Positions 1 through 61,615 of a stretch of DNA of 61,615 nucleotides are shown one piece after another. The notes under the pieces are model-generated. The model worked only from the letters and a program-made list of their open reading frames with translations. It was not told where the DNA came from and ran no database searches. The stretch comes from Spirirestis rafaelensis WJT71-NPBG6 (GTDB lineage Bacteria; Cyanobacteriota; Cyanobacteriia; Cyanobacteriales; Nostocaceae): positions 1 through 61,615 of the forward strand of contig JAHHID010000041.1 of the NCBI GenBank assembly GCA_019359015.1, given 5' to 3'. Position 1 is the first letter of the stretch. The number at the start of each line of letters is the position of its first letter. The translations under genes were made by a program, and so were the position numbers.

Positions 1-5
1 TAATT

Positions 6-52
6 GAGGGGGGAGAAAGGGGTTGCCGTCGGCAACCCCTTTCTCCCCCCTC
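6..52. repeat. Perfect 22-bp inverted repeat (hairpin)
   Basis: Two perfectly complementary 22-nt arms (6-27 and 31-52) are separated by three bases. The arms are G-rich and C-rich respectively. It lies downstream of the solute-binding protein gene that ends at 239, but is 187 bp away and has no T tract on that strand. It therefore fits a small palindromic intergenic repeat better than a simple terminator. Confidence 0.7.
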
Positions 53-70
53 CTAATGATTATCATTCTT
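52..70. promoter_or_regulatory. Fur-box-like palindrome
   Basis: The core AATGATTATCATT matches the classical 19-bp Fur consensus at about 14 of 19 positions. It directly follows the hairpin at 6-52. No gene start lies within 150 bp to the right, so any target would be a leftward gene outside the window. It could be chance in AT-rich sequence. Confidence 0.25.
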
Positions 71-238
71 ATAAAGATGCTGTCTTTTGTTTTTTTTGGA
101 ATATTTTATTCTTTGGAAGTCCCTTATGCGTTCATAACGACAGCTTGTGTTGTGGTAACAACAATAAAACTTTGTAGTCAGGACTTTAGCCGTGATTTAA
201 GAATTGAAGAGGACGCGCATTCCTCACTACTGCTTTCT

Positions 239-1519
239 TCACTCCATTGCTTGAATTTGCTTGTTGGCTTCTGTTTGCGATCGCACCATTGCCTGTTTTA
301 ATGGTTGTTGCCCAAGCATTGCGCTGACAAACTGGTTATCAAAGTTGTTCATAATCACTGCTGAATATTTACCTGCTTGCCAAGGTATGGCATAATCAAC
401 GCCTGTAACGAATGGCGATCGCATTAAGTCTTTTTCATAACCTAAATTAGACGCTACTGATTTGCGCGTGGGTAGTGCAAACCCCGTTGCTGTCCACTTC
501 TGCATTCCTTCTTTGCCTGTCAGATAAGACATCAACTCCCAAGCTTCTGCTTTGTGCTTGGCTTGTTTATTCATCACATAGGCAACTGTAAATGCCATCG
601 TGCCTTTTTTATCATTTATGCTCGGCACTTCTGCGGTAGCAAATTCCAGCTTGGGAAAGGTTTCTGTTAAATAGGGAATTGCCCAGTTACCCTCAATCAC
701 CATTGCTGCTTTGCCTTGACCAAACATTTCACTACCTGAGTTTGTCCCTACATCAGATTTTTGTGCCGAAGTACGGTCTTTTTGATATTGGTCTACGGCT
801 AACTGCAATCCTTGTAACCCAGTTTCACTCGCAAAGGCAGCATAACCATTTTCTGTCACAAGTTGCCCGCCAAAGGCTTTGATTTTATAAGCTTGACGCG
901 CTAATTCGGGAATTTCTCCGAAGCCGTATTGATCGATTCTACCGTCTCGATTACGATCCACTGTCAACTGCTTCGAGTCGCTGCGGAGTTCATCCCAAGT
1001 TGTGGGAGGACTGCTCAAATTAGCTGCGGCGAAAGCTTGTTTATTATAAAACAGTGCCAGTGTAGAATAATCTTTAGGCAAACCATAAATATGATTTTGG
1101 TATTTAAAGCTGTCGAGTAGCGTCTGTTGAAAGTCAGCTAAGTCAAATTCTGGTTTGATATAAGCCTCAAGAGGTTCTAAGACATCCTGACTCATCAAGA
1201 AAGGAGCCTCGAACACATCCAGATAAAATACATCGGGTGCAGCTTCGCCGACAAAGCGAGTTTTCATGACATCCATGTATTGGTCATTGATGACTTCATG
1301 CTTGACTTTTATGCCTGGATGCTGTGTCTCGAAGTCGTTTAATACCTGTCTTAACAATTTTTGTTCAGCCGGATTAGCTGCCCAACTGCTGAGTTTAACG
1401 ATAACTGGTGCTGTTGCAGTGGGTGCGCTTACAAGAGTTAGTTTTTCGCAAGCGAAAATTGTCAGGGCGATCGCTACTACTCCCAAAAATTTCCACACGT
1501 TGCTTATTATTCTTTCCAA
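239..1519 (-). CDS. ABC sugar transporter extracellular solute-binding lipoprotein (family 1)
   Basis: A 426-residue predicted periplasmic ligand-binding lipoprotein of the carbohydrate-uptake ABC class. The N-terminus has a short charged stretch, a hydrophobic segment and a lipobox-like IFAC ending at Cys24. The body has features typical of family-1 solute-binding proteins: an early DVFYLDVF stretch, the region around GLPKDYSTLALFYNKQAF, a central DRNRDGRIDQYGFG segment and a late GKAAMVIEGNWA motif. Length is normal for the family. No permease or ATPase partner lies nearby, so the rest of the transporter is outside the window or shared with another locus. Sugar-type substrate is inferred from family resemblance only. 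Confidence 0.9.
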   Translation of the reverse strand: MERIISNVWKFLGVVAIALTIFACEKLTLVSAPTATAPVIVKLSSWAANPAEQKLLRQVLNDFETQHPGIKVKHEVINDQYMDVMKTRFVGEAAPDVFYLDVFEAPFLMSQDVLEPLEAYIKPEFDLADFQQTLLDSFKYQNHIYGLPKDYSTLALFYNKQAFAAANLSSPPTTWDELRSDSKQLTVDRNRDGRIDQYGFGEIPELARQAYKIKAFGGQLVTENGYAAFASETGLQGLQLAVDQYQKDRTSAQKSDVGTNSGSEMFGQGKAAMVIEGNWAIPYLTETFPKLEFATAEVPSINDKKGTMAFTVAYVMNKQAKHKAEAWELMSYLTGKEGMQKWTATGFALPTRKSVASNLGYEKDLMRSPFVTGVDYAIPWQAGKYSAVIMNNFDNQFVSAMLGQQPLKQAMVRSQTEANKQIQAME

Positions 1520-1697
1520 AGGATTTTTCCTTTCACCAGCTTATAGCTTATCTAAGTCAGGATTTAAATTTTTGGAAGTTTAATTTTTGTTGAGAAATGC
1601 AAGTTAAGATAACGAACAATTACCAGCACAGCTTGGGAAAATCTAGTTCCTCGGCGACTGGATTATTGCTAAAAAGCTTTAACCACAGAGATAGTAA

Positions 1698-3146
1698 ATG
1701 GATTCTGTTGAGTTTGATATCCCTGCTCCCTTAGTTCCAGAAATTACTAACATAGCATTACCAGAAACAGTAATTTCTCCTAGCGCTAAAGTTGGAACAC
1801 GAGTTACTAAGGATGCTATTCGCACTTCATTGCGAGCCTCAACTATAGATAGTGCCTTCGCTGCGGTTTACACAATTACTACTACTGGCATTTTACTGAG
1901 TAATTTCCTAGTGGAGTTACATGCTAGTCCTGTGGCTATTGGGATGCTTACCTCAATCCCAATGTTGGTAAATCTGATTCAGCCAGTAGGTGCATATCTT
2001 TCAGAACGCATCACAAGCCGCTTCCGCTATTCTCTTTGGACTAATGGTCCGGCTCGCCTAGTGTGGCTAATTCTAGTACTTGGTATTGTAGCCTTCAGCT
2101 GGAGACTAGTTAATTCTCACCAACTGGTTATCTTGACGTTGGGAATTCTTGTAGTCAGTAATCTGTTTAACGGACTAGGAGGTGCATCTTGGCTAAGTTG
2201 GATGGCTCAGATAGTTCCCCGCAGATTGCGTGGGCGCTATTTTGGGTTACGCAACAGTGTAGGTAGCCTGACTAATTTAATTTGTGTACCTTTGGCGGGT
2301 CTAGCTATATCAAAATGGTATGGTGGCGCAATCCAAGGTTATGGTGTGGTTGTGTTTGTCGGCATTGTGTCGGCGATTGCCAGTTTGGGGTGTCAGTACT
2401 TTCAGCTTGATATTAATCCGCAGCAGCAAAATGCTTTACCCGATGGAATAAGTGAAAACAAGGCTCTTTCAATCGAAGTGGTTGATAGCGATTTGCCGAA
2501 TACCGAGAATATAGAAACAAAGAGTGATTTAGCTTTATCTGGAGATTCCAGTACTGGCAAAAGCATCCTCAAGGATTTTAACTTTTTGATGTTTCTGTTG
2601 TATTTCGGCTTATGGATGTTTGCCGTTAATCTCAGCGCTCCATTTTTTAACTATTACTTGTTGGACACGTTAGATATAGATGTCAGTTGGGTGACGATTT
2701 ACGGTAGCTTGCGGGCAGGGGCAACTTTAGTGATGCTTATTTTCTGGGGCAAGTTGGCAGATAAAATCGGCAATCGTCCCATCTTGATTTTCGTCGGGAT
2801 TGTGCTAGCAGTTACACCGCTGCTGTGGCTGTTAATTGGTAACAGTCAGCTTGATATCTGGCTATGGTTGCCGTTGTTACACATCCTTCTCGGCGTAACT
2901 TGGGCGGGTATTGACTTGTGTAATAACAACATCCAGCTAGGAATAGCACCAGTTAAACATCAGGCAATTTATTTTGCCATCGCTGCTGCGGTGGCTGGAG
3001 TTAGTGGTGCTTTAGGTACAACTATAGGCGGTTTCGTCGCCCAATTTTCTATTTATGGCGGCTTACTAGGATTATTTGCTATCTCTGTTATATTCCGGCT
3101 ATTAGCTTTGATTCCGCTCGCCTTTGTGCGAGAACCGAAACACTAA
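1698..3146 (+). CDS. MFS transporter
   Basis: A 482-residue polytopic membrane protein with two hydrophobic halves joined by a hydrophilic loop at about residues 245-295, the usual 6+6 Major Facilitator arrangement. The second half carries the loop KLADKIGNRP, resembling the conserved MFS loop 2-3 motif, and the first half has RRLRGRYFGLRNSVG after a transmembrane segment. About 60 N-terminal residues are hydrophilic. Substrate cannot be read from the sequence. It diverges from the solute-binding protein gene to the left, with a 178-bp spacer. Confidence 0.85.
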   Translation: MDSVEFDIPAPLVPEITNIALPETVISPSAKVGTRVTKDAIRTSLRASTIDSAFAAVYTITTTGILLSNFLVELHASPVAIGMLTSIPMLVNLIQPVGAYLSERITSRFRYSLWTNGPARLVWLILVLGIVAFSWRLVNSHQLVILTLGILVVSNLFNGLGGASWLSWMAQIVPRRLRGRYFGLRNSVGSLTNLICVPLAGLAISKWYGGAIQGYGVVVFVGIVSAIASLGCQYFQLDINPQQQNALPDGISENKALSIEVVDSDLPNTENIETKSDLALSGDSSTGKSILKDFNFLMFLLYFGLWMFAVNLSAPFFNYYLLDTLDIDVSWVTIYGSLRAGATLVMLIFWGKLADKIGNRPILIFVGIVLAVTPLLWLLIGNSQLDIWLWLPLLHILLGVTWAGIDLCNNNIQLGIAPVKHQAIYFAIAAAVAGVSGALGTTIGGFVAQFSIYGGLLGLFAISVIFRLLALIPLAFVREPKH

Positions 3147-3149
3147 TTA

Positions 3150-3275
3150 GGGGCATGGGGCATGGGGAATTGGGCATGGGGCATTGGGCGTTGGGCATTG
3201 GTAATTGGTGCTCCCCCTGCTCCCCCTGCTTCCCCTGCCTCCCCTGCCTCCCCTGCTCCCCTGACCCCTCTTCTA
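3150..3275. repeat. Short tandem repeat tract (GGGCATGG / CTCCCCTGC units)
   Basis: The spacer between the convergent MFS and accD genes holds repeated 6-9 bp units of the GGGCATGG type on one side and CCCCTGCCT type on the other. Such short tandemly repeated tracts are known between genes of heterocyst-forming cyanobacteria. Reading frames through it are low complexity and are not genes. Confidence 0.75.
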
Positions 3276-3288
3276 ATCCCTTGTTTTG

Positions 3289-4239
3289 TTACTCAACTGC
3301 GCTGGAACTTAATGATCTAGTTTCCCACAACACCATATGAGGGGTGGTTGGTGCTGGCTGGTGTAAGGAAATCAGCTGCGCTAGGGTGTTTTTTAACTGG
3401 GTACGGGGTACGATGTCATCCACAAAACCGTGTTTTAACAAATCTTCAGCAGTCTGAAAATCATCTGGCAATTTTTCGCGCAAGGTTTGCTCAATCACTC
3501 GCCGACCTGCAAAACCGATCATTGCTTTTGGTTCTGCCAAAATCATATCACCTAACATGGCAAAACTAGCAGTAACGCCGCCTGTGGTGGGATTGGTTAA
3601 AACGGGAATGTACAATAATCGTGCATCTCGATGGCGTTGTAGGGCTGCGGAGATTTTTGCCATCTGCATCAGTGAGAGCATTCCTTCTTGCATTCTTGCG
3701 CCACCAGAAGTGCAGATGATAACTACAGGATATCGCCGTTGAGTCGCTTGCTCAATTAGGCGGGTGAGTTTTTCGCCGACAACTGAACCCATGCTGCCAC
3801 CCATAAATCGGAAGTCCATGACTCCTAAAGCGATGGGTAAATTATTGATTTCGCCTAAACCAGTTTTTACAGCATCGATTAAGCCAAGTTTTTCTTGGGT
3901 TTCGCGCAAGCGATCGCTATAAGGTTTGCGATCGCGAAATTGCAGAGGATCACAGGGACGCAAATTCTCATCCATTGGTTTCCAAGTATTGGCATCTATC
4001 AATTGGCGGATGCGCTCATCACTATCCACTCGATTATGATGTCCACACTCAGTGCAAACCATTTGATTTGCCCTCAAGTCTTTGGCATATGTTAATACAC
4101 CACATTTGGGACATTTATTCCACAAGCCATCAGCAATTTCCCGTTCTTGGCGTTCAACACTGATAGAGCCTGATTTACGCCGATTTGCAAACCAATCTAA
4201 CAAAGACTTTAAACCGCGTGATTCTTCGTTGTTTGCCAT
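3289..4239 (-). CDS. accD: Acetyl-CoA carboxylase carboxyltransferase subunit beta
   Basis: The beta subunit pairs with AccA to transfer the carboxyl group from carboxybiotin to acetyl-CoA, the first committed step of fatty-acid synthesis. From the chosen ATG at 4239 the protein is 316 residues. It carries the N-terminal zinc ribbon of bacterial AccD (Cys43, Cys46, Cys62, Cys65) and the crotonase-fold core with [15 protein letters not shown] and [16 protein letters not shown]. An in-frame upstream start adds 14 residues (MICFEHST...) unlike AccD N-termini; [17 protein letters not shown] is the typical beginning. It stands alone, as is usual in cyanobacteria, where the acc genes are dispersed. 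Confidence 0.97.
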
Positions 4240-4854
4240 TTTTATCTTATGCAAGGGTGTACTATGTTCAAAACAGATCAATCCGCTTTGCGTGGTCTTT
4301 TATATAATTGTCCTTTGTGAATAAATATACGACGAATCACGATTGACAAATAACTCATGACCACTCATTCCAATTTATCTTCTAAGCACTAATCGACTTT
4401 TCGCATGCGCCTTTGGTGCCAGCTTAACGAAAATACATAAACCAATTCAAGTCTGTTGTTGCTTTTCTAGGGAATTTATCAGCAGTTTTGCAATCGATTG
4501 GTAGACACGAAGGTAATGGCAAAGGAGTTGTAGTAACAACCTCCAAATTAATAATTTTTGTTGCTTTATTGTGAATACCGGTGGTCAGATTCCCAACTTG
4601 TTACAGAAGTCGGGAATCTTGCAAGCCATCAGCCGTTAGTTTGGCGGATTACTAGCTGTTAAGAGGGTAAACAAGAGTCAGAACTTGATATTACCAAAAG
4701 GGAAATGACAGATGGCGTAATGGTGGTTACAGTCAGGTGTAGAGGATATGGAGTACGAGGAGACAAGGAGGAGTGGGGGAGTGGGGGAGTGGGGGAGTGG
4801 GGGAGTGGAGGGGGACATTTCTTTGTATTACCCATTCCCGATTCCCGATTCCCA
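4240..4854. other. Gene-free spacer with imperfect hairpin and G-rich tract
   Basis: No convincing gene is seen between accD and the prepilin peptidase gene. Around 4587-4618 there is an imperfect inverted repeat with outer arms GATTCCC/GGGAATC. Around 4770-4812 there is a GTGGGGGA-type tandem repeat, followed by a short repeat of ATTCCCG units. A frame through the latter part (4659-4928) is a repeat artefact. Confidence 0.5.
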
Positions 4855-5676
4855 TCAAGTAAGTGGGAAAAATAACCTGATATAGCTAGATAAAATTGCT
4901 TCGCCACCAAACAGAGCGATCGCAGCACCTAAAGCAAGAAAGGGACCAAAAGGCATCTTTTGTCCCCACTTCTTTTTTGATAATATAATTGCACTGCTAC
5001 CGACTAAGGCTCCGAGGGTACAGGCGAGAAAACCAGCTAAAAGCAAAAGCTTCCAACCTAACCAAGCTCCCATCATTGCTGCTAGTTTGGCATCACCTCC
5101 ACCCATCGCTGTTTTTCCAAAAGCGATTGAACCTGTTATGGCGATCGCATCAAATAACCATAAGCCTAATACTGCTCCCACTATCCCCCGCATCAAATGA
5201 TGAACTAGTCCACTCCAGCTAGCTTCTGGTAAAAAACCAACAATCATTTGAAACACAATCCCTAACACCAAGCCAGACTGAGTTAGTTGATTGGGAAGAG
5301 TCATAGTATCAAAGTCTATGAGTGATAGCGCCAATAACCAACTACAAAAAGCCCAATAGCCGATTGTCAAAATTGAAATTTTAAATACAAAGAAAACTAG
5401 TAAAAAAACAATGCCCGCTATGGCTTCTACCACAGGATAACGGACAGAAATCTTACTTTTACAATAACGACAGCGTCCTTTTAGCCACAGCCAACCTACC
5501 ACAGGAACGTTATCGTGTGCTTTTAGCTGTCTTAAGCAATGGGGACAGCGAGAAGGAGGGAAAAGAATCGACAATTTAGCAGGTAGCCGATAAACTACAA
5601 CGTTGATAAAGCTACCGATAGATGTACCCAAAGCGAAGACAATTACACTCGCTGGTACGAGTATCAAGAAGTCCAT
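4855..5676 (-). CDS. pilD: Prepilin peptidase (type IV leader peptidase)
   Basis: A 273-residue inner-membrane aspartic protease that cleaves, and usually N-methylates, type IV prepilins, needed for pili and natural transformation. The N-terminal methyltransferase-like part has the two-CxxC zinc motif (Cys44/47 and Cys69/72). The peptidase part has both catalytic aspartate sites: LIDFDTMTLPNQ (Asp121/123) and the GxGD motif as MGGGDAKLAAMMGAWLG (Asp195). About eight hydrophobic segments are visible. It is monocistronic with no pil genes adjacent, as in other cyanobacteria. Confidence 0.95.
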   Translation of the reverse strand: MDFLILVPASVIVFALGTSIGSFINVVVYRLPAKLSILFPPSRCPHCLRQLKAHDNVPVVGWLWLKGRCRYCKSKISVRYPVVEAIAGIVFLLVFFVFKISILTIGYWAFCSWLLALSLIDFDTMTLPNQLTQSGLVLGIVFQMIVGFLPEASWSGLVHHLMRGIVGAVLGLWLFDAIAITGSIAFGKTAMGGGDAKLAAMMGAWLGWKLLLLAGFLACTLGALVGSSAIILSKKKWGQKMPFGPFLALGAAIALFGGEAILSSYIRLFFPLT

Positions 5677-5689
5677 ATATATAGTTAGT

Positions 5690-5822
5690 TGTTGGTTGGA
5701 GCGTAGTTACTTGGAGCTTTGTTAGGAATTAGTTATTAGTTCAAAAATCCCTAACCACTAACCCCTAACTCCTAACTTTTAACTCCTAACCACTATCCAC
5801 TATCTACTAACTACTGACCACT
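5690..5822. repeat. Heptamer-type repeat tract (CTAACTC/CTAACCA units)
   Basis: The spacer is built from degenerate seven-base units such as CCTAACT, CTAACCA and CTATCCA, the classic short tandemly repeated repetitive (STRR) type of Nostocales genomes. Confidence 0.7.
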
Positions 5823-5824
5823 AA

Positions 5825-6085
5825 CTAATACATGTACGATTCAATCTGATTTAAAGGTACAAAACATTCTTGCGGTAACAGGACTGGTTGACTAGTAAAA
5901 ATTACCTTACCGCGAAGAGTAACTCGATTAATTGCTACTCCTGAAGCTTGTCCAACTATTTCGGGATGCACCTCGCAGTAAGTGTAGTAAATTTGTCCAG
6001 CCGATCTGATCACCGACGGATCGATTAAGGGTGGCTGGTTTTGTGAGTTGCTGGAATTCGCTTGCCCTTGTCGTAAAGCGTACAC
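5825..6085 (-). CDS. Small conserved hypothetical protein
   Basis: An 86-residue protein, not recognised by function. It has a Gln/Asn-rich start (residues 5-18) and then a compact region with GQIYYTYCEVHPEIVG and AINRVTLRGKVIF, which reads as coding and could form a small beta-rich fold. It lies upstream of the prepilin peptidase gene on the same strand, 150 bp away across a repeat-rich spacer, so cotranscription is uncertain. No transmembrane segment is seen. Confidence 0.55.
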   Translation of the reverse strand: MYALRQGQANSSNSQNQPPLIDPSVIRSAGQIYYTYCEVHPEIVGQASGVAINRVTLRGKVIFTSQPVLLPQECFVPLNQIESYMY

Positions 6086-6474
6086 TAGTTGTTTTATTTG
6101 CTTTCTAAGTTTGTATCTAGTGTATATGAAAGTTTGAAAAAACAGTTGCCAAATTGTCCAACTTTAAAATTGATTAGGGATTGGGTACTGGTAAAAAACA
6201 GATCATTCACATGAATCAGTTTCCTAGTCCCTAATAACCCAAGTTGCTGGTTATGCGACTCTAGGTGCTGTGCATCCAAAGAGCCATGCGATCGCATGAA
6301 AAAATAGCGGTTGTGCGCTTATGCAACCGAGACAGACTTACTATCAAATCAGTATAAAAAACTACTTAGCAAACAAATGTTTATTTTAGTGACTTAAATA
6401 TTTAATCTTGGTCGTTGGCTTAAAAGCATAGTAAAGTACTTTTCTTTAAGATGCGTTTGCCCTGCCTCGCTTTC

Positions 6475-6669
6475 TTATCTTGCAACCGGGGATGCATTAA
6501 GATTAGCAACCAACCCATAAGTTGATGCATACTCTTCTAACTCTTGCAAATCGAGTGTGCCATTTTTATCGGCATCCGCACCATTCACTTCTTTAGGTAT
6601 TTTTAATAATATAAATGCAAACTTTTCAAAGAAGTAGGAAAGAAAAGTACTATTTGAAATTTTTATCAA
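6475..6669 (-). CDS. Small EF-hand-like protein (possible remnant)
   Basis: A 64-residue reading frame with one near-perfect EF-hand calcium loop, DADKNGTLDLQE. Asp1, Asp3, Asn5, Gly6, Asp9 and Glu12 occupy the canonical positions. Only the helix after the loop (LEEYASTYGL) is good; the preceding part is not a clear E helix. It could be a single-EF-hand mini-protein or the 3' end of a decayed calcium-binding gene. No partner EF-hand is found nearby. Confidence 0.45.
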   Translation of the reverse strand: MIKISNSTFLSYFFEKFAFILLKIPKEVNGADADKNGTLDLQELEEYASTYGLVANLNASPVAR

Positions 6670-7113
6670 AACAGAATAAAGGCGTCAGTCGCCAGAATTC
6701 AGAATTGAATTCTGTGTGACTGGCGGATGAATCAAAGGGTTTAATACCCCCACTAAATTTTCGATTTAGTGGTCAACAAGAAAGTGGTGGGTCTGAATCC
6801 CCCACTCATTGATTCTGACTCCTGAATTCTGACTTCTGAATTCTTCTTCAAGATTCTTAAGAAGTTAGAATTTCTGTGTTGACAAAATCAATTCCCGGCT
6901 GAAGAAGTTATTAATAACTGCTACAAAGTGCAAAATAACTGATATCAACAGGAGTTCTTGTGAATCTAGCTTAAACAATGATACACATAATTCTTATTTT
7001 GTCAATATTTAAACTTTAGTATAAAAAAATCGGGATTTAACCAAAGGCAGAAACACCACAAGCGCTACATAAGTCCTATGATTAGCTCAAGCGCCACATT
7101 TAAATATCTGTGA
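6670..7113. other. Gene-free spacer with repeats
   Basis: No gene is seen. The stretch holds an inverted repeat around 6690-6725 built on GCCAG/CTGGC ends with GAATTC centres, a TTCTGACTCCTGAATTC-type short repeat at 6816-6845, and an AT-rich leader before the cytochrome gene. Confidence 0.45.
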
Positions 7114-7650
7114 GTGAGAGGAATGTCAAATCTTGTCAAGCGCAAATCCCGCCCAACAAAGCGAAAATTCATCGGTTTAATGGTGATAATTTTAGCGTGG
7201 AGTCTGGCTATGGGCTGGCTTCTGGCTTTGGCAAGTAACGTTCAAGGTGCTACAAATGTAGTCGGCACAGTTGACGTAGTGCCAGCGCAATTCCAGTTAG
7301 GACAAGAATTATATTTAGAAAATTGCTCTAATTGTCACATTCCGATTCCACCGGCTGTTTTTCCCACCCAAACCTGGAAAAATCTACTGCAAGATTCGCA
7401 GCACTACGGCGCACAACTCAAACCTTTAGTCGATCCACCGCGCATCCTGGTGTGGAGATATCTCTCAACTTTTTCTCGTGCCCAGCTACGAGACGAACAA
7501 ACACCTTACCGCCTCAGCGATTCACGCTATTTTAAAGCTTTGCATCCCAAAGTCCAACTACCACGCCCCATACAAGTAGGTAGCTGTGCCAGTTGTCATC
7601 CTAGCGCGACCGACTTCAACTTTCGTAGCCTATCGCCAGAGTGGAAGTAG
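7114..7650 (+). CDS. Membrane-anchored diheme cytochrome c
   Basis: A protein of up to 178 residues with a basic N-terminus, one hydrophobic helix (about residues 25-45, signal or anchor) and two heme-binding CXXCH motifs, CSNCH in the first half and CASCH near the C-terminus. It is therefore an exported thylakoid-lumen or periplasmic electron carrier; its partner is not evident. A GTG at 7114 or an ATG at 7123 could be the start; the purine-rich stretch just before the ATG is too close to act as its ribosome site, so the GTG is retained. It is followed by a G/C-rich repeat tract. Confidence 0.85.
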   Translation: MRGMSNLVKRKSRPTKRKFIGLMVIILAWSLAMGWLLALASNVQGATNVVGTVDVVPAQFQLGQELYLENCSNCHIPIPPAVFPTQTWKNLLQDSQHYGAQLKPLVDPPRILVWRYLSTFSRAQLRDEQTPYRLSDSRYFKALHPKVQLPRPIQVGSCASCHPSATDFNFRSLSPEWK

Positions 7651-7800
7651 GGGAAGTGGGGGAGTGGGGAATTTGAAGAGGGGGAAAGGGAAAAGGGGAA
7701 AGGGAAAGGAATTAATTTTTCATCTGCCCCTGCTTCCCCTGCCTCCCCTGCCTCCCCTGCTCAAGAAAGCTCCCCCTGCCTCTCCTCTCCCCCTCCTCCA
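7650..7800. repeat. GGGGAAGTGGGGG / CCTCCCCTGC repeat tract
   Basis: Low-complexity tandem units (AGGGGAAAGGG, then CCTGCCTCCCC) form a rough inverted repeat downstream of the cytochrome gene. It is the same style of tract as at 3150-3275. Confidence 0.65.
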
Positions 7801-7899
7801 CTCCGCAAGTAGGGCGATCGCTACAGTAGCATGGTTGGCTATAACCTTCTTTGCTGAAGGCAAAATGATACTATGAAATAAGTTTCAAATTATAAAATA

Positions 7900-8073
7900 T
7901 GAGTTAAACCAATCGTAGAGTAAACTGATTGGCTCGACGAGCGTGATGTTTTTGAGTTAATTCTCATTTTCAACCCATCGACGAGCGAGACACGGCTCGG
8001 TTGGGTTAAATGCTTATAATAAATGCCAAACCTTTAATCCTCATCCCCTCTTGATTTAGTTGAATAACCTGCC
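7900..8073. promoter_or_regulatory. secA upstream region with inverted repeats
   Basis: A small hairpin (ACCAATC/GATTGGC, about 7909-7935) and a second inverted repeat with arms AACCCA and TGGGTT around 7972-8008 precede secA. The motif TCGACGAGCG occurs in both. They could be leader structures or repeats; no defined riboswitch is recognised. Confidence 0.3.
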
Positions 8074-10866
8074 ATGCTAAAAACTTTGTTGGGCGATCCC
8101 AACGCTCGTAAGCTTAAAAAATACCAACCTTACATTACTGAAATTAACCTCCTAGAAGAAGAAGTTAAAGCCCTCTCTGATGAAGAGTTAAAGAGTAAAA
8201 CAGCAGAGTTTAAACAACGACTCGCTAAAGGCGAAACTACAGATGATATTTTGCCTGAAGCTTTTGCTGTTGTCCGGGAAGCAGGAAGGCGTGTTTTAGG
8301 GTTGCGACATTTTGATGTGCAACTCTTAGGTGGTGCTATCCTGCATACAGGGCAAATTGCAGAAATGAAAACTGGGGAAGGTAAAACCCTGGTTGCTACT
8401 TTGCCAAGTTATTTAAATGCTTTAAGCGGTAAAGGTGTACACGTTATCACCGTAAACGATTATCTGGCTCGTCGGGACGCAGAATGGATGGGGCAGGTGC
8501 ATCGCTTTTTGGGGTTGAGTGTGGGACTAATTCAAGCAAATATGACTCCCGCCGAACGTCAAAAAAACTACAGCTGTGATATCACTTATGTGACAAACAG
8601 CGAGATAGGTTTTGACTATCTGCGTGACAACATGGCGACATCAATGGCAGATGTTGTACAACGTCCTTTTAACTATTGCGTAATCGACGAAGTAGACTCA
8701 ATTCTAATTGATGAAGCGCGGACACCGCTAATTATTTCTGGGCAGGTAGAAAGACCGACAGAAAAATATCTGCAAGCAGCGGAAATTGCCGTTACTCTCA
8801 AAAAAGATGAGCATTACGAGGTCGATGAAAAGGCACGTAACGTGCTGTTGACTGATGAAGGTTTTGCTGAAGCTGAAAATCTTTTGGAAGTAACAGATTT
8901 ATTTGACCCGGAAGATCCGTGGGCACACTTCGTTTTCAATGCGATTAAGGCAAAAGAACTTTTTCTCAAGGATGTGAACTATATCGTCCGCAATGGGGAA
9001 GTAGTAATTGTTGATGAATTTACTGGTCGGGTGTTACCAGGACGCCGTTGGAGCGATGGACTTCACCAAGCAATTGAAGCTAAAGAACACGTAGAAATTC
9101 AGCCGGAAACGCAAACTTTAGCAACGATTACTTATCAAAATTTGTTTCTGTTATATCCCAAATTGGGAGGAATGACCGGAACAGCAAAGACAGAAGAACC
9201 TGAATTTGAAAAAATTTACAAACTGGAAGTAACGGTAACTCCCACCAACCGGACAAGGCTACGGAAAGACTTGTCTGATATGGTCTTTAAAACTGAGCCG
9301 GGGAAATGGAAGGCGATCGCTAACGAATGCGCCGAAATGCACAAACTCGGTAGACCTGTGCTGGTAGGAACCACCAGTGTGGAGAAATCAGAATATCTCA
9401 GCCAGCTTCTAAAGCAGCAAAATATTCCCCACGAATTGCTTAACGCAAGACCAGAAAACGTAGAACGAGAGTCAGAAATTGTCGCCCAAGCCGGACGCAA
9501 AGGTGCTGTTACCATCGCCACTAACATGGCTGGTAGAGGTACTGACATCATCTTGGGTGGTAACTCTGAATATATGGCGCGTCTGAAGCTGCGGGAATAC
9601 TTTATGCCCCGCATCGTCCAACCAGAAGACGAAGATACTTTTGGTGTCCACAGAGACGCTGGTTTGCCCACAGGAACTGGTGGTGGACAAGGTTTTGTCC
9701 CTGGTAAAAAGGTGAAAACTTGGAAGGCTTCGCCACAAGTGTTCCCCATCCAACTTTCAAAAGAAACAGAACAACTGCTGAAAGAAGCTGTACAAGTAGC
9801 GGTGCGTGAGTATGGTGAGCGCAGTTTACCCGAACTAGAGGCAGAAGAGAAAGTAGCTGTGGCGGCAGAAAAAGCGCCAATTGACGACGTGGTGATTCAA
9901 ACCTTGCGGGAAGCTTATAAGCGCGTCAAGCAAGAGTACGAACAGTTTACTAGTCGTGAACACGAAGAAGTAATTCAATTAGGCGGTTTGCACGTAATTG
10001 GTACAGAACGCCATGAATCGCGACGGGTAGATAATCAGTTACGCGGACGTGCTGGACGCCAAGGTGACCCAGGTTCGACAAGATTCTTCTTAAGTTTAGA
10101 AGATAACTTGATGCGGATTTTTGGAGGCGATCGCGTAGCCCGTTTAATGGAAGCCTTCCAAGTTGAGGAAGATATGCCTATTGAATCTGGCATGCTTACC
10201 CGCAGTTTAGAAGGTGCTCAGAAAAAAGTCGAAACCTACTACTACGACATCCGTAAACAGGTGTTTGAGTACGACGAAGTGATGAACAATCAACGTCGTG
10301 CTATTTATGCCGAACGTCGTCGGGTGCTAGAGGGGCAAGACTTGAAAGAACAGGTTATCAAGTACGCCGAAAAAACGATGGATGAGATCGTTGACTATTA
10401 CATCAACCCAGACTTGCCCTCAGAAGAGTGGGAATTAGAAAAGCTGGTTGAGAAAGTCAAAGAATTTGTCTATCTGCTGGAAGATTTGCAGCCAAATCAA
10501 TTAGAAGAGATGACAATCGGCGAAATTAAAGCTTTTCTTCACGAACAGGTGCGAATTGCCTACGACATGAAGGAAGCCCAAGTTGACCAAGTACAGCCCG
10601 GGCTGATGCGACAAGCTGAAAGGTTCTTTATCTTACAGCGGATTGATACGCTCTGGCGGGAACACTTACAACAAATGGACGCCTTGCGAGAATCTGTGGG
10701 ACTGCGCGGCTACGGTCAAAAAGACCCGCTGATTGAATACAAGAGCGAGGGATATGAATTGTTCTTGGATATGATGGTGAATATCCGCCGAGATGTGGTA
10801 TATTCGCTCTTCATGTTTCAACCGCAACCGCAACCAGTAGTGCAAGCACCATCAGAGATGGTTTGA
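8074..10866 (+). CDS. secA: Preprotein translocase ATPase SecA
   Basis: A 930-residue motor ATPase that drives preproteins through SecYEG in the plasma and thylakoid membranes. NBD1 carries Walker A MKTGEGKT (about residues 98-105) and Walker [14 protein letters not shown] (about 203-215). NBD2 shows [14 protein letters not shown] and the helicase-like [15 protein letters not shown]. The helical scaffold [21 protein letters not shown] is intact. A roughly 70-residue insertion within NBD2 ([13 protein letters not shown] onward) and a Gln/Pro-rich tail without the SecB-binding zinc motif fit cyanobacterial SecA. Its own terminator follows at 10896. Confidence 0.98.
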
Positions 10867-10895
10867 AGTTAAGCGCTAAAAATAATAGTTTCGCC

Positions 10896-10932
10896 AAAGA
10901 CGCTAAGAATTACTTAGCGTCTTTTTATTTTT
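10896..10932 (+). terminator. Rho-independent terminator of secA
   Basis: A perfect 12-bp stem (arms 10896-10907 and 10913-10924) with a 5-nt loop is followed by a T-rich run (CTTTTTATTTTT). It begins 30 bp after the secA stop codon. Confidence 0.9.
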
Positions 10933-11177
10933 GTAAAAAATTTGACGTTATGTTTAGTTGTTAATTATTGTTATAAAAAATTATAAGTTTTCGTTTTTAT
11001 AAGTAATAACACTTAAATATATTTAGTTTATCTAATCAACTTCATTTTATTTTCTGTGTTACCCCTGAGGGTATTTTTCGGCAAAAATAGGATTATTTAG
11101 ATAGTTTTGTGCAAAATATTTGTCACAAACTATACAAGCTTGCTTTTAGTATCGCCTTCTTATAACTTTAAAAACGA
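10933..11177. other. Highly AT-rich gene-free stretch
   Basis: No gene is seen. The sequence is strongly AT-rich, especially 10935-11055. Because it lies within about 400 bp of the DnaA-box cluster it could contribute to a DNA unwinding element, but nothing in it proves this. Confidence 0.35.
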
Positions 11178-11354
11178 ATGAATACTTGCCCTTGCTGCTC
11201 TCACCGACTTTTGGCTCATATTCGCAAGAATGAAATTTACTGGTTCTGCCGAAGATGCTGGCAAGAAATGCCATCAGTGAGTAGGAAAAAGAGTAATTTC
11301 TATCTAGAAGTAGCTAGAAAAAAATCACCTAGAGAATTTCAGAAGTTAGTATAG
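11178..11354 (+). CDS. 58-residue zinc-ribbon protein
   Basis: A small gene with a clear zinc-ribbon pattern: Cys4, Cys6 and Cys7 near the N-terminus (MNTCPCCSHRLLAHIR) and Cys24/Cys27 in YWFCRRCWQEMP, then a basic tail. I recall similar 50-60 residue proteins in many cyanobacteria, with unknown function. It sits between the secA terminator and the DnaA-box cluster and points toward the origin. No strong ribosome site is seen, only AAAAACGA before the ATG. A nucleic-acid-binding role is an inference from the fold. Confidence 0.7.
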   Translation: MNTCPCCSHRLLAHIRKNEIYWFCRRCWQEMPSVSRKKSNFYLEVARKKSPREFQKLV

Positions 11355-11430
11355 CGTAATTGCTTATAGCCTGAGTGCGAAGAAAACACAACCAGAGTGG
11401 AGAATTCGTATTACATTTGGTAATAATGGC

Positions 11431-11532
11431 TGTGGAAAATGTGGAAAAGCTTTGATAATTCTGTTCCACAAGTTTTTCCACAGGTAGTGGCTTGTGGAAA
11501 AACTTGTGGAAAAACCCTACACTTTTTCCACA
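11431..11532. other. oriC: Putative chromosomal origin (oriC): DnaA-box cluster
   Basis: Six exact copies of the DnaA box TTTTCCACA (either strand) lie within 102 bp: 11431-11439 (-), 11440-11448 (-), 11474-11482 (+), 11493-11501 (-), 11505-11513 (-) and 11524-11532 (+). A one-mismatch copy, TGTTCCACA, is at 11462-11470. The cluster starts 40 bp beyond the 3' end of dnaA. This density next to dnaA is the normal signature of a bacterial replication origin. The AT-rich stretch at 10933-11177 is a candidate unwinding region. Confidence 0.85.
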
Positions 11533-11571
11533 GAGTAATTATACTCAATGAATTTTAGCTCTAGTTCAAGT

Positions 11572-12948
11572 TTATTTTTGAGAACGGCTAGTCATATTAA
11601 TGCGATCGCTTAATTGACGTAAGGTTTGTACCAAAGTGCGATCGCTTACTTGTAGCTGGGCTATCTTATCGCAACTATAAATCACCGTTGTGTGGTCTTT
11701 ACCACCAAAAACTTCTCCGATTCTCGGCAAACTCAAATCTGTGTGCTGCCGCATAAGATACATACCAATTTGACGTGCCCAGCTTATTTCTCGTCGTCGC
11801 GAACTGCCTTTTAAGTCTTCAATCGAGATATTCAAAGCATCAGCTACTACTGACAAAATTGCTTCTGGGGTGGCTGGCAATTTTTCAGTTTTTGGTTGTA
11901 AAACTGGTACAAGATTTTCCACAGTCATGGCTAAACCCCAAATAGAAATATACGCCACTGCCTGAATTAAGGCTCCTTCTAACTCGCGTATATTAGAAGT
12001 GTAATTAGAAGCTATATATTCAATTACATCTTTAGACAAGATAATATTTTCGTATTCCGCTTTTTTTTGTAAAATTGCCATTCTCGTTTCTAAATCTGGG
12101 GCTTGGATATCAGCAATTAATCCCATCGAAAAACGAGAGCAGAGACGTTCTTGTAAACGGGGAATTTGGTTGGGGGGACGGTCGGAAGCTATAATAACTT
12201 GCTTGCCAGCTTCATATAAAGTATTAAAAGTGTGAAAAAATTCTTCTTGTGTAGACTCTTTACCCTCGATAAATTGAATATCATCTACTAAGAGTACATC
12301 AGCTGCTCGGTAATGCTCTCGAAAGCCTTGTCTATTATCATTACGAATAGCACTAATTAAATCATTAGTAAACTGCTCGGTAGAAACATAAAATATTTTA
12401 GAATCAGAATAATTTTCTCGGCGATAGTGTCCAATAGCCTGCATTAAGTGAGTTTTCCCTAATCCGACACCACCGCATAAAAATAAAGGATTAAACTCTC
12501 TTCCAGGAGATTCAGCAACTGCTAATGAAGCAGCGTGAGCCATGCGGTTATTTGCACCCACGACAAACCGCGAAAATACATATTTATAATTTAATTCACT
12601 AGCTTTGGTTTTGCTTTTAGAAGCATCTTCTAAAATCTTATTTTGAATAGGAACTCCCTTCGTAAGCTCTCCTTCATTCAAAAAAGAAACTTCATCACCC
12701 TGAGCAACGGTAAGATTAATTTCTACAGGATGACCAACAATGTCTTGTACTACATGAGCAATTGTATTGATGTAATACTTTTGTAACCAATTCCGCGCAA
12801 ACGGGTTAGGAGTAAGTATGACTAAGCAATTATTTTCTAATCGCTCTGCACTAGCAGTTTTAATCCAAGTTTCAAAGGTGGGACGGGATAATTCTAGTTG
12901 TAAGCGCTCCAAGACCTGAATCCACAGAGTTTCTATGGGAATTTCCAT
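11572..12948 (-). CDS. dnaA: Chromosomal replication initiator DnaA
   Basis: A 458-residue AAA+ initiator. Domain I (about 1-80) starts with the typical [21 protein letters not shown]. The AAA+ core has Walker [11 protein letters not shown] (159-168), Walker [13 protein letters not shown] and the arginine-finger region [10 protein letters not shown]. Domain IV ends with the DNA-binding signature [15 protein letters not shown] near residue 420. It is transcribed toward its probable binding-site cluster at 11431-11532. No dnaN is adjacent, which is common in cyanobacteria, where the ancestral dnaA operon is broken up. Confidence 0.98.
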
Positions 12949-13119
12949 TTATTTACCACCTTTGCTGCTAATCGTCAAAATAGAAGATATAAGCAAGCAC
13001 GCATTCAGCATTGCTCAGATGCTCTAGACCTAGAACAAGCTTTTAAGTTGTAATTATTCTTGTTCCAGGTAGGCAAGATCCTACCACTCACTGACTCACA
13101 AAGGAGTTGCACGCGACAC

Positions 13120-14385
13120 ATGAAAATAAAACATGACTTTGGGCAAAAAAAAATTGATACCAGGAGTTTGCCTCAACGATGGGCAGCAACTAGTATTATA
13201 TTAATGTTACTAAGTGGCGCAGTGGTGTCCCTTGGAGGCTGCTCTTTACCTATACGTAGTGCTGGTATCGAAAGTCAAAGAAATGATTCTGAGCCTCAGA
13301 CAGAAGCGCAAAACGCAAGCGATCGCGCTCCAGTAATTGTCCCACCACCAATTCTCGCCAAGTCTGGAGATCCTAACTTTGTGGTGGGGGTAGTGCAAAA
13401 AGTAGGACCAGCGGTAGTTAGAATTGATTCTACTAGAATCGTAAGTTCTCGTACACCAGATCAATTTGACGATCCATTTTTCCGGCGCTTTTTTGGAGAT
13501 CAGCCATCACAACCCAGACAAAGGATAGAAGGTAGCGGTTCTGGATTTATAATCAACTCCGCAGGTCAAATTTTGACTAATGCCCATGTGGTCGATGGTG
13601 CTGACACGGTAACGGTAACATTGAAAGATGGTCGGACTTTTGACGGTAAAGTGCTGGGTGAAGACCGAGTAACTGATGTTGCAGTAATTAAAATTGGTGC
13701 AAATAACCTCCCCACCATTGCTCTTGGTAACTCTGAAGCGTTGCAACCAGGAGAAGCAGTAATTGCTATTGGCAATCCTTTAGGTTTAAATAATACCGTA
13801 ACCTCTGGCATTCTCAGTGCTACAGGTCGTTCTGGTAGTGACATCGGCGCTAGTGACAAGCGCGTTGATTACATTCAAACAGATGCAGCTATTAACCCAG
13901 GTAACTCTGGGGGACCACTGCTAAATGCTCAAGGTCAGGTGATTGGGATGAATACAGCGATTCTGCGTGGTGCTCAGGGGTTGGGATTTGCCATCCCCAT
14001 CAACACAGCACAACGAATTGCCCAGCAATTAATTGCTAAGGGAAGGGTGGATCATCCTTATTTAGGTGTCGCAATGGAAACGCTGACCCCAGAAATGAAG
14101 AGAGTACTCAGTAATGCTTCTGAGGGTCGGTTGAAAATAAGAACAGATAAAGGAGTATTTATTCGTGGCGTTGTTCGTGGTTCGCCAGCTGCGACAGCCG
14201 GATTACGAGCAGGTGATGTGATTATCAGTATCAGTAACAAACCTGTTGCCAAAAATGAAGACGTACTAAAAATTTTAGAAAATAGTCAAATAGGTAGTCC
14301 GTTACAAATCCAATTGGAGCGCAATGGACAAACTACACAAGTCGCAGTTAGTCCTGCACCTCTACCTGCTCGACGAGAAAGCTGA
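13120..14385 (+). CDS. HtrA/Deg-family trypsin-like serine protease with PDZ domain
   Basis: A periplasmic quality-control endoprotease, 421 residues from the ATG at 13120, which has an AAGGAG ribosome site at 13101. The N-terminus has a hydrophobic segment ending in LGGC (Cys41), so it may be a lipoprotein. The catalytic triad is complete: His156 in TNAHVVDG, Asp186 in VTDVAVIK and Ser263 in NPGNSGGPLL. One PDZ domain (about 310-410) includes PAATAGLRAGDVIISI. A 20-residue upstream extension to 13060 is possible but would place the start before the ribosome site. It is closest in layout to cyanobacterial HhoA/HhoB/HtrA; which one cannot be decided by eye. Confidence 0.93.
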   Translation: MKIKHDFGQKKIDTRSLPQRWAATSIILMLLSGAVVSLGGCSLPIRSAGIESQRNDSEPQTEAQNASDRAPVIVPPPILAKSGDPNFVVGVVQKVGPAVVRIDSTRIVSSRTPDQFDDPFFRRFFGDQPSQPRQRIEGSGSGFIINSAGQILTNAHVVDGADTVTVTLKDGRTFDGKVLGEDRVTDVAVIKIGANNLPTIALGNSEALQPGEAVIAIGNPLGLNNTVTSGILSATGRSGSDIGASDKRVDYIQTDAAINPGNSGGPLLNAQGQVIGMNTAILRGAQGLGFAIPINTAQRIAQQLIAKGRVDHPYLGVAMETLTPEMKRVLSNASEGRLKIRTDKGVFIRGVVRGSPAATAGLRAGDVIISISNKPVAKNEDVLKILENSQIGSPLQIQLERNGQTTQVAVSPAPLPARRES

Positions 14386-14394
14386 TTTTATTAA

Positions 14395-14425
14395 AATAGC
14401 TAATAGCTAACAACTATTAGCTATT
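14395..14425 (+). terminator. Hairpin after the HtrA-type gene
   Basis: A perfect 12-bp stem (14395-14406 / 14414-14425) with a 7-nt loop starts 10 bp after the stop codon. The following sequence (AAGTAAAG) is not T-rich, so termination is likely but not certain. Confidence 0.55.
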
Positions 14426-14499
14426 AAGTAAAGCTAAAATACTGTCCTAATTAGCGCTCTTTTATTACTCTCGTCAGATGAAATTTGAAACCCTATTTT

Positions 14500-14720
14500 C
14501 ACGTTAGTCCGCGCAGGCGGACTTTGCCTGTGTAGCCAAGCCACTGCGCTGGACGGGTTCCCCGGCTTGAAGCATGTGGCGCGCGACTTCCAGTCGCCTC
14601 GATTATTCTTTCTCCAGACTCATAAAAGAGCGTTAGTAGTGAGCGGTTTACCGCTCATATCTTCGGTTTTAAGGGCTGTTAGCGGAGCTTTCCCGTAGGG
14701 TAGCCCTTACTAAATTTAAG
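14500..14720. repeat. Dispersed repeat block shared with 53.4 kb
   Basis: The block contains the near-exact segment from GGCTGTTAGCGGAGC through GGGTAGCCCTTACTA (14677-14712) and GTGAGCGGTTTAC (14640-14652). Both are also found at 53418-53500. Upstream is a GC-richer part with GGTTCCCCGGCTTGAAGC. It is a noncoding interspersed repeat in the peptide deformylase leader region. Confidence 0.75.
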
Positions 14721-14749
14721 AGGATTTATTTATCCACAGGAGTTATATT

Positions 14750-15280
14750 ATGGCTGAACTACGAAAAATTATTCAATTAGGCAATCCGATATTGCGCGAA
14801 AAAGCTGCGGAAATTGAGAATATCCAAGATGAGCAGATACAAAAACTAATTGAAGATTTATTGGCAACAGTTGCTCATAGCAATGGTGTGGGAATTGCCG
14901 CGCCTCAAATTGCAGAACAAAAGCGTTTATTTATCGTTGCGTCCCGCCCTAACCCACGGTATCCCAACGCCCCGGAGATGGAACCAACAGCGATGATAAA
15001 TCCTAAAATAACTGCACATTCAAATGAGATTGTCAAAGGTTGGGAAGGTTGTTTAAGTATTCCTGGGATTAGAGGATTAGTTCCACGATATCAAGCGATA
15101 GAAGTAGAATATACTGACCGCGATGGAAAGTTACAAAAACAAGAATTTACTGATTTTATAGCGCGAATTTTTCAACATGAGTACGACCACTTTGAGGGAA
15201 TTGTTTTTTTTGATCGGGTAGAAAGTACTTTAGATATAATGACTGAGAACGAGTATCAACAGCGCATTGTTTCAAAGTAA
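14750..15280 (+). CDS. def: Peptide deformylase
   Basis: Removes the N-formyl group from nascent proteins. The 176-residue protein has all three family motifs: GVGIAAPQ (46-53), EGCLS (99-103, metal-ligand Cys) and HEYDH (143-147, two metal-ligand His and the catalytic Glu). The sequence ahead of the ATG (CCACAGGAGTTATATT) gives an AGGAG ribosome site. It is followed after 34 bp by the phosphotransferase remnant on the same strand. Confidence 0.96.
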   Translation: MAELRKIIQLGNPILREKAAEIENIQDEQIQKLIEDLLATVAHSNGVGIAAPQIAEQKRLFIVASRPNPRYPNAPEMEPTAMINPKITAHSNEIVKGWEGCLSIPGIRGLVPRYQAIEVEYTDRDGKLQKQEFTDFIARIFQHEYDHFEGIVFFDRVESTLDIMTENEYQQRIVSK

Positions 15281-15314
15281 AATAACCTAAATAATAATAA
15301 ATATTGATTAATTA

Positions 15315-16640
15315 GTGTTCAAAAAAAATATAATAGAAGGCAAAATTTTGAACAATCTAATTGACATTGCAGACCAATTTAAGCCACAAGGTAAAGTCAT
15401 TGATATCCAGGAATTTGAGCATGGCAATATTAATAGCACCTTCCTTGTAACTCTCGATTCTTTAGATGAAAAGCACTTTATCCTGCAACGCATTAACACG
15501 CAGGTATTTCGTCAGCCGAAACTGGTGATGCAGAACATGAGTATCTTTACTCTTCATGTGCGCGATAAGCTGAAGGCTTTAAGCTCCGCTTATCGCCTGC
15601 AACATACCTCCCCAAATCGCCGCTGGGAGGTTCCGCGTGTACTTTTGACACAAAATGCCCAAAATCACTTTATTGATGGTGAAGGGTCATTCTGGCGGGC
15701 AATCAGCTTTATTGAGGCTGCCGAGTCTTTTGACACCATCAAAGATAGCAATCACGCTCGCGAAGTTGGCTATGCGCTGGGTATGTTTCATAACCTCATC
15801 AGCGATTTGCCTACCGAAAAACTCGCTGACACCCTTCCAGGATTCCACATTACACCGCGCTACCTCCAGCAATATGTAGAGACGCGAAATTTGGCGGTAG
15901 AGACGCGATTAATCGCGTCTGTACAATCTGCGGAAGTGAAGTATTGTTTGCAATTTGTAAGCGATCGCTCTTCTTGGGCACACGTTCTAGAAAATGCCCA
16001 AGCAGAAGGAATGCTGCGTTTGCGCCCAATTCACGGCCACCCCAAGATCAACAATGTCATGATAGACACCGCAACCGGGCATGGCATCAGTATTATTGAC
16101 CTGGACACCGTTAAACCCGGCTTGGTTCATTATGATATCAGTGACTGCCTCCGCTCAAGCTGCAATCCCTTAGGAGAAGAAACAGACCAGTGGGAACTTG
16201 TGCGCTTTGACACGGATATTTGTCAGTCTGTTTTGCAAGGTTATCTCTCAGTGGCGAGAGATTTTCTCACTCTTAACGACTATGAATTAGGACTTACGCA
16301 AGCGTCACAATATAAGGTCAACTGGCACATATATTTCAATTTGCCGTAAATGCTTGTAAGCATTGATTTATAAACCTTAGAGCCATATTAATTCTATGTG
16401 ACAGTTTTCAGATAAATGTGCCAGTTGCGTAAGTCCTGTGAATATATGTACGATGCAATCCGTTTGATTGCCTTTGAGTTAGGATTGCGATTTTTCACTG
16501 ATTATTTAGCGGGTAATGTCTACTTTAAGACTAAATATCCAGAACATAATCTTAATAGAGCGATCGTGCAATTTAAGCTCACCGAAAGTATCGAATCTCA
16601 AGAAACCGCTATCCGCGCTATCATTCAGGAAATGCGATGA
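15315..16640 (+). pseudogene. N-acetylhexosamine-kinase-like phosphotransferase interrupted by a MITE
   Basis: An aminoglycoside-phosphotransferase-fold kinase. The 5' part (GTG start at 15315) encodes 325 residues with a nucleotide-loop-like start (EHGNINSTFLV), the catalytic region HGHPKINNVMID and metal site IIDLDTVKPG, all resembling NahK-type hexosamine 1-kinases. At residue 325 (DYEL) the reading is broken by the element at 16289-16437, which carries an in-frame stop at 16347. The C-terminal 67 codons resume in the same frame from 16437 (CEYMYDAIRLIAFELGLRFF) to 16640. Removing 147 bp would restore a protein of about 392 residues. The gene overlaps the next start by 4 bp, so it was first in an operon with the DOMON-like gene. 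Confidence 0.85.
16289..16437. mobile_element. MITE with AGGACTTACGCAA terminal inverted repeats
   Basis: Perfect 13-bp inverted ends, AGGACTTACGCAA (16289-16301) and TTGCGTAAGTCCT (16425-16437), bound a 149-bp noncoding element. Beyond the ends, CTGGCACAT on the left is matched by ATGTGCCAG on the right, displaced by a 20-bp extra segment in the left end. There is no transposase, so it is nonautonomous. It lies inside the hexosamine-kinase-like gene. A clean target duplication is not evident. Confidence 0.85.
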
Positions 16641-17176
16641 ACGAGCAAAATTTTTCCTTACAGCCATTTGATTTAACAAACTCGCTGTCTGATATAAAGA
16701 TTACAGGCAGCATTGCTCTAAACGCTAACAAATTAACTATTTCTTATGCACTGCTTGGCGATTTGACAAAAGTCCAGATTCCTGAATCAGCAGACTTACC
16801 AAAACGCAAATACGATCTTTGGGAAGAAACCTGTTTCGAGTTCTTCGTTGGAATTAATAATTCTCCTGATTATTGGGAGTTTAATCTTTCACCTGCCGGA
16901 GATTGGAATGTCTTTCGCTTAGACGATTATCGGCAAGGGTTACAAGAGGAAATGGCTGTTACATCGCTACCTTTTACCGTTGAGCAAAAATCAGATGCTT
17001 TGTTGGTTGATTTAGAAGTTGATTTAAATAAGTTTATCCTGGCAGAGCAATCTTTAGAAGTTGGAATTACTACTGTTATTAAATCGAAAGACGGCAATCT
17101 TAGCTATTGGGCATTAACTCATTGTGGTGAAGAAGCGGATTTTCATCGACGGGAAAGTTTTGTTGTTGAATTGTGA
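16637..17176 (+). CDS. DOMON-like domain protein
   Basis: A 179-residue soluble protein with the pattern of the DOMON-like family of carbohydrate- or heme-binding beta-sandwich proteins: LWEETCFEFFVG, YWEFNLSPAGDWNVFRLDDYR and a C-terminal SYWALTHCGEEADFHRRESF. No signal peptide is visible. Its ATG overlaps the stop of the broken phosphotransferase gene (ATGA), so the two formed one operon. Ligand and role are not known; a link to sugar metabolism is inferred only from the neighbour. Confidence 0.8.
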   Translation: MNEQNFSLQPFDLTNSLSDIKITGSIALNANKLTISYALLGDLTKVQIPESADLPKRKYDLWEETCFEFFVGINNSPDYWEFNLSPAGDWNVFRLDDYRQGLQEEMAVTSLPFTVEQKSDALLVDLEVDLNKFILAEQSLEVGITTVIKSKDGNLSYWALTHCGEEADFHRRESFVVEL

Positions 17177-17220
17177 GATAGTTGTTGATGTGTCGGGTAG
17201 CAAAGTTCGAGGAAATCAAC

Positions 17221-17767
17221 ATGCATCGAGAACAACTCGCTAAATGGCTGCTTGGAGCTGCTGCGCTTTCAACAATTATCATTCCCATTGGTGTCGATGC
17301 AGTCTTACTAGCAGACGCTCATATGAATAATCCTGCATGGTTACCCCATGCAAAGCTGCATTGTGCCATGTCGTTTTTTGCAGGTGCTTCGTTGGGACTT
17401 GCTGCTTTGGCGATTTTGTTAGTACGTCCGGTAAGTTATGTCTGACGACAAGCCCTTCGGGTTCAGCAGTCGCTCATGGGGGAAACCCCCAAGACCGCGC
17501 TGCTTCACCGCTTTGCGTCTACGCTTTTCGATGGGTCTTGCTGCATTTCTCGGTTCCGCGTTTTGGATTGGGTTAATCGCTGCCGGATTTTTGCCCGGAA
17601 CTTCTTACGGGTTTCTAAACGATCCAGTTTTTGGTAATATTCGTGAGCCTGAGTTGAGTGGAATCACGATTTATCCCAATGTCGCGCTTGGTATCATCAC
17701 TATTGCGATCGCTATTGCAGGTTATTCGTTAACGAGTCAGGCAAAGTCGATTGACCAATTGAAGTGA
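17221..17767 (+). pseudogene. Small four-helix membrane protein split by a repeat insertion
   Basis: The 5' part starts at ATG 17221 after a GAGGAAAT ribosome site. It encodes two membrane helices with HMNNPAWLPHAKLHCAMSF between them, resembling the DUF6640-type small membrane proteins, and stops at 17445. The 3' part resumes in another frame from about 17530 (MGLAAFLGSAFWIGLIAAGF) with two more helices, ending at 17767. The intervening roughly 100 bp is a repeat (see 17425-17530), so the gene appears broken by its insertion. Function unknown. Confidence 0.7.
17425..17530. repeat. Interspersed repeat (GTCGCTCATGGGG family)
   Basis: A GC-rich insert with hairpin GGGGGAAACCCCC and the string CAGTCGCTCATGGGG. 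A related inverted copy (AGTCGCTCATGGGG ... CCGCGCTTGAAGCAC) lies around 53310-53400. It shifts the frame of the membrane-protein gene it sits in. Ends are approximate. Confidence 0.65.
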
Positions 17768-17913
17768 AAAATCTTTATGCTGTGAAGTTATTTGCGATAG
17801 CCTAATTTTGAGATTCTAGTGGAGCATGGCAGAAATAACTATCCAGTTGAAAAAGTTTAAAAAGCTTATTGCACCAACTTTCTTTTCTTCTGCCTTCTGC
17901 CTTCATGCACTAG

Positions 17914-19620
17914 TTAGTGCGATCGCACTGTAGAATTTCCAGCTTTTCTTAACTGCCGCATCAGCAAAAATACTAATAATCCGATAATCATCCACTGACA
18001 GAAAAGCGCTAGAAAGACCGATGTAAATGACTCTGGGTATCCTGTGGGATATAACATCAGAAGTGGCGCAATGATTGAAAACAGCCACGCAATTGTATTG
18101 TTTCCTGGGTTGGAGAACAGCATAGCTACAATTACCAGTGGTAATATCATTACCGCACCCACCGCACCAGTAGCCCATAATACCCGTTGCTCAGTTTTCA
18201 TCAACAACATTAGTTGAGCTAAACCTGCATAAATCATAGCTAAATTAACAGCGAAAATTAGAGATAAAAAGGCTGGCATTACCTCATTAAAAGGGATGCC
18301 TGAAAGTAAAATGAATAAACTTAAAGCAGCGATGGCGATTATTGCATTTAAAGCAATCGCTACTAAACCCGGACTCTTTTCACTCCAAATTAAATCCTTA
18401 ATTAACTTGCTATTACCAAATTCCTTAAAAGTATAAAGGTGTCGGTAGCGTGCCCAATCATATAGCGTTTGTCGATGAGGATTGAGAGCTGCAATTAGAT
18501 ATAAAAATAGCCATAAATTAAAAAATAATAGGCTACCAATATTTCCATACATCGTATAACTAATCTTAGTTTTGGCAAAAACCAACTCTTGCCAATTAGC
18601 AAATCCTATTGTTAGGATTGCGAATAAAGATGTTAGTAAATAACTTAGCCCTTTACTCAACATAGTGGCATTTGGCTCACGGAAGCAACGCTGCAAAGAC
18701 TTCCAAATAAACCAAGTTCCCATAGCGTAAATCAACAAAACAAAGCCAACCGTAGTTACAAAATTAGCTCCCAGTGGTATGTTAAACCAATGCAAGCTTG
18801 CTAATTCTGAAGGAACAGGTTTTAAATAAGAATCAATTGAAAAATGCGGAATTAAGCAAACTGGGTTAATTAAATTCAATACAAAAAATGGATGTTCAGA
18901 TTGGCGTACTCCAGAAAACATTCCTGGTCTAGTTAATATAAGAAAACCCAAAACAGCACCGCTACCCAACCACGCTTGAAAACCGTTTAACCAAGAACCA
19001 ACTAAGCCAAATAACAATGCGCCACTATAATATAAAATGCAAGCACTAACAATAACTGCATAAAAGCTGAAAATCTCAACCAGGAGAATGTTTGCGGCTA
19101 AACCCGACCACAAATGTAAAGGAATTGCTAGGAATACTGCAAGATATAGCAGCATAGGCACACCTAGCATTTTACCTAATAAGATGCTTTGGGGTGACTG
19201 GGGACTTAAGCGAATAAAATTCAGCGTCTCACGACGTTGTTCATTAGCTAAATCACTAATAATTAGATAGGTTCCTGCAACTAAAATGGTGAAGCAGCCA
19301 ATAATACTCAGCCATGTAAATATATCTCTAAACCATAACTCCCAATTGATAATATAATTGCCCAAATCATCCTGTAAACATACCCGCGTAGGAACATTTA
19401 CATAAATGTCTTTTCCGGTGCAATATCTGTTGGTAATAGTCGGAATTGCATTTACAGCATTTTTAGTTACTACCTGCATTTGGAAATATAGAAGTAGTAA
19501 AAATTGACTCAAAAAAGAAATAAAAATCGCTAAGAAAACATTGCGTGGTTTAATACGACCTTTTATTTCTCGTAAAAATTGTGGATTCCAGTTTCCTAAA
19601 CGGTCTACAAAATTTTGCAT
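17914..19620 (-). CDS. ABC-2-type transporter permease (full length)
   Basis: A membrane subunit of about 568 residues and roughly a dozen hydrophobic segments, last gene of an exporter operon. The start is set at MQNFVDRLGNWNPQFLREIKGR to match its paralogue; an upstream ATG at 19638 adds six residues. The conserved cytoplasmic loop LANEQRRETLNFIRLSPQSPQSI probably contacts the ATPase. It is a paralogue of the preceding permease and shares this motif and overall order. Its C-terminal half is complete, which reveals the truncation of its partner. Substrate unknown. Confidence 0.85.
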   Translation of the reverse strand: MQNFVDRLGNWNPQFLREIKGRIKPRNVFLAIFISFLSQFLLLLYFQMQVVTKNAVNAIPTITNRYCTGKDIYVNVPTRVCLQDDLGNYIINWELWFRDIFTWLSIIGCFTILVAGTYLIISDLANEQRRETLNFIRLSPQSPQSILLGKMLGVPMLLYLAVFLAIPLHLWSGLAANILLVEIFSFYAVIVSACILYYSGALLFGLVGSWLNGFQAWLGSGAVLGFLILTRPGMFSGVRQSEHPFFVLNLINPVCLIPHFSIDSYLKPVPSELASLHWFNIPLGANFVTTVGFVLLIYAMGTWFIWKSLQRCFREPNATMLSKGLSYLLTSLFAILTIGFANWQELVFAKTKISYTMYGNIGSLLFFNLWLFLYLIAALNPHRQTLYDWARYRHLYTFKEFGNSKLIKDLIWSEKSPGLVAIALNAIIAIAALSLFILLSGIPFNEVMPAFLSLIFAVNLAMIYAGLAQLMLLMKTEQRVLWATGAVGAVMILPLVIVAMLFSNPGNNTIAWLFSIIAPLLMLYPTGYPESFTSVFLALFCQWMIIGLLVFLLMRQLRKAGNSTVRSH

Positions 19621-19669
19621 GATAGCAAAACTCTCCATGATTAGTAGTTAGGGATATGACTTACACGTC

Positions 19670-21268
19670 TTAAACGTTGATAGAAAACTTTGTAGTAAGC
19701 GCTTTAGCACTAAAGCGCTTACTACAACTAACATCAGCGTTTCCAAGTCCAAGTAAATTAGAGCTATGGTAAACATTTAAAATGGGTGCAACTACAATCC
19801 AAATTAGCAAGGGTGTAGTAACGATCGCTAAATTAATTGTCATTGCTATCAGTGCAATACTCTTCTCACCAAATATCAAATCTTTTAGCAAAGAGTTCTT
19901 CCAAACACCTTGATGTTTATACCTTGCCCAATCTTGTACAGCTTGACGGTGAGGTGAAAGAATTGCAATTAAACCAAGAAGCAGTACTAAGTTACAAAAT
20001 GCAAGCCAAATAAAATTCTGCCCTATCTGGGAATTAACATCGTACAAGCAAGTAGAAGGTTGGTTAACCGAACTAGGTGGGCAATAATTTTTTACATACT
20101 GCAAAGTGAATCCCCACATCATCACTTGCAAACCAGCTACAAGGAAATAACTGTGAAGCTTGCTGATAACAGCGGTATTGGGGTTACGAAAACAACGTTT
20201 CAATGCTTGCCAAATTCCGTAAGTACACAAGCTATAACTCAATAAATGGAAACCAACTATACTAGTAACATTTTTTCCAATCGGTAAATAGAAAAATTGC
20301 AATTGTTTCAGCGGTGAACCATTGTATATATGGTACAAATTGGGAAACAGATAATTTGTGATATTGAGAGGACTAAATAACCTAAACCAAGTCGTTGGAT
20401 TGTTAAAGTTTCCTCCCGAAGACGATGCCATCACCATCGTCATGATTAAGAATACTAAAACAGATCCACTACCTAACCAAGGTTGAAAACCATTGAACCA
20501 ACGACAAACCAAACCAAAAAGTAGCGCTGCACTAAAAAAGAAAATACAGCTAGCAGCAAGAACAGCGTAGAAACTAAAAATGTAACTTAAAGCGATATTA
20601 GCAGAGCGTCCAGCATACAAATGTAAAGGCACTGCCACTAAAGTTACCAGATAAAGTAAAATGGGTACTCCTAATAGCTTACCAGCCAAAATCTTAACTT
20701 CTGATTGGGGACTGAGGCGAATAAAATTTAGCGTGCCGCGACGTTCTTCATTAGCTAGGTTATTTATTAGTAAATAAGTTCCTGCTACTAATAGTGTGAA
20801 GATAAAAATCACACTTAAGGCTAGAAATAGATATTCCCAGTGATCTCGCCACCACAATTGCATATCTAATTGATTATTGGGACAAAAATTCTCTGAGATA
20901 TATTTGCTTAAAGCTTGATTTCTGGCATTTACTGATTTTAGTTCGGTTTGCAGATCAACAAGTGAAACTGTACTAGATGGTTTAGCTTTTTTTAAGTTTG
21001 ATATCGCTGTATGCAATGTGTTTGTTTGTCGAGACAGCGCGTTTTGTTGTTCGATATAAGATTTACTTAAATTACAGTATTGACCGACTATAGGGTATTT
21101 GTCAGCAGGAAACTCTCTTAACTGATAAAGGAATAATACTAGTTGACCGAGTAGCGATATAAGAAATGCGATCGCTACAGGAAAAATTTTCAGGCGACCT
21201 TTCAGTTCGCGCAATAATTGCGGATTCCAATCGCCTATTTTGTCTACAAAATTGAGCATCATAGTCAA
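19670..21268 (-). CDS. ABC-2-type transporter permease, C-terminally truncated
   Basis: A 532-residue paralogue of the adjacent permease. It begins MLNFVDKIGDWNPQLLRELKGR (start probably at 21259) and shares LANEERRGTLNFIRLSPQSEVKIL. It has an extra extracytoplasmic, partly coiled segment at about residues 45-115. After about residue 505 the sequence stops matching its paralogue and ends in an unrelated tail (GNADVSCSKRFSAKALTTKF), lacking roughly 120 C-terminal residues and several helices. The tail is partly encoded by the palindromic repeat at 19692-19725, which points to a repeat-associated rearrangement. It may be non-functional. Confidence 0.8.
   Translation of the reverse strand: MTMMLNFVDKIGDWNPQLLRELKGRLKIFPVAIAFLISLLGQLVLFLYQLREFPADKYPIVGQYCNLSKSYIEQQNALSRQTNTLHTAISNLKKAKPSSTVSLVDLQTELKSVNARNQALSKYISENFCPNNQLDMQLWWRDHWEYLFLALSVIFIFTLLVAGTYLLINNLANEERRGTLNFIRLSPQSEVKILAGKLLGVPILLYLVTLVAVPLHLYAGRSANIALSYIFSFYAVLAASCIFFFSAALLFGLVCRWFNGFQPWLGSGSVLVFLIMTMVMASSSGGNFNNPTTWFRLFSPLNITNYLFPNLYHIYNGSPLKQLQFFYLPIGKNVTSIVGFHLLSYSLCTYGIWQALKRCFRNPNTAVISKLHSYFLVAGLQVMMWGFTLQYVKNYCPPSSVNQPSTCLYDVNSQIGQNFIWLAFCNLVLLLGLIAILSPHRQAVQDWARYKHQGVWKNSLLKDLIFGEKSIALIAMTINLAIVTTPLLIWIVVAPILNVYHSSNLLGLGNADVSCSKRFSAKALTTKFSINV
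19692..19725. repeat. 16-bp perfect palindromic repeat
   Basis: Arms GTAGTAAGCGCTTTAG (19692-19707) and its complement (19710-19725) are separated by two bases. A similar inverted repeat (GTAGTTAGCGCTTC...) is at 61173-61215. It lies inside the aberrant 3' end of the truncated permease gene. Confidence 0.85.
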
Positions 21269-21342
21269 AAATCTTCCAAGAATGTGAATAGGCTAATAAT
21301 AATTAGCAATCCAAAACCCCAAATCCCAAATACCAAACTGGC

Positions 21343-22302
21343 TCAGGATGCTTGTTTATGACCGAGTTTGAGGAAAATTGTTTCCAGGTCTTCTTGAGTG
21401 CAGTGAAATTCGCTCAGGGTAATACCAGATTGTACAAGCGATCGCAACAGATTTGCACTATCTTCTTGACTCCCAGAAAAGTAGACGCGCACACCCTGTT
21501 TATCTGGCAGAATTTCCCACTCCTCCACCAAAGAATGATTCTTCAATTCGCTTAAAAGTGGTTCTAAATTTCCTAGAGTAGATAACAAAATTTGCTGGCG
21601 AGAAAGACGCTGATAAAGTTGTTTGAGTGAAGCACTTTCTACCAAAAAGCCAAGTTCCATAATTCCTACAGAAGTACACAGTTCTGCTAAATCGCTGAGA
21701 ACGTGCGAGGAAATTAATATTGTCATCCCAGCTTCTTGCAATGCTTTAATTATTTCCCGAAAGTGCATTCTGGCAATGGGGTCAAGCCCGGAAACTGGCT
21801 CATCTAGAAGCAATAAAATCGGTTCGTGGATAATTGTTCGCGCCAAACTCAGACGCTGCTTCATCCCCCGGGATAAAGTAGAAATCTGACTATGGCGTTT
21901 ATTGCCAAGTTGTATTAATTCTAAAACTTCATGTAAGCGTTGAGTGCGACGCGGTTCTCGCAAGCGATATAGACGCGCAAAATAATCGAGATAATCCCAA
22001 ACTGTGAGATCCTCATAAAGCGGATAGTCATCGGGTAAGTAGCCGAGACGACGTTTGAGAGTAGGATTACTTTTGTCGCGTACGAGGCGATCGCCATTAA
22101 TATAAATTTCACCCGTAGTCGGTTCTTCAGCAGTTGCCAACATCCGGATGAGAGTTGTTTTACCCGCTCCATTCGGACCAATCAGTCCGTAAACTTCACC
22201 TGCCTGGATCTCCAAATCAACATCATTAACCGCAACGTGGCGATCAAATTGCTTAGTGAGTCCACAGGTGCGAATTGCCATTTCTTTTACCATAGCTGCC
22301 AA
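21343..22302 (-). CDS. ABC transporter ATP-binding protein
   Basis: A 319-residue ATPase subunit. It has Walker A GPNGAGKTT (42-50), Q-loop region LGYLPDDYPLYEDLTVWDYL, signature LSRGMKQRLSLAR and Walker B ILLLLDEPVSGLD, followed by a C-terminal extension of about 100 residues as in DrrA/CcmA-type exporters. It is first in the leftward operon with two permeases, with short spacers. The true start may be Met8 (MAIRTCGLTKQF), as the first residues are atypical. Together the genes encode an exporter of unknown substrate. Confidence 0.92.
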   Translation of the reverse strand: MAAMVKEMAIRTCGLTKQFDRHVAVNDVDLEIQAGEVYGLIGPNGAGKTTLIRMLATAEEPTTGEIYINGDRLVRDKSNPTLKRRLGYLPDDYPLYEDLTVWDYLDYFARLYRLREPRRTQRLHEVLELIQLGNKRHSQISTLSRGMKQRLSLARTIIHEPILLLLDEPVSGLDPIARMHFREIIKALQEAGMTILISSHVLSDLAELCTSVGIMELGFLVESASLKQLYQRLSRQQILLSTLGNLEPLLSELKNHSLVEEWEILPDKQGVRVYFSGSQEDSANLLRSLVQSGITLSEFHCTQEDLETIFLKLGHKQAS

Positions 22303-22376
22303 GAGTGCGGTTTAACAGTTAACGTAACTTCTCTCTACAGCTTTTGTCAGGCTCGTTTCATAAATGGAAACTGACT

Positions 22377-22607
22377 TTACAAAAACTTAACATTAATACT
22401 AAGTGTTGCCCGCTTTTCATTTAGACCAGCAGGTGTCTGTTCTAACTCATCATCAATGACTTCGCTTCCCAGTATTTGCCATTGGGTGTTTTGACAACGA
22501 TTCAAAATCAGCATTACACCCTCAGCTTCTAAACGAATACGTTCCTGTGTCTGATCGTCAAAAGGACGATTGAGGCAACACACATCTAAATAAATTAAAA
22601 ACTCCAT
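22377..22607 (-). pseudogene. Truncated PIN-domain (VapC-like) protein
   Basis: A 76-residue frame starts like cyanobacterial PIN-domain toxins: IYLDVCCLNRPFDDQTQERIRLEAE, with the first catalytic Asp. It runs through GSEVIDDELEQTP and then diverges and stops. Whole proteins of this type are about 150 residues with further acidic residues, so this is a 5' fragment. No antitoxin gene is seen upstream, where the leuB promoter region lies. Confidence 0.7.
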
Positions 22608-22676
22608 TGGGACATGTTGCTAGGTATGATATTTAATCTGCAAGACGATCGCACATTTACCCAGTAAAAAGCAGTT

Positions 22677-23774
22677 ATGACTCAAAACTACCGCATTACC
22701 TTACTTCCCGGCGATGGCATTGGACCCGAAATTATGAACGTTGCGGTAGACGTCCTAAAAGTCGTCGGGAAGCAATTTGATCTACAGTTTGAATTTCAAC
22801 AAGCCCCGATTGGTGGTGCAGCAATTGACGCTACAGGCGAACCTCTGCCAATTGATACCTTAGAAATGTGTCGCAACAGTGATGCTGTGTTACTCGCCGC
22901 TATTGGTGGTTATAAGTGGGATTCTCTTCCATCCCATTTACGCCCAGAAGCCGGTTTACTCGGACTGCGTGCGGGTTTGGGACTTTTTGCCAATTTGCGC
23001 CCTGCGAAGATTTTACCACAGTTAATTGATGCCTCAACGTTGAAAAAAGAAGTTGTGGAAGGCGTAGATATTATGGTGGTGCGCGAACTTACAGGCGGAA
23101 TTTACTTTGGTAAACCCAAGGGAATTTTTGAAACAGAAACCGGTGAGAAGCGCGGTGTAAACACGATGGTTTACAGCGAATCGGAAATTGAACGCATCGG
23201 CAGAGTCGCGTTTGAAGCAGCGCGAAAACGTGGGGGTAAACTTTGTTCGGTGGATAAGGCGAATGTATTAGAAGTATCGCAGTTATGGCGCGATCGCATT
23301 ACTTCACTTTCTCAAGAGTATCCTGATATCGAACTCTCTCATCTGTATGTAGATAATGCCGCCATGCAATTGGTACGTGCTCCCAAACAGTTTGATACTA
23401 TCGTTACGGGCAACTTGTTCGGCGATATTCTCTCGGATGCGGCGGCGATGCTGACTGGTAGTATAGGTATGTTACCTTCTGCTAGTTTAGGCGCTTCGGG
23501 TCCTGGAGTGTTTGAACCTGTACACGGTTCAGCCCCAGATATAGCAGGACAAGATAAAGCAAATCCCTTGGCACAAGTTTTGAGTGCAGCAATGATGTTA
23601 CGCTACGGCTTAAATCAAAGTGCTGCCGCTGACAAAATCGAAAACGCAGTATTGCAAGTTTTAGAAAAAGGCGATCGCACCGGGGATATAATGTCTCCGG
23701 GAATGAATCTTTTGGGTTGTCGCTCTATGGGTGAGACACTCATTCAAGCTCTGGAATTCGGGGCTAGCGACTAA
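22677..23774 (+). CDS. leuB: 3-isopropylmalate dehydrogenase
   Basis: Oxidatively decarboxylates 3-isopropylmalate to the precursor of 2-oxoisocaproate in leucine synthesis, using NAD. The 365-residue protein has the start [16 protein letters not shown], the substrate region [13 protein letters not shown] and the family signature [21 protein letters not shown]-terminal [17 protein letters not shown] matches the NAD-binding region. It is monocistronic. The first enzyme of the pathway, leuA, lies 32 kb away in the same window on the other strand. Confidence 0.97.
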
Positions 23775-23799
23775 GTAAGGCGTGTTTTCGCTCCTTGAA

Positions 23800-24112
23800 A
23801 AACCTCAGGCTGCAAGCCTGGGGCTACAAAAACAAAGCTCCGAAGTTATGACCGGAGGAAACCTCCCCAGTCCTGGAGTTTAGGCTAAAAGCACGCGATC
23901 GCTGCATCAAATTTAAGGAAATCTTCTTACTTAAGTACCTTCACCAATCGGAAGAAATTAATAGCTGACTTTTCTTTCGTAACTGCTAGTTCCCGATAAT
24001 CTACACCGCGTCGCGGCAAGGTAGCCTCCGAGCTTCTAGGGTGGTTCGGACAAAATTCAAAATTCACGCATTAGAGTTTTTCTTTATTTTGAATTTTTAA
24101 TTTTGAATTGAA
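23800..24112. repeat. Gene-free spacer with interspersed repeats
   Basis: No gene. It includes a CAGGCTGCAAGCCTGGGGCTACA element (23807-23829, related to one at 31507-31531) and an AT-rich part with repeated AATTCAAAATT/AATTTTGAATT motifs (24050-24112). Confidence 0.55.
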
Positions 24113-24135
24113 GCCCCCGACCTTCAGTCGGGGGC
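24113..24135. terminator. GC-rich hairpin between convergent genes
   Basis: Perfect 9-bp arms GCCCCCGAC (24113-24121) and GTCGGGGGC (24127-24135) flank a 5-nt loop. There is no T tract. It lies between convergent leuB and the large vWA gene and could end either transcript or be a repeat. Confidence 0.45.
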
Positions 24136-24155
24136 GCGTCACCGAGACAGGACTT

Positions 24156-24236
24156 GGAAAAAGGGGGAGGGTTTAAAGCAAGAGTGATTTATCCTGGGGA
24201 CTTCTAGACTGTCTAGAAGAACCCTCCCCTTTTTCT
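24156..24236. terminator. Nested inverted repeat, probable bidirectional terminator
   Basis: Outer arms GGAAAAAGGGGGAGGGTT (24156-24173) and AACCCTCCCCTTTTTC (24220-24235) enclose a perfect inner palindrome CTTCTAGAC-T-GTCTAGAAG (24201-24219). It carries T/A runs at both ends and lies 60 bp beyond the stop of the vWA gene, so it may terminate from both sides. A small mobile hairpin element is the alternative. Confidence 0.5.
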
Positions 24237-24295
24237 TGCGTCAAATTAGTCACCATCAAATTTGAGTTAACTTAGCTTTTAAAGCTAAAGTCTAC

Positions 24296-27200
24296 TTATT
24301 TGCTTCCTGGTAATTGCTGCGATTGCTGCCTCGGCTCTAACACAGGTTTGAACGGCTTGATGCTCTCAATGTCCACACAGTTGGTTCCATCCAGCTTGGT
24401 TCTGAGTTGAGCGCTGAAGGTGACTAGCGTCTCGACAAGAACCTCACGGTCAGTTAAGCAGCCTTTGATTGCCATGAGTTCGCCTAAAGTCCACTCATAA
24501 AGTTGTCTGTCTGCATTGTTGATGAGTACAGTCAATTCGCTCTTGGTTCTTATGATTTGGTTGAGAAGCTCATCCACCTTGATGTTGATGATATTCGCGA
24601 CCCGCGTGTTGAATGTGTCTCTATCGCCTATTATGTTGATCACTTCATCAACGTACTGTCTTACCAGACTTATGAATGTCTGATTCCACTCGTTGCGGAC
24701 GCTCGAAATCTTGATGTCAACATCTCTGTAGACGTTATTAATCTTGTTGTTAATTTCAGTACTATTAACAACCAAGTTGACAATCTCGTTGTTCACTTCA
24801 GTGTTGTTGGTTACAGTCTGCTGTAAGCGCTGGTCGATGTACTGATTTAATCCCTCATTGTTATTGACAATGTTTTGGGTAATCAGATGCAAGTTATTTC
24901 GTACCTTTTGCTCATAAGTGTTGTCAATTTGCTGGCTGACGTAGTTATTAAGCTCAGTATTGTTATTGACAAACTTCTGAGTGATGAGTGTGTTGAATGT
25001 GTCTGTGCCACCGATGATGTTGCTCAGTTCATCCACGTGCTGTGTAGCTAGATTGATGAATGTCCGATTCCACTCGTTGCGGAGGTTCTCAATCTTGTTA
25101 TTAATTTCAGTACTGTTGGCAACAACATTGACAATTTCGTTGTTCACTTCAGTGTTGTTGGTTACAGTCTGCTGTAAGCGTCGGTCGATGTACTGATTCA
25201 ATTCCTCATTGTTATTGACAATGTTCTGAGTAATCAGATGCAAGTTATTTTGTATTTTCCGCTCATAAGTGTTGTCAATTTGCTGGCTGACGTAGTTATT
25301 AAGCTCAGTATTGTTATTGACAAACTTCTGAGTGATGAGTGTGTTGAATGTGTCTGTGCCACCGATGATGTTGCTCAGTTCATCCACGTGCTGTGTAGCC
25401 AGATTGATGAATGTCTGATTCCACTCGTTGCGGAGGTTTGAAATCTTGTTGTTAATTTCAGTACTGTTGGCAACCAAGTTCACAATCTGGTTGTTAACTT
25501 CAGTGTTGTTGGTGACACTGTGCTGTAAGCGCTGGTCAATGTAGTTATTAAGCTCAGTATTATTGTTGACCAGCTTCTGAGTAATAACTGTGTTGAATGT
25601 GTCTGTGCCACCGATGATGTTGCTCAGTTCATTGACATGCTCTGTAGCCAGATTGATGAATGTCTGATTCCACTCGTTGCGGAGGTTTGAAATCTTGTTG
25701 TTAATTTCAGTACTGTTGGCAACCAAGTTCACAATCTGGTTGTTAACTTCAGTGTTGTTGGTGACACTGTGCTGTAAGCGCTGGTCAATGTAGTTATTAA
25801 GCTCAGTATTATTGTTGACCAGCTTCTGAGTAATAACTGTGTTGAATGTGTCTGTGCCACCGATAATGTTGCTCAACTCATCCACGTGCTGTGTAGCCAG
25901 ATTGATGAATGTCTGATTCCACTCGTTGCGGAGGTTTGAAATCTTGTTGTTAATTTCAGTACTGTTAGCAACGACGTTGACAATCTGGTTGTTCACTTCA
26001 TTGTTGTTGGTTACAGTCTGCTGTAAGCGCTGGTCGATGTAGTGGTTTAATTCCTCATTGTTATTGACAATGTTCTGAGTAATCAGATGCAAGTTATTTT
26101 GTACCTTTTGCTCATAGCTGCTGTCAATTTGCTGGCTGACGTAGTTATTAAGCTCAGTATTGTTATTGACAAGCTTCTGAGTGATAACCGTATTGAATGT
26201 ATCTGTGCCACCGATGATGTTGCTCAGTTCATCGACATGCTGTGTAGCCAGATTGATGAATGTCTGATTCCACTCGTTGCGGAGGTTAGAAATCTTGTTG
26301 TTAATTTCAGTGCTGTTGGCAACCAAGTTCACAATCTGGTTGTTAACTTCAGTGTTGTTGGTGACACTGTGCTGTAAACGCTGGTCGAAGTATTGGTTTA
26401 ATCCCTCATTGTTATTCACAATGTTTTGGGTAATCACTGGAATGTGATTTTGGATCTTTTGCTCATAGGTGCTGTCAATTTGCTGACTGACGTAGTTATC
26501 AAGGTCAGTATTGTTATTGACAATATTCTGAGTAATTAAGTTGATGTTATTGCGTACCTTCTGCTCTAAAGAGGAGTCGATTTGCTGATCGACATGCCGA
26601 TCAATGTGCTGGTTAAGTTCCTGCTTATTTACAAGGTTGTTGATAATTAATTCGACGTTGTTACGTATCTTTTGCTCGAAGGAGGAGTCGATTTGCTGAT
26701 CGACATGCCGATCAATGTACTGGTTGAGTTCCTGCTTACGTACAACGTTGTTGACAATTAACCCGATATTGTTACGTATCTTTTGGTCAAAGATTTGGTC
26801 GATTTGCTGATCGACATGCTGATCAATGTACTGGTTGATTTCTGGCTTATTTACAACGTTGTTAACAATTAATCCGATGTTGTTACGTATTCTTTGCTCA
26901 AAGGTTTGGTCAACGTACTGGTTGATCTGCTGGTTAATTTTCTTGGATATCTCAACGTTGATCTTATCTTCGACAAGTTTGTCTAAGTAGCTAGACCAGC
27001 TTTGTAATTGCTGGTTCAGGCTAAACTCCATCTGCTCTTGATAGGCATCCATTGTAAACCTGACTTTTGCCACTTCTACAGCCAGGCTTTTGAAGTGCTT
27101 CTCGTAGTTTTTCAGGAGCCACTGTTCGAGCTGATCCCAATACTTAGCCTCTAGTGTGACATCGTTTTGATCAATTACATTGATAGATGCATTAATCTGC

Positions 27201-29821
27201 TGTAACTGCTCCTCCCACTTTTTCTTGAAGTCGTCTTCGTTGAAGCGGAAGGTGAACTCTGTCGAACTGTTCGCACTTACTGGTTGACGATCGCCAGATC
27301 CACCTGTACCTTGAATATTTGTCACAGACTCTGTGGAGCTGTTCGCACCCGCTGTTTCACGACTGACAGATCCACTGCCTTGAATATTGGTAACAGTGCT
27401 TGTAACAGTCCTGGTTGTAGTCGTCTGTTGTTGGCTCTCTCCTTTGACGTTATTATTCTCTTGCTTTTTATACTTATCAGCAAGTTCAGTTGCACTCACT
27501 GGCTCTATTGCCAGAATAATTTGTCCTTCATTATCTTCCTTGTAGGTGTCAAAAAATAAACCTGTCAAGGTAGTTTTTTCTTTGACCTCTAAAACGATTT
27601 CATCTTTCAGACCATTCAATGAAGTCCAAGTTTCTTCAACTTCAATGCCAGTCAGTTTTGTAACAAATTTTCCGCCTTTGACCCAAATTAAAGCCCAAGG
27701 TTCTAAATCAAACTTCTTGTTATCTGACCAATATGTTGCATTACCTTCACGAATTTTGATGCGATAGTTTCCTGGATTTAATTCAATGAAGTTAGCACCT
27801 GATTGTTTCAAACTTGACAGGTGATTTTCATCCAGCACATAACAATTACGTTTGCTGTCTACTGTTAAAGTCTGAGGGTTGAAAAATGGTTTATTGCTGG
27901 TAATTGAAAGATTAATTGAGCCATTATTATCAGTATTGTTTACATCAAAGAACAAGGCACAGACAACTGTTCTATCTTTGACTTCTAACTGCAAATGGTC
28001 ATTATATCCGTTTAAAGTTGTCCAGGTTGCCCCTACCTCATAACCTGTGGTTTTATCTATAAATTTACTACCATCAACTCCATATATCCAGAGCAAGACA
28101 AAAGGTTCTCCTTCTGTTTTCGCTTTGGCATATCTGTAGCGACCGCTAGCAATTTTGATATCAAAAGTACCTTTCTCTAAGGTAAAAGAACTTGCAACAT
28201 TTTGTTGCAGGTTGTTCATTTGGTTGGGGTCGATAACGTAACAATTGTTTTTGGTATCAATGGTTAAAATGCTCATACCTTCACTATTGATAGTTTTGCT
28301 TTCTTGAGAAACTACTGCTGGTATACCTTGAGAACTTTTTTCTTTTTCTACTGTTGCTGATATACCTTGAGAACTTTTTTCTTCTTTTGTTGTTTCAGAT
28401 TTTTCGTCTGAGTTGGCTTCTGGGGTAATTTGCGTTGTTACTACCGTAGCTGGTTCATAAATACTAATCCCTGCCCAACGACTCTTAGGTTCGGTCATCG
28501 TGACTAAAGTTCCCTTACCAGTAGTCGTGTTAATGCGGATTAGTTGACCGTCTTTACCTAAGTTAAAGAAGTTACCAGTTACGCCATAGAGAACATTACC
28601 AACAAATTCCATACTGGCAATATTGGGAAAGCCTGTATCACCAATGATTTGGACTTTACTAGCCTCTAGATCCCAACTTACTAATAACTTCTTCTTGTTG
28701 TAACCAATCAAGGTAATATAAGCTTTGCCATCAGCATCAAAGGCAACTTCAGCACAGTTGTAGTCTTTATCCGCTACAGTTACTACTGGCGTACCTTTAC
28801 CTGTTTCGAGATTAATGGCAACCAGTTGTTTAGCTGTTGTGGCGTAGAGCGTTTGACGCTGGCGATTATATGCTAAACCAGCTGCGGCAAAGCCAATATC
28901 ACCAACTACGGTGGCATCACCTGAATTCAGGTTAATTTTAACTAGGTCAGTCTTGTCACCGTTTCTATCAAGTCCATATAGTTGCGAACCGACAAAAGCA
29001 ATGTCAGAAACTTCTGTAACTATCTCGCCAATAAAACTAGCTTTACCTGTGACTAAATCCAGGGTGTAAAGTTTGCTTAATTCATTGGAGACGCAATCTT
29101 GGACATAAACTGCCCCTGGTTTGAGCTTAATAGTTTTAGCTGTGCGACTGCCACAGATAACTTTTTCTAAAACTCCACTGAAACCACTGATAGCGTCTTT
29201 ATTTGTAAAAGATTGTCCACCAGTTGAAGTTGCAAGTCTGGCGTATTCGGTTTTGATACCTTCTTGATGCTTGCTTTTTGAAGTTCCAAAATAGGTGTGA
29301 ACGGTAACTCCTGCTGCTTGGGCTTTTTGGATAGCCAAGTTAGCTGCTTTAACATCCTCTTGCTCTGTTTTATCTCCACCTCCTTCGAGTGCTTCATCAC
29401 CGAGATAAAAAATAGCTCGTGCTGCACCTTCGCGCCAATCAAAGTAATCTGATATATCTTCAATTGCGCGAGCTGCATCTTCTTGCGCTCCTGCGTCTGC
29501 AACTTGTCCTTTTTTTCTACCCCGGAGTTGGGATTCTGACACTTTACATTTTTGAGTCAGATAAGCTCGGATACTTTGGTCGAAGTTTGTCCCTTTCCAA
29601 GTACCTTCTACACCCAACCAAGCCACTCTTAAGTCTGATGGACAACTAGATTTAGCTTTGGCGATCGCACCAGCAGCAGCATTACTCAAAGCCTGTGCTT
29701 CATCTTTCATCGAAGGACTAGTATCGATGACGATGACTAAATCAACAGGAGGTATAGTGCTTGCTTGATTACTCATGCTTTGTTCTTTTTTCTTTTTCTG
29801 GTTGAAACCGAATAATTTCAT
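24296..29821 (-). CDS. Giant vWA / beta-propeller / modular fibre protein
   Basis: A protein of 1841 residues, not matched to a known function. (1) A von Willebrand A domain (about 25-225) has the metal site DTSPS (Asp33, Ser35, Ser37). (2) At about 235-460, repeated strands such as YTLDLVTGKASFIG and VKINLNSGDATVVG suggest a beta-propeller. (3) Two copies of an unrecognised beta domain begin NCYVIDPNQ (about 525) and NCYVLDENH (about 657). (4) A Ser/Thr-rich linker and an amphipathic region (about 855-955). (5) A repeat array (about 957-1740). (6) A C-terminal helical domain. No signal peptide or membrane segment is visible. The start may be Met16 (MSNQASTIPP). The gene stands alone before a long noncoding region. 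Confidence 0.9.
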   Translation of the reverse strand: MKLFGFNQKKKKEQSMSNQASTIPPVDLVIVIDTSPSMKDEAQALSNAAAGAIAKAKSSCPSDLRVAWLGVEGTWKGTNFDQSIRAYLTQKCKVSESQLRGRKKGQVADAGAQEDAARAIEDISDYFDWREGAARAIFYLGDEALEGGGDKTEQEDVKAANLAIQKAQAAGVTVHTYFGTSKSKHQEGIKTEYARLATSTGGQSFTNKDAISGFSGVLEKVICGSRTAKTIKLKPGAVYVQDCVSNELSKLYTLDLVTGKASFIGEIVTEVSDIAFVGSQLYGLDRNGDKTDLVKINLNSGDATVVGDIGFAAAGLAYNRQRQTLYATTAKQLVAINLETGKGTPVVTVADKDYNCAEVAFDADGKAYITLIGYNKKKLLVSWDLEASKVQIIGDTGFPNIASMEFVGNVLYGVTGNFFNLGKDGQLIRINTTTGKGTLVTMTEPKSRWAGISIYEPATVVTTQITPEANSDEKSETTKEEKSSQGISATVEKEKSSQGIPAVVSQESKTINSEGMSILTIDTKNNCYVIDPNQMNNLQQNVASSFTLEKGTFDIKIASGRYRYAKAKTEGEPFVLLWIYGVDGSKFIDKTTGYEVGATWTTLNGYNDHLQLEVKDRTVVCALFFDVNNTDNNGSINLSITSNKPFFNPQTLTVDSKRNCYVLDENHLSSLKQSGANFIELNPGNYRIKIREGNATYWSDNKKFDLEPWALIWVKGGKFVTKLTGIEVEETWTSLNGLKDEIVLEVKEKTTLTGLFFDTYKEDNEGQIILAIEPVSATELADKYKKQENNNVKGESQQQTTTTRTVTSTVTNIQGSGSVSRETAGANSSTESVTNIQGTGGSGDRQPVSANSSTEFTFRFNEDDFKKKWEEQLQQINASINVIDQNDVTLEAKYWDQLEQWLLKNYEKHFKSLAVEVAKVRFTMDAYQEQMEFSLNQQLQSWSSYLDKLVEDKINVEISKKINQQINQYVDQTFEQRIRNNIGLIVNNVVNKPEINQYIDQHVDQQIDQIFDQKIRNNIGLIVNNVVRKQELNQYIDRHVDQQIDSSFEQKIRNNVELIINNLVNKQELNQHIDRHVDQQIDSSLEQKVRNNINLITQNIVNNNTDLDNYVSQQIDSTYEQKIQNHIPVITQNIVNNNEGLNQYFDQRLQHSVTNNTEVNNQIVNLVANSTEINNKISNLRNEWNQTFINLATQHVDELSNIIGGTDTFNTVITQKLVNNNTELNNYVSQQIDSSYEQKVQNNLHLITQNIVNNNEELNHYIDQRLQQTVTNNNEVNNQIVNVVANSTEINNKISNLRNEWNQTFINLATQHVDELSNIIGGTDTFNTVITQKLVNNNTELNNYIDQRLQHSVTNNTEVNNQIVNLVANSTEINNKISNLRNEWNQTFINLATEHVNELSNIIGGTDTFNTVITQKLVNNNTELNNYIDQRLQHSVTNNTEVNNQIVNLVANSTEINNKISNLRNEWNQTFINLATQHVDELSNIIGGTDTFNTLITQKFVNNNTELNNYVSQQIDNTYERKIQNNLHLITQNIVNNNEELNQYIDRRLQQTVTNNTEVNNEIVNVVANSTEINNKIENLRNEWNRTFINLATQHVDELSNIIGGTDTFNTLITQKFVNNNTELNNYVSQQIDNTYEQKVRNNLHLITQNIVNNNEGLNQYIDQRLQQTVTNNTEVNNEIVNLVVNSTEINNKINNVYRDVDIKISSVRNEWNQTFISLVRQYVDEVINIIGDRDTFNTRVANIINIKVDELLNQIIRTKSELTVLINNADRQLYEWTLGELMAIKGCLTDREVLVETLVTFSAQLRTKLDGTNCVDIESIKPFKPVLEPRQQSQQLPGSK
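24607..26930 (-). repeat. In-gene array of 111-, 102- and 249-bp modules
   Basis: Within the vWA gene, modules occur at exact codon-multiple spacing. Units of 111 bp (37 residues, INQYIDQHVDQQID type) recur at 26579, 26690 and 26801. The TGTTGAATGT landmark recurs at 24607, 24991, 25342, 25591, 25840 and 26191 (TATTGAATGT at the last), giving steps of 384, 351, 249, 249 and 351 bp. A 351-bp step is one 249-bp unit (83 residues) plus one 102-bp unit (34 residues). The 384-bp step adds 11 residues. The two consecutive 249-bp units are nearly identical in DNA, indicating recent duplication. Confidence 0.95.
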
Positions 29822-30916
29822 ACACTTCCCGCTTGAACTTCATAGGCAGACTGAGTTTGGTAGCTAAGGGCAAATGCATTGGCAAAAATCTTGGAGCATA
29901 ATTCCCAGCTTGTTTGCGGGAAGCTCCAAACTATGCACATACACATGAATGCATGCGCTTTGCGCTTAGAGAAAATTCTCCTTCGTGCATGTGCCGTGCA
30001 GACTTTCAATGTGAACGCGAGTGCGTGCGCCTTAGCATAGGCAAACCTATACATTTGGGATGCTCCCGTTAAATTTTTACTCAAATGTATAAATTCCCAG
30101 CATTTGCATGATTTTATTTGGGGGGACGCATTAATATTTACAAAACGCGCAACCCTACAACAAATCAAACAGGATTTTGAGAACTTTTCCAAATAAACTC
30201 CTTGATTTGAGGCATTTCATGATTAATTCGCGAGGAAAAAACGAATACTAGCGCCCAGTATTGTGCGTTTTTTACAGGTTTCTTTCACGGAATGTAAGAA
30301 ATCCTTGACCAAGTTTTTAGATGAAAAGAAAACGATATTTCTAGAAGTACATTAATGAGTTTTATACTAGCATAAAATCTATCTATAGACTTAATTGATA
30401 AGAATCTATAAATATGTCAATAAATAAGAAAGGGATAAAATTGCTTAAACTTAATCTGTGCATATATTCTAGGAAATTGCCAATTAACTGCTAGCGAGAT
30501 TTTATTTCTTTTTAGTACACATGGACTGCAACCTTGTTTACTAAAGTTTAAAGTTGTCAATTTATCGATTATGCGTTTGGCTTTGGTAGGCGTATCTTCC
30601 GACAATATCTTCGCTGCGGGCTTGCACGTGCGACTTTGTAGCGCCTTTCTGTTGTGGGGTCGCAGGAAAATTAATCAAACGATAAATTCTAAAAATTCTG
30701 ATTATGAGCGTTTATACATCAACTTGAGTTGATGCTAAAACTATTTTGCGCGAAGACCAACAAATCATTTTAATTTTGCGATCATGCTTTGTAGATTTTG
30801 GTTTCTAATTGTTAGTTTTTAGGCAAATGTAACCGCTTATATTATGTCATAGTTTTTTTAAAACATCTAATCATATTTTTATATCAGCCATCTATAATTT
30901 ATCAAATTCCACTTAT
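29822..30916. other. Long gene-poor AT-rich spacer
   Basis: No convincing gene on either strand. Frames of 62-124 codons here are Cys/aromatic-rich without recognisable features. The part nearest the vWA gene is presumably its promoter and leader; no ribosome site or promoter stands out. Confidence 0.5.
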
Positions 30917-31042
30917 TTGTCAAGGACAGCTAAGACACTTAAGAAATTAATTTTCTCATTAGTGGACAATTAAGACAATTTGTCAAGGACAGTTAAGACA
31001 CTTAAGGAATTAATTTTTTCATCAGTGGACAGTTAAGACAGA
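30917..31042. repeat. 63-bp tandem duplication with four GGACARYTAAGACA motifs
   Basis: Two 63-bp units (starting 30917 and 30980) differ at few positions. Each holds two copies of a 14-bp motif, so GGACARYTAAGACA occurs at 30924, 30964, 30987 and 31027 (spacing 40, 23, 40). The regular array of GACA-containing sites resembles transposase-binding repeats at Tn7/Tn5053-type transposon ends. No transposase gene is in the window. Confidence 0.7.
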
Positions 31043-31071
31043 TAAGAAAAAAAATTCAGAAGGCAGAGCTT

Positions 31072-31363
31072 ATACCGATTCAAAAAATGTTTGCGACAGA
31101 TCACCCCACCCGCCCTATCAGGCACCCTCCTCTTACCAACTACAGTGTACACACATCTCGCTCAAAACCTCACCCTCGCTTTTAGCGTAGCTAAAATCTT
31201 TCCCTCTCCTTAGCAAGGAGAGGGATGTCCGGAACGGACAGGGTGAGGTTTTTCAAGATTTTTGGGGAATTCGATGACTTGTGTGTACACCGTAGCCCCT
31301 TGGTAAGGGGAGGATTGGGGAGGAGTTTTGCTAATGTGTTGCATTCTTTTTTCAAATTGGTAT
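31072..31363. mobile_element. MITE interrupted by a second MITE
   Basis: The outer element has ends ATACCGATTCAAAAAATG and CATTCTTTTTTCAAATTGGTAT-type inverted repeats. Its two halves match the uninterrupted 125-bp copy at 35376-35500. Between the halves sits a 156-bp insert (31140-31295). It has no coding capacity. Confidence 0.85.
31140..31295. mobile_element. Inner MITE nested in the 31-kb element
   Basis: Ends CTACAGTGTACACACA (31140-31155) and TGTGTGTACACCGTAG (31280-31295) are inverted repeats matching at 15 of 16 positions. Inside is a second inverted repeat (AACCTCACCCT ... AGGGTGAGGTT) and the palindromic CCCTCTCCTTAGCAAGGAGAGGG. No coding capacity. Confidence 0.8.
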
Positions 31364-31690
31364 TACCTGCGTGGGCAATCTTAGGCGCATCTTCATAAAG
31401 AAACGATATGAGCGATCGCTAATAGTCTGTGTCATTAGTTCTGAGGAGTTAGGTTGGTCAAATTCCCAACTTCTTCAGGGAGCATCCCAATACGTGCAAA
31501 ACCCCGCAGGCTAGAAGCCTGCGGCTACACGGACAAACCCCACCTAGCCTTCGGCAACGCCAAGGGCGAACGTGGGCTATAAGAGAAGAGTTTTTAGCCC
31601 AGCTTCGGTTAGCGTTGCCGCAGGGTAGGTGGCAACACACTTGTGTTTAGCCTTTTTTCTCTCCCCCTGCTCCCCTGCCTGCCTTTCAGC
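31364..31690. repeat. Repeat-rich spacer
   Basis: Gene-free. It includes GCAGGCTAGAAGCCTGCGGCTACA (31507-31530), related to the element at 23807, followed by GC-rich interspersed repeat sequence and a CTCCCCCTGCTCCCC tract at 31661-31685. Confidence 0.5.
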
Positions 31691-31697
31691 GCAGATC

Positions 31698-32126
31698 CTA
31701 ACTTGTCGCTGCGGCTTTCTTTCCATTACCATTACTGTCCACATCGGCAACAAACGACATTTGCTGTGAACCGGAAGTTGATGACTCACCTCGCAGTCCC
31801 TTGCTGCGCTGGTTTTTAGGAACTCCTCCTGCCATGCCATACTCTACACTGCTTTTGCCATATCGGGTTGCAACTCCCAATAATATGTGCTCTGCCATGT
31901 CTGCTAACTGGCGTTCTGTTTCCAGCATTTCACGGTACAACTTATCCAAGCTAGAAAGAGCAGTGTTGTATGCATTCTCTTTAGTTCGCATCGTCTCAAT
32001 TACAGTTGAGAACGCAGGTAGGGTGAGTCCATTGCCTACATTTAAATTCGGATCAATTGAGTTAATGCTAGCCGCACGACGCACTGCTTTTTCTAAAACT
32101 TTAGAGGTTCTTTTTTGACGAGCCAT
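31698..32126 (-). CDS. Conserved hypothetical protein, 142 residues
   Basis: Not recognised by function. It has a basic N-terminus (MARQKRTSKVLEKAVRRAA), a helical middle and the segment VATRYGKSSVEYGMAGGVPKNQRSKG. Short proteins with a YGxxSxEYxxAGG signature occur in cyanobacteria and Bacteroidetes as uncharacterised proteins. The C-terminal 30 residues are low complexity (Ser/Gly/Asn). No membrane segment. It stands alone in the repeat-rich region; a functional link with the upstream vWA gene is not supported. Confidence 0.65.
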   Translation of the reverse strand: MARQKRTSKVLEKAVRRAASINSIDPNLNVGNGLTLPAFSTVIETMRTKENAYNTALSSLDKLYREMLETERQLADMAEHILLGVATRYGKSSVEYGMAGGVPKNQRSKGLRGESSTSGSQQMSFVADVDSNGNGKKAAATS

Positions 32127-32295
32127 GATCTACGCCTTGTAATACAGTTCGGTTAATATTGTTTACCTTAAAAAACTGACCTATTGATCAGCCTGAGAAA
32201 ATTCCGGTAAATCTGCAATAGCTTTTGCTACACAGCGATCATTGTCATGAGTGCGTAAATTACTGTAATGAGTCATTAAACAGGTAAATTGATAA

Positions 32296-32637
32296 TGCAA
32301 TATCCCGTTTGCTTGCTGAATCTACCCAAATGAGTGCGTGATCTACCGAAATGAGAAACCGATCAAGCATTTTGAGTAAGCAATATGCCTTTTTGCTTGC
32401 TGAATCTACCCAAATGAGTGCGTGATTTACCGAAATGAGAAACCGATCAAGCATTTTGAGTAAGCAATATGTCTTTTTGCTTGCTGAATCTACCCAAATG
32501 AGTGCGTGATTTACCGAAATGAGAAACCGATCAAGCATTTTGAGTAAGCAATATGTCTTTTTGCTTGCTGAATCTACCCAAATGAGAAAGCATTTAAGGC
32601 AAATGAGTAAGCAATATGCCTTTTTGCTTATTGAAAT
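32296..32637. repeat. 84-bp tandem repeat, about four units
   Basis: The landmark GCTTGCTGAATCTACCC recurs at 32311, 32395, 32479 and 32563, exactly 84 bp apart. Units include CCGAAATGAG, AAACCGATCAAGC and TTTTGAGTAAGC. Because 84 is a multiple of three, both strands show repeated 28-residue frames, but these have no start context or known domain. The last unit is degenerate. Confidence 0.9.
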
Positions 32638-32639
32638 CG

Positions 32640-33031
32640 AGTTTATTCATTTTTCCGATGCTGTGATCAGTTATGGCGATCGCGAAAATCTAACGTTCAA
32701 AAGGGGTATAACAGAATACAGTAGCTTTTTTGAAGCTAAAATTAGTTGGGCAAATTTTGAAATCTTCTGCGATCGCTCTTTGGTTAGGGGATGGCTCTGG
32801 CTCAATCGTTTTGCTGCTGAGTTTGGGTAGAACTATGATGTGACAATGAGGGTTCAGGCTGAATCCAAATTAAGATCAATATGTAGGGTGCTTTGTCGCA
32901 AAGCGCAACGCACTATTATCTCAACTATCCCAAATATCCGACGCAAGCTGAACCTCACCATTGCCACCCCAATCTAAGGGTAAATGTCCTGCTGGATAAA
33001 ATGGTGAATATTTCTAAAGTAAGGAAACAAT
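32640..33031. other. Gene-free spacer before the kinase gene
   Basis: Nothing recognisable beyond scattered GCGATCGC sites. It is presumably the promoter region of the downstream kinase; a purine-rich AAGTAAGGAAACAAT precedes its ATG. Confidence 0.4.
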
Positions 33032-33976
33032 ATGGAAATTACTTTCAAAGAACCTATTGGTGATGGAATGTTTGGAGATGTTTGGGCTGGAAACGATGAG
33101 ATAGGAAGAAATGTGGCTATCAAAGTTCTTCGAGAATCAGGAGAAGGTGTATCTACGATATTGCAACATGCCCAAGCTCTTGTGAGAGCCAAGCACACAA
33201 ATGTCGTGGACGTTTACTCTATTGAATATCTTTTAGTTCCTAATTCGGAAAAAGAGAAAAAATGCATTGTTATGGAACACATAGATGGTGTTTCACTGCG
33301 ACAAAGAATAAAAATAAAACCAACAGCAAAGGAGGCTTTTCATATTGGTGAACAGATTATTGCTGGAATTAAGCATATTCATTCTGAGGGACTAGTTCAC
33401 ATGGATTTACATGAAGAGAATGTCATGCTAAAGCAAAACGACACAGTTAAGATTATTGATATTCTCTATATGAATTCCATGTCGAAATTAGCCCCTGATA
33501 GGAAAAAGCAACGGTTAGATTATGATATTAGGCAACTAGATTGCATTCTTTCTTCATTAATCTATAACTCTGAATTAGGCATAGCGGGTCATGATGAATT
33601 CAGAAAAATGCTGGGCAAACCAGAAAGCATTGCAAAACTTGAACGAAGTTTTTTAGATTTATTTACTAATGTAGTAAGTGATCTAGACACTATTACCAAT
33701 TTATTTGGTTTAGATGCTTTAAAGCTTCGCTCGTATAAGTTTAGATCTGAGTGCGAACATGATATAGATTCGCTTCGACAGTTACTGGGAAAAGATGTTG
33801 TCAGAATTAGTAAAACAATCGCACTATTTCCGGATACTGAGGTTGAGATAGTAACAACTCTTGGCTTAGAAGATCTCAGGGATAAAATGAGACAGGTTGA
33901 AGACGGTCACGTAATGGTTCAAACACTTTCACATAAAGCAGATTACACAGGGGATAGAAATTTCGATATATCGTAG
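33032..33976 (+). CDS. Divergent Ser/Thr protein kinase
   Basis: A 314-residue soluble kinase-fold protein. It has a glycine loop GDGMFGDV (10-17), ATP-binding Lys31 in VAIKVL, a catalytic loop HMDLHEEN (His123, Asp125, Asn130) and metal-binding Asp143. The usual DFG is DIL here. The activation segment is short and no clear APE motif is seen. The C-terminal 120 residues are a helical region without a known domain. There is no membrane segment, unlike most cyanobacterial PknB-type kinases. Catalysis is plausible because the Lys and both Asp residues are present. It stands alone; the ribosome site AAGGAAAC precedes the ATG. Confidence 0.8.
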   Translation: MEITFKEPIGDGMFGDVWAGNDEIGRNVAIKVLRESGEGVSTILQHAQALVRAKHTNVVDVYSIEYLLVPNSEKEKKCIVMEHIDGVSLRQRIKIKPTAKEAFHIGEQIIAGIKHIHSEGLVHMDLHEENVMLKQNDTVKIIDILYMNSMSKLAPDRKKQRLDYDIRQLDCILSSLIYNSELGIAGHDEFRKMLGKPESIAKLERSFLDLFTNVVSDLDTITNLFGLDALKLRSYKFRSECEHDIDSLRQLLGKDVVRISKTIALFPDTEVEIVTTLGLEDLRDKMRQVEDGHVMVQTLSHKADYTGDRNFDIS

Positions 33977-34330
33977 TTATATATAGCACTTCTATTTGAT
34001 TTGCGAATTTACTGATATAGACAAGCAACATGAAATAAGAGAGGTAGAAGAGTAGGTAATTTGTTCAACAATCAAACCGGATTCTTATAGTAGCCATATA
34101 CAAGCTTAAATAAATAAAAAATGCAATCCCATCCCTCCTGTAACTTGCGTTGCGCTGCGCGACAACACACCCTACTACTGGCAATTTGATACGATTAGCA
34201 AAGTGGGCGATCGCCTACAACCCAACTTAAGCGATCGCGCTTGGCAATCAACATTGATTTAAGCAACCGCTGTTGAGAGCAAACGATTATGGTTGTTAGC
34301 ATAGTCCCAATAACTAACTCGCGCCAGTGT
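33977..34330. other. Gene-free spacer
   Basis: No gene is seen between the kinase and hicB-like genes. It contains a short GC-rich repeat (TTGCGTTGCGCTGCGCGAC, 34145-34163) and two HIP1 octamers. Confidence 0.4.
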
Positions 34331-34510
34331 ATGAAAATCAAAGCAATCATTCATCCAGCACAAGAAGGGGGCTATTGGGCAGAGGTTCCGGCACTTCCCG
34401 CTTGTGTTACAGAAGGAGACACAATGGAGGAGGTAATGGTTAATTTAAAGAACGCTATTGAAGGTTGGCTCGATGTTGCTAACAGTTGTCATGCAATTGA
34501 GTTAACTTAA
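34331..34510 (+). CDS. HicB-like antitoxin (orphan)
   Basis: 59 residues from the ATG at 34331 (MKIKAIIHPAQEGGYWAEVPALPACVTEGDTMEEVM in outline), matching the partial RNase-H-like fold of HicB family proteins: the strand-turn GGYWAEVPALPAC and the helix with a NLKNAIEGWL pattern. No C-terminal DNA-binding domain is present. No HicA toxin gene lies on either side, so this is an orphan, as is common in cyanobacteria. An upstream in-frame start at 34289 would add 14 residues unlike the family. Confidence 0.8.
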   Translation: MKIKAIIHPAQEGGYWAEVPALPACVTEGDTMEEVMVNLKNAIEGWLDVANSCHAIELT

Positions 34511-34556
34511 GCAAAAAGAGTATGATCGTGAGTGTACAAGTATTTAATTTTAATCT

Positions 34557-34973
34557 GTGTCTGCAAAGGACATCTTTCACGAAGCAGTTAAGCAAGCTCT
34601 ACAAAAAGAGCAGTGGCTAATTACAGATGATCCACTCAAATTTAAATTTGGTAACGTCAACTTTCAGGTAGATTTGGGCGCAGAAAGACTGGTTGCAGCC
34701 GAGAGAGCTGGTGAGAAAATAGCAGTCGAGATCAAGAGCTTTTTGAACCCTTCTGCAATTACAGATTTCTACGGTGCTTTAGGTCAATTCCTCAGTTATC
34801 GGCTGGCGCTGGAAGCAACTGAGCCAGAGCGAGTATTATATTTGGCAGTTCCAGTAGATGCCTATAGAACTTTTTTTCAACTTGAGTTCACGCAGATAGC
34901 AGTACAAAAATATCAAGTTTTGTTAGTTGTCTACGATCCAGTAAATGAGGTAATTGTGCAATGGATAAAATAG
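34557..34973 (+). CDS. xisH: XisH family protein
   Basis: 138 residues from a GTG start, similar to the XisH proteins first named for control of fdxN-element excision in Anabaena (start MSAKDIFHEAVKQAL). A PD-(D/E)XK-nuclease-like pattern is visible: Asp39 in VDLGAE, then Glu58-Ile-Lys60 in AVEIKSF, then a helix containing GALGQFLSYRLAL with a Gln. It overlaps xisI by 13 bp, so the two are co-translated. Homologous pairs are numerous in Nostocales without any fdxN element nearby; true function is unknown. Confidence 0.92.
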   Translation: MSAKDIFHEAVKQALQKEQWLITDDPLKFKFGNVNFQVDLGAERLVAAERAGEKIAVEIKSFLNPSAITDFYGALGQFLSYRLALEATEPERVLYLAVPVDAYRTFFQLEFTQIAVQKYQVLLVVYDPVNEVIVQWIK

Positions 34974-35296
34974 CTAAGTATCGAGAGTACATTCAGACCT
35001 TGCTTACTCGTTATACCAGTGACGATGTTTCAGATGATCAGGTAGAGGCTCAACTTATCTTTGATACAGAGCGAGATCATTATCAGTGGATGAATGTGGG
35101 TTGGCAAGAATTTGATCGCATTTATCGATGTGTGATGCATTTTGACATTAAAAACGGAAAAATATGGCTTCAGCAGAATTTAACAGATCAGAATCCTGCT
35201 GAGGAGTTAGTTAAAATGGGCGTTCCGAAAGACGATATTGTTTTAGGATTGCAACCTCCGTATAAAAGGCAGTACACAGATTACGGCGTTGCTTAA
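34961..35296 (+). CDS. xisI: XisI family protein
   Basis: A 111-residue partner of XisH. Family features are the start MDKIAKYREYIQTLL, the core DTERDHYQWMNVGW and GKIWLQQNLTDQNPAEELV, and the C-terminal VLGLQPPYKRQYTDYGVA. It follows xisH with overlapping frames, a layout reminiscent of two-gene toxin-antitoxin modules, but no such activity can be shown here. Confidence 0.93.
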   Translation: MDKIAKYREYIQTLLTRYTSDDVSDDQVEAQLIFDTERDHYQWMNVGWQEFDRIYRCVMHFDIKNGKIWLQQNLTDQNPAEELVKMGVPKDDIVLGLQPPYKRQYTDYGVA

Positions 35297-35375
35297 AGAA
35301 TAGCCATATATACAGCACGAGTGTTTTGAGCTTCTCTGTTTATGGGTCGCTACACTTAGCGATCGCTCGTTACTA

Positions 35376-35500
35376 ATACCAATTCAAAAAATGTTTGCGA
35401 CAGATTACCCCACCCGCCCTATCGGGCACCCTCCCCTTAGCAAGGGGAGGGTTGGGGAGGGGTTTTGCCAATGTGTTGCATTCTTTTTTCAAATTGGTAT
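35376..35500. mobile_element. Intact copy of the ATACCAATTCAAAAAA MITE
   Basis: A 125-bp element with inverted ends ATACCAATTCAAAAAATG and a matching CATTCTTTTTTCAAATTGGTAT. It carries a central palindrome CCTCCCCTTAGCAAGGGGAGG. It is the uninterrupted version of the element at 31072-31363. Noncoding. Confidence 0.85.
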
Positions 35501-35525
35501 AAAACGCGGTGAAATACACTTCATC

Positions 35526-36445
35526 TCAACGCACAGCTTTAAGAACGTCGTACAATAACTTATATCGCTTAAACCCTGCTTCATACACAGCATTTACTTG
35601 CGGCTGTACCACATTGCTATCCTGTGGCAGTATTTTAAGTGCAGCTTGTAAATTGGGATATACACCAACTCCCACCATTGCCAGAATCGCTGCTCCGTAA
35701 GCGGCTCCTTCTTCGGCTTTGGGAGCAATAAGTTCTGTTTGCAAAACATCTGCCAAAATTTGTAACCATATATTGGATCGCGCTCCTCCACCCGTTGCCA
35801 AAAGTTGATGAACGGGAGCGATCGCACTGATGACTTCCAATGCTTCCCGCAAGCTGAAGGCAACACCTTCAAGAACAGCACGAGTTATATCTGCCTGGGT
35901 GTGAGCCAATGACAGATTTACTAAAGCACCGCGAGTATCTGGATCGAGGTGGGGACTGCGTTCTCCTGCGAGGTGGGGCAGAAATAAAACACCACGCGCG
36001 CCAGGAAGCGATCGCTCTGCCATATCCATCAGCTCAGTGTAGGATATATGCTGTGCAAACGTATCTCGATACCAACGCAGAGAACCCCCTGCTGCCAGCG
36101 TTACTCCTAGCTGATGATAGCCACCATCCACATGACAGAACAAATGCACCCGACCTTGTGGGTCAGGAATTGGGCGATCGCACGGTGCAAAGATAACTCC
36201 CGACGTGCCAATACTCAAACTGCCCCGGTTGAGGTTGGGTGTCCATCTAGCTGTTGAGCAACATCGAATAGAGCATTTAAACTAGCTTCGACCCAATCGA
36301 ATGGGTTTTGCTCTGTCCAACCCGGTTGTGGAGTTAATAGGGGATAGCTTCTGGTTGTTTGAGCGATAATTTGCCCTTGCAGATCAACAGCGAGCGAGCG
36401 CACTCCTCCTGTTCCCAAATCTAAGCCAACTACGACATCTGCCAA
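35526..36445 (-). pseudogene. FGGY-family sugar kinase (XylB-like) with internal deletion
   Basis: The 5' part (36445 to about 36218) encodes the ATPase start [21 protein letters not shown] and [12 protein letters not shown], then stops. The 3' part (from about 36218) begins at SIGTSGVIFAPCDRP and runs through the second domain with FLPHLAGERSPHLDPDTRGA and LLATGGGARSNIWLQILADVL. A normal protein is about 490 residues; here about 76 and 230 are present. About 170-180 residues are missing and the joint is out of frame. It is a pseudogene of a xylulokinase or gluconokinase-type enzyme. Confidence 0.88.
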
Positions 36446-36561
36446 TTGTCCCCTCCTAAATTCTGACTCCTAGACTGCGATTAGCACCTGAATGCGATAG
36501 CAAAGCGGTAGCGACCTTAGGAGCGTCAGCGCAGATCGCGTGCGCTTTTGGCAAAAATAAA

Positions 36562-37242
36562 TTGCTCTACGACGTTTGGGGCGATACCGTTAATATTGCC
36601 AGTACGTTGAAGTCGGCTTGTCCGCCAGGAGCTATCTTAGTTTCTCAGAACGTCTGCGATCGCTTGCACGATCTCTACGATAGCGTGTTCCGCTCCTTGG
36701 CTGCGGTACGGGAGCATCGCGGAGCGCACGGTGTAAAAGTTAGCTATGCGAGAATTCTGGCACTCCAAGATTTAAATGAGGATAATGTTTCTCTTAGAGG
36801 TTTGGATGCTCAGGGTGCAGAGTTAGTAGATATTAATCTCCCCAAAGCCAATCTGAGTGCAGCCAATTTCAACCAAAGCGACCTCAGTAATGCCAATCTG
36901 AGCAACGCTAACCTTGATAATGCTAACCTTGATAATGCTAACCTCTCTGGTGCTAATCTCAGTCATGCAAAGCTGAGTTTTGCTCACTTAAATAAGGCTA
37001 ACCTCAGTAGTGCCAACCTCTGTAACGCTAACCTGATTTGTGCCGACTTGAGTAATGCGAATATGAGCGGTGTCAATTTGAGAAATGCAACTTTGAATGG
37101 TGCTAACTTAAATGGTGCCTACCTAACTGGTGCAAATTTAAAAGGTGCTAAAGTGAGCATTTCTGAACTGAGTGCTGCTTTTATTGAAGGTGCGATTATG
37201 CCTGATGGTTCAAAACATCAGTCTCTCAAAGATTCAAAGTAG
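36562..37242 (+). pseudogene. Remnant class III cyclase domain joined to pentapeptide repeats
   Basis: The frame, open from 36460, carries the end of a nucleotide cyclase catalytic domain: GKNKLLYDVWGDTVNIAST, matching the conserved WGDTVN region. It then has LVSQNVCDRL, a repeat-derived segment (SLAAVREHRGAHGVK) and about 24 pentapeptide repeats of the ANLSN/ANLDN type (about residues 85-205). Catalytic N-terminal parts of the cyclase are missing; upstream sequence is interspersed repeat (AAAGCGGTAGCGACC). The pentapeptide part could still be translated, perhaps from the TTG at 36562, but the cyclase cannot be active. Confidence 0.7.
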
Positions 37243-37455
37243 CGTGTGTGATAGTTGGTGATAACTTGTTTTTTAAAGCGCGTTGGCGTAGCCTCTCCTA
37301 GGGAGAATCGCTCTATTTATTCTGCACATCAAAATTACTTTTTCAATGCTTTCTTATATACATCTAAGTATTTTTTCAGTACTTAAATATTATCCTAAAT
37401 AAGTTTTGGTAAAAAATATTTTTATAAATCAGCACTCAACACTGATTACAGTCCT

Positions 37456-37640
37456 TTGAGTCAACCTTTGCCAACAGTGAAAGCAGATGAACAAGGCAAG
37501 TTTAATGCTAGTTTAACTCAGTTGGAGGCAAGAGACAAAATTAGTGCGATCGCTACTGTTCCTAAATACGGTACTTCCGAACCGACTTACAACGGCATTA
37601 TCCGTTCTCCCAATGCTCCAAAACCAATCCAAAATCGAAG
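37456..37640 (+). pseudogene. Possible 3' gene fragment
   Basis: About 50 codons read as plausible protein (LPTVKADEQGKFNASLTQLEARDK, KYGTSEPTYNGIIRSPN in outline) before running into the repeat at 37661. Not recognised; probably the leftover end of a larger extracytoplasmic protein gene. No good start is seen. Confidence 0.3.
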
Positions 37641-37660
37641 ATTGGGGACTGGAAGAACTT

Positions 37661-37770
37661 TCTTCTCGTTCTTCTCGTTCCTACGCTCTGCGTGGGAATG
37701 CACATCTAGAGGCTCTGCCTCTGCTAATTGGAGGCATTCCTAGCTTTTACCTGGGAACGAGAAACGAGAA
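37661..37770. mobile_element. Small inverted-repeat element with TTCTCGTT ends
   Basis: The left part TCTTCTCGTTCTTCTCGTTC is matched by GGGAACGAGAAACGAGAA at the right (37753-37770). Between them lies GGGAATGCACATCTAGAGG-type palindromic sequence. Noncoding, about 110 bp, MITE-like. Confidence 0.6.
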
Positions 37771-37777
37771 ACGAGAA

Positions 37778-38686
37778 TTATGGAATAGGAACAATTCGCA
37801 ATAACCGCTCCATCACAGTTCTTGCCCTGCGTCCTCCCCCTGGAATCAGGCGATGACAAAGAACATAAGGAGCAAGAAATTTCACATCATCGGGAATGGC
37901 GTAATCACGCCCTAACAGAAAAGCTAACGCCTGAGTAGCCCGTTGCAGAGCCATTGTACCGCGAGGACTTACACCAAGAGAGATTTCCTCATCTTGTCGT
38001 GTTGCCCGCACCAATTCCAAAATATAGCGTTGCAATGAGCTTTCCACTCTTACCTGAGCGCAAATTTGGCGTAATTCCTGCACCTCTGCCAAAGTAATAC
38101 AAGGTTGCAAATCAGCAACTTTGATATTTTTATCGGCGCTTTGCAGCATCTGTAATTCTTCTGCTTGAGAAGGATAGCCCAAACTCAAAGAAAGCATAAA
38201 CCTATCCATCTGCGCTTCTGGCAACGGAAAAGTGCCTTGGTATTCGATGGGGTTTTGAGTCGCAATCACAAAAAAGGGTGTAGGAACAGCACGAGAAACA
38301 CCATCTACAGTTACCTGCTGCTCTTCCATAACTTCCAGCAAAGCTGACTGAGTGCGGGGTGTAGCACGGTTGATTTCATCAGCTAGCACCACATTGGCAA
38401 ATATTGGACCAGGAAGAAAGCTAAATTCGCCGCTTTTCGGGTTCCAAATATTGATACCAGTAATGTCACTAGGTAGTAAATCTGGGGTGCATTGTAGGCG
38501 TTGAAATTTGCCATCAATAGAACGAGCTAGAGACTTGGCAAGCAGGGTTTTGCCTACACCAGGGACATCTTCTAATAAAGCGTGACCACCACCTAGCAAA
38601 GCAACTAGCACTAAGCGTATTGCCTCACTTTTGCCAACGATAGTAAGAGCCAGATTTTGTGTTAGCGCGTCAATTTTTTTTCTCAT
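37778..38686 (-). CDS. MoxR-family AAA+ ATPase
   Basis: A 302-residue chaperone-like ATPase of the MoxR class, which helps assemble or activate metal-dependent or membrane enzyme complexes, often with vWA-domain partners. It has Walker A EDVPGVGKTLLA (39-50), Walker B VVLADEINRATP, sensor FVIATQNPIEYQGTFPLPEAQMDRF and the C-terminal lid with SPRGTMALQRATQALAFLLGRDYAIPDD. The usual neighbours (DUF58, vWA proteins) are absent; the nearest vWA protein is about 8 kb away and not in an operon with it. Confidence 0.95.
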   Translation of the reverse strand: MRKKIDALTQNLALTIVGKSEAIRLVLVALLGGGHALLEDVPGVGKTLLAKSLARSIDGKFQRLQCTPDLLPSDITGINIWNPKSGEFSFLPGPIFANVVLADEINRATPRTQSALLEVMEEQQVTVDGVSRAVPTPFFVIATQNPIEYQGTFPLPEAQMDRFMLSLSLGYPSQAEELQMLQSADKNIKVADLQPCITLAEVQELRQICAQVRVESSLQRYILELVRATRQDEEISLGVSPRGTMALQRATQALAFLLGRDYAIPDDVKFLAPYVLCHRLIPGGGRRARTVMERLLRIVPIP

Positions 38687-38689
38687 GCA

Positions 38690-38815
38690 CTGGATTAGGG
38701 AGTAGGGTTAGGGACTTGGGATTGGGGACTTGGGAAGGGGGACAAGGAGAATTTTTGAAAAATATCTTCCCCAATCCCTAGTCCCCAGTCTCCAGTCCGC
38801 AGTCCCTAGTCCCTA
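38690..38815. repeat. GGGACTTGGG / CCCTAGTC short repeat tract
   Basis: Degenerate units GGGATTGGGGACTTGGG and CCCTAGTCCCCAGTCTCC form a loose inverted repeat between the MoxR and ribF genes. The end of ribF lies at its edge. Confidence 0.65.
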
Positions 38816-39837
38816 GTGTTCCCACTCAGCACTTCTCTAGCAGCAATGCAATCAAGTTGAATTTGTGTTTTTAGCTCTTCTAGAGAAGAAAATTTTTGTT
38901 CTGGGCGCAAAAATTTAACGAGTTGCACTGTCAAGTTTTTGCCGTACAAATCGCCAACCCAATCTAACAGATGCACTTCTACTGTTGGATGAGTGCCGTT
39001 TACAGTCGGGCGATTACCTATATTCATTACGCCAATGATTGCCGAAGTTTGGTTTTCTTCGATAAAAACGCGGACTGCATAAACACCTTGGCGGGGCAAA
39101 AATTTTTCTTTAGGTAATTGCAGGTTGGCGGTAGGAAAGTTAATAGTTCTGCCAATTTGTTGACCTTGGACAACAACACCGATGAGGGTGTAGGGACGCC
39201 CTAAAAGTTGGTTCGCGAGTTCGATGTTACCGTTTGCCAAATGTTGGCGAATCAGTGAAGTGCTAATACGCGCCTCCTCGGTGGAAGTAACATTCTCGTC
39301 GGCATGAGTTTGGATGGGAACGATGGTAACGGGAATGCCGTATTTGGCGGCGAGGAATTGTAAATGCTTGGCGGTACCGCTGCGCTTTTTACCAAAACAA
39401 AAATCTTCGCCGACGCTAATTTGCTGACATTGCAGTTGTTGCACGAGAATTTGTTCTACAAATTCTTCGGGAGTCAAAGCTGATAATTCTTTGCCAAAGG
39501 GTAATAGTACCAGTTGTTTTACGCCAAGCGATCGCAGCTGTTGCACTTTTTCATCCACTGGTGTCAACAAAGCATGAGGTATCCCTGTAAAAAATTCTTG
39601 GGGATGGGGATAAAAGGTGACAACTGTTGAGTAAATGTAATCAGTTGCCAGTGAGTCCGAATCACTTTCTTTCTCTCTATTTTCTCTGTTGGCTTGTTGC
39701 AAAATTGGTGCAATTACTCTTCGATGCCCGCGATGGACACCATCAAATTTGCCCAGCGCAACAGCAGTAGGCGTTAAAGCCAATTCGGTGGAAGAAACAA
39801 CCCACACAGCAGACCCATTTGGAGACAGATTTACCAC
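38806..39837 (-). CDS. ribF: Bifunctional riboflavin kinase / FAD synthetase
   Basis: Converts riboflavin to FMN and FMN to FAD. The 343-residue protein has the N-terminal nucleotidylyltransferase domain with ALGKFDGVHRGHR (His35, His38) and the region RISTSLIRQHLANG. The C-terminal flavokinase domain has GRTINFPTANL and GVMNIGNRPTVNGTHPTVEVHLLD. Length is slightly above the common 310. A Ser/Glu-rich stretch at residues 52-60 (NREKESDSDSL) is an extra loop. Confidence 0.96.
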   Translation of the reverse strand: MVNLSPNGSAVWVVSSTELALTPTAVALGKFDGVHRGHRRVIAPILQQANRENREKESDSDSLATDYIYSTVVTFYPHPQEFFTGIPHALLTPVDEKVQQLRSLGVKQLVLLPFGKELSALTPEEFVEQILVQQLQCQQISVGEDFCFGKKRSGTAKHLQFLAAKYGIPVTIVPIQTHADENVTSTEEARISTSLIRQHLANGNIELANQLLGRPYTLIGVVVQGQQIGRTINFPTANLQLPKEKFLPRQGVYAVRVFIEENQTSAIIGVMNIGNRPTVNGTHPTVEVHLLDWVGDLYGKNLTVQLVKFLRPEQKFSSLEELKTQIQLDCIAAREVLSGNTRD

Positions 39838-40154
39838 GTCGATTCGGAGATTTTAGGTTTGTGAGGCAGTTGAGAAATTGATTTTTCTACGCCAGTTTTC
39901 GGGAGAATAAATTCATCCTCAACTGACTTTTCGCTCAACAAGTTCAGCTATCAGCCATTGAATCCGCTCATTGGGCTCGTGCGGAAAAACCCACAAACCG
40001 AAGTCAACAAACTCCGGTTGGTGCAGTTCAGTTGCGCCAAAGACTGATGTAGACAGTCTTTGACACTTTCGCCGCGAAAGAGTAGGGGTATATGACGATA
40101 AAGCTGTTCATGACCAATCTAAACTAAAATCTTTGATCGCTTCGACTACAACTT
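39838..40154 (-). pseudogene. Possible decayed gene remnant
   Basis: No intact gene, but the minus strand reads as protein-like across frames: IKDFSLDW, then LYRHIPLLFRGESVKDCLHQSLAQL in one frame and ATELHQPEFVDFGLWVFPHEPNERIQWLIAELVERKVS (split here only by description) in another, ending at about 39925. Stops and frame changes separate them. Family not recognised. Confidence 0.3.
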
Positions 40155-41051
40155 TTAAACAGAAAACTCACTAATAGGAATAGGTTCTGATAAGGGTATG
40201 GATATGGGAACCTGAAGTACCATACCTTCCCGTGCCATGATCGCACCAGGAAATTGCACCGCTGCTTCTTCCCCTACACGATCCAAAAATTGATCGTCGT
40301 GCGCGGGGTCGTGGTGGAAAATTACCAAAGTTTTGACATTAGCTGCTTTGGCTATTTTCACAGCTTCCTGCCATGTGGAATGTCCCCAACCGATTTTCGG
40401 CGACTTTGGCGAATGATATTCGTCGTCGGTGTAGGTGGAATCATAGATGAGGATGTCGGCATTGCGAGCTAACCACATAACATTTTCATCCAACCTATCG
40501 GGAAAATGTTCTGTATCAGTAATATAAGCAGCCGCACCATCGCGCCAATTAACTCGATATCCTACCGCTTCACCCGGATGGTTCAGAGCTGCCGTTTCGA
40601 CGATAATATCATTAATTTTGATTGGATCTCCGGCTTTGACATTGTAAAAATCCAAATTTGCTTGCATGATTTGCAAGGGTACGGGAAAATTTGGATGCAG
40701 CATTTGGTCATTCAGCCGCTGTTCGACGGTGGAACCATCAGGAGCGATCGCACCATAGATATGAAAGTCATTTCCCTTGACAAAACCTGGGGTAAAAAAG
40801 GGAAATCCCTGGACATGATCCCAATGGGAGTGCGTGAAAAATATATGAGCTTCTATCGGCATTTGGCGCAATAATGATTGCCCCAAAACATGCAACCCCG
40901 TACCACCATCGAAAATTAAGCGTTTACCGCCCACTTGCATCTCAACGCAAGGGGTATTACCGCCGTAACGAACGGTACGTAGTCCTGGACTGGGGATGCT
41001 GCCGCGAACGCCCCAAAATTGCACAGTAAATTGATTCTCTATCCTAGACAT
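40155..41051 (-). CDS. Metallo-beta-lactamase-fold hydrolase
   Basis: A 298-residue soluble enzyme with the metal-binding motif HSHWDH (74-79), a further metal-site region ITDTEHFPDR and LIYDSTYTDDEY, and a late His in VIFHHDPAHDD. The start QFWGVRGSIPSPG and GGNTPCVEMQV are typical of the subgroup related to cAMP phosphodiesterase/RNase Z-like and PhnP-like hydrolases, often encoded near signalling genes in cyanobacteria. The substrate cannot be inferred. Confidence 0.9.
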   Translation of the reverse strand: MSRIENQFTVQFWGVRGSIPSPGLRTVRYGGNTPCVEMQVGGKRLIFDGGTGLHVLGQSLLRQMPIEAHIFFTHSHWDHVQGFPFFTPGFVKGNDFHIYGAIAPDGSTVEQRLNDQMLHPNFPVPLQIMQANLDFYNVKAGDPIKINDIIVETAALNHPGEAVGYRVNWRDGAAAYITDTEHFPDRLDENVMWLARNADILIYDSTYTDDEYHSPKSPKIGWGHSTWQEAVKIAKAANVKTLVIFHHDPAHDDQFLDRVGEEAAVQFPGAIMAREGMVLQVPISIPLSEPIPISEFSV

Positions 41052-41156
41052 GGGTGTTGCCTTGCTGCATGCATACTGAGCGGGCGATTAATAAAAAAAT
41101 TGTTACTTATTTTGTCCAGTTTATGCTGTATCTCAGCGCTTTGTTAGACGGGGAAT

Positions 41157-41288
41157 TTATTGGTAAAATAGCATACCCTTTTCGATACTAGTTTTGCTTA
41201 ATTTGATTATTTTGCTCTTGCTTTTTATTAGAGACTGCAAGGCAAATTCCTTGAGTTTTTCAGGCGTATATGTTTGAGTTGTTTTCAC
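41157..41288 (-). CDS. Possible 43-residue protein
   Basis: A GTG at 41288 with an AGGAG ribosome site six bases upstream opens a frame of 43 codons (KTTQTYTPEKLKEF, then Ser/Lys-rich, ending KGMLFYQ). It is basic and helical in appearance, without homology I recognise. It may be the remnant of a larger gene. It fills the otherwise empty 41052-41367 spacer. Confidence 0.3.
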   Translation of the reverse strand: MKTTQTYTPEKLKEFALQSLIKSKSKIIKLSKTSIEKGMLFYQ

Positions 41289-41367
41289 TGTTGGCTCCTA
41301 CTTTATAGCCTAAATTTTTTTGTAATGCATTTAAAACCTTTAGCACCACACTTGGGCATAAAATTAT

Positions 41368-42165
41368 TCAAGGAAACTGAAATTCCCACTGTGACAATTG
41401 ATTAACACCACCAGCATAGGTGAGATTATATTGCAATGGCGTTATACTGATGTAGTTTTTACGGATAACATGCACGTCAGTGGGTACATTTTGAGGCAAG
41501 TTTAAATCGGATGGCGGTTCTACATCTTCCAGAACTTCTCCGGTTAACCAGTAGTATGTTTTTCCACGCGGATCAATGCGCTTGTCAAAAACATCTACAT
41601 AGCGCCTAACTCCCTGACGCGTAATACTAACTCCGGCAATTTCTGACCACTTGACAGCAGGAATGTTGACGTTAAGCAACATCAATTCTGGTATGGGTTT
41701 TGCTGCTATTTGGTCAATCAGAATTTTTGCAAAGTCAGCAGCCGGTTGAAAATCTTTGGAAGTGTGACTGGTAAGACTCAGTGCCACACTAGGAATGCCT
41801 TCAATTATACCCTCCATTGCAGCGGAAACAGTTCCGGAATAAAGGATTTCCGTTCCCAAATTAGCACCTTGATTAATGCCAGAAACAACCAAATCGGGGG
41901 GAGACTCTAGCAAAGCCCACAACGCTAATTTAACACAGTCGGAAGGAGTGCCATCACAAGCCCAGGCATTGACAGCAGGATGAAACACCGAATCAATTAT
42001 TTCGGCGCGAATTGGTTGGTGTAAAGTTAGTCCATGTCCGGTTGCCGATCGCTCGCGATCCGGGCACACTACAGTCACATCATGACCTGCTTGTGCCAAG
42101 CAATTAGCTAAAGTCCGAATCCCTAAAGCCGCAATCCCGTCATCATTGCTAATTAGTAATTTCAT
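41368..42165 (-). CDS. surE: 5'/3'-nucleotidase SurE
   Basis: A metal-dependent survival-protein phosphatase acting on nucleoside monophosphates. The 265-residue protein starts [11 protein letters not shown] with the metal-binding Asp-Asp (8-9), and has [28 protein letters not shown] and [25 protein letters not shown], all diagnostic. Length is normal. It is divergent from pheS across a repeat-rich spacer of 313 bp. Confidence 0.97.
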
Positions 42166-42478
42166 TCGTTAAGGTCAACAGTCAACAAGAGTGCCAGTTG
42201 CTCAAGTTGGCAATGCCTGACTTGAGCAATAAGAGCGTTCAATACTTAATAGTTAGTAGTTAAGAGACAATTGTCAATGTCGGGCATCACACGCGAAGAA
42301 GAAAAAACATGCTTACCTAAGACAATAGCCTTTAAACTGGTAAAAAGAGGTTTGGTTTCGACCCTTGCCTTTAGCTCATTCATGGCATATTACTAAAATC
42401 ATTAGTTGTTTGTCTTTTGTCCAATGACTACTGACTAATGACTAATGACTGTTTACCAATGACTAATAACTGTAAGAA
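42166..42478. repeat. surE-pheS divergent spacer with heptamer repeats
   Basis: No gene. The pheS-proximal part (42420-42475) consists of ACTAATG/ACTGACTA heptamer-type units, and 42240-42270 has TTAGTAGTTAAG units. Promoters for both genes should lie here but none is obvious. Confidence 0.55.
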
Positions 42479-43480
42479 ATGACGAATCAGCCCAGCAATT
42501 TAGAGGCTCAACTTTTAGCACTGCGACAAGAAGGAGAAAAAGCGATCGCAGCTGCCGATACCTTAGAACGGCTAGAAGAACTAAGAGTCGGCTACCTTGG
42601 TAAAAAAGGAGAATTGTCCATGCTATTGCGGAGTATGGGACAATTGAGTGCGGAAGAACGACCTTCTATTGGGGCGATCGGCAATACAGTAAAAGAAAGC
42701 CTTCAAACTAGTTTAGACAAACAACGCGCCTCTCTAGAAGCTGCTCAAATTCACGCACAGCTAGAGGCAGAAACTCTAGATGTGACAATGCCGGGAATTT
42801 ACAGCCCCCAAGGACGTATTCATCCCCTGAATGGTATTATCGACCAAGCGCTAGATATCTTTGTCGGTATGGGCTACACCGTAGCTCAGGGTCCAGAGAT
42901 GGAAACAGATTATTATAATTTCGAGGCTCTCAATACCCCTCCCGACCACCCTGCGCGTGATATGCAGGATACTTTCTACCTACCAGACGGAAATCTTCTA
43001 CGTACCCATACTTCCTCGGTGCAAATTCGGTATATGGAAACCGAAGAACCACCGATACGAGTTATCGCTCCAGGACGAGTTTATCGCCGAGATAATGTAG
43101 ACGCTACCCATTCGGCGGTTTTTCATCAAATAGAACTTTTAGCAATTGATGAGGGACTAACTTTTACAGACCTCAAAGGCACGATTAAGCTGTTTTTAGA
43201 AGCAATGTTTGGGGAGTTACCAATTCGCTTCCGCGCTAGTTATTTCCCGTTTACAGAACCTTCTGCGGAAGTCGATTTGCAGTGGAATGGACGCTGGCTG
43301 GAAGTTATGGGCTGCGGTATGGTCGATCCTAATGTGCTCAAATCTGTCGGCTACGATCCAGAAGTTTACACTGGATTTGCCGCCGGTTTTGGTGTCGAAC
43401 GCTTTGCGATGGTGCTACACCAAATGGATGATATTCGCCGCTTATACAATAGCGATTTGCGCTTTTTGCGGCAATTTTAA
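42479..43480 (+). CDS. pheS: Phenylalanine-tRNA ligase subunit alpha
   Basis: The catalytic alpha subunit of the PheRS heterotetramer. The 333-residue protein has an N-terminal coiled coil (to about residue 90) and the class II core: [19 protein letters not shown], motif 2 region [20 protein letters not shown] and motif 3 [22 protein letters not shown]. pheT is not adjacent, consistent with the dispersed pheS and pheT of cyanobacteria. Confidence 0.97.
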
Positions 43481-43482
43481 AA

Positions 43483-43553
43483 GAGTTAAAAGTTATGAGT
43501 TATGAGTTATTAATTAAATTTAACTCATAACTCATAACTCCTAACTTTTAATT
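43483..43553 (+). terminator. Long inverted repeat after pheS
   Basis: The left arm (GAGTTAAAAGTTATGAG onward) and right arm (ending CTAACTTTTAATTC) pair almost fully over about 27 bp. The right arm has one extra seven-base unit. It starts just after the pheS stop codon. Composed of heptamer units, it may be both repeat and terminator. Confidence 0.5.
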
Positions 43554-43720
43554 CCGCGCCTTCGTGCCTCGGCGCTTGGGTGCCTTCTGACGACGAATTA
43601 AATGCTATGGGCGCAAATCTTAGGGCGGCAACGGTTCTTGCGTTAGTGTCCATTAACTTCAGTCGTAAATTGTTCCAGAGCAAGTTAAATCACGATTCAA
43701 TCCAGTAAGCAGGAGAGGTT

Positions 43721-44197
43721 GTGCATATGGGTTCACAGAGCCAGCACAGGCAATGGCATAAGTGGTTTGAGCGGCAGCGAATGGTTCAAAACCTAGAAAT
43801 AGTTCAAAACCTAATCGTGGTTTTGTTGTGCATTAGTTTATTTTGTATTATGGTCATTCGGCTATGTCAACTATTCCTCTGCTTGCTTCAGCCTCTTAGA
43901 TTCCAGGCTGTAACCTCAGATATTTTGTTCATTTTGATTTTGGTAGAGCTATTCCGACTGCTGATTATCTATTTGCAAGAGCAACGCATCTCTGTGGGCG
44001 TGGCTGTGGAGGTTTCAATTGTATCTGTACTGCGAGAAGTTATTATCAGAGAAATACTTGAAATTCCTTGGCAACAAATCTTAGCAATCTGTGCTTTCCT
44101 GTTAGTTATGGCATCGTTGCTGTTAACTCGTGCTTGGATGGCACGGATATATAATACAATTTCCGCTGAAACAAACAAAGAATTTGTTGATAAATAA
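43721..44197 (+). CDS. PsiE-like (phosphate-starvation-inducible) membrane protein
   Basis: A 158-residue protein with four predicted membrane helices in the PsiE arrangement: a hydrophilic N-terminus, helix 1 (VQNLIVVLLCISLFCIMVI), helix 2 (DILFILILVELFRLLIIYL), the conserved polar segment VAVEVSIVSVLREVIIREI and two further helices. The start is GTG 43721 or ATG 43727, with AGGAGAGG upstream. Function of the family is poorly known. No obvious Pho box is seen upstream. Confidence 0.85.
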   Translation: MHMGSQSQHRQWHKWFERQRMVQNLEIVQNLIVVLLCISLFCIMVIRLCQLFLCLLQPLRFQAVTSDILFILILVELFRLLIIYLQEQRISVGVAVEVSIVSVLREVIIREILEIPWQQILAICAFLLVMASLLLTRAWMARIYNTISAETNKEFVDK

Positions 44198-44268
44198 AGC
44201 CAGGCAGAAGATAATTCAGCCAATTGAGCCAAGCAAATTCAAACAATGTGGATGAGCCGCAAGCTTAA

Positions 44269-46042
44269 TTAGTGGTTCGTGCAATTATCGCAATGTCCGC
44301 AACGCCAGTTTGCCGCTTCTTGCTCAAAACCAAAAGCGTTTAACAAAAATTGCCAGCGGCATTGCTTTGTTGTAAGATACTGATTCATTTGCTTTGCGGC
44401 ATGTAATTGCGTCTCTAACTGCTTTCTTGCGCCTTCTACAATAATGTACTCGAAAGGGTCAAGCCAGTTTAACTGACCGCTGCTGTGGAGAAGAGAAAGA
44501 GCGATCGCACCATCGGAAAATTGTTTGGCTACTGCATTTACTTCTCCCTTTTTCGGGAGTTTTTTGATTAATTGTTGTGCAGTTTGTTGTTGCGATCGCA
44601 TCTGATCCTCAAAAAACTTCTGTCTTTGCTTATCCTCTGGATCTAACCATCCCGTAGGTTCACTAATCAACATCAACGCTTCCGCCGATTTCCCATCTCT
44701 TCCAGCGCGTCCAATTTCTTGCACATACTCCGAAAGCAAATGCGGTGAGTGGAAGTGAACCACCCAACGCACATCTGGCTTATTTATCCCCATCCCAAAG
44801 GCACAAGTACAAACAACAAAAGGGATTTTTCCACTTAGCCAACTTGCTTCTACTGCACGGCGTTTTTCTGCACCCAATCCTGCATGATAACTTGCTGTTT
44901 TGTAACCCTTTTCTCTCAACCACTCAGCTAAATTCTCGCTATCGCGCCGAGTGCGTACATAAACTAACCCTGGTTCTTGTTTCCGTTCTTGAATAAACTT
45001 TAATAAATGTTGCTTTCTTCCGCGTGGTGTCCAAACAATGCGAACACTGGGGTTAAGATTAGTAACGATACGGATTAACACGAAAAAACGCTGGTTGCTC
45101 TAATCTTAAGGCTTCTTTAATAGTTTTTTGAGCCAGAGGATCAGCGGTGGCGGTAAAAGCGGCTACGCTGATGTGTGTTCCCTGTGCTTTGAATTTTAGC
45201 AGCGCTGGTCGCACCGCCCCCAATCTTCGATAAGCTGGTCGAAATGTATCGCCCCATTGTACCAGACAATGTGCCTCATCCAATATCAATCCGTTAATTT
45301 TTAACTGCGGCTGACACAATCTTTCCCAAACTGGCGCACTCAGTAAAGTTTCTGGCGATAAATACAGTAATCTTAGCTGTTGTCGTTCCAAAGCTTGTAA
45401 AACCGCACGTCGTTGGCTAGAAGGCAATTCACTATGCAAAAGCGCTGCACTCAAGTTGCGCTGACGTAGTTCCTGCACTTGATTTTCCATTAACGCCACC
45501 AAGGGCGAAACTACTAGCGTTAATCCGGTTTTTAGCAGTGCCGGCAACTGAAAGCATATTGACTTTCCGCCACCTGTGGGCATAATAATTAATGCGTCTT
45601 TTTCTGCCAACAAACAGCCGATAATTTCTCCTTGTGGCGGACGAAAATCTTCATAACCCCAAATTTTTTGAAAAGCAGCACGGACATCTTTCCAAGCTGG
45701 GGGTTGTTTGGGTTTTGAACATGCAAGGGCGAATACCTCGATTACTTGCTCCATACTAAATTTTACTGGTGCGCCAATACGCTCCAAGTCTTGTAATCTG
45801 TGAAAAATAGACAACTCTTTATCGCTAGTTTCAAACCATCGATTTCGCCATAAACGAGCCATATCTAGACTTATATCTAATATTCGAGCAATTTCCCCAT
45901 GATTTCTCCCCTCTGACGCTAAAAGAATTATTTTTGCACGCACTACTAATTGTTGCGGTGTATTGTGTCGGTTTATCAACTGTTGCAGTTGTGAGCGATC
46001 GCTCTCGTTCAAATTTAATACTTTTGGAGCTAATCGTGCCAC
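44269..46042 (-). pseudogene. recQ: RecQ helicase: fused to IS630 transposase N-terminus and frameshifted
   Basis: The 5' frame (46042-45059) starts with about 113 residues of an IS630-family transposase: MARLAPKVLNLNESDRSQL and the helix-turn-helix GEIARILDISLDMARLW. At about 45700 it runs into RecQ (WGYEDFRPPQGEII, Walker A PTGGGKS at 155-161, DEAH box LILDEAHCLVQWGD). It ends after RVNPYRY. The next frame (45081-44269) carries the second RecA lobe (VVHFHSPHLLSEYVQEIGRAGRDG) and the zinc-binding CGHCDNC end. One extra T on the coding strand near 45064 explains the shift, because dropping it restores NPYRTNLNPSVRIVW. Confidence 0.85.
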
Positions 46043-46140
46043 ACTAGGTTCCCTTGTTTTCAGCCTAAACTGCTTTGACTTTACTTTCTTAGTTTCTCAC
46101 AATAATGCTTGGTTTATTTCCGCCGTGCTGTACTAGTCTG

Positions 46141-46578
46141 ATGAACGAAGAATTAAAACATAGGTTTTATATAAGTACCGACAAATCTAAATTAGATATA
46201 AAAGCAATTCATGATTTTTTACAAGCTTCGTATTGGGCTGAGAATACTCCATTAGCAATTGTCGAAAAGTCAATCAAAAATTCTTTATGCTTTGGGCTTT
46301 ATGAAGGTGATACACAAGTTGGCTTTGCAAGAGTAATCACTGATTATGCAACTTCTGCGTTGTTAAAAGATGTTTTTATTCTTGAGCCTTATCGAGGACA
46401 AGGTTTAGGTAAATGGTTTGTCAACTATATTTTAGAATACCCTGAATTGCAAGATGTCCAAAGGTGGTTATTAGGTACAAAAGATGCTCACGGGCTTTAT
46501 CGTCGCTACGGTTTTAAAAATTTGACAGAACCGGAAAAAATTATGATGCGTTTAAATCCTAATGTTCATCAGTTGTGA
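46141..46578 (+). CDS. GNAT-family N-acetyltransferase
   Basis: 145 residues from ATG 46141; an upstream start at 46105 adds a Cys/Pro-rich leader unlike the family. The acetyl-CoA-binding motif is EPYRGQGLGKWFVNYIL. The middle VGFARVITDYATSALLKDVFIL and end DAHGLYRRYGFKNL are typical of small GNATs. Substrate unknown. It lies divergent from the recQ remnant with about 100 bp between. Confidence 0.92.
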   Translation: MNEELKHRFYISTDKSKLDIKAIHDFLQASYWAENTPLAIVEKSIKNSLCFGLYEGDTQVGFARVITDYATSALLKDVFILEPYRGQGLGKWFVNYILEYPELQDVQRWLLGTKDAHGLYRRYGFKNLTEPEKIMMRLNPNVHQL

Positions 46579-46920
46579 GATTTTATGAGGACTTTCTTGA
46601 CAGGGGGAGTGGGGGACAAGAAGACAAGGAGAATAATTCTTCTTTCCCCCCATCTTGCCGTCTTTTCATCTCCCCCACTCCTCTTCAGCATTCTGCTTGA
46701 AAGCAACGCAGTACTGTTTCTGGTAAGTTAAGGGCAAAATTATCATCAAGCGGCAAGTGCCCAATTAACAGTCGGTAGTGGATTGGACTGTAAAGAATAG
46801 ACCTCTTGCACTCATTCTAGAAATGTATGTTTTTTCATGCCCTTTTCCCTTTCCCCTTTCCCCTACTTCTGCAAGAAGTCTAATGTCGATTGCTAATTCG
46901 GGGTCGAGTTTTTTGTCAAA
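46579..46920. repeat. Repeat-rich spacer
   Basis: Mostly gene-free. At 46603-46680 a G-rich tract (AGGGGGAGTGGGGGACAAG) and a C-rich tract (TCTCCCCCACTCCTC) form a long imperfect hairpin. A CCCTTTTCCCTTTCCCC tract follows at 46840-46865. Confidence 0.55.
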
Positions 46921-47154
46921 TTAGCTTGTCTCGATGCCTGGTTCAATTATGGTTCGTGCTGCTTTTCGACGTGGCAAGAAAAAGCGATCGCGAAAACTCT
47001 TGAGTGCTTCATTATCCGCTTGTTCGTTTGCTATAATCTGTGCCACAATCCGATCGTAATCGCCGGTAAATCCCTTGACTATAAAAGCAACTTGTGAATT
47101 AAGTGCTAATGAGGCAGAAGGCGTAAAGTAAGATTTAGACTTTTTTCCAAGCAA
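46921..47154 (-). CDS. Hypothetical 77-residue protein
   Basis: Not recognised. The region DYDRIVAQIIANEQADNEALKSFRDRFFLPRRKAA (quoted in part: NEALKSFRDRFF) reads as helical coding sequence; both termini are ordinary. No membrane segment. It could be a small real gene or the end of a lost one; no ribosome site is obvious. Confidence 0.35.
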   Translation of the reverse strand: MLGKKSKSYFTPSASLALNSQVAFIVKGFTGDYDRIVAQIIANEQADNEALKSFRDRFFLPRRKAARTIIEPGIETS

Positions 47155-47471
47155 TTTACTTGTTTTGGTGGCGATCGCGCATCTAATATGCAGCCTTAAT
47201 GTGACTGTTGCATTGACATATTTAAAGGTTTTGACATATTCTTAACAAGTTTGTGTAAAGTAGACAACTTCAGGAAACGTTTAAGCCCTTACTTACGTAA
47301 GCACGCTAAACTTCATTCCGGGTTCATACATATAAGCTCAAATCCAATGAGGATGCCAAGTCCCTTGGAATTAAATTTGAGTTTTTCAGGGTTTTGCCTC
47401 TACCAACTTGGAGCAAGAAAACTCACACAAAAGTGAGTTTCAGCCAACCTTGATGAAAAAAGAAGAGGCAA
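47155..47471. other. Leader region before the 408-residue gene
   Basis: No gene recognised. A small hairpin with arms AAACTCAC and GTGAGTTT (about 47419-47440) lies just upstream of the next gene, which has an AAGAAGAGG ribosome site. It may be a regulatory leader. Confidence 0.35.
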
Positions 47472-48698
47472 ATGATAATTTTTGATTCTAGTAGCTTGAG
47501 TACTATTAGCCATGCTGTCAAGGCTGCTTCCCCAATCAGCGTTAACATTCAAAATCAATCAAGCTTGAGTTCGAGTAAAGACACCAAATCGCAGCTAGTA
47601 AATAGCTCAAGAAGGCTTTCACACCCAACTCCTACTACCCCCTCTTTCATAGCTGAAGCCAGCACTCCAACATTCAGCTCGGATACTAGCAAATGCAGTC
47701 AAAGTGAAGCACGCGACAAGTACAAACAGCCGTTTGCCTGCGACAGCATCTGGAATATGCCGATTGGCTCAAACGCCCAATACGTTGATGCCTATATCGG
47801 CTCAAAGAGCGTTGGAGTTGACACCGACTGGTTCATCATAACCAAGGAAAGCGACCCAGCTGTGCCAACCTATATGCCTGGTTCCTGGGGTCCAGGTCGT
47901 TGCACGGGCACTACGCCTCAGCAGCAGGCGCAATGGCATCCCGAAGCGGGTCAGCCGTTGAAGGTTCCTTACGATCTCGTCATTGAGGATGCAAAGACAT
48001 GGTCTACTCCAAACAACTCCTCTGCATTCTTGATGCCGGATGGCAAAACTCTGGTGTCTTATAACGTTGCCACCCGTTGTGAACAGGGTGCCCCGTTTTA
48101 TGGCGTTTGGTTTGGACAACAAGACATCTACGGCGATGGCATTGACGGTGGACATGGTGGCTCAGGGATGTCGAGCATTGGCGGTAGTATTCGTAAAGGT
48201 GAGTTGTTCAACGACGAGCCTATTCGTCACGCACTCAAGATTGTTATCTGGGGCAAATGGATGCATTACAATGCTTCATCGTCAACTCCTGGTCGCCGCT
48301 GGCCAGCGCGTCTCGCTGATTTTAATGCACCAAACCAATATCATGGCTCTAATCCGGCGCTGGTTATGGGTTCGTTGCTAGCAATTCCGCCCAATGTCAC
48401 AGCAGAGAGCCTGGGATTGACTAGTAAAGCAGGCAAGAAAATCTTTGAAGCGATGCAAGACTACGGTGCTTACGTCGTTGACGATTCCGGGTGGGACTAC
48501 AATTACCTCTGCCTTGAGCGAAGCGCCGAGCAAGAGTACGAGCAAGTCACCGGGCATCAAGTTCATGGAGATGCAGCGCTCCAAGCCGACTTCGCCAAAA
48601 TCATTGCTGCGGTGAAGGTTGTGGATAACAACAGACCGAACAGCATTGGTGGAGGTGGTACACCACGCCAACCTTTAGCAGCACCAATTGGAAATTAA
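47472..48698 (+). CDS. Uncharacterised protein, possibly carbohydrate-active
   Basis: 408 residues, function not recognised. After a Ser/Thr-rich N-terminal 75 residues it has a folded domain beginning FACDSIWNMPIGSNAQYV and including YMPGSWGPGRC, a Gly-rich GDGIDGGHGGSGMSSIGGSIRKGE and HALKIVIWGKWMHY. The aromatic and Gly content resembles secreted glycoside-hydrolase or lyase-like beta proteins of actinobacteria and cyanobacteria, but no catalytic signature can be named. A classical signal peptide is not evident. It ends in a Gly/Pro-rich tail. A peptidoglycan-binding protein gene follows 286 bp later on the same strand. Confidence 0.75.
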   Translation: MIIFDSSSLSTISHAVKAASPISVNIQNQSSLSSSKDTKSQLVNSSRRLSHPTPTTPSFIAEASTPTFSSDTSKCSQSEARDKYKQPFACDSIWNMPIGSNAQYVDAYIGSKSVGVDTDWFIITKESDPAVPTYMPGSWGPGRCTGTTPQQQAQWHPEAGQPLKVPYDLVIEDAKTWSTPNNSSAFLMPDGKTLVSYNVATRCEQGAPFYGVWFGQQDIYGDGIDGGHGGSGMSSIGGSIRKGELFNDEPIRHALKIVIWGKWMHYNASSSTPGRRWPARLADFNAPNQYHGSNPALVMGSLLAIPPNVTAESLGLTSKAGKKIFEAMQDYGAYVVDDSGWDYNYLCLERSAEQEYEQVTGHQVHGDAALQADFAKIIAAVKVVDNNRPNSIGGGGTPRQPLAAPIGN

Positions 48699-48984
48699 AA
48701 GCGATTAAGTAGTGCTCGTTGCGACTCTTAGGGCAACCGAAGAAAAAAGCGGCGTTGCACGAATCAAGCAGATGAATCATGGGATAAGCGTTCGCGTAGC
48801 GTCTCGTAAGAGAAGGTTTAAGCTTTGTTTATCGCCTCAAGGTTGCGGGCGTTACGCGCCCGCACCGACACAGAACCATACAAGGTATACCCAAAGAAAT
48901 TACCCCAAAGATTCTCCGGAATAACTATAAACCATATGGATATTTTTTTATCAGCTAAAAAAGCATTAAGGAGATATCCAGATT
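48699..48984. repeat. Spacer with interspersed repeat
   Basis: It contains GTTCGCGTAGCGTCTCGTAAG (48790-48810) and the hairpin TGCGGGCG/CGCCCGCA (48844-48864). No gene is seen. Confidence 0.45.
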
Positions 48985-49560
48985 ATGGTGACGGTAATTC
49001 CATATCTTCTCCACAGACCAACCCTAGAATTAGGTGCAAGTCGTGAAGAAGTCAAACAAATGCAAAAAGTTCTCAATCAGCGGTTAAGAGAATTTGATAC
49101 CGCATCGTCATTTCCACAAAATGTGGCGGAAACTGGCTACTTTAATCAAAACACTTTAATTGCGGTTAAATACTTGCAATGCCTGACTTTTTTACCGATA
49201 GATGGCATTGTTGGACCAAAGACCTGGGCTTTCTTGTGCGATGGACCGAGTAGCTTACCCCGCTTGCGTGTTGGCACTGCTAGTTCAGTAGTTAAAGCTG
49301 TTCAAGAGGCACTAAGATACGCTGGTTACTACTTTGGTGCAGTGGATGGTGTCTTTCAAGAGAAAACTGCTGCTGCTGTCAAAGATTTTCAGGTATCTTG
49401 CCAAATGACCGCCGATGGTGTGATTAATCCTCAAACTTGGAAGGCATTAATCAAGTTAGATGCTCATGCTAAATACTGTTACGTTAACATGATTGACAAC
49501 TGTTATGAAAAGCACGAGTATTGGGACGGAAGTTTTTCTTATGTCAATTGGCATAACTGA
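48985..49560 (+). CDS. Protein with two peptidoglycan-binding (PG_binding_1) repeats
   Basis: 191 residues with two copies of the three-helix peptidoglycan-binding domain. The first (about 20-80) contains YFNQNTLIAVKYLQ and DGIVGPKTWAFL. The second (about 95-160) contains YFGAVDGVFQEKTAAAVKDFQ and DGVINPQTWKAL. The C-terminal tail is Cys/Tyr-rich (YCYVNMIDNCYEKHEYW). No signal peptide is seen with this start, which has AAGGAGA 11 bases upstream. No catalytic domain; it may target other proteins to the wall. Its end overlaps the next convergent gene by about 17 bp. Confidence 0.9.
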   Translation: MVTVIPYLLHRPTLELGASREEVKQMQKVLNQRLREFDTASSFPQNVAETGYFNQNTLIAVKYLQCLTFLPIDGIVGPKTWAFLCDGPSSLPRLRVGTASSVVKAVQEALRYAGYYFGAVDGVFQEKTAAAVKDFQVSCQMTADGVINPQTWKALIKLDAHAKYCYVNMIDNCYEKHEYWDGSFSYVNWHN

Positions 49561-50224
49561 TATGCACGCGGGTGTAATTTTGTAAATAAGTCGGTGGAGT
49601 AATACCTGGTTGCAAACGAGAATCAGCGATCGCTTCACCAGCAACTAATTGCAATGGTACAACACCTGCCCATACTGGCAAATCGTAATCTATTTCATCA
49701 TCTAATGGCGCACCAGTCCGTATCTTGGCAGATGCTTCGGCTAAAGAAAGAGAAAGTACTAAGGTTCCCTGTAATTCTTGCTGGTTGGGTTGGCGCACCT
49801 CTGACCATCGTCCGGGTACTACATGCTCAGTGAAAGCTCGTAGAGCTTCTAGCTTTTGCTCGGCATCTTTTACTACGTTTGCTGTACCAAATATGACTAC
49901 AGAACGGTAGTTCATTGAGTGATGGAAGGCTGAACGTGCCATTACCAAACCATCAAGTAAGGTGACAGTGAGGCATACTTCAATACCAGTAACAAGCGAT
50001 CGCAACATGCGACTTGCTGGTGAACCATGTATGTAAAGTTGGTTTTCCACACGACCATAAGCAGTAGGAATGACGAATGGCTGATTATCTACCGCAAATC
50101 CAAGATGACAAACTAACCCTTCATCCAAAATCTGATAGATAACTTTCTGTTCATAATTTCCGCGTTGAGGTACTCGTTTGATTTGGCTGCGTTGTGTGGG
50201 AGTTAGGTTTTCTGGATTATTCAT
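49544..50224 (-). CDS. Flavin-binding split-barrel protein (pyridoxamine 5'-phosphate oxidase family)
   Basis: 226 residues of the NimA-like FMN-binding split-barrel type: KRVPQRGNYEQKVIYQILDEG, then HLGFAVDNQPFVIPTAYGRV and LYIHGSPASRMLRSL. It is read together with the GNAT gene just upstream (7-bp gap) and is divergent from the MocR-type regulator at 50874. That arrangement suggests the regulator controls this pair. Exact substrate unknown. Confidence 0.9.
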   Translation of the reverse strand: MNNPENLTPTQRSQIKRVPQRGNYEQKVIYQILDEGLVCHLGFAVDNQPFVIPTAYGRVENQLYIHGSPASRMLRSLVTGIEVCLTVTLLDGLVMARSAFHHSMNYRSVVIFGTANVVKDAEQKLEALRAFTEHVVPGRWSEVRQPNQQELQGTLVLSLSLAEASAKIRTGAPLDDEIDYDLPVWAGVVPLQLVAGEAIADSRLQPGITPPTYLQNYTRVHISYAN

Positions 50225-50231
50225 AGATGAT

Positions 50232-50729
50232 TTAGAGCGGTGAAGCGCTGACTACAAGATTAAGTACCATTTGATTGGCTTGTGAGAAACCAAGACTCAA
50301 GTAAACTGGTTTACCTGCTGGTGAGGCATTAAGAACAACTTGCGTGCAAGCGATCGCCTGCAAATATTCAACTGCTATACTAGTTAATCGTTTGGCAATG
50401 CCTTGTCTGCGGTAAGATGGTTCAACGTAAACGCCCCAAATGTATCCGGTTTTGCGGTACTCTGGTTTGAGAACATTTGAATATAAACCTGCAAAAAGTT
50501 GACAACTCGCAGAGCCAACAACTGCATTATCAACCTCTGCAACAAAGCCTTTGTAAAACAAATTCTGACGCGCTTGTTCGATAAACTCAAGGGTGGCATC
50601 ACACCAATCTGGGTTGATAGCGTCTTCCGGAACGCCCATATCTCGCCACATTTGGTAAAAGTGCTGTGCAATCAGTAAGTCTTCTTGTGTTGTTGCTTCT
50701 CTGATGATGATTTGTCTTTGGGTCAGCAT
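50232..50729 (-). CDS. GNAT-family N-acetyltransferase
   Basis: 165 residues from the ATG at 50729 (MLTQRQIIIREATTQED). An in-frame ATG at 50816 would add 29 residues that do not look like a GNAT start. The acetyl-CoA motif is VEPSYRRQGIAKRLTSIAVEYL and the end has NASPAGKPVYLSLGFSQANQM, typical of small acetyltransferases. First gene of the leftward pair with the flavin-barrel gene. Confidence 0.9.
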   Translation of the reverse strand: MLTQRQIIIREATTQEDLLIAQHFYQMWRDMGVPEDAINPDWCDATLEFIEQARQNLFYKGFVAEVDNAVVGSASCQLFAGLYSNVLKPEYRKTGYIWGVYVEPSYRRQGIAKRLTSIAVEYLQAIACTQVVLNASPAGKPVYLSLGFSQANQMVLNLVVSASPL

Positions 50730-50873
50730 TATTTGCCTCACTTTCAGCACATTTAAAGCGTAATTTTGAAAGTGGTCTTCTACAAGAGCCACTTTTGTGA
50801 TTTGATATAAGTCCACTTTGGATGGAATTAAAACGCAGAGTGTCGCAAAGGAAAACGCAGAGGTACGCAGAGT

Positions 50874-52334
50874 ATGGATTTAGCAATAAGGCTTGACAAT
50901 AATTCGGTTGTACCCATATATGAGCAGCTTTACCAAGAATTGCGAAACTGCATTCTTAGCGGACGGTTGTCACCTGGAGGACGCATTCCTTCAACGCGAT
51001 CGCTTGCAAAATCTCTGGGGATTTCTCGTACTACTGTCACCCAAAGTTATGAACAACTATTATGCGAGGGTTATTTAGAAACTGTTGTCGGTTCTGGTAC
51101 GTTTGTCTGCGCTCAACTTCCCGATGATTTGTTGCGTTCAACCCCGATTGAGTCTGCTGGAAAAATTACTCGTCCACCAGTCAAGTTAAATCAGTATGCA
51201 ATCATTTTATCTAATACAGAGGATGTCCCTAGAATCGCTGAAGTAAATGCCCCAATTAACTTTCGCTACGGACGACCGGCTTTTGAGCAATTTCCGATTA
51301 AGTTGTGGCGTCGGCTACTTGGGCGTTACTGTAGCTCTAATTTGAATTGGTTGGACTATTCAATAGATCCCTTGGGTTATAAGAAGTTGCGAGAAGCGAT
51401 CGCTCTTTATCTATCTTCGCGCGCTGTGAAGTGCGAAGCCGATCAAGTACTAATTACTAACGGTACGCAGCAAGCACTCGATTTAATTGTCCGTTTGTTG
51501 ATCGCGCCCGGTGATATGATTGCCCTTGAAGATCCAGGTTATCTCAGCGCCCGGTTAATCTTTCAGACTCAAGGTGCGAAACTCTTACCGATTGCGGTGG
51601 ATGAGTCAGGCTTGCTAGTTAAAGAACTGACAAATTATACAAACGCACCGATTCGGCTGGTATACGTGACGCCTTCTCACCAATTCCCCACCGGCGCAAC
51701 TTTATCTCTACCGCGTCGTTTGGAATTACTCGCTTGGGCGCAGCAAACTGGGGCGATGATTATTGAAGATGATTATGATAGCGAGTATCGTTATGGTGAT
51801 AGACCGATTCCGGCTTTGCAAGGATTGGATCGCAGTGATTCGGTGCTGTATATTGGTACTTTTTCCAAAGTGCTATTTCCCGGATTGCGGATTGGTTATT
51901 TAGTGCTGCCAAAAAGCTTAGTTTCTTTATTTGCCCGTGCTAAGTGGTTAAGCGATCGCCATTTACCAATATTAGAACAACAAGTGCTTGCAGATTTCAT
52001 CACCGAAGGACATTTAGAACGTCACATCAGAAAAATGCGCTTACTTTACGATCGCCGTCGTCAAATTCTCGTCAAAGCCTTAAAAATTAACTTTGGGGAA
52101 AAAGCAACAATTTTAGGTGAAAAAGCGGGAATTCATTTGATGGTGCAGTTACACACCCAGCATAGCGATGAAGAGATAATTCAACGTGCGGCAAAAGTTG
52201 GCATCGGGATGATGTCTGCTGCTCCTCAGTATCTCACACCGCATCGCACAGGTGAATTTATCTTTGGTTACGGCGAACTCACACAACAGCAGCTAGTCGA
52301 AGCAATTCGCAGATTAGCTGAGATAATTTCGTAG
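50874..52334 (+). CDS. MocR/PdxR-type GntR regulator with aminotransferase domain
   Basis: A 486-residue fusion. The N-terminal winged helix of GntR type (about 10-75: YEQLYQELRNCILSGRLSPGGRIPSTRSLAKSLGISRTTV, shown in outline) is followed by a fold-type-I PLP domain with TNGTQQALDLIVRLL, EDPGYLSAR, the DDYDSEYRY region and the PLP lysine in GTFSKVLFPGLRIGY. Such proteins sense PLP or amino compounds and control neighbouring genes. It is divergent from a GNAT and a split-barrel flavoprotein gene with a short spacer (50730-50873), where its operator should lie. Confidence 0.95.
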   Translation: MDLAIRLDNNSVVPIYEQLYQELRNCILSGRLSPGGRIPSTRSLAKSLGISRTTVTQSYEQLLCEGYLETVVGSGTFVCAQLPDDLLRSTPIESAGKITRPPVKLNQYAIILSNTEDVPRIAEVNAPINFRYGRPAFEQFPIKLWRRLLGRYCSSNLNWLDYSIDPLGYKKLREAIALYLSSRAVKCEADQVLITNGTQQALDLIVRLLIAPGDMIALEDPGYLSARLIFQTQGAKLLPIAVDESGLLVKELTNYTNAPIRLVYVTPSHQFPTGATLSLPRRLELLAWAQQTGAMIIEDDYDSEYRYGDRPIPALQGLDRSDSVLYIGTFSKVLFPGLRIGYLVLPKSLVSLFARAKWLSDRHLPILEQQVLADFITEGHLERHIRKMRLLYDRRRQILVKALKINFGEKATILGEKAGIHLMVQLHTQHSDEEIIQRAAKVGIGMMSAAPQYLTPHRTGEFIFGYGELTQQQLVEAIRRLAEIIS

Positions 52335-52484
52335 TGAGGACTTCAGTCCTCATCTGATAAGACGAAGCATCTGACAAATTAATTGATAATACGACACGAG
52401 TCGTATATATTCAAATTGTGAAGAAATGAGCCAAAGATAAGATACCAAGGCAACGCGATCGCCCAAAAACTTAGAGGTAAACTC

Positions 52485-53234
52485 ATGGCTGGTAAATTGA
52501 ATGGTAAAGTTGCAATTGTTACCGGAGCATCATCGGGAATTGGTGAAGCAACAGCCTTAGCACTTGCCGCAGAAGGGACAAAAGTTGCCATAGCCGCAAG
52601 ACGCACAGACCGGCTGGAAACCTTAACCAAACGCATCAAAGAAAGTGGTGGCGAGGTATTATCCATCACGGCAGACGTTGCAGATGAAGCACAAGTACGC
52701 GAAATGGTGTCTAAAACTAAAGCCGAATGGGGTCGAGTAGATATTCTGATCAACAATGCAGGTGTAATGCTCCTCGGACCGATTTTCGACGCAGACACCG
52801 AAGATTGGCGGAGAATGATGAACGTTAACGTTTTAGGATTAATGTATGCGACCCATGCAGTTTTGCCGCTGATGAAAGCGCAGGGAATTGGACATATAGT
52901 GAATATTTCATCAGTTGCCGGTCGTGTAGCCAACGCAAATACAGGAGTTTACAACGCCACAAAATGGGCAGTCGGAGCATTTTCCGAATCACTCCGCAAA
53001 GAGATACACAAAGACAACATCCGCGTCACGATTATTGAACCGGGATTAACCGCAACCGAATTACCCCAACATATTACCAATCCAGAAACCAGAACGCGCA
53101 CCCTCACACGTTATGAGTCTATCAAAGCGTTAGACAGTGAAGATATTGCAGCGGCAATTGTTTACGCCGTTAGCCAGTCAGCGCATGTGAATGTTAACGA
53201 AATCTTGATTCGACCGACTGAGCAAGAGGGATAA
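52485..53234 (+). CDS. SDR-family NAD(P)-dependent oxidoreductase
   Basis: A 249-residue classical short-chain dehydrogenase: nucleotide motif TGASSGIGE (13-21), NNAG (90-93), catalytic Ser142/143, and YNATK with Tyr156 and Lys160. Arg/Arg near residues 39-40 (AARRTDRLE) suggests NADP preference. Substrate unknown. It starts a run of three oxidoreductase genes on the plus strand, although a 380-bp repeat-rich spacer separates it from the next. Confidence 0.94.
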   Translation: MAGKLNGKVAIVTGASSGIGEATALALAAEGTKVAIAARRTDRLETLTKRIKESGGEVLSITADVADEAQVREMVSKTKAEWGRVDILINNAGVMLLGPIFDADTEDWRRMMNVNVLGLMYATHAVLPLMKAQGIGHIVNISSVAGRVANANTGVYNATKWAVGAFSESLRKEIHKDNIRVTIIEPGLTATELPQHITNPETRTRTLTRYESIKALDSEDIAAAIVYAVSQSAHVNVNEILIRPTEQEG

Positions 53235-53616
53235 AGAAATGGGGATTATGCTTAAAAGTCTAAAGCGATCGCTCCTAGTTCGTAGTGAGCCAGCGTAGTC
53301 ATGTTCGTTACCACGCGGCTGTGCTTCAAGCGCGGCTCGCCTTTCCAACGTACTGGCTCCCCATGAGCGACTTATGAACCCGTTCGCGGAGCGTCCCGAA
53401 GGGAAGGAGAAGAGAAGGGTGAGCGGTTTACTACTCAATTGCAAGCGTTTCAACGGCTGTTAGCGGAGCTTTCCCGTAGGGTAGCCCTTACTACATTTAG
53501 GAGCTTAATCTTGAGGCTGTGAAGGCAGCTTTGTACCTGTAGCCCAACTATTCTAAGGTTTGAGCGCATTGTTAGAGAAAATGAGCATAACCCTTAAATG
53601 TTAAACAATACAAACT
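53235..53616. repeat. Repeat-rich spacer with two dispersed families
   Basis: No gene. The part 53290-53400 is an inverted relative of the repeat at 17425. The part 53418-53500 shares GTGAGCGGTTTAC and the GGCTGTTAGCGGAGC...GGGTAGCCCTTACTA block with 14640-14717. In between, TTCGCGGAGCGTCCCGAAGG is another common short repeat. Confidence 0.7.
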
Positions 53617-54600
53617 ATGAAAGCAGCATGGTATGAACAACTTGGCAATCCTCAAAAAGTACTAAATCTTGGTGAAGTAGAAATTCCTCAACCAAATGCC
53701 GACGAAGTCCGCGTGCGAGTCTACGCTTCCGGAGTTAATCCATCCGATGTCAAGCAGCGGAGTGGCTGGGGTGGGCTAAAAATGCGACATCCACGGGTAA
53801 TTCCCCACAATGACGGAGCTGGGATAATTGACGCAGTGGGAGAAGACGTATCCTCTCAAAGAGTGGGCGATCGCGTTTGGATTTATGAAGCAACCTTGGC
53901 TCATCCATTTGGAACGGCAGCAGAATACGTAGTTGTACCGAGCGAAAATGCAGTTATATTACCCGATAACACAGAATTTTCCGCAGGCGCTTGTTTAGGA
54001 GTTCCAGCCATGACGGCGCATAATTGCGTCTTTAAAGATGGTGCAGTAACTGGTCAAACTATCCTTGTAAGTGGTGGTGCGGGTGCAGTTGGTAACTATG
54101 CGATTCAACTGGCGGAATGGGGGGGTGCAAAAGTTATCACCACCGTAAGTTCTCCCCAGAAAGCGGAAATTGCTCGTTTGGCGAAGGCAGATTATGTGAT
54201 TAACTATAAAACAGAAGATGTGGCGGCTCGGATTAAAGAAATTACAGATAACAAAGGCGTTGACCGAGTTGTTGAAGTGGACTTTGCCAGTAATTTAGAA
54301 ACTAACTTGGCAGTGCTGAAGCGTAATGGAGTTATTGCCACCTATGCATCTGATTCTAACGTTCAACCCCACATACCTTTTTATGGATTAGTTTACAAAA
54401 ATATTACAGTTCATTACGTGCTGGTTTATGTGATGAGGAAAGAAGCACATCAGAAAGCCACAGAAGACATTACAACTTGCTTAAAAGCTGGATTGCATCA
54501 TGTGATTGCTCAACGTTTTCCCTTATCACAGATTGCCGCAGCGCATGAAATGATGGAAAGTGGAAAGGCAGTTGGTAACTTGGTTGTGGAGATTGCATAA
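53617..54600 (+). CDS. NADPH:quinone oxidoreductase (zinc-free MDR family)
   Basis: A 327-residue enzyme of the zeta-crystallin/QOR type. The N-terminal GroES-like domain has NPSDVKQRSGWGG and PRVIPHNDGAGIIDAVGEDV. The NADPH-binding Rossmann domain has LVSGGAGAVGNYAIQLAEWGGAKVI. No zinc-ligand cysteines are seen. Probably reduces quinones or activated alkenes. The following gene starts one base after its stop codon, so they were cotranscribed. Confidence 0.93.
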   Translation: MKAAWYEQLGNPQKVLNLGEVEIPQPNADEVRVRVYASGVNPSDVKQRSGWGGLKMRHPRVIPHNDGAGIIDAVGEDVSSQRVGDRVWIYEATLAHPFGTAAEYVVVPSENAVILPDNTEFSAGACLGVPAMTAHNCVFKDGAVTGQTILVSGGAGAVGNYAIQLAEWGGAKVITTVSSPQKAEIARLAKADYVINYKTEDVAARIKEITDNKGVDRVVEVDFASNLETNLAVLKRNGVIATYASDSNVQPHIPFYGLVYKNITVHYVLVYVMRKEAHQKATEDITTCLKAGLHHVIAQRFPLSQIAAAHEMMESGKAVGNLVVEIA

Positions 54601-54601
54601 A

Positions 54602-55497
54602 ATGAGTAGTTCTCATCCTGTTGCTTTAATTCTCGGTGCTACTGGCAGAACAGGTTCTAACCTTGTCAACTTATTGGAAAAAGATCCTGGTTCAGATAAT
54701 GTTGAGATCTGCGTTGCAGTTCGCAAACCTTCACAAGCTGAAACCTTCACAAAACGCGGCATCTCAACTGTACATCTTGACCTTGATGACCTTTCGACTT
54801 ATGAAAAAGCATTGCAAGGGAAAGAGCGTCTATTTATGATTACAGGCTACACCGTGGATATGCTCAGTCAAGGCAAAAATTTAACTGATGCTGCCAAAAA
54901 CGCAGGTGTTGAATATATTGTACATGTCGGTACTTTTCATCAACCGGAACGCCCGCAAACAAAATTGATTCGCCATTACATTTAGCATCAACTTATTGAA
55001 ACATACATCGAAGCCACCGGTATTGCTTGGACTCACCTGCTCCTCAACGCATTTATGCAAAACTTCTTCGGTGCGGTGCAAGATAACAAACTTCGCATGT
55101 TTTTTGGTCACGAGGTGTCGGATTGATAGACTGTTTTGATTTGGCTAGTGTTGCGGCAGCTGCCTTGGGTGACCCCCAGAAGCACGCAGGAGAACGATAT
55201 TTCCTCAGCGTAGAAGCGCTCAATATGACAGAAGCCGCGCAAATCCTCTCAGAAGAACTTGACAAAATCATCACTTACGAACCGTTACCTGCTGCTGATA
55301 TGCGATCGCTTCCTATCGGACAAACGATGGAACCTGCATACTTTGAGTGCATCGTCCGTCAGATGGAACTATTGCAAGCGGGAAAACTGCCCGATTTTGC
55401 TGATGTTTATGATAATATTCCACAAATTACCAGAGAAAAACCAACTATGTTCCGCCAATTCGTCCGCAATAATCGGGCTTTGTTCGAGGCTGGGTAA
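54602..55497 (+). pseudogene. NmrA-like NAD(P)-binding protein, inactivated twice
   Basis: An atypical SDR related to NmrA-type and NAD(P)H-azoreductase-like proteins (LILGATGRTGSNLVNLLEK, then HVGTFHQPERPQTKLIRHY). The frame stops at TAG 54983-54985, where a Trp would be expected before HQLIETYIEATGIAWTHL. That segment continues in the same frame to SD at 55123, where a TGA arises. Adding one G there (TGG) restores WIDCFDLASVAAAALGD, and the rest reads in the new frame to 55497. So one nonsense and one single-base deletion separate it from a protein of about 298 residues. Confidence 0.88.
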
Positions 55498-55659
55498 GTT
55501 GAGTTATTAAAGATTTTTTATACGCTGGAAAACATGTTTGTAGTAAGGACTTTTGCTTTCAGCTAAATCTAGGTCAATTCTGCCGATCCAGACTCGTGCA
55601 ACACTGTCAGCTACTTGCAATAAATAAATTATGGGCGGGGTTTCCCGCCCAATCATGTC

Positions 55660-57264
55660 TTAAATTTGCTGTGCAGTTACCTGTTCTTGCTTTTGGGATT
55701 GTTGCAAATAACCATACAATCTATTAAGTGCATTTACGTAAGCTTGAGCAGAGGCAACTATGATGTCTGTATTCGCCGCGTGTCCTGCAAATACTTGAGA
55801 TTCATACCGTAAGCGGATGGTTACTTCCCCAAGTGCATCAATACCCTCTGTTACCGACTGTACGGAGAATTCAATTAACTGATTTGGGACGTTAACCACG
55901 CGGTTAATTGCTTTATAAACCGCATCAACAGGTCCTGTACCAATCGCTGCATCAGTCAATTCTTCACCTTCTGGGGTGCGGAGGGTGACAGTTGCGGTGG
56001 GACGAGCGCGATCGCCACTAGAAACTTGCACCAACTCTAATCTAAACAAATCGGGTGCTTGTTGAATTTCATCGTTAACAATCGCTTCCAAATCCCAATC
56101 AGAAATTTCTTTCTTTTTATCGGCTACTTCTTTGAACCTAACAAATGCTTTATTTAACTCACTTTCTGAAAGTTCAAAGCCCAATTCTTTCAACCGAGTA
56201 CGGAAAGCATTTCTGCCTGAATGTTTACCCAAAACGATTTGATTGTCTGTCAATCCAATCAATTGGGCATCCATAATTTCATAGGTGAGCTTGTTTTTTA
56301 GCACACCATCTTGATGAATCCCAGACTCGTGAGCAAAAGCATTTGCCCCGACTATTGCTTTATTTGGTTGCACTAACATTCCCGTCAAATTGGAAACTAA
56401 GCGCGAGGTTTTATAGATTTGACGAGTGTCAATATTTGTCAGTGATTCTTCGGATTCGCTTGGTCTTCCTAAGAACGGATTAAAATATTGCCGTCGGACG
56501 TGCAACGCCATAACTAATTCTTCTAGCGAGGCATTTCCTGCACGTTCACCAATTCCGTTGATGGTACATTCTAACTGCCTTGCGCCATTTTTCACAGCTT
56601 CTAGGAAGTTAGCAACTGCCAAGCCTAAATCATTATGTCCGTGAACGGAAATAATGGCTTGGTCGATGTTGGGGACATTTTCTTTAATTCCCTTAATTAA
56701 CGCTCCAAATTCGCTAGGGGTAGTGTAACCCACTGTGTCAGGGATGTTAACTGTTGTTGCGCCGGCGGTGATCGCTCGCTCTAATACTTGGTAAAGAAAT
56801 TCTGGATCGGAACGGACAGCATCCATCGGCGAAAATTCTACATCTGCCATGAAACTTTTCGCATAAGCTACCATTTCTTCGGCGATCGCCAACACTTCTG
56901 AGCGTGACTTCCTCAGTTGATACTCTAAATGGATATCAGAGGTAGAAATAAATGTGTGAATTCTACCTTTTACGGCTGGTTTTAATGCGGATGCGGCAGC
57001 TTCAATATCTGCTTTAATAGCTCTTGCCAAACTACAAATTACCGGACCATTTTCTGTGCCGACAGTTTCCGCTATTTTGCTAACAGCCTGAAAATCTCCC
57101 GGACTGGCAAAGGCAAAGCCTGCCTCAATTACATCCACACCTAGACGCGCGAGTTGCTTGGCGATCGCTAGCTTTTCGTCTATATTCAAAGTCGCACCGG
57201 GACACTGCTCGCCATCTCGCAGGGTGGTATCAAAAATGATAATTCTCTCTTCGTTGTTGTTCAT
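55660..57264 (-). CDS. leuA: 2-isopropylmalate synthase
   Basis: Condenses acetyl-CoA and 2-oxoisovalerate, the first committed step of leucine synthesis. About 534 residues from [24 protein letters not shown]. The HMGL-like barrel has [16 protein letters not shown] (metal-ligand HxH) and [19 protein letters not shown]. The C-terminal regulatory domain (about 395-536) is present, so leucine feedback inhibition is expected. An ATG two codons upstream (57270) is an alternative start. The 3' spacer contains a short GGGCGGG/CCCGCCC hairpin. Confidence 0.96.
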
Positions 57265-57358
57265 TTTCATCTAGTTATTAGCCTTTCTATTTTTTCCGAA
57301 AAATATCTTTAATATTAATTTTCTTTACTCCTGAATTTGTAAATAATTGCTAAGAATA

Positions 57359-57868
57359 TTAACCTTCTGTTTTTTCTATTTTATCCCGGATATCGTTTAA
57401 ATCTATATATCTATCAGTAGCATTACGTAACTCTCTTGCTATCATTCCTTCTGTCGATACTACTGTAATATAAGTATTTTTTCCTCTTAATAATTCTATC
57501 GCCCTTTCAAAATCTCCGTCACCACTAAATAAAACTACACGATCATATTGATCTACTGTATTAAACATATCTACAACAATTTCTATATCTAAATTTGCTT
57601 TTTGTGAATAACGACCGGAGGAATCATCATAATATTCTTTAAGAATTTTAGTTCTGACTGTATATCCCAAACTAATTAGAGCATCTCTAAACCCTCGCTG
57701 ATCTTGTGGGTCTTTTAAACCAGTGTACCAAAAAGCATTGATTAAGGCTGTTTCTTGATGCTCGTGTCTAAAGTATTCTAAGACGCGTCGTGGATCAAAA
57801 AACCAGCCATTTTTTTGTTGGGCATAGAACATATTGTTTCCGTCTACAAAAATAGACAGACGATTCAT
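57359..57868 (-). CDS. LabA/DUF88-family NYN-domain protein
   Basis: About 169 residues from MNRLSIFVDGNNMFYAQQ (ATG 57868; an ATG at 57880 adds four). The NYN nuclease fold has acidic clusters at FVDGNN, in ANLDIEIVVDMFNT and in LFSGDGDFERAIELL, which fit the catalytic Asp set. This family includes LabA, reported in the circadian output of Synechococcus, and PIN-like RNases; which role applies here is unknown. It ends about 90 bp upstream of the leuA start on the same strand. Confidence 0.92.
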   Translation of the reverse strand: MNRLSIFVDGNNMFYAQQKNGWFFDPRRVLEYFRHEHQETALINAFWYTGLKDPQDQRGFRDALISLGYTVRTKILKEYYDDSSGRYSQKANLDIEIVVDMFNTVDQYDRVVLFSGDGDFERAIELLRGKNTYITVVSTEGMIARELRNATDRYIDLNDIRDKIEKTEG

Positions 57869-57880
57869 TTGAGAACCCAT

Positions 57881-58764
57881 AGTAAAGTTACACCTAATAT
57901 ATATAGAAAAGCATTTAGATTGAACAATAGATTATAGCAATAATAAAATGACACATTTGCTAATATCTATAAACTATATCGTCATTTATAGCTTTGACTT
58001 ACCTCTTTCAAATGATAAAATCGGCTGAAACATTGGGTGGGGCTTCTAATTGAGCGCTGAACCTTTTTTACTCCTGGCTCTAGCATAATGCCAAGAAAAA
58101 AATGCCCAGTAGTTCATACTAGATCTAAGACTACCCCACCAACACTCTCCGAGACACTGAGAAAACCCTTTATTTTTATGGATCACCTCTACAAGAAATA
58201 CCTTATGATCAAAATCTACCAATAAAATTGACTTAATAACACCTTTATTAGCCATATAACAGTTAAGTTTACTCCTAAAGAGGTATGCATAGCCTGTGAG
58301 TTGGATCTAATCATCCTTATCTATAGATTTTGTCTTTAAAGCAATTCACAACATGACTTTAAAGCCACTTCCAAGCTAGATTAACGGTTCTGTTTGCAAC
58401 TCAGGTGTTTATCTCTTTGAGGACAGGCAAGAGATGGAAATACGATCGCATTTGCGTCATCCATACACATCTGCTCATCACAGAACGTGGGAGAGATAAT
58501 AGAATTAACTATACTCACGCTCGTTGCAACCGAACCTAGCTTCAGTCTGTGGAACAATCATATATAGGAAGTTGCGTTACTAAAATATATGAAGCTGTGT
58601 TTGGTTTATGATTTTATATAAGAGCTTTACTTAGGCTTTGGTAAAAAATAAAGAATATGTTACAAATGTATAAGTTTTTCATTTAAGTATTATGTCAAGA
58701 TAGGGGACTATAACAGGGTGTAAATAAATAAAATCATTGTACGTAAATTTATGAATAACACCAT
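57881..58764. other. Long spacer without a convincing gene
   Basis: No gene can be supported. A 69-codon minus-strand frame (58046-58255: MANKGVIKSILLVDFD start, Trp/Ser-rich later) could be the 5' end of a lost gene, but I see no family match. The remainder is AT-rich and includes the promoter region of the CHASE2 kinase. No ncRNA is recognised. Confidence 0.4.
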
Positions 58765-61149
58765 ATGGCAGAAGAACCTAAATCTACCTTACCTAAAAAC
58801 TATGTCTCTGCTGCCAATAGACTGTCAAGTAAATCTACAAAAACGACTGCGACCCCATTAGCACGTTTCTCAAAACAGATGACTCGCTTAGGTCATCTAC
58901 TTGCTGGTACTTCCGCATTAGGTGCAGCATTGCTGAGTGCTTCTGGTTTGGGTTTAACGCAATTGATGGAAAGTCAGGCACTTTCTACTTTTTATCAACT
59001 GCGCGGCTCTGTGATGACTCCAGAAGATATCGTGATATTGGCAATTGACGATCAGTCAACATCAACTCCTGGACAATACTATCAAGCAGACCCGGAGCAG
59101 TATGCCTACTTTGAACCGCTGCAAAAATTTCCTTATAAACGTGAGGCATACGCGCAGGTAATTGATAAGTTGATGAAAGCGGGGGCACGCTCGGTTGCAT
59201 TAGATATAGTATTTGATCGACCTAATCTTGACGATACTGCTGACGATCAAAAGTTGCAACAGTCATTGCAACGTTACGGTGACAAAGTTACTTTAGGCGC
59301 AGTTTACGAGAATTTTGAGACGCATCAAGGTAAATTTTGGCAACTGTTGCAGCCAGAAGCGCAGTTTCGTACAGGTTCGGTGTCGATTGGGTCAGTAAAT
59401 TTCCCGCTAGAGGTAGATGGCAAGATTCACCGTTTAGGAAGCGAATTTCCGAAGTTGCTAGCAAAGAACGAAGGTTTTACTCCGGCAAATAAAATACCAT
59501 CGTTTGATGAAGCGGTGCTTGGGGCAGCAAATGTGAAATATCCCCGACCAAAAGGCGATCGCATTCATTTTTACGGAAGTCCGGGTACATTTGAGCAAAT
59601 TCCTTTCTGGTACGTACTCGATCCCGAAAATTGGAACTCTTATTTACAGCAGGGAAAGGTTTTCAAAGACAAGATAGTTTTGATTGGCGCAACAGACGAG
59701 TTAAGTAAGGATTATCATCCAGTAGCTGCTGCCCCAAGTTATGAACAAATGGCAGGGGTAGAAATTCATGCAAATGCGATCGCCACTTTAATGCAAGGAA
59801 AAGCGATCGCCCAACCAATTAAAAATCCATTTCTGCAAGGATTGTTTGTCCTTGGCTTAGTTGGTGGATGTGCGCTGATAGTTACTCGCAGCAAACGAGG
59901 GATAATTAGATTTTTTGCTAGTGCTGCCCTAGCAACCATTTGGGGAGGAATTAGTTATTCTATTTTTATATATAATCAGTTAATTTTTCCGACTACAGTG
60001 CCAATGATCGCGATGGGTGCGATCGGACTTTCTTATCTCGGAACCGAAGTCGCTAAAGACAAATTAAGAAAAAGCCAACTAGTCAATATTCTTCATAAAT
60101 ATGCATCTAACCATGTTGCCCAAGAAATTATCAGCATGGAAGATGACCTGCAAGACCTGCTTGAGCAAAGAGAAAAAGCAATAGCGGGTAAAATACTTGA
60201 CGGACGCTACAAAATTGTCAAAGTTCTTGGTTCAGGAGGATTCAGCGAAACCTACATTGCAGAAGATACCAGACGTCCACAAAACCCGCTATGTGTTGTT
60301 AAACAATTAAAACCAGGCAATACCAAATCAGAAAGCTTAGAAATTGCCAGACGTTTGTTTAAATCAGAAGCCCAAACTTTAGAAAAACTAGGAACACATA
60401 ACCAAATTCCTCAGTTATTAGCTTATTTTGAAGAAGACGAAGAATTTTACTTAATTCAAGAATACATAATCGGTCATCCTCTCAATCAGGAACTTCCAGC
60501 AGGTAGACTCATACCCGAAACCGCAGTTATCGAGATGTTGCGCGACTTACTGCAAACATTAGCATTTGTTCATGGCAACGGCGTCATTCACCGGGATATT
60601 AAACCCAGCAACATCATGCGGCGAGATGACGGTAAGCTGGTACTAATTGACTTTGGTGCCGTCAAAGAAGTCACCACACAATTGCTTGATAATCCAGAGC
60701 AAACAGCCTTTACCATTGGCATTGGTACTAAAGGTTATGCACCAAGCGAACAATGTTTTGGGCGTCCGCAATACAGTAGTGACATCTATGCAATTGGCAT
60801 GATTGGTATTAAAGCTTTGACTGGCAAACATCCCCATGAACTAGATAGAGATGCTGATGGAGAGTTGAAATGGATGGACAAGGCAAACGTCAGTCACGCC
60901 TTAGCAGAGATTCTTAATAAGATGGTACTAGATGACTTCAAACAACGCTATCAATCTGCATCCCTAGCTCTGGAAGCGCTTGATGAGTTGAGAAGTTTTC
61001 AAGAAACACGCTATTTGTCGAATACTTTATCTTTAGAAAATACAGATACTCCCACCACACCTTGGGTAGAATCTGAAGACACTCCCCATATGCCATCTTC
61101 TACATCAATTCTTCCACGACCATTTGACAAATTAGATACTAATAATTAG
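58765..61149 (+). CDS. CHASE2-domain membrane Ser/Thr protein kinase
   Basis: A 794-residue sensor kinase. An N-terminal hydrophobic segment (about 45-65) precedes an extracytoplasmic CHASE2 domain (about 70-350: VILAIDDQSTST, YAQVIDKLMKAGARSVALDIVFDRP, VLIGATDELSKDYHPVAAAP). Three membrane helices follow (about 352-425), then a short linker and a PknB-type kinase (about 475-750). The kinase has a glycine loop GSGGFSETY, VVKQLK, HRDIKPSN (His609), DFG and YAPSEQ. All catalytic residues are present. The C-terminal tail is Thr/Pro-rich. It senses an extracytoplasmic signal of unknown nature. Confidence 0.95.
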   Translation: MAEEPKSTLPKNYVSAANRLSSKSTKTTATPLARFSKQMTRLGHLLAGTSALGAALLSASGLGLTQLMESQALSTFYQLRGSVMTPEDIVILAIDDQSTSTPGQYYQADPEQYAYFEPLQKFPYKREAYAQVIDKLMKAGARSVALDIVFDRPNLDDTADDQKLQQSLQRYGDKVTLGAVYENFETHQGKFWQLLQPEAQFRTGSVSIGSVNFPLEVDGKIHRLGSEFPKLLAKNEGFTPANKIPSFDEAVLGAANVKYPRPKGDRIHFYGSPGTFEQIPFWYVLDPENWNSYLQQGKVFKDKIVLIGATDELSKDYHPVAAAPSYEQMAGVEIHANAIATLMQGKAIAQPIKNPFLQGLFVLGLVGGCALIVTRSKRGIIRFFASAALATIWGGISYSIFIYNQLIFPTTVPMIAMGAIGLSYLGTEVAKDKLRKSQLVNILHKYASNHVAQEIISMEDDLQDLLEQREKAIAGKILDGRYKIVKVLGSGGFSETYIAEDTRRPQNPLCVVKQLKPGNTKSESLEIARRLFKSEAQTLEKLGTHNQIPQLLAYFEEDEEFYLIQEYIIGHPLNQELPAGRLIPETAVIEMLRDLLQTLAFVHGNGVIHRDIKPSNIMRRDDGKLVLIDFGAVKEVTTQLLDNPEQTAFTIGIGTKGYAPSEQCFGRPQYSSDIYAIGMIGIKALTGKHPHELDRDADGELKWMDKANVSHALAEILNKMVLDDFKQRYQSASLALEALDELRSFQETRYLSNTLSLENTDTPTTPWVESEDTPHMPSSTSILPRPFDKLDTNN

Positions 61150-61172
61150 CTAGCTGGACATCAATAAATTAA

Positions 61173-61215
61173 AGTTCGTAGTTAGCGCTTCAGCGTTAAA
61201 AACTAACTACGAACT
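61173..61215. repeat. Inverted repeat after the CHASE2 kinase gene
   Basis: Perfect 13-bp arms AGTTCGTAGTTAG (61173-61185) and CTAACTACGAACT (61203-61215) enclose 17 bp that includes CGCTTCAGCG. Related to the palindrome at 19692. It may also act as a terminator for the kinase gene. Confidence 0.65.
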
Positions 61216-61252
61216 GCAAACTAGCTTTGCTTGAATTGTTTCTTCACTTAAC

Positions 61253-61277
61253 CCGACTGAATCAAACATTCAGTCGG
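61253..61277 (-). terminator. Hairpin terminator for the rightmost gene
   Basis: A perfect 10-bp stem CCGACTGAAT (61253-61262) / ATTCAGTCGG (61268-61277) with a 5-nt loop lies 7 bp beyond the stop codon of the leftward gene ending at 61284. Confidence 0.7.
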
Positions 61278-61283
61278 ATAATT

Positions 61284-61615
61284 TCATGTGCTTGGTTTGA
61301 CTGGAGGTGGTGTTGGGTTTGGATTCGGATTTGGGTTTGGATTCGGATTTGGGTTTGGATTCGGATTTGGGTTTGGATTCGGATTTGGGTTTGGATTCGG
61401 ATTTGGGTTTGGATTCGGATTTGGGTTTGGATTCGGATTTGGGCTGGGATTCGGATCTGGCTTGGGTTGTGGCTGTGTAGGAACGATTGGATCTGGCTTG
61501 GGTTGTGGCTGTGTAGGAACGATTGGATCTGGCTTGGGTTGTGGCTGTGTAGGAACGATTGGATCTGGCTTGGGTTGTGGCTGTGTAGGAACGATTGGAT
61601 CTGGCTTGGGTTGTG
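61284..61615 (-). CDS. C-terminal end of a Pro-rich repeat protein (partial)
   Basis: The minus strand is open from the right edge to TGA at 61284-61286, about 110 codons, with no start in the window. It encodes four or so repeats of the 12-residue unit PQPKPDPIVPTQ (36 bp in DNA), then about 17 Asn-Pro repeats (18-bp unit in DNA), and ends NPTPPPVKPST. It is probably a flexible Pro-rich tail or cell-wall-spanning region of a surface or exported protein. Its folded part lies beyond the window. Confidence 0.75.
   Translation of the reverse strand, partial: QPKPDPIVPTQPQPKPDPIVPTQPQPKPDPIVPTQPQPKPDPIVPTQPQPKPDPNPSPNPNPNPNPNPNPNPNPNPNPNPNPNPNPNPNPNPNPNPNPNPTPPPVKPST

What the first reader, a model, noticed from the sequence alone, without database searches (positions are those of the whole stretch)
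24296..29821. 1841-residue vWA-propeller-fibre protein with strictly modular repeats
Seen: an MIDAS-type vWA domain at the N-terminus, then propeller-like repeats, two unknown beta domains, and about 780 residues of array built from three fixed-length modules. From N to C the array is four 37-residue units, then 34, 83, 34, 83, 83, 83, 34, 83, 34 and a divergent long unit, each beginning L/I-N-x-Y/H. No signal peptide, membrane helix or anchor is visible. Inference: the array could form an extended Asn/Gln-rich coiled fibre or oligomerisation stalk with the vWA and propeller as binding heads, working inside the cell or exported by an unrecognised route. I do not know a described family with this architecture.
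Basis: partly seen in the sequence, partly recalled or inferred. Interest (0 to 1): 0.82.

Follow-up and report, generated by a model that had tools for sequence, protein, structure and literature searches.

The report
Modular cyanobacterial membrane-side rod protein
A very long cyanobacterial protein, with a probable metal-binding head, a propeller, two copies of one unknown domain and a helical rod of repeated modules, belongs to a patchy and apparently undescribed family that probably works on the inner face of the cell membrane, and in some relatives it sits beside enzymes that break down and oxidise lipids.

Summary
The gene is on the minus strand (29821 to 24296, 1841 aa). The array is real (identity 0.43 at lag 117; best of 200 shuffles 0.14) and the family recurs, with different array lengths, in many separately sequenced cyanobacteria. 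The two "unknown beta domains" are tandem copies of one ~125-aa domain (45% identical), also found alone. A conserved 77-aa C-terminal cap was missed. Core: domain-domain-stalk-array-cap; propeller and vWA are optional heads.

Export is not supported: no signal peptide or TM helix is seen in core proteins with intact N-termini, and anchored paralogues next door (11 of 48 core-type loci) run signal peptide, periplasmic part, TM, mostly Arg-rich turn, same kind of stalk and cap, which predicts a cytoplasmic stalk.

In 8 of 48 loci a lipase, a cyclooxygenase-like peroxidase and (7 of 8) a catalase-related gene follow on the same strand; these are the three most recurrent neighbour families. In the window's genome that cluster lies on another contig.

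Best reading: a membrane-side cytoplasmic oligomeric scaffold (0.45); a role in lipid oxidation is a weaker inference. No matching family turned up in Pfam, NCBIfam, PDB sequences or the papers searched.

The parts
24296..29821 (-). whole gene, 1841 aa
   Evidence: the only match of the protein in its own genome
29774..29821 (-). N-terminal aromatic and polybasic tail (aa 1-16, MKLFGFNQKKKKEQSM), possible membrane-association motif
   Evidence: similar tails in the vWA forms and many propeller forms, including Xenococcus and Pleurocapsa; absent from five Microcoleaceae propeller forms (L111, L112, L116-L118) and from most bd-only forms; membrane binding is inference
29129..29758 (-). vWA-like domain (aa 22-231)
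   Evidence: DTSPS and GDEALE in 18 of 18 aligned; Pfam VWA_4 18.4 bits (cut-off 27), VWA 15.2 bits (cut-off 23.8); model pLDDT blocks 47-83
28418..29125 (-). beta-propeller, five blades by strand count (aa 233-468)
   Evidence: DUF6923 45.3 bits (cut-off 27), DUF4394 43.1 bits (cut-off 29.6); pLDDT blocks 78-93; Foldseek hits are propellers, many of them Kelch domains
27902..28267 (-). bd1: first copy of a ~125-aa beta domain of unknown family (aa 519-640)
   Evidence: pLDDT blocks mostly 79-94; no PDB sequence or Pfam family above cut-off
27506..27868 (-). bd2: second copy of the same domain (aa 652-772), 45% identical to bd1
27242..27457 (-). Thr/Ser/Gly/Gln-rich linker (aa 789-860), predicted disordered
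   Evidence: pLDDT under 50; 72-bp imperfect tandem repeat inside it
26927..27211 (-). conserved helical stalk start, 'Nstalk' (aa 871-965)
   Evidence: helical, pLDDT blocks about 36-56
24599..26950 (-). modular array: 37,37,37,38,34,83,34,83,83,83,34,83,34 and the start of the long unit (aa 958-1741)
   Evidence: helix predicted at low confidence (which covered aa 1224-1841)
24344..24574 (-). C-terminal cap domain 'Ct' (aa 1750-1826); 18 residues, including two Cys, invariant in 10 aligned sequences

Best explanation
The protein is the soluble member of a cyanobacterial family of cytoplasmic scaffold proteins. SHOWN: a conserved core (bd-bd-stalk-array-cap), optional propeller and vWA heads, arrays whose number and type of units differ between lineages, and, in part of the family, a neighbouring paralogue with N-terminal signal-like segment, a second hydrophobic segment, usually a basic turn, a stalk of the same kind and the same cap. 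INFERRED: stalk and cap oligomerise into an elongated helical assembly; the heads (metal-dependent vWA, propeller, bd pair) bind partners; the assembly sits at the inner face of the plasma membrane through its basic/aromatic N-terminal tail and, where present, the anchored paralogue. WEAKER INFERENCE: in part of the family its clients or regulated partners are lipid-hydrolysing and lipid-oxidising enzymes (lipase, cyclooxygenase-like dioxygenase, catalase-related lyase), so that it could localise or switch an oxylipin-forming pathway in response to a signal.
For: Family and architecture. In 41 core ORFs (40 in named loci and the window) the only hydrophobic 19-residue stretches above 1.6 are at residue 3 of L086 and L087, whose vWA is mostly missing. 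Anchored paralogue downstream in 11 of 48 core-type named loci (L069-L074, L089, L090, L094, L102, and a 97-aa fragment in L079); in the ten full ones a 19-residue segment of mean hydropathy 1.49-2.86 is followed by basic residues, Arg-rich in nine and KMSK in L102. A PBP_like_2 domain lies in front in L074, L089, L090, L094 and in the companion-only locus L092 (blastp; Pfam E 8e-32, 6e-30 and 8e-33 in the three scanned). Fusion: the second gene of L084 runs signal-like segment, TM, TPR repeats, propeller, start of a bd. Neighbours: of 367 flank ORFs of 120 aa or more around 48 core-type loci, the three most recurrent families are the Tle1-like lipase (8 loci), the An_peroxidase (8) and the catalase-related protein (7), every one downstream on the same strand.
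Against: 37 of 48 core-type loci show no cap-bearing companion next door (45 of the 48 have at least 1.2 kb after the core), and the window's own genome shows no second cap (one match, 14 of 43 first-look candidates scored; one, 13 of 13 scored). In two Rhizonema genomes and one Scytonema bin (L089, L090, L094) the companion has the 31-aa stalk type and a cap 71-72% like that of the distant L102 core but 33-37% like its own core, against register-matched co-coiling. The lipid genes are absent next to 37 or more of the 48 loci; the window's genome has them on another contig (C8), and two same-genus genomes, G001 (99% complete) and G003 (54% complete), have a DOX gene without a core match. In one unnamed relative (L037) the cluster lies upstream of the core, not downstream. 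Co-occurrence in 39 relatives is weak (4 both, 4 core only, 3 DOX only, 28 neither; Fisher P 0.022, not corrected for kinship), and the eight linked loci are all from one clade of the order. The array model has pLDDT 40, so no coiled coil or oligomer is shown.
Confidence: 0.45

Rival explanations
1. Exported or cell-surface fibre/adhesin: vWA and propeller heads on a stalk, secreted by an unrecognised route.
For: vWA, propeller, repeat stalk and variable array length are common in adhesins (established knowledge, no call).
Against: No signal peptide or anchor seen in core proteins with intact N-termini; companions place the same kind of stalk and the cap on the predicted cytoplasmic side of a TM helix.
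Confidence: 0.1
2. A vWA/MoxR-type chaperone or conflict (immune) system: the vWA-propeller protein is the co-chaperone and the stalk a superstructure-forming scaffold.
For: PMC7159879 (passages seen) describes vWA proteins with a C-terminal propeller, scaffolding or coiled-coil modules, and a third component with TM, TPR and propeller; L084 has a TM-TPR-propeller-bd protein. The MoxR-like ORF 8 kb from the gene in the window passes Pfam's bpMoxR cut-off (37.5 vs 27 bits), although it scores far higher in the general family AAA_3 (212 bits). Six loci have an upstream, divergent AAA-like ORF of one family, four of them also a pentapeptide-repeat ORF.
Against: The window's MoxR ORF finds no relative (E<=1e-6) in the flanks of the 50 named loci examined, and no MoxR-like family is among those recurring at 4 or more loci; the vWA head is optional (full in 14 of 40 core proteins); the paper reports its propeller systems mostly outside cyanobacteria.
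Confidence: 0.15
3. A transmembrane sensor pathway: the PBP_like_2 (PstS-like) periplasmic domain senses a solute and signals through stalk and cap to the soluble vWA/propeller protein.
For: PBP_like_2-TM-stalk-cap genes (L074, L089, L090, L092, L094) and the PBP_like_2-TM-DUF4912-bd gene right after core and stand-alone bd in L076.
Against: Other companions have only a low-complexity periplasmic part (L069-L073, L102; and, for L069 and L073, their copies); many genomes, including the window's, show no companion.
Confidence: 0.15
4. Repeat expansion without function, or an assembly artefact of the array.
For: Repeats are easily mis-assembled; the core genes of L070, L071, L081 and L105 are broken into separate ORFs.
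Confidence: 0.03

Closest known systems
vWA-MoxR propeller-containing ternary systems (PMC7159879, passages seen)
   Same: vWA with a C-terminal propeller; scaffolding modules; a TM-TPR-propeller partner type (seen here in one locus, L084)
   Different: no linked MoxR at the named loci; cyanobacterial; vWA optional; a bd-bd-stalk-cap core is not described in the passages seen
Cyanobacterial coiled-coil-rich filament-forming proteins (PMC7002697, passages seen)
   Same: long helical proteins of cyanobacteria with possible cytoskeletal or scaffold roles
   Different: the candidates tested there are about 280-650 aa; its main text has no occurrence of 'von Willebrand' or 'beta-propeller'; no homology test was run against them
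DUF4394 / DUF6923 propeller proteins (Pfam)
   Same: the propeller passes both gathering cut-offs
   Different: the full architecture is not part of those models; the exported-looking propeller protein of L045 is only 28-34% identical in parts
Nostoc punctiforme linoleate 10S-dioxygenase and catalase-related 10S-hydroperoxide lyase (Brash 2014, seen only as a reference title in PMC9579011; that paper itself is not held)
   Same: the neighbouring An_peroxidase and catalase-related genes are of the same family names, side by side
   Different: they are neighbours, not the protein itself; their activity here is untested and their identity to the N. punctiforme enzymes was not computed

Membership tests
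vWA domain superfamily | MIDAS motif (DxSxS ... T ... D) | tested here: inconclusive
   DTSPS and an Asp in GDEALE invariant in 18 of 18; the motif-2 Thr could not be assigned, GAQED stands in that region; motif recalled, not from a call
vWA domain superfamily | Pfam gathering cut-off | tested here: not met
   VWA_4 18.4 vs 27 bits; VWA 15.2 vs 23.8 bits, the latter spanning residues 6-188 of 210
DUF6923 / DUF4394 propeller | Pfam gathering cut-off | tested here: met
   45.3 vs 27 and 43.1 vs 29.6 bits for the excised domain; not reported when the whole protein was scanned
vWA-MoxR ternary conflict systems | linked MoxR ATPase | tested here: not met
   in the window a MoxR-like ORF lies 8 kb away and passes bpMoxR (37.5 vs 27 bits), but it has no relative in the flanks of 50 named loci
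vWA-MoxR ternary conflict systems | vWA with C-terminal propeller | tested here: met
Known coiled-coil / intermediate-filament-like families | profile match of the array | tested here: not met
   Pfam, NCBIfam and PHROGs matches in the array have no stretch that passes on its own and name unrelated families (two of them above Pfam's whole-protein cut-off: Vps23_core, Pterin_4a); no PDB sequence match in the array
Coiled coil | heptad or hendecad hydrophobic periodicity and oligomer | tested here: inconclusive
   hydrophobic period 3.88 in the L106 array; 4.87 and 3.64 in the window array; pLDDT 40; oligomer state not testable here
LecA/PA-IL-like calcium lectin (considered for bd from memory) | profile match to solved structures or Pfam | tested here: not met
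   no PDB sequence hit at E<=10 or, with the larger alignment, E<=1; no Pfam family above cut-off; the listed Foldseek hits could not be assigned to bd, so the fold is unclassified
Trimeric autotransporter adhesin | signal peptide and C-terminal membrane anchor | tested here: not met
   no signal peptide seen, no hydrophobic anchor; the C-terminal domain is modelled as helical at low confidence

The most novel reading that the evidence does not exclude
A cyanobacterial lipid-stress 'signalosome': a metal-regulated, membrane-docked cytoplasmic fibre, coupled in some lineages to a periplasmic PstS-like receptor, that gathers lipase, cyclooxygenase-like dioxygenase and hydroperoxide lyase so that membrane damage triggers a burst of oxylipins, a wound response in multicellular bacteria.
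Probability: 0.12. Interest if true: 0.85.

Novelty: new variant of a known kind. Interest (0 to 1): 0.5.

Why it matters
No Pfam or NCBIfam model and no PDB sequence covers the bd domain, the stalk or the cap, and the listings of eight searches of the held library, with passages of four papers, showed no description of this architecture. The family is a natural experiment in modular rods (31, 34, 37 and 83-aa units) with interchangeable heads and membrane anchors, and it offers a testable link between a scaffold and lipid oxidation in multicellular cyanobacteria.

Tried and rejected
Whole-protein Pfam hits in the array (Vps23_core and Pterin_4a above cut-off, GlnE and DUF2255 below) were rejected: no stretch passes on its own and they name unrelated families. 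A LecA-like lectin reading of bd (from memory) found no sequence support. The vWA-MoxR reading was tested by MoxR linkage: none at 50 named loci, but the window's own MoxR-like ORF passes the bpMoxR cut-off, so it is kept as a rival. Structure of the array: pLDDT 40, unusable beyond 'helical'. Foldseek against PDB and the viral library: the 50 rows shown in each could be read only for the propeller. Mobile elements: no phage record matched; one Nostoc sp. MS1 plasmid carries a copy in pieces. Phylum scans (386 evenly drawn genomes): cap in 7 (one weak, with stops inside), bd in 9 (two weak or fragmentary); not all first-look candidates were scored.

Limits of the counts. Of 51 named loci, 48 have a core-type cap ORF (in L069, L073, L094 and L095 only its end, at a contig edge; in L100 a 188-aa ORF), L092 and L096 have only a companion-type gene, and L115 gave no cap ORF of 90 aa. 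The tree used 40 core rows (39 named loci and the window), leaving out fragments and L081, whose first bd is truncated. In one search the 51 loci counted are 50 named ones and the window, whose strand was not turned (its MoxR, labelled downstream, lies upstream of the gene), and the query genes had been chosen because they were seen downstream, so its finding of none upstream is biased; one search repeats the question without chosen queries. One search counts related loci as separate. In the Fisher test genomes with only a single-domain match (G008, G022, G027) were counted as core-negative. TPR, MoxR and the L081 enzymes were named by Pfam only; the enzymes of the other linked loci are named by blastp similarity to scanned ones, and in L071 and L077 some are short ORFs.

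Full report
What is there. The gene runs on the minus strand, 29821 to 24296, 1841 aa, and gives a single match in its 7.07 Mb genome. From the N-terminus: an aromatic and polybasic tail, a vWA-like domain (22-231), a propeller (233-468), two copies of one beta domain (bd1 519-640, bd2 652-772), a disordered linker, a conserved helical stalk start (871-965), the array (958-1741, overlapping the end of the stalk start) and a conserved 77-aa cap (1750-1826). Its repetition is far beyond chance.

How the modules relate. The 34-aa unit aligns to the 37-aa unit with a four-residue deletion and a one-residue insertion; the 83-aa unit aligns as a 34-type unit with about 49 extra residues. Most core proteins outside one 21-row clade of the tree have arrays with lags of 31 or its multiples (L119 shows 65, L108 no clear lag), while that clade shows 34, 37, 80-83 and 117 among its leading lags. 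In the window the 83-aa units average 92% identity to each other; within L069, L074 and L072 they average 92, 92 and 84%, and against the window's 88, 83 and 81%. This suggests that units are copied and homogenised within lineages.

The family. A scan of GTDB species contigs with two peptide patterns from the cap returned 51 named loci, all cyanobacterial by record title (Scytonema, Tolypothrix, Brasilonema, Hassallia, Nostoc, Calothrix, Rhizonema, Rivularia, Pleurocapsa, Xenococcus, Hyella, Microcoleus, Lyngbya and others). Of 40 core proteins placed in a tree (39 named and the window), 14 have a full vWA and propeller, 16 a propeller without a full vWA, and 10 neither. These forms are interspersed: 9 changes are needed, against a mean of 18.9 for shuffled labels, so heads were lost or gained more than once. 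In 386 evenly drawn genomes of the phylum the cap matches in 7 and bd in 9, a few of these weak; in 39 relatives the whole protein finds a match in 11.

Where it works. In 41 core ORFs (40 named and the window) a hydropathy scan flags only residue 3 of L086 and L087, where the vWA is mostly missing; no signal-peptide predictor was run. Eleven of 48 core-type named loci have, within about 1.2 kb downstream, a second gene with the same cap, one of them only a 97-aa fragment. The ten full ones run signal-like N-terminus, periplasmic part (low complexity in six; PBP_like_2 in L074, L089, L090, L094), a hydrophobic 19-mer (mean 1.49-2.86), basic residues (Arg-rich in nine, KMSK in L102), stalk, cap. 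By the positive-inside rule (established knowledge) stalk and cap are cytoplasmic. In L084 a neighbouring gene joins signal-like segment, TM, many TPR repeats, propeller and the start of a bd in one chain, cut off by the end of the locus. In L076 the core is followed by a stand-alone bd and a PBP_like_2-TM-DUF4912-bd gene. The N-terminal aromatic/basic tail recurs in the vWA forms and many propeller forms; I infer peripheral membrane binding. Against tight co-assembly of the partners: in L089, L090 and L094 the companion belongs to the other stalk and cap type.

Neighbours. In 8 of 48 core-type loci (L069, L070, L071, L077, L079, L081, L084, L085) the core, or its companion, is followed on the same strand by a lipase (Tle1-like, or class 3 in L084), an animal-type haem peroxidase and, in 7 of them, a catalase-related gene. 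In an unprompted comparison of 367 flank ORFs (140 upstream, 227 downstream), the Tle1-like lipase (8 loci, including L108), the peroxidase (8) and the catalase-related protein (7) are the three most recurrent families, all downstream on the same strand; eight other families recur at 4 to 6 loci, among them an upstream divergent AAA-like ORF at 6 loci and several that simply reflect shared synteny in five Microcoleaceae. In Xenococcus (L108) a class 3 and a Tle1-like lipase follow; in one Pleurocapsa bin (L113) a PhoD-like phosphatase, a class 3 lipase and an EF-hand/arginase protein; in another (L101) a multicopper oxidase, a tyrosinase and a fragment 60% identical to the catalase-related protein. 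In one unnamed relative the cluster lies upstream of the core (L037). The window's closest relatives (L070, L071; support 95/94) have companion and cluster downstream, whereas the window's genome has the lipase-peroxidase-catalase cluster on contig 8, with no family member found in the 17.8 kb examined. Enzymes of these families from Nostoc punctiforme are titled linoleate 10S-dioxygenase and 10S-hydroperoxide lyase in a reference seen in PMC9579011; the original paper was not available. The link is a lead only: the cluster exists without the core (G001), the core is mostly found without the cluster, the linked loci are related, and the co-occurrence test is weak (P 0.022, not corrected for kinship).

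Mechanism. Most likely (0.45) a cytoplasmic, membrane-side oligomeric scaffold whose heads hold client proteins. Oligomerisation, membrane docking and clients are inferred. The model of aa 1224-1841 is helical but has pLDDT 40, so 'coiled coil' is not shown. The hydrophobic period of 3.88 in the L106 array is outside the usual heptad value and remains unexplained.

What it is not. No Pfam, NCBIfam, PHROGs or PDB sequence match covers bd, stalk, array or cap credibly. Adhesin-type export is unsupported. Membership in vWA-MoxR ternary systems fails on a linked MoxR at the named loci; a MoxR-like ORF 8 kb from the gene in the window itself does pass the bpMoxR cut-off, though it is a far better match to the general AAA_3 family, and the architecture is alike in having vWA, propeller and scaffold parts (PMC7159879, passages seen). 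Published cyanobacterial filament-forming coiled-coil proteins (PMC7002697, passages seen) share only the general character.

Noticed in passing
window 32308-32586: 84-bp tandem repeat, 3.3 copies, 98% matches, overlapping short ORFs on both strands, near a protein-kinase-like ORF.
   Followed up: no
window 30915-31040: 63-bp tandem repeat, two copies, in the stretch upstream of the gene.
   Followed up: no
window 61313-61615: 18-bp and 36-bp arrays at the very end of the window, cut off there.
   Followed up: no
window 37778-38686: MoxR-like ATPase ORF that passes Pfam's bpMoxR cut-off (37.5 vs 27 bits) but matches AAA_3 far better (212 bits); not found near the homologues.
   Followed up: partly
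L076 10958-14842: PBP_like_2-TM-five DUF4912-bd protein of 1294 aa: a second membrane system that shares the bd domain; PBP genes also sit beside stand-alone bd genes in L042 and L059.
   Followed up: partly
L071 10378-10710, L081 10395-10718, L085 10408-10731: Small 107-110-aa protein right after the core gene; the L081 one has a sub-threshold H-type lectin score (19.1 vs 24 bits).
   Followed up: partly
upstream flanks of L072, L075, L082, L083, L084, L119: Divergently transcribed AAA-like ORF (AAA_35 in L119 and in the related L032 gene) at six loci, with a pentapeptide-repeat ORF at four (L072, L082, L083, L084).
   Followed up: partly
L101 6534-12003: Multicopper oxidase and tyrosinase genes downstream of the Pleurocapsa core gene.
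   Followed up: partly
L070 271-3120 and relatives in L071, L076, L089, L094: Large ORFs with a TPS secretion domain (Pfam in L070) recur in the flanks of five loci, on either side.
   Followed up: no
L106 array (aa 421-715): Hydrophobic residues spaced mostly by four (period 3.88), unusual for coiled coils.
   Followed up: partly
L135 8415-10684: Nostoc sp. MS1 plasmid pNSMS103 carries a family member in pieces, annotated as hypothetical proteins.
   Followed up: no
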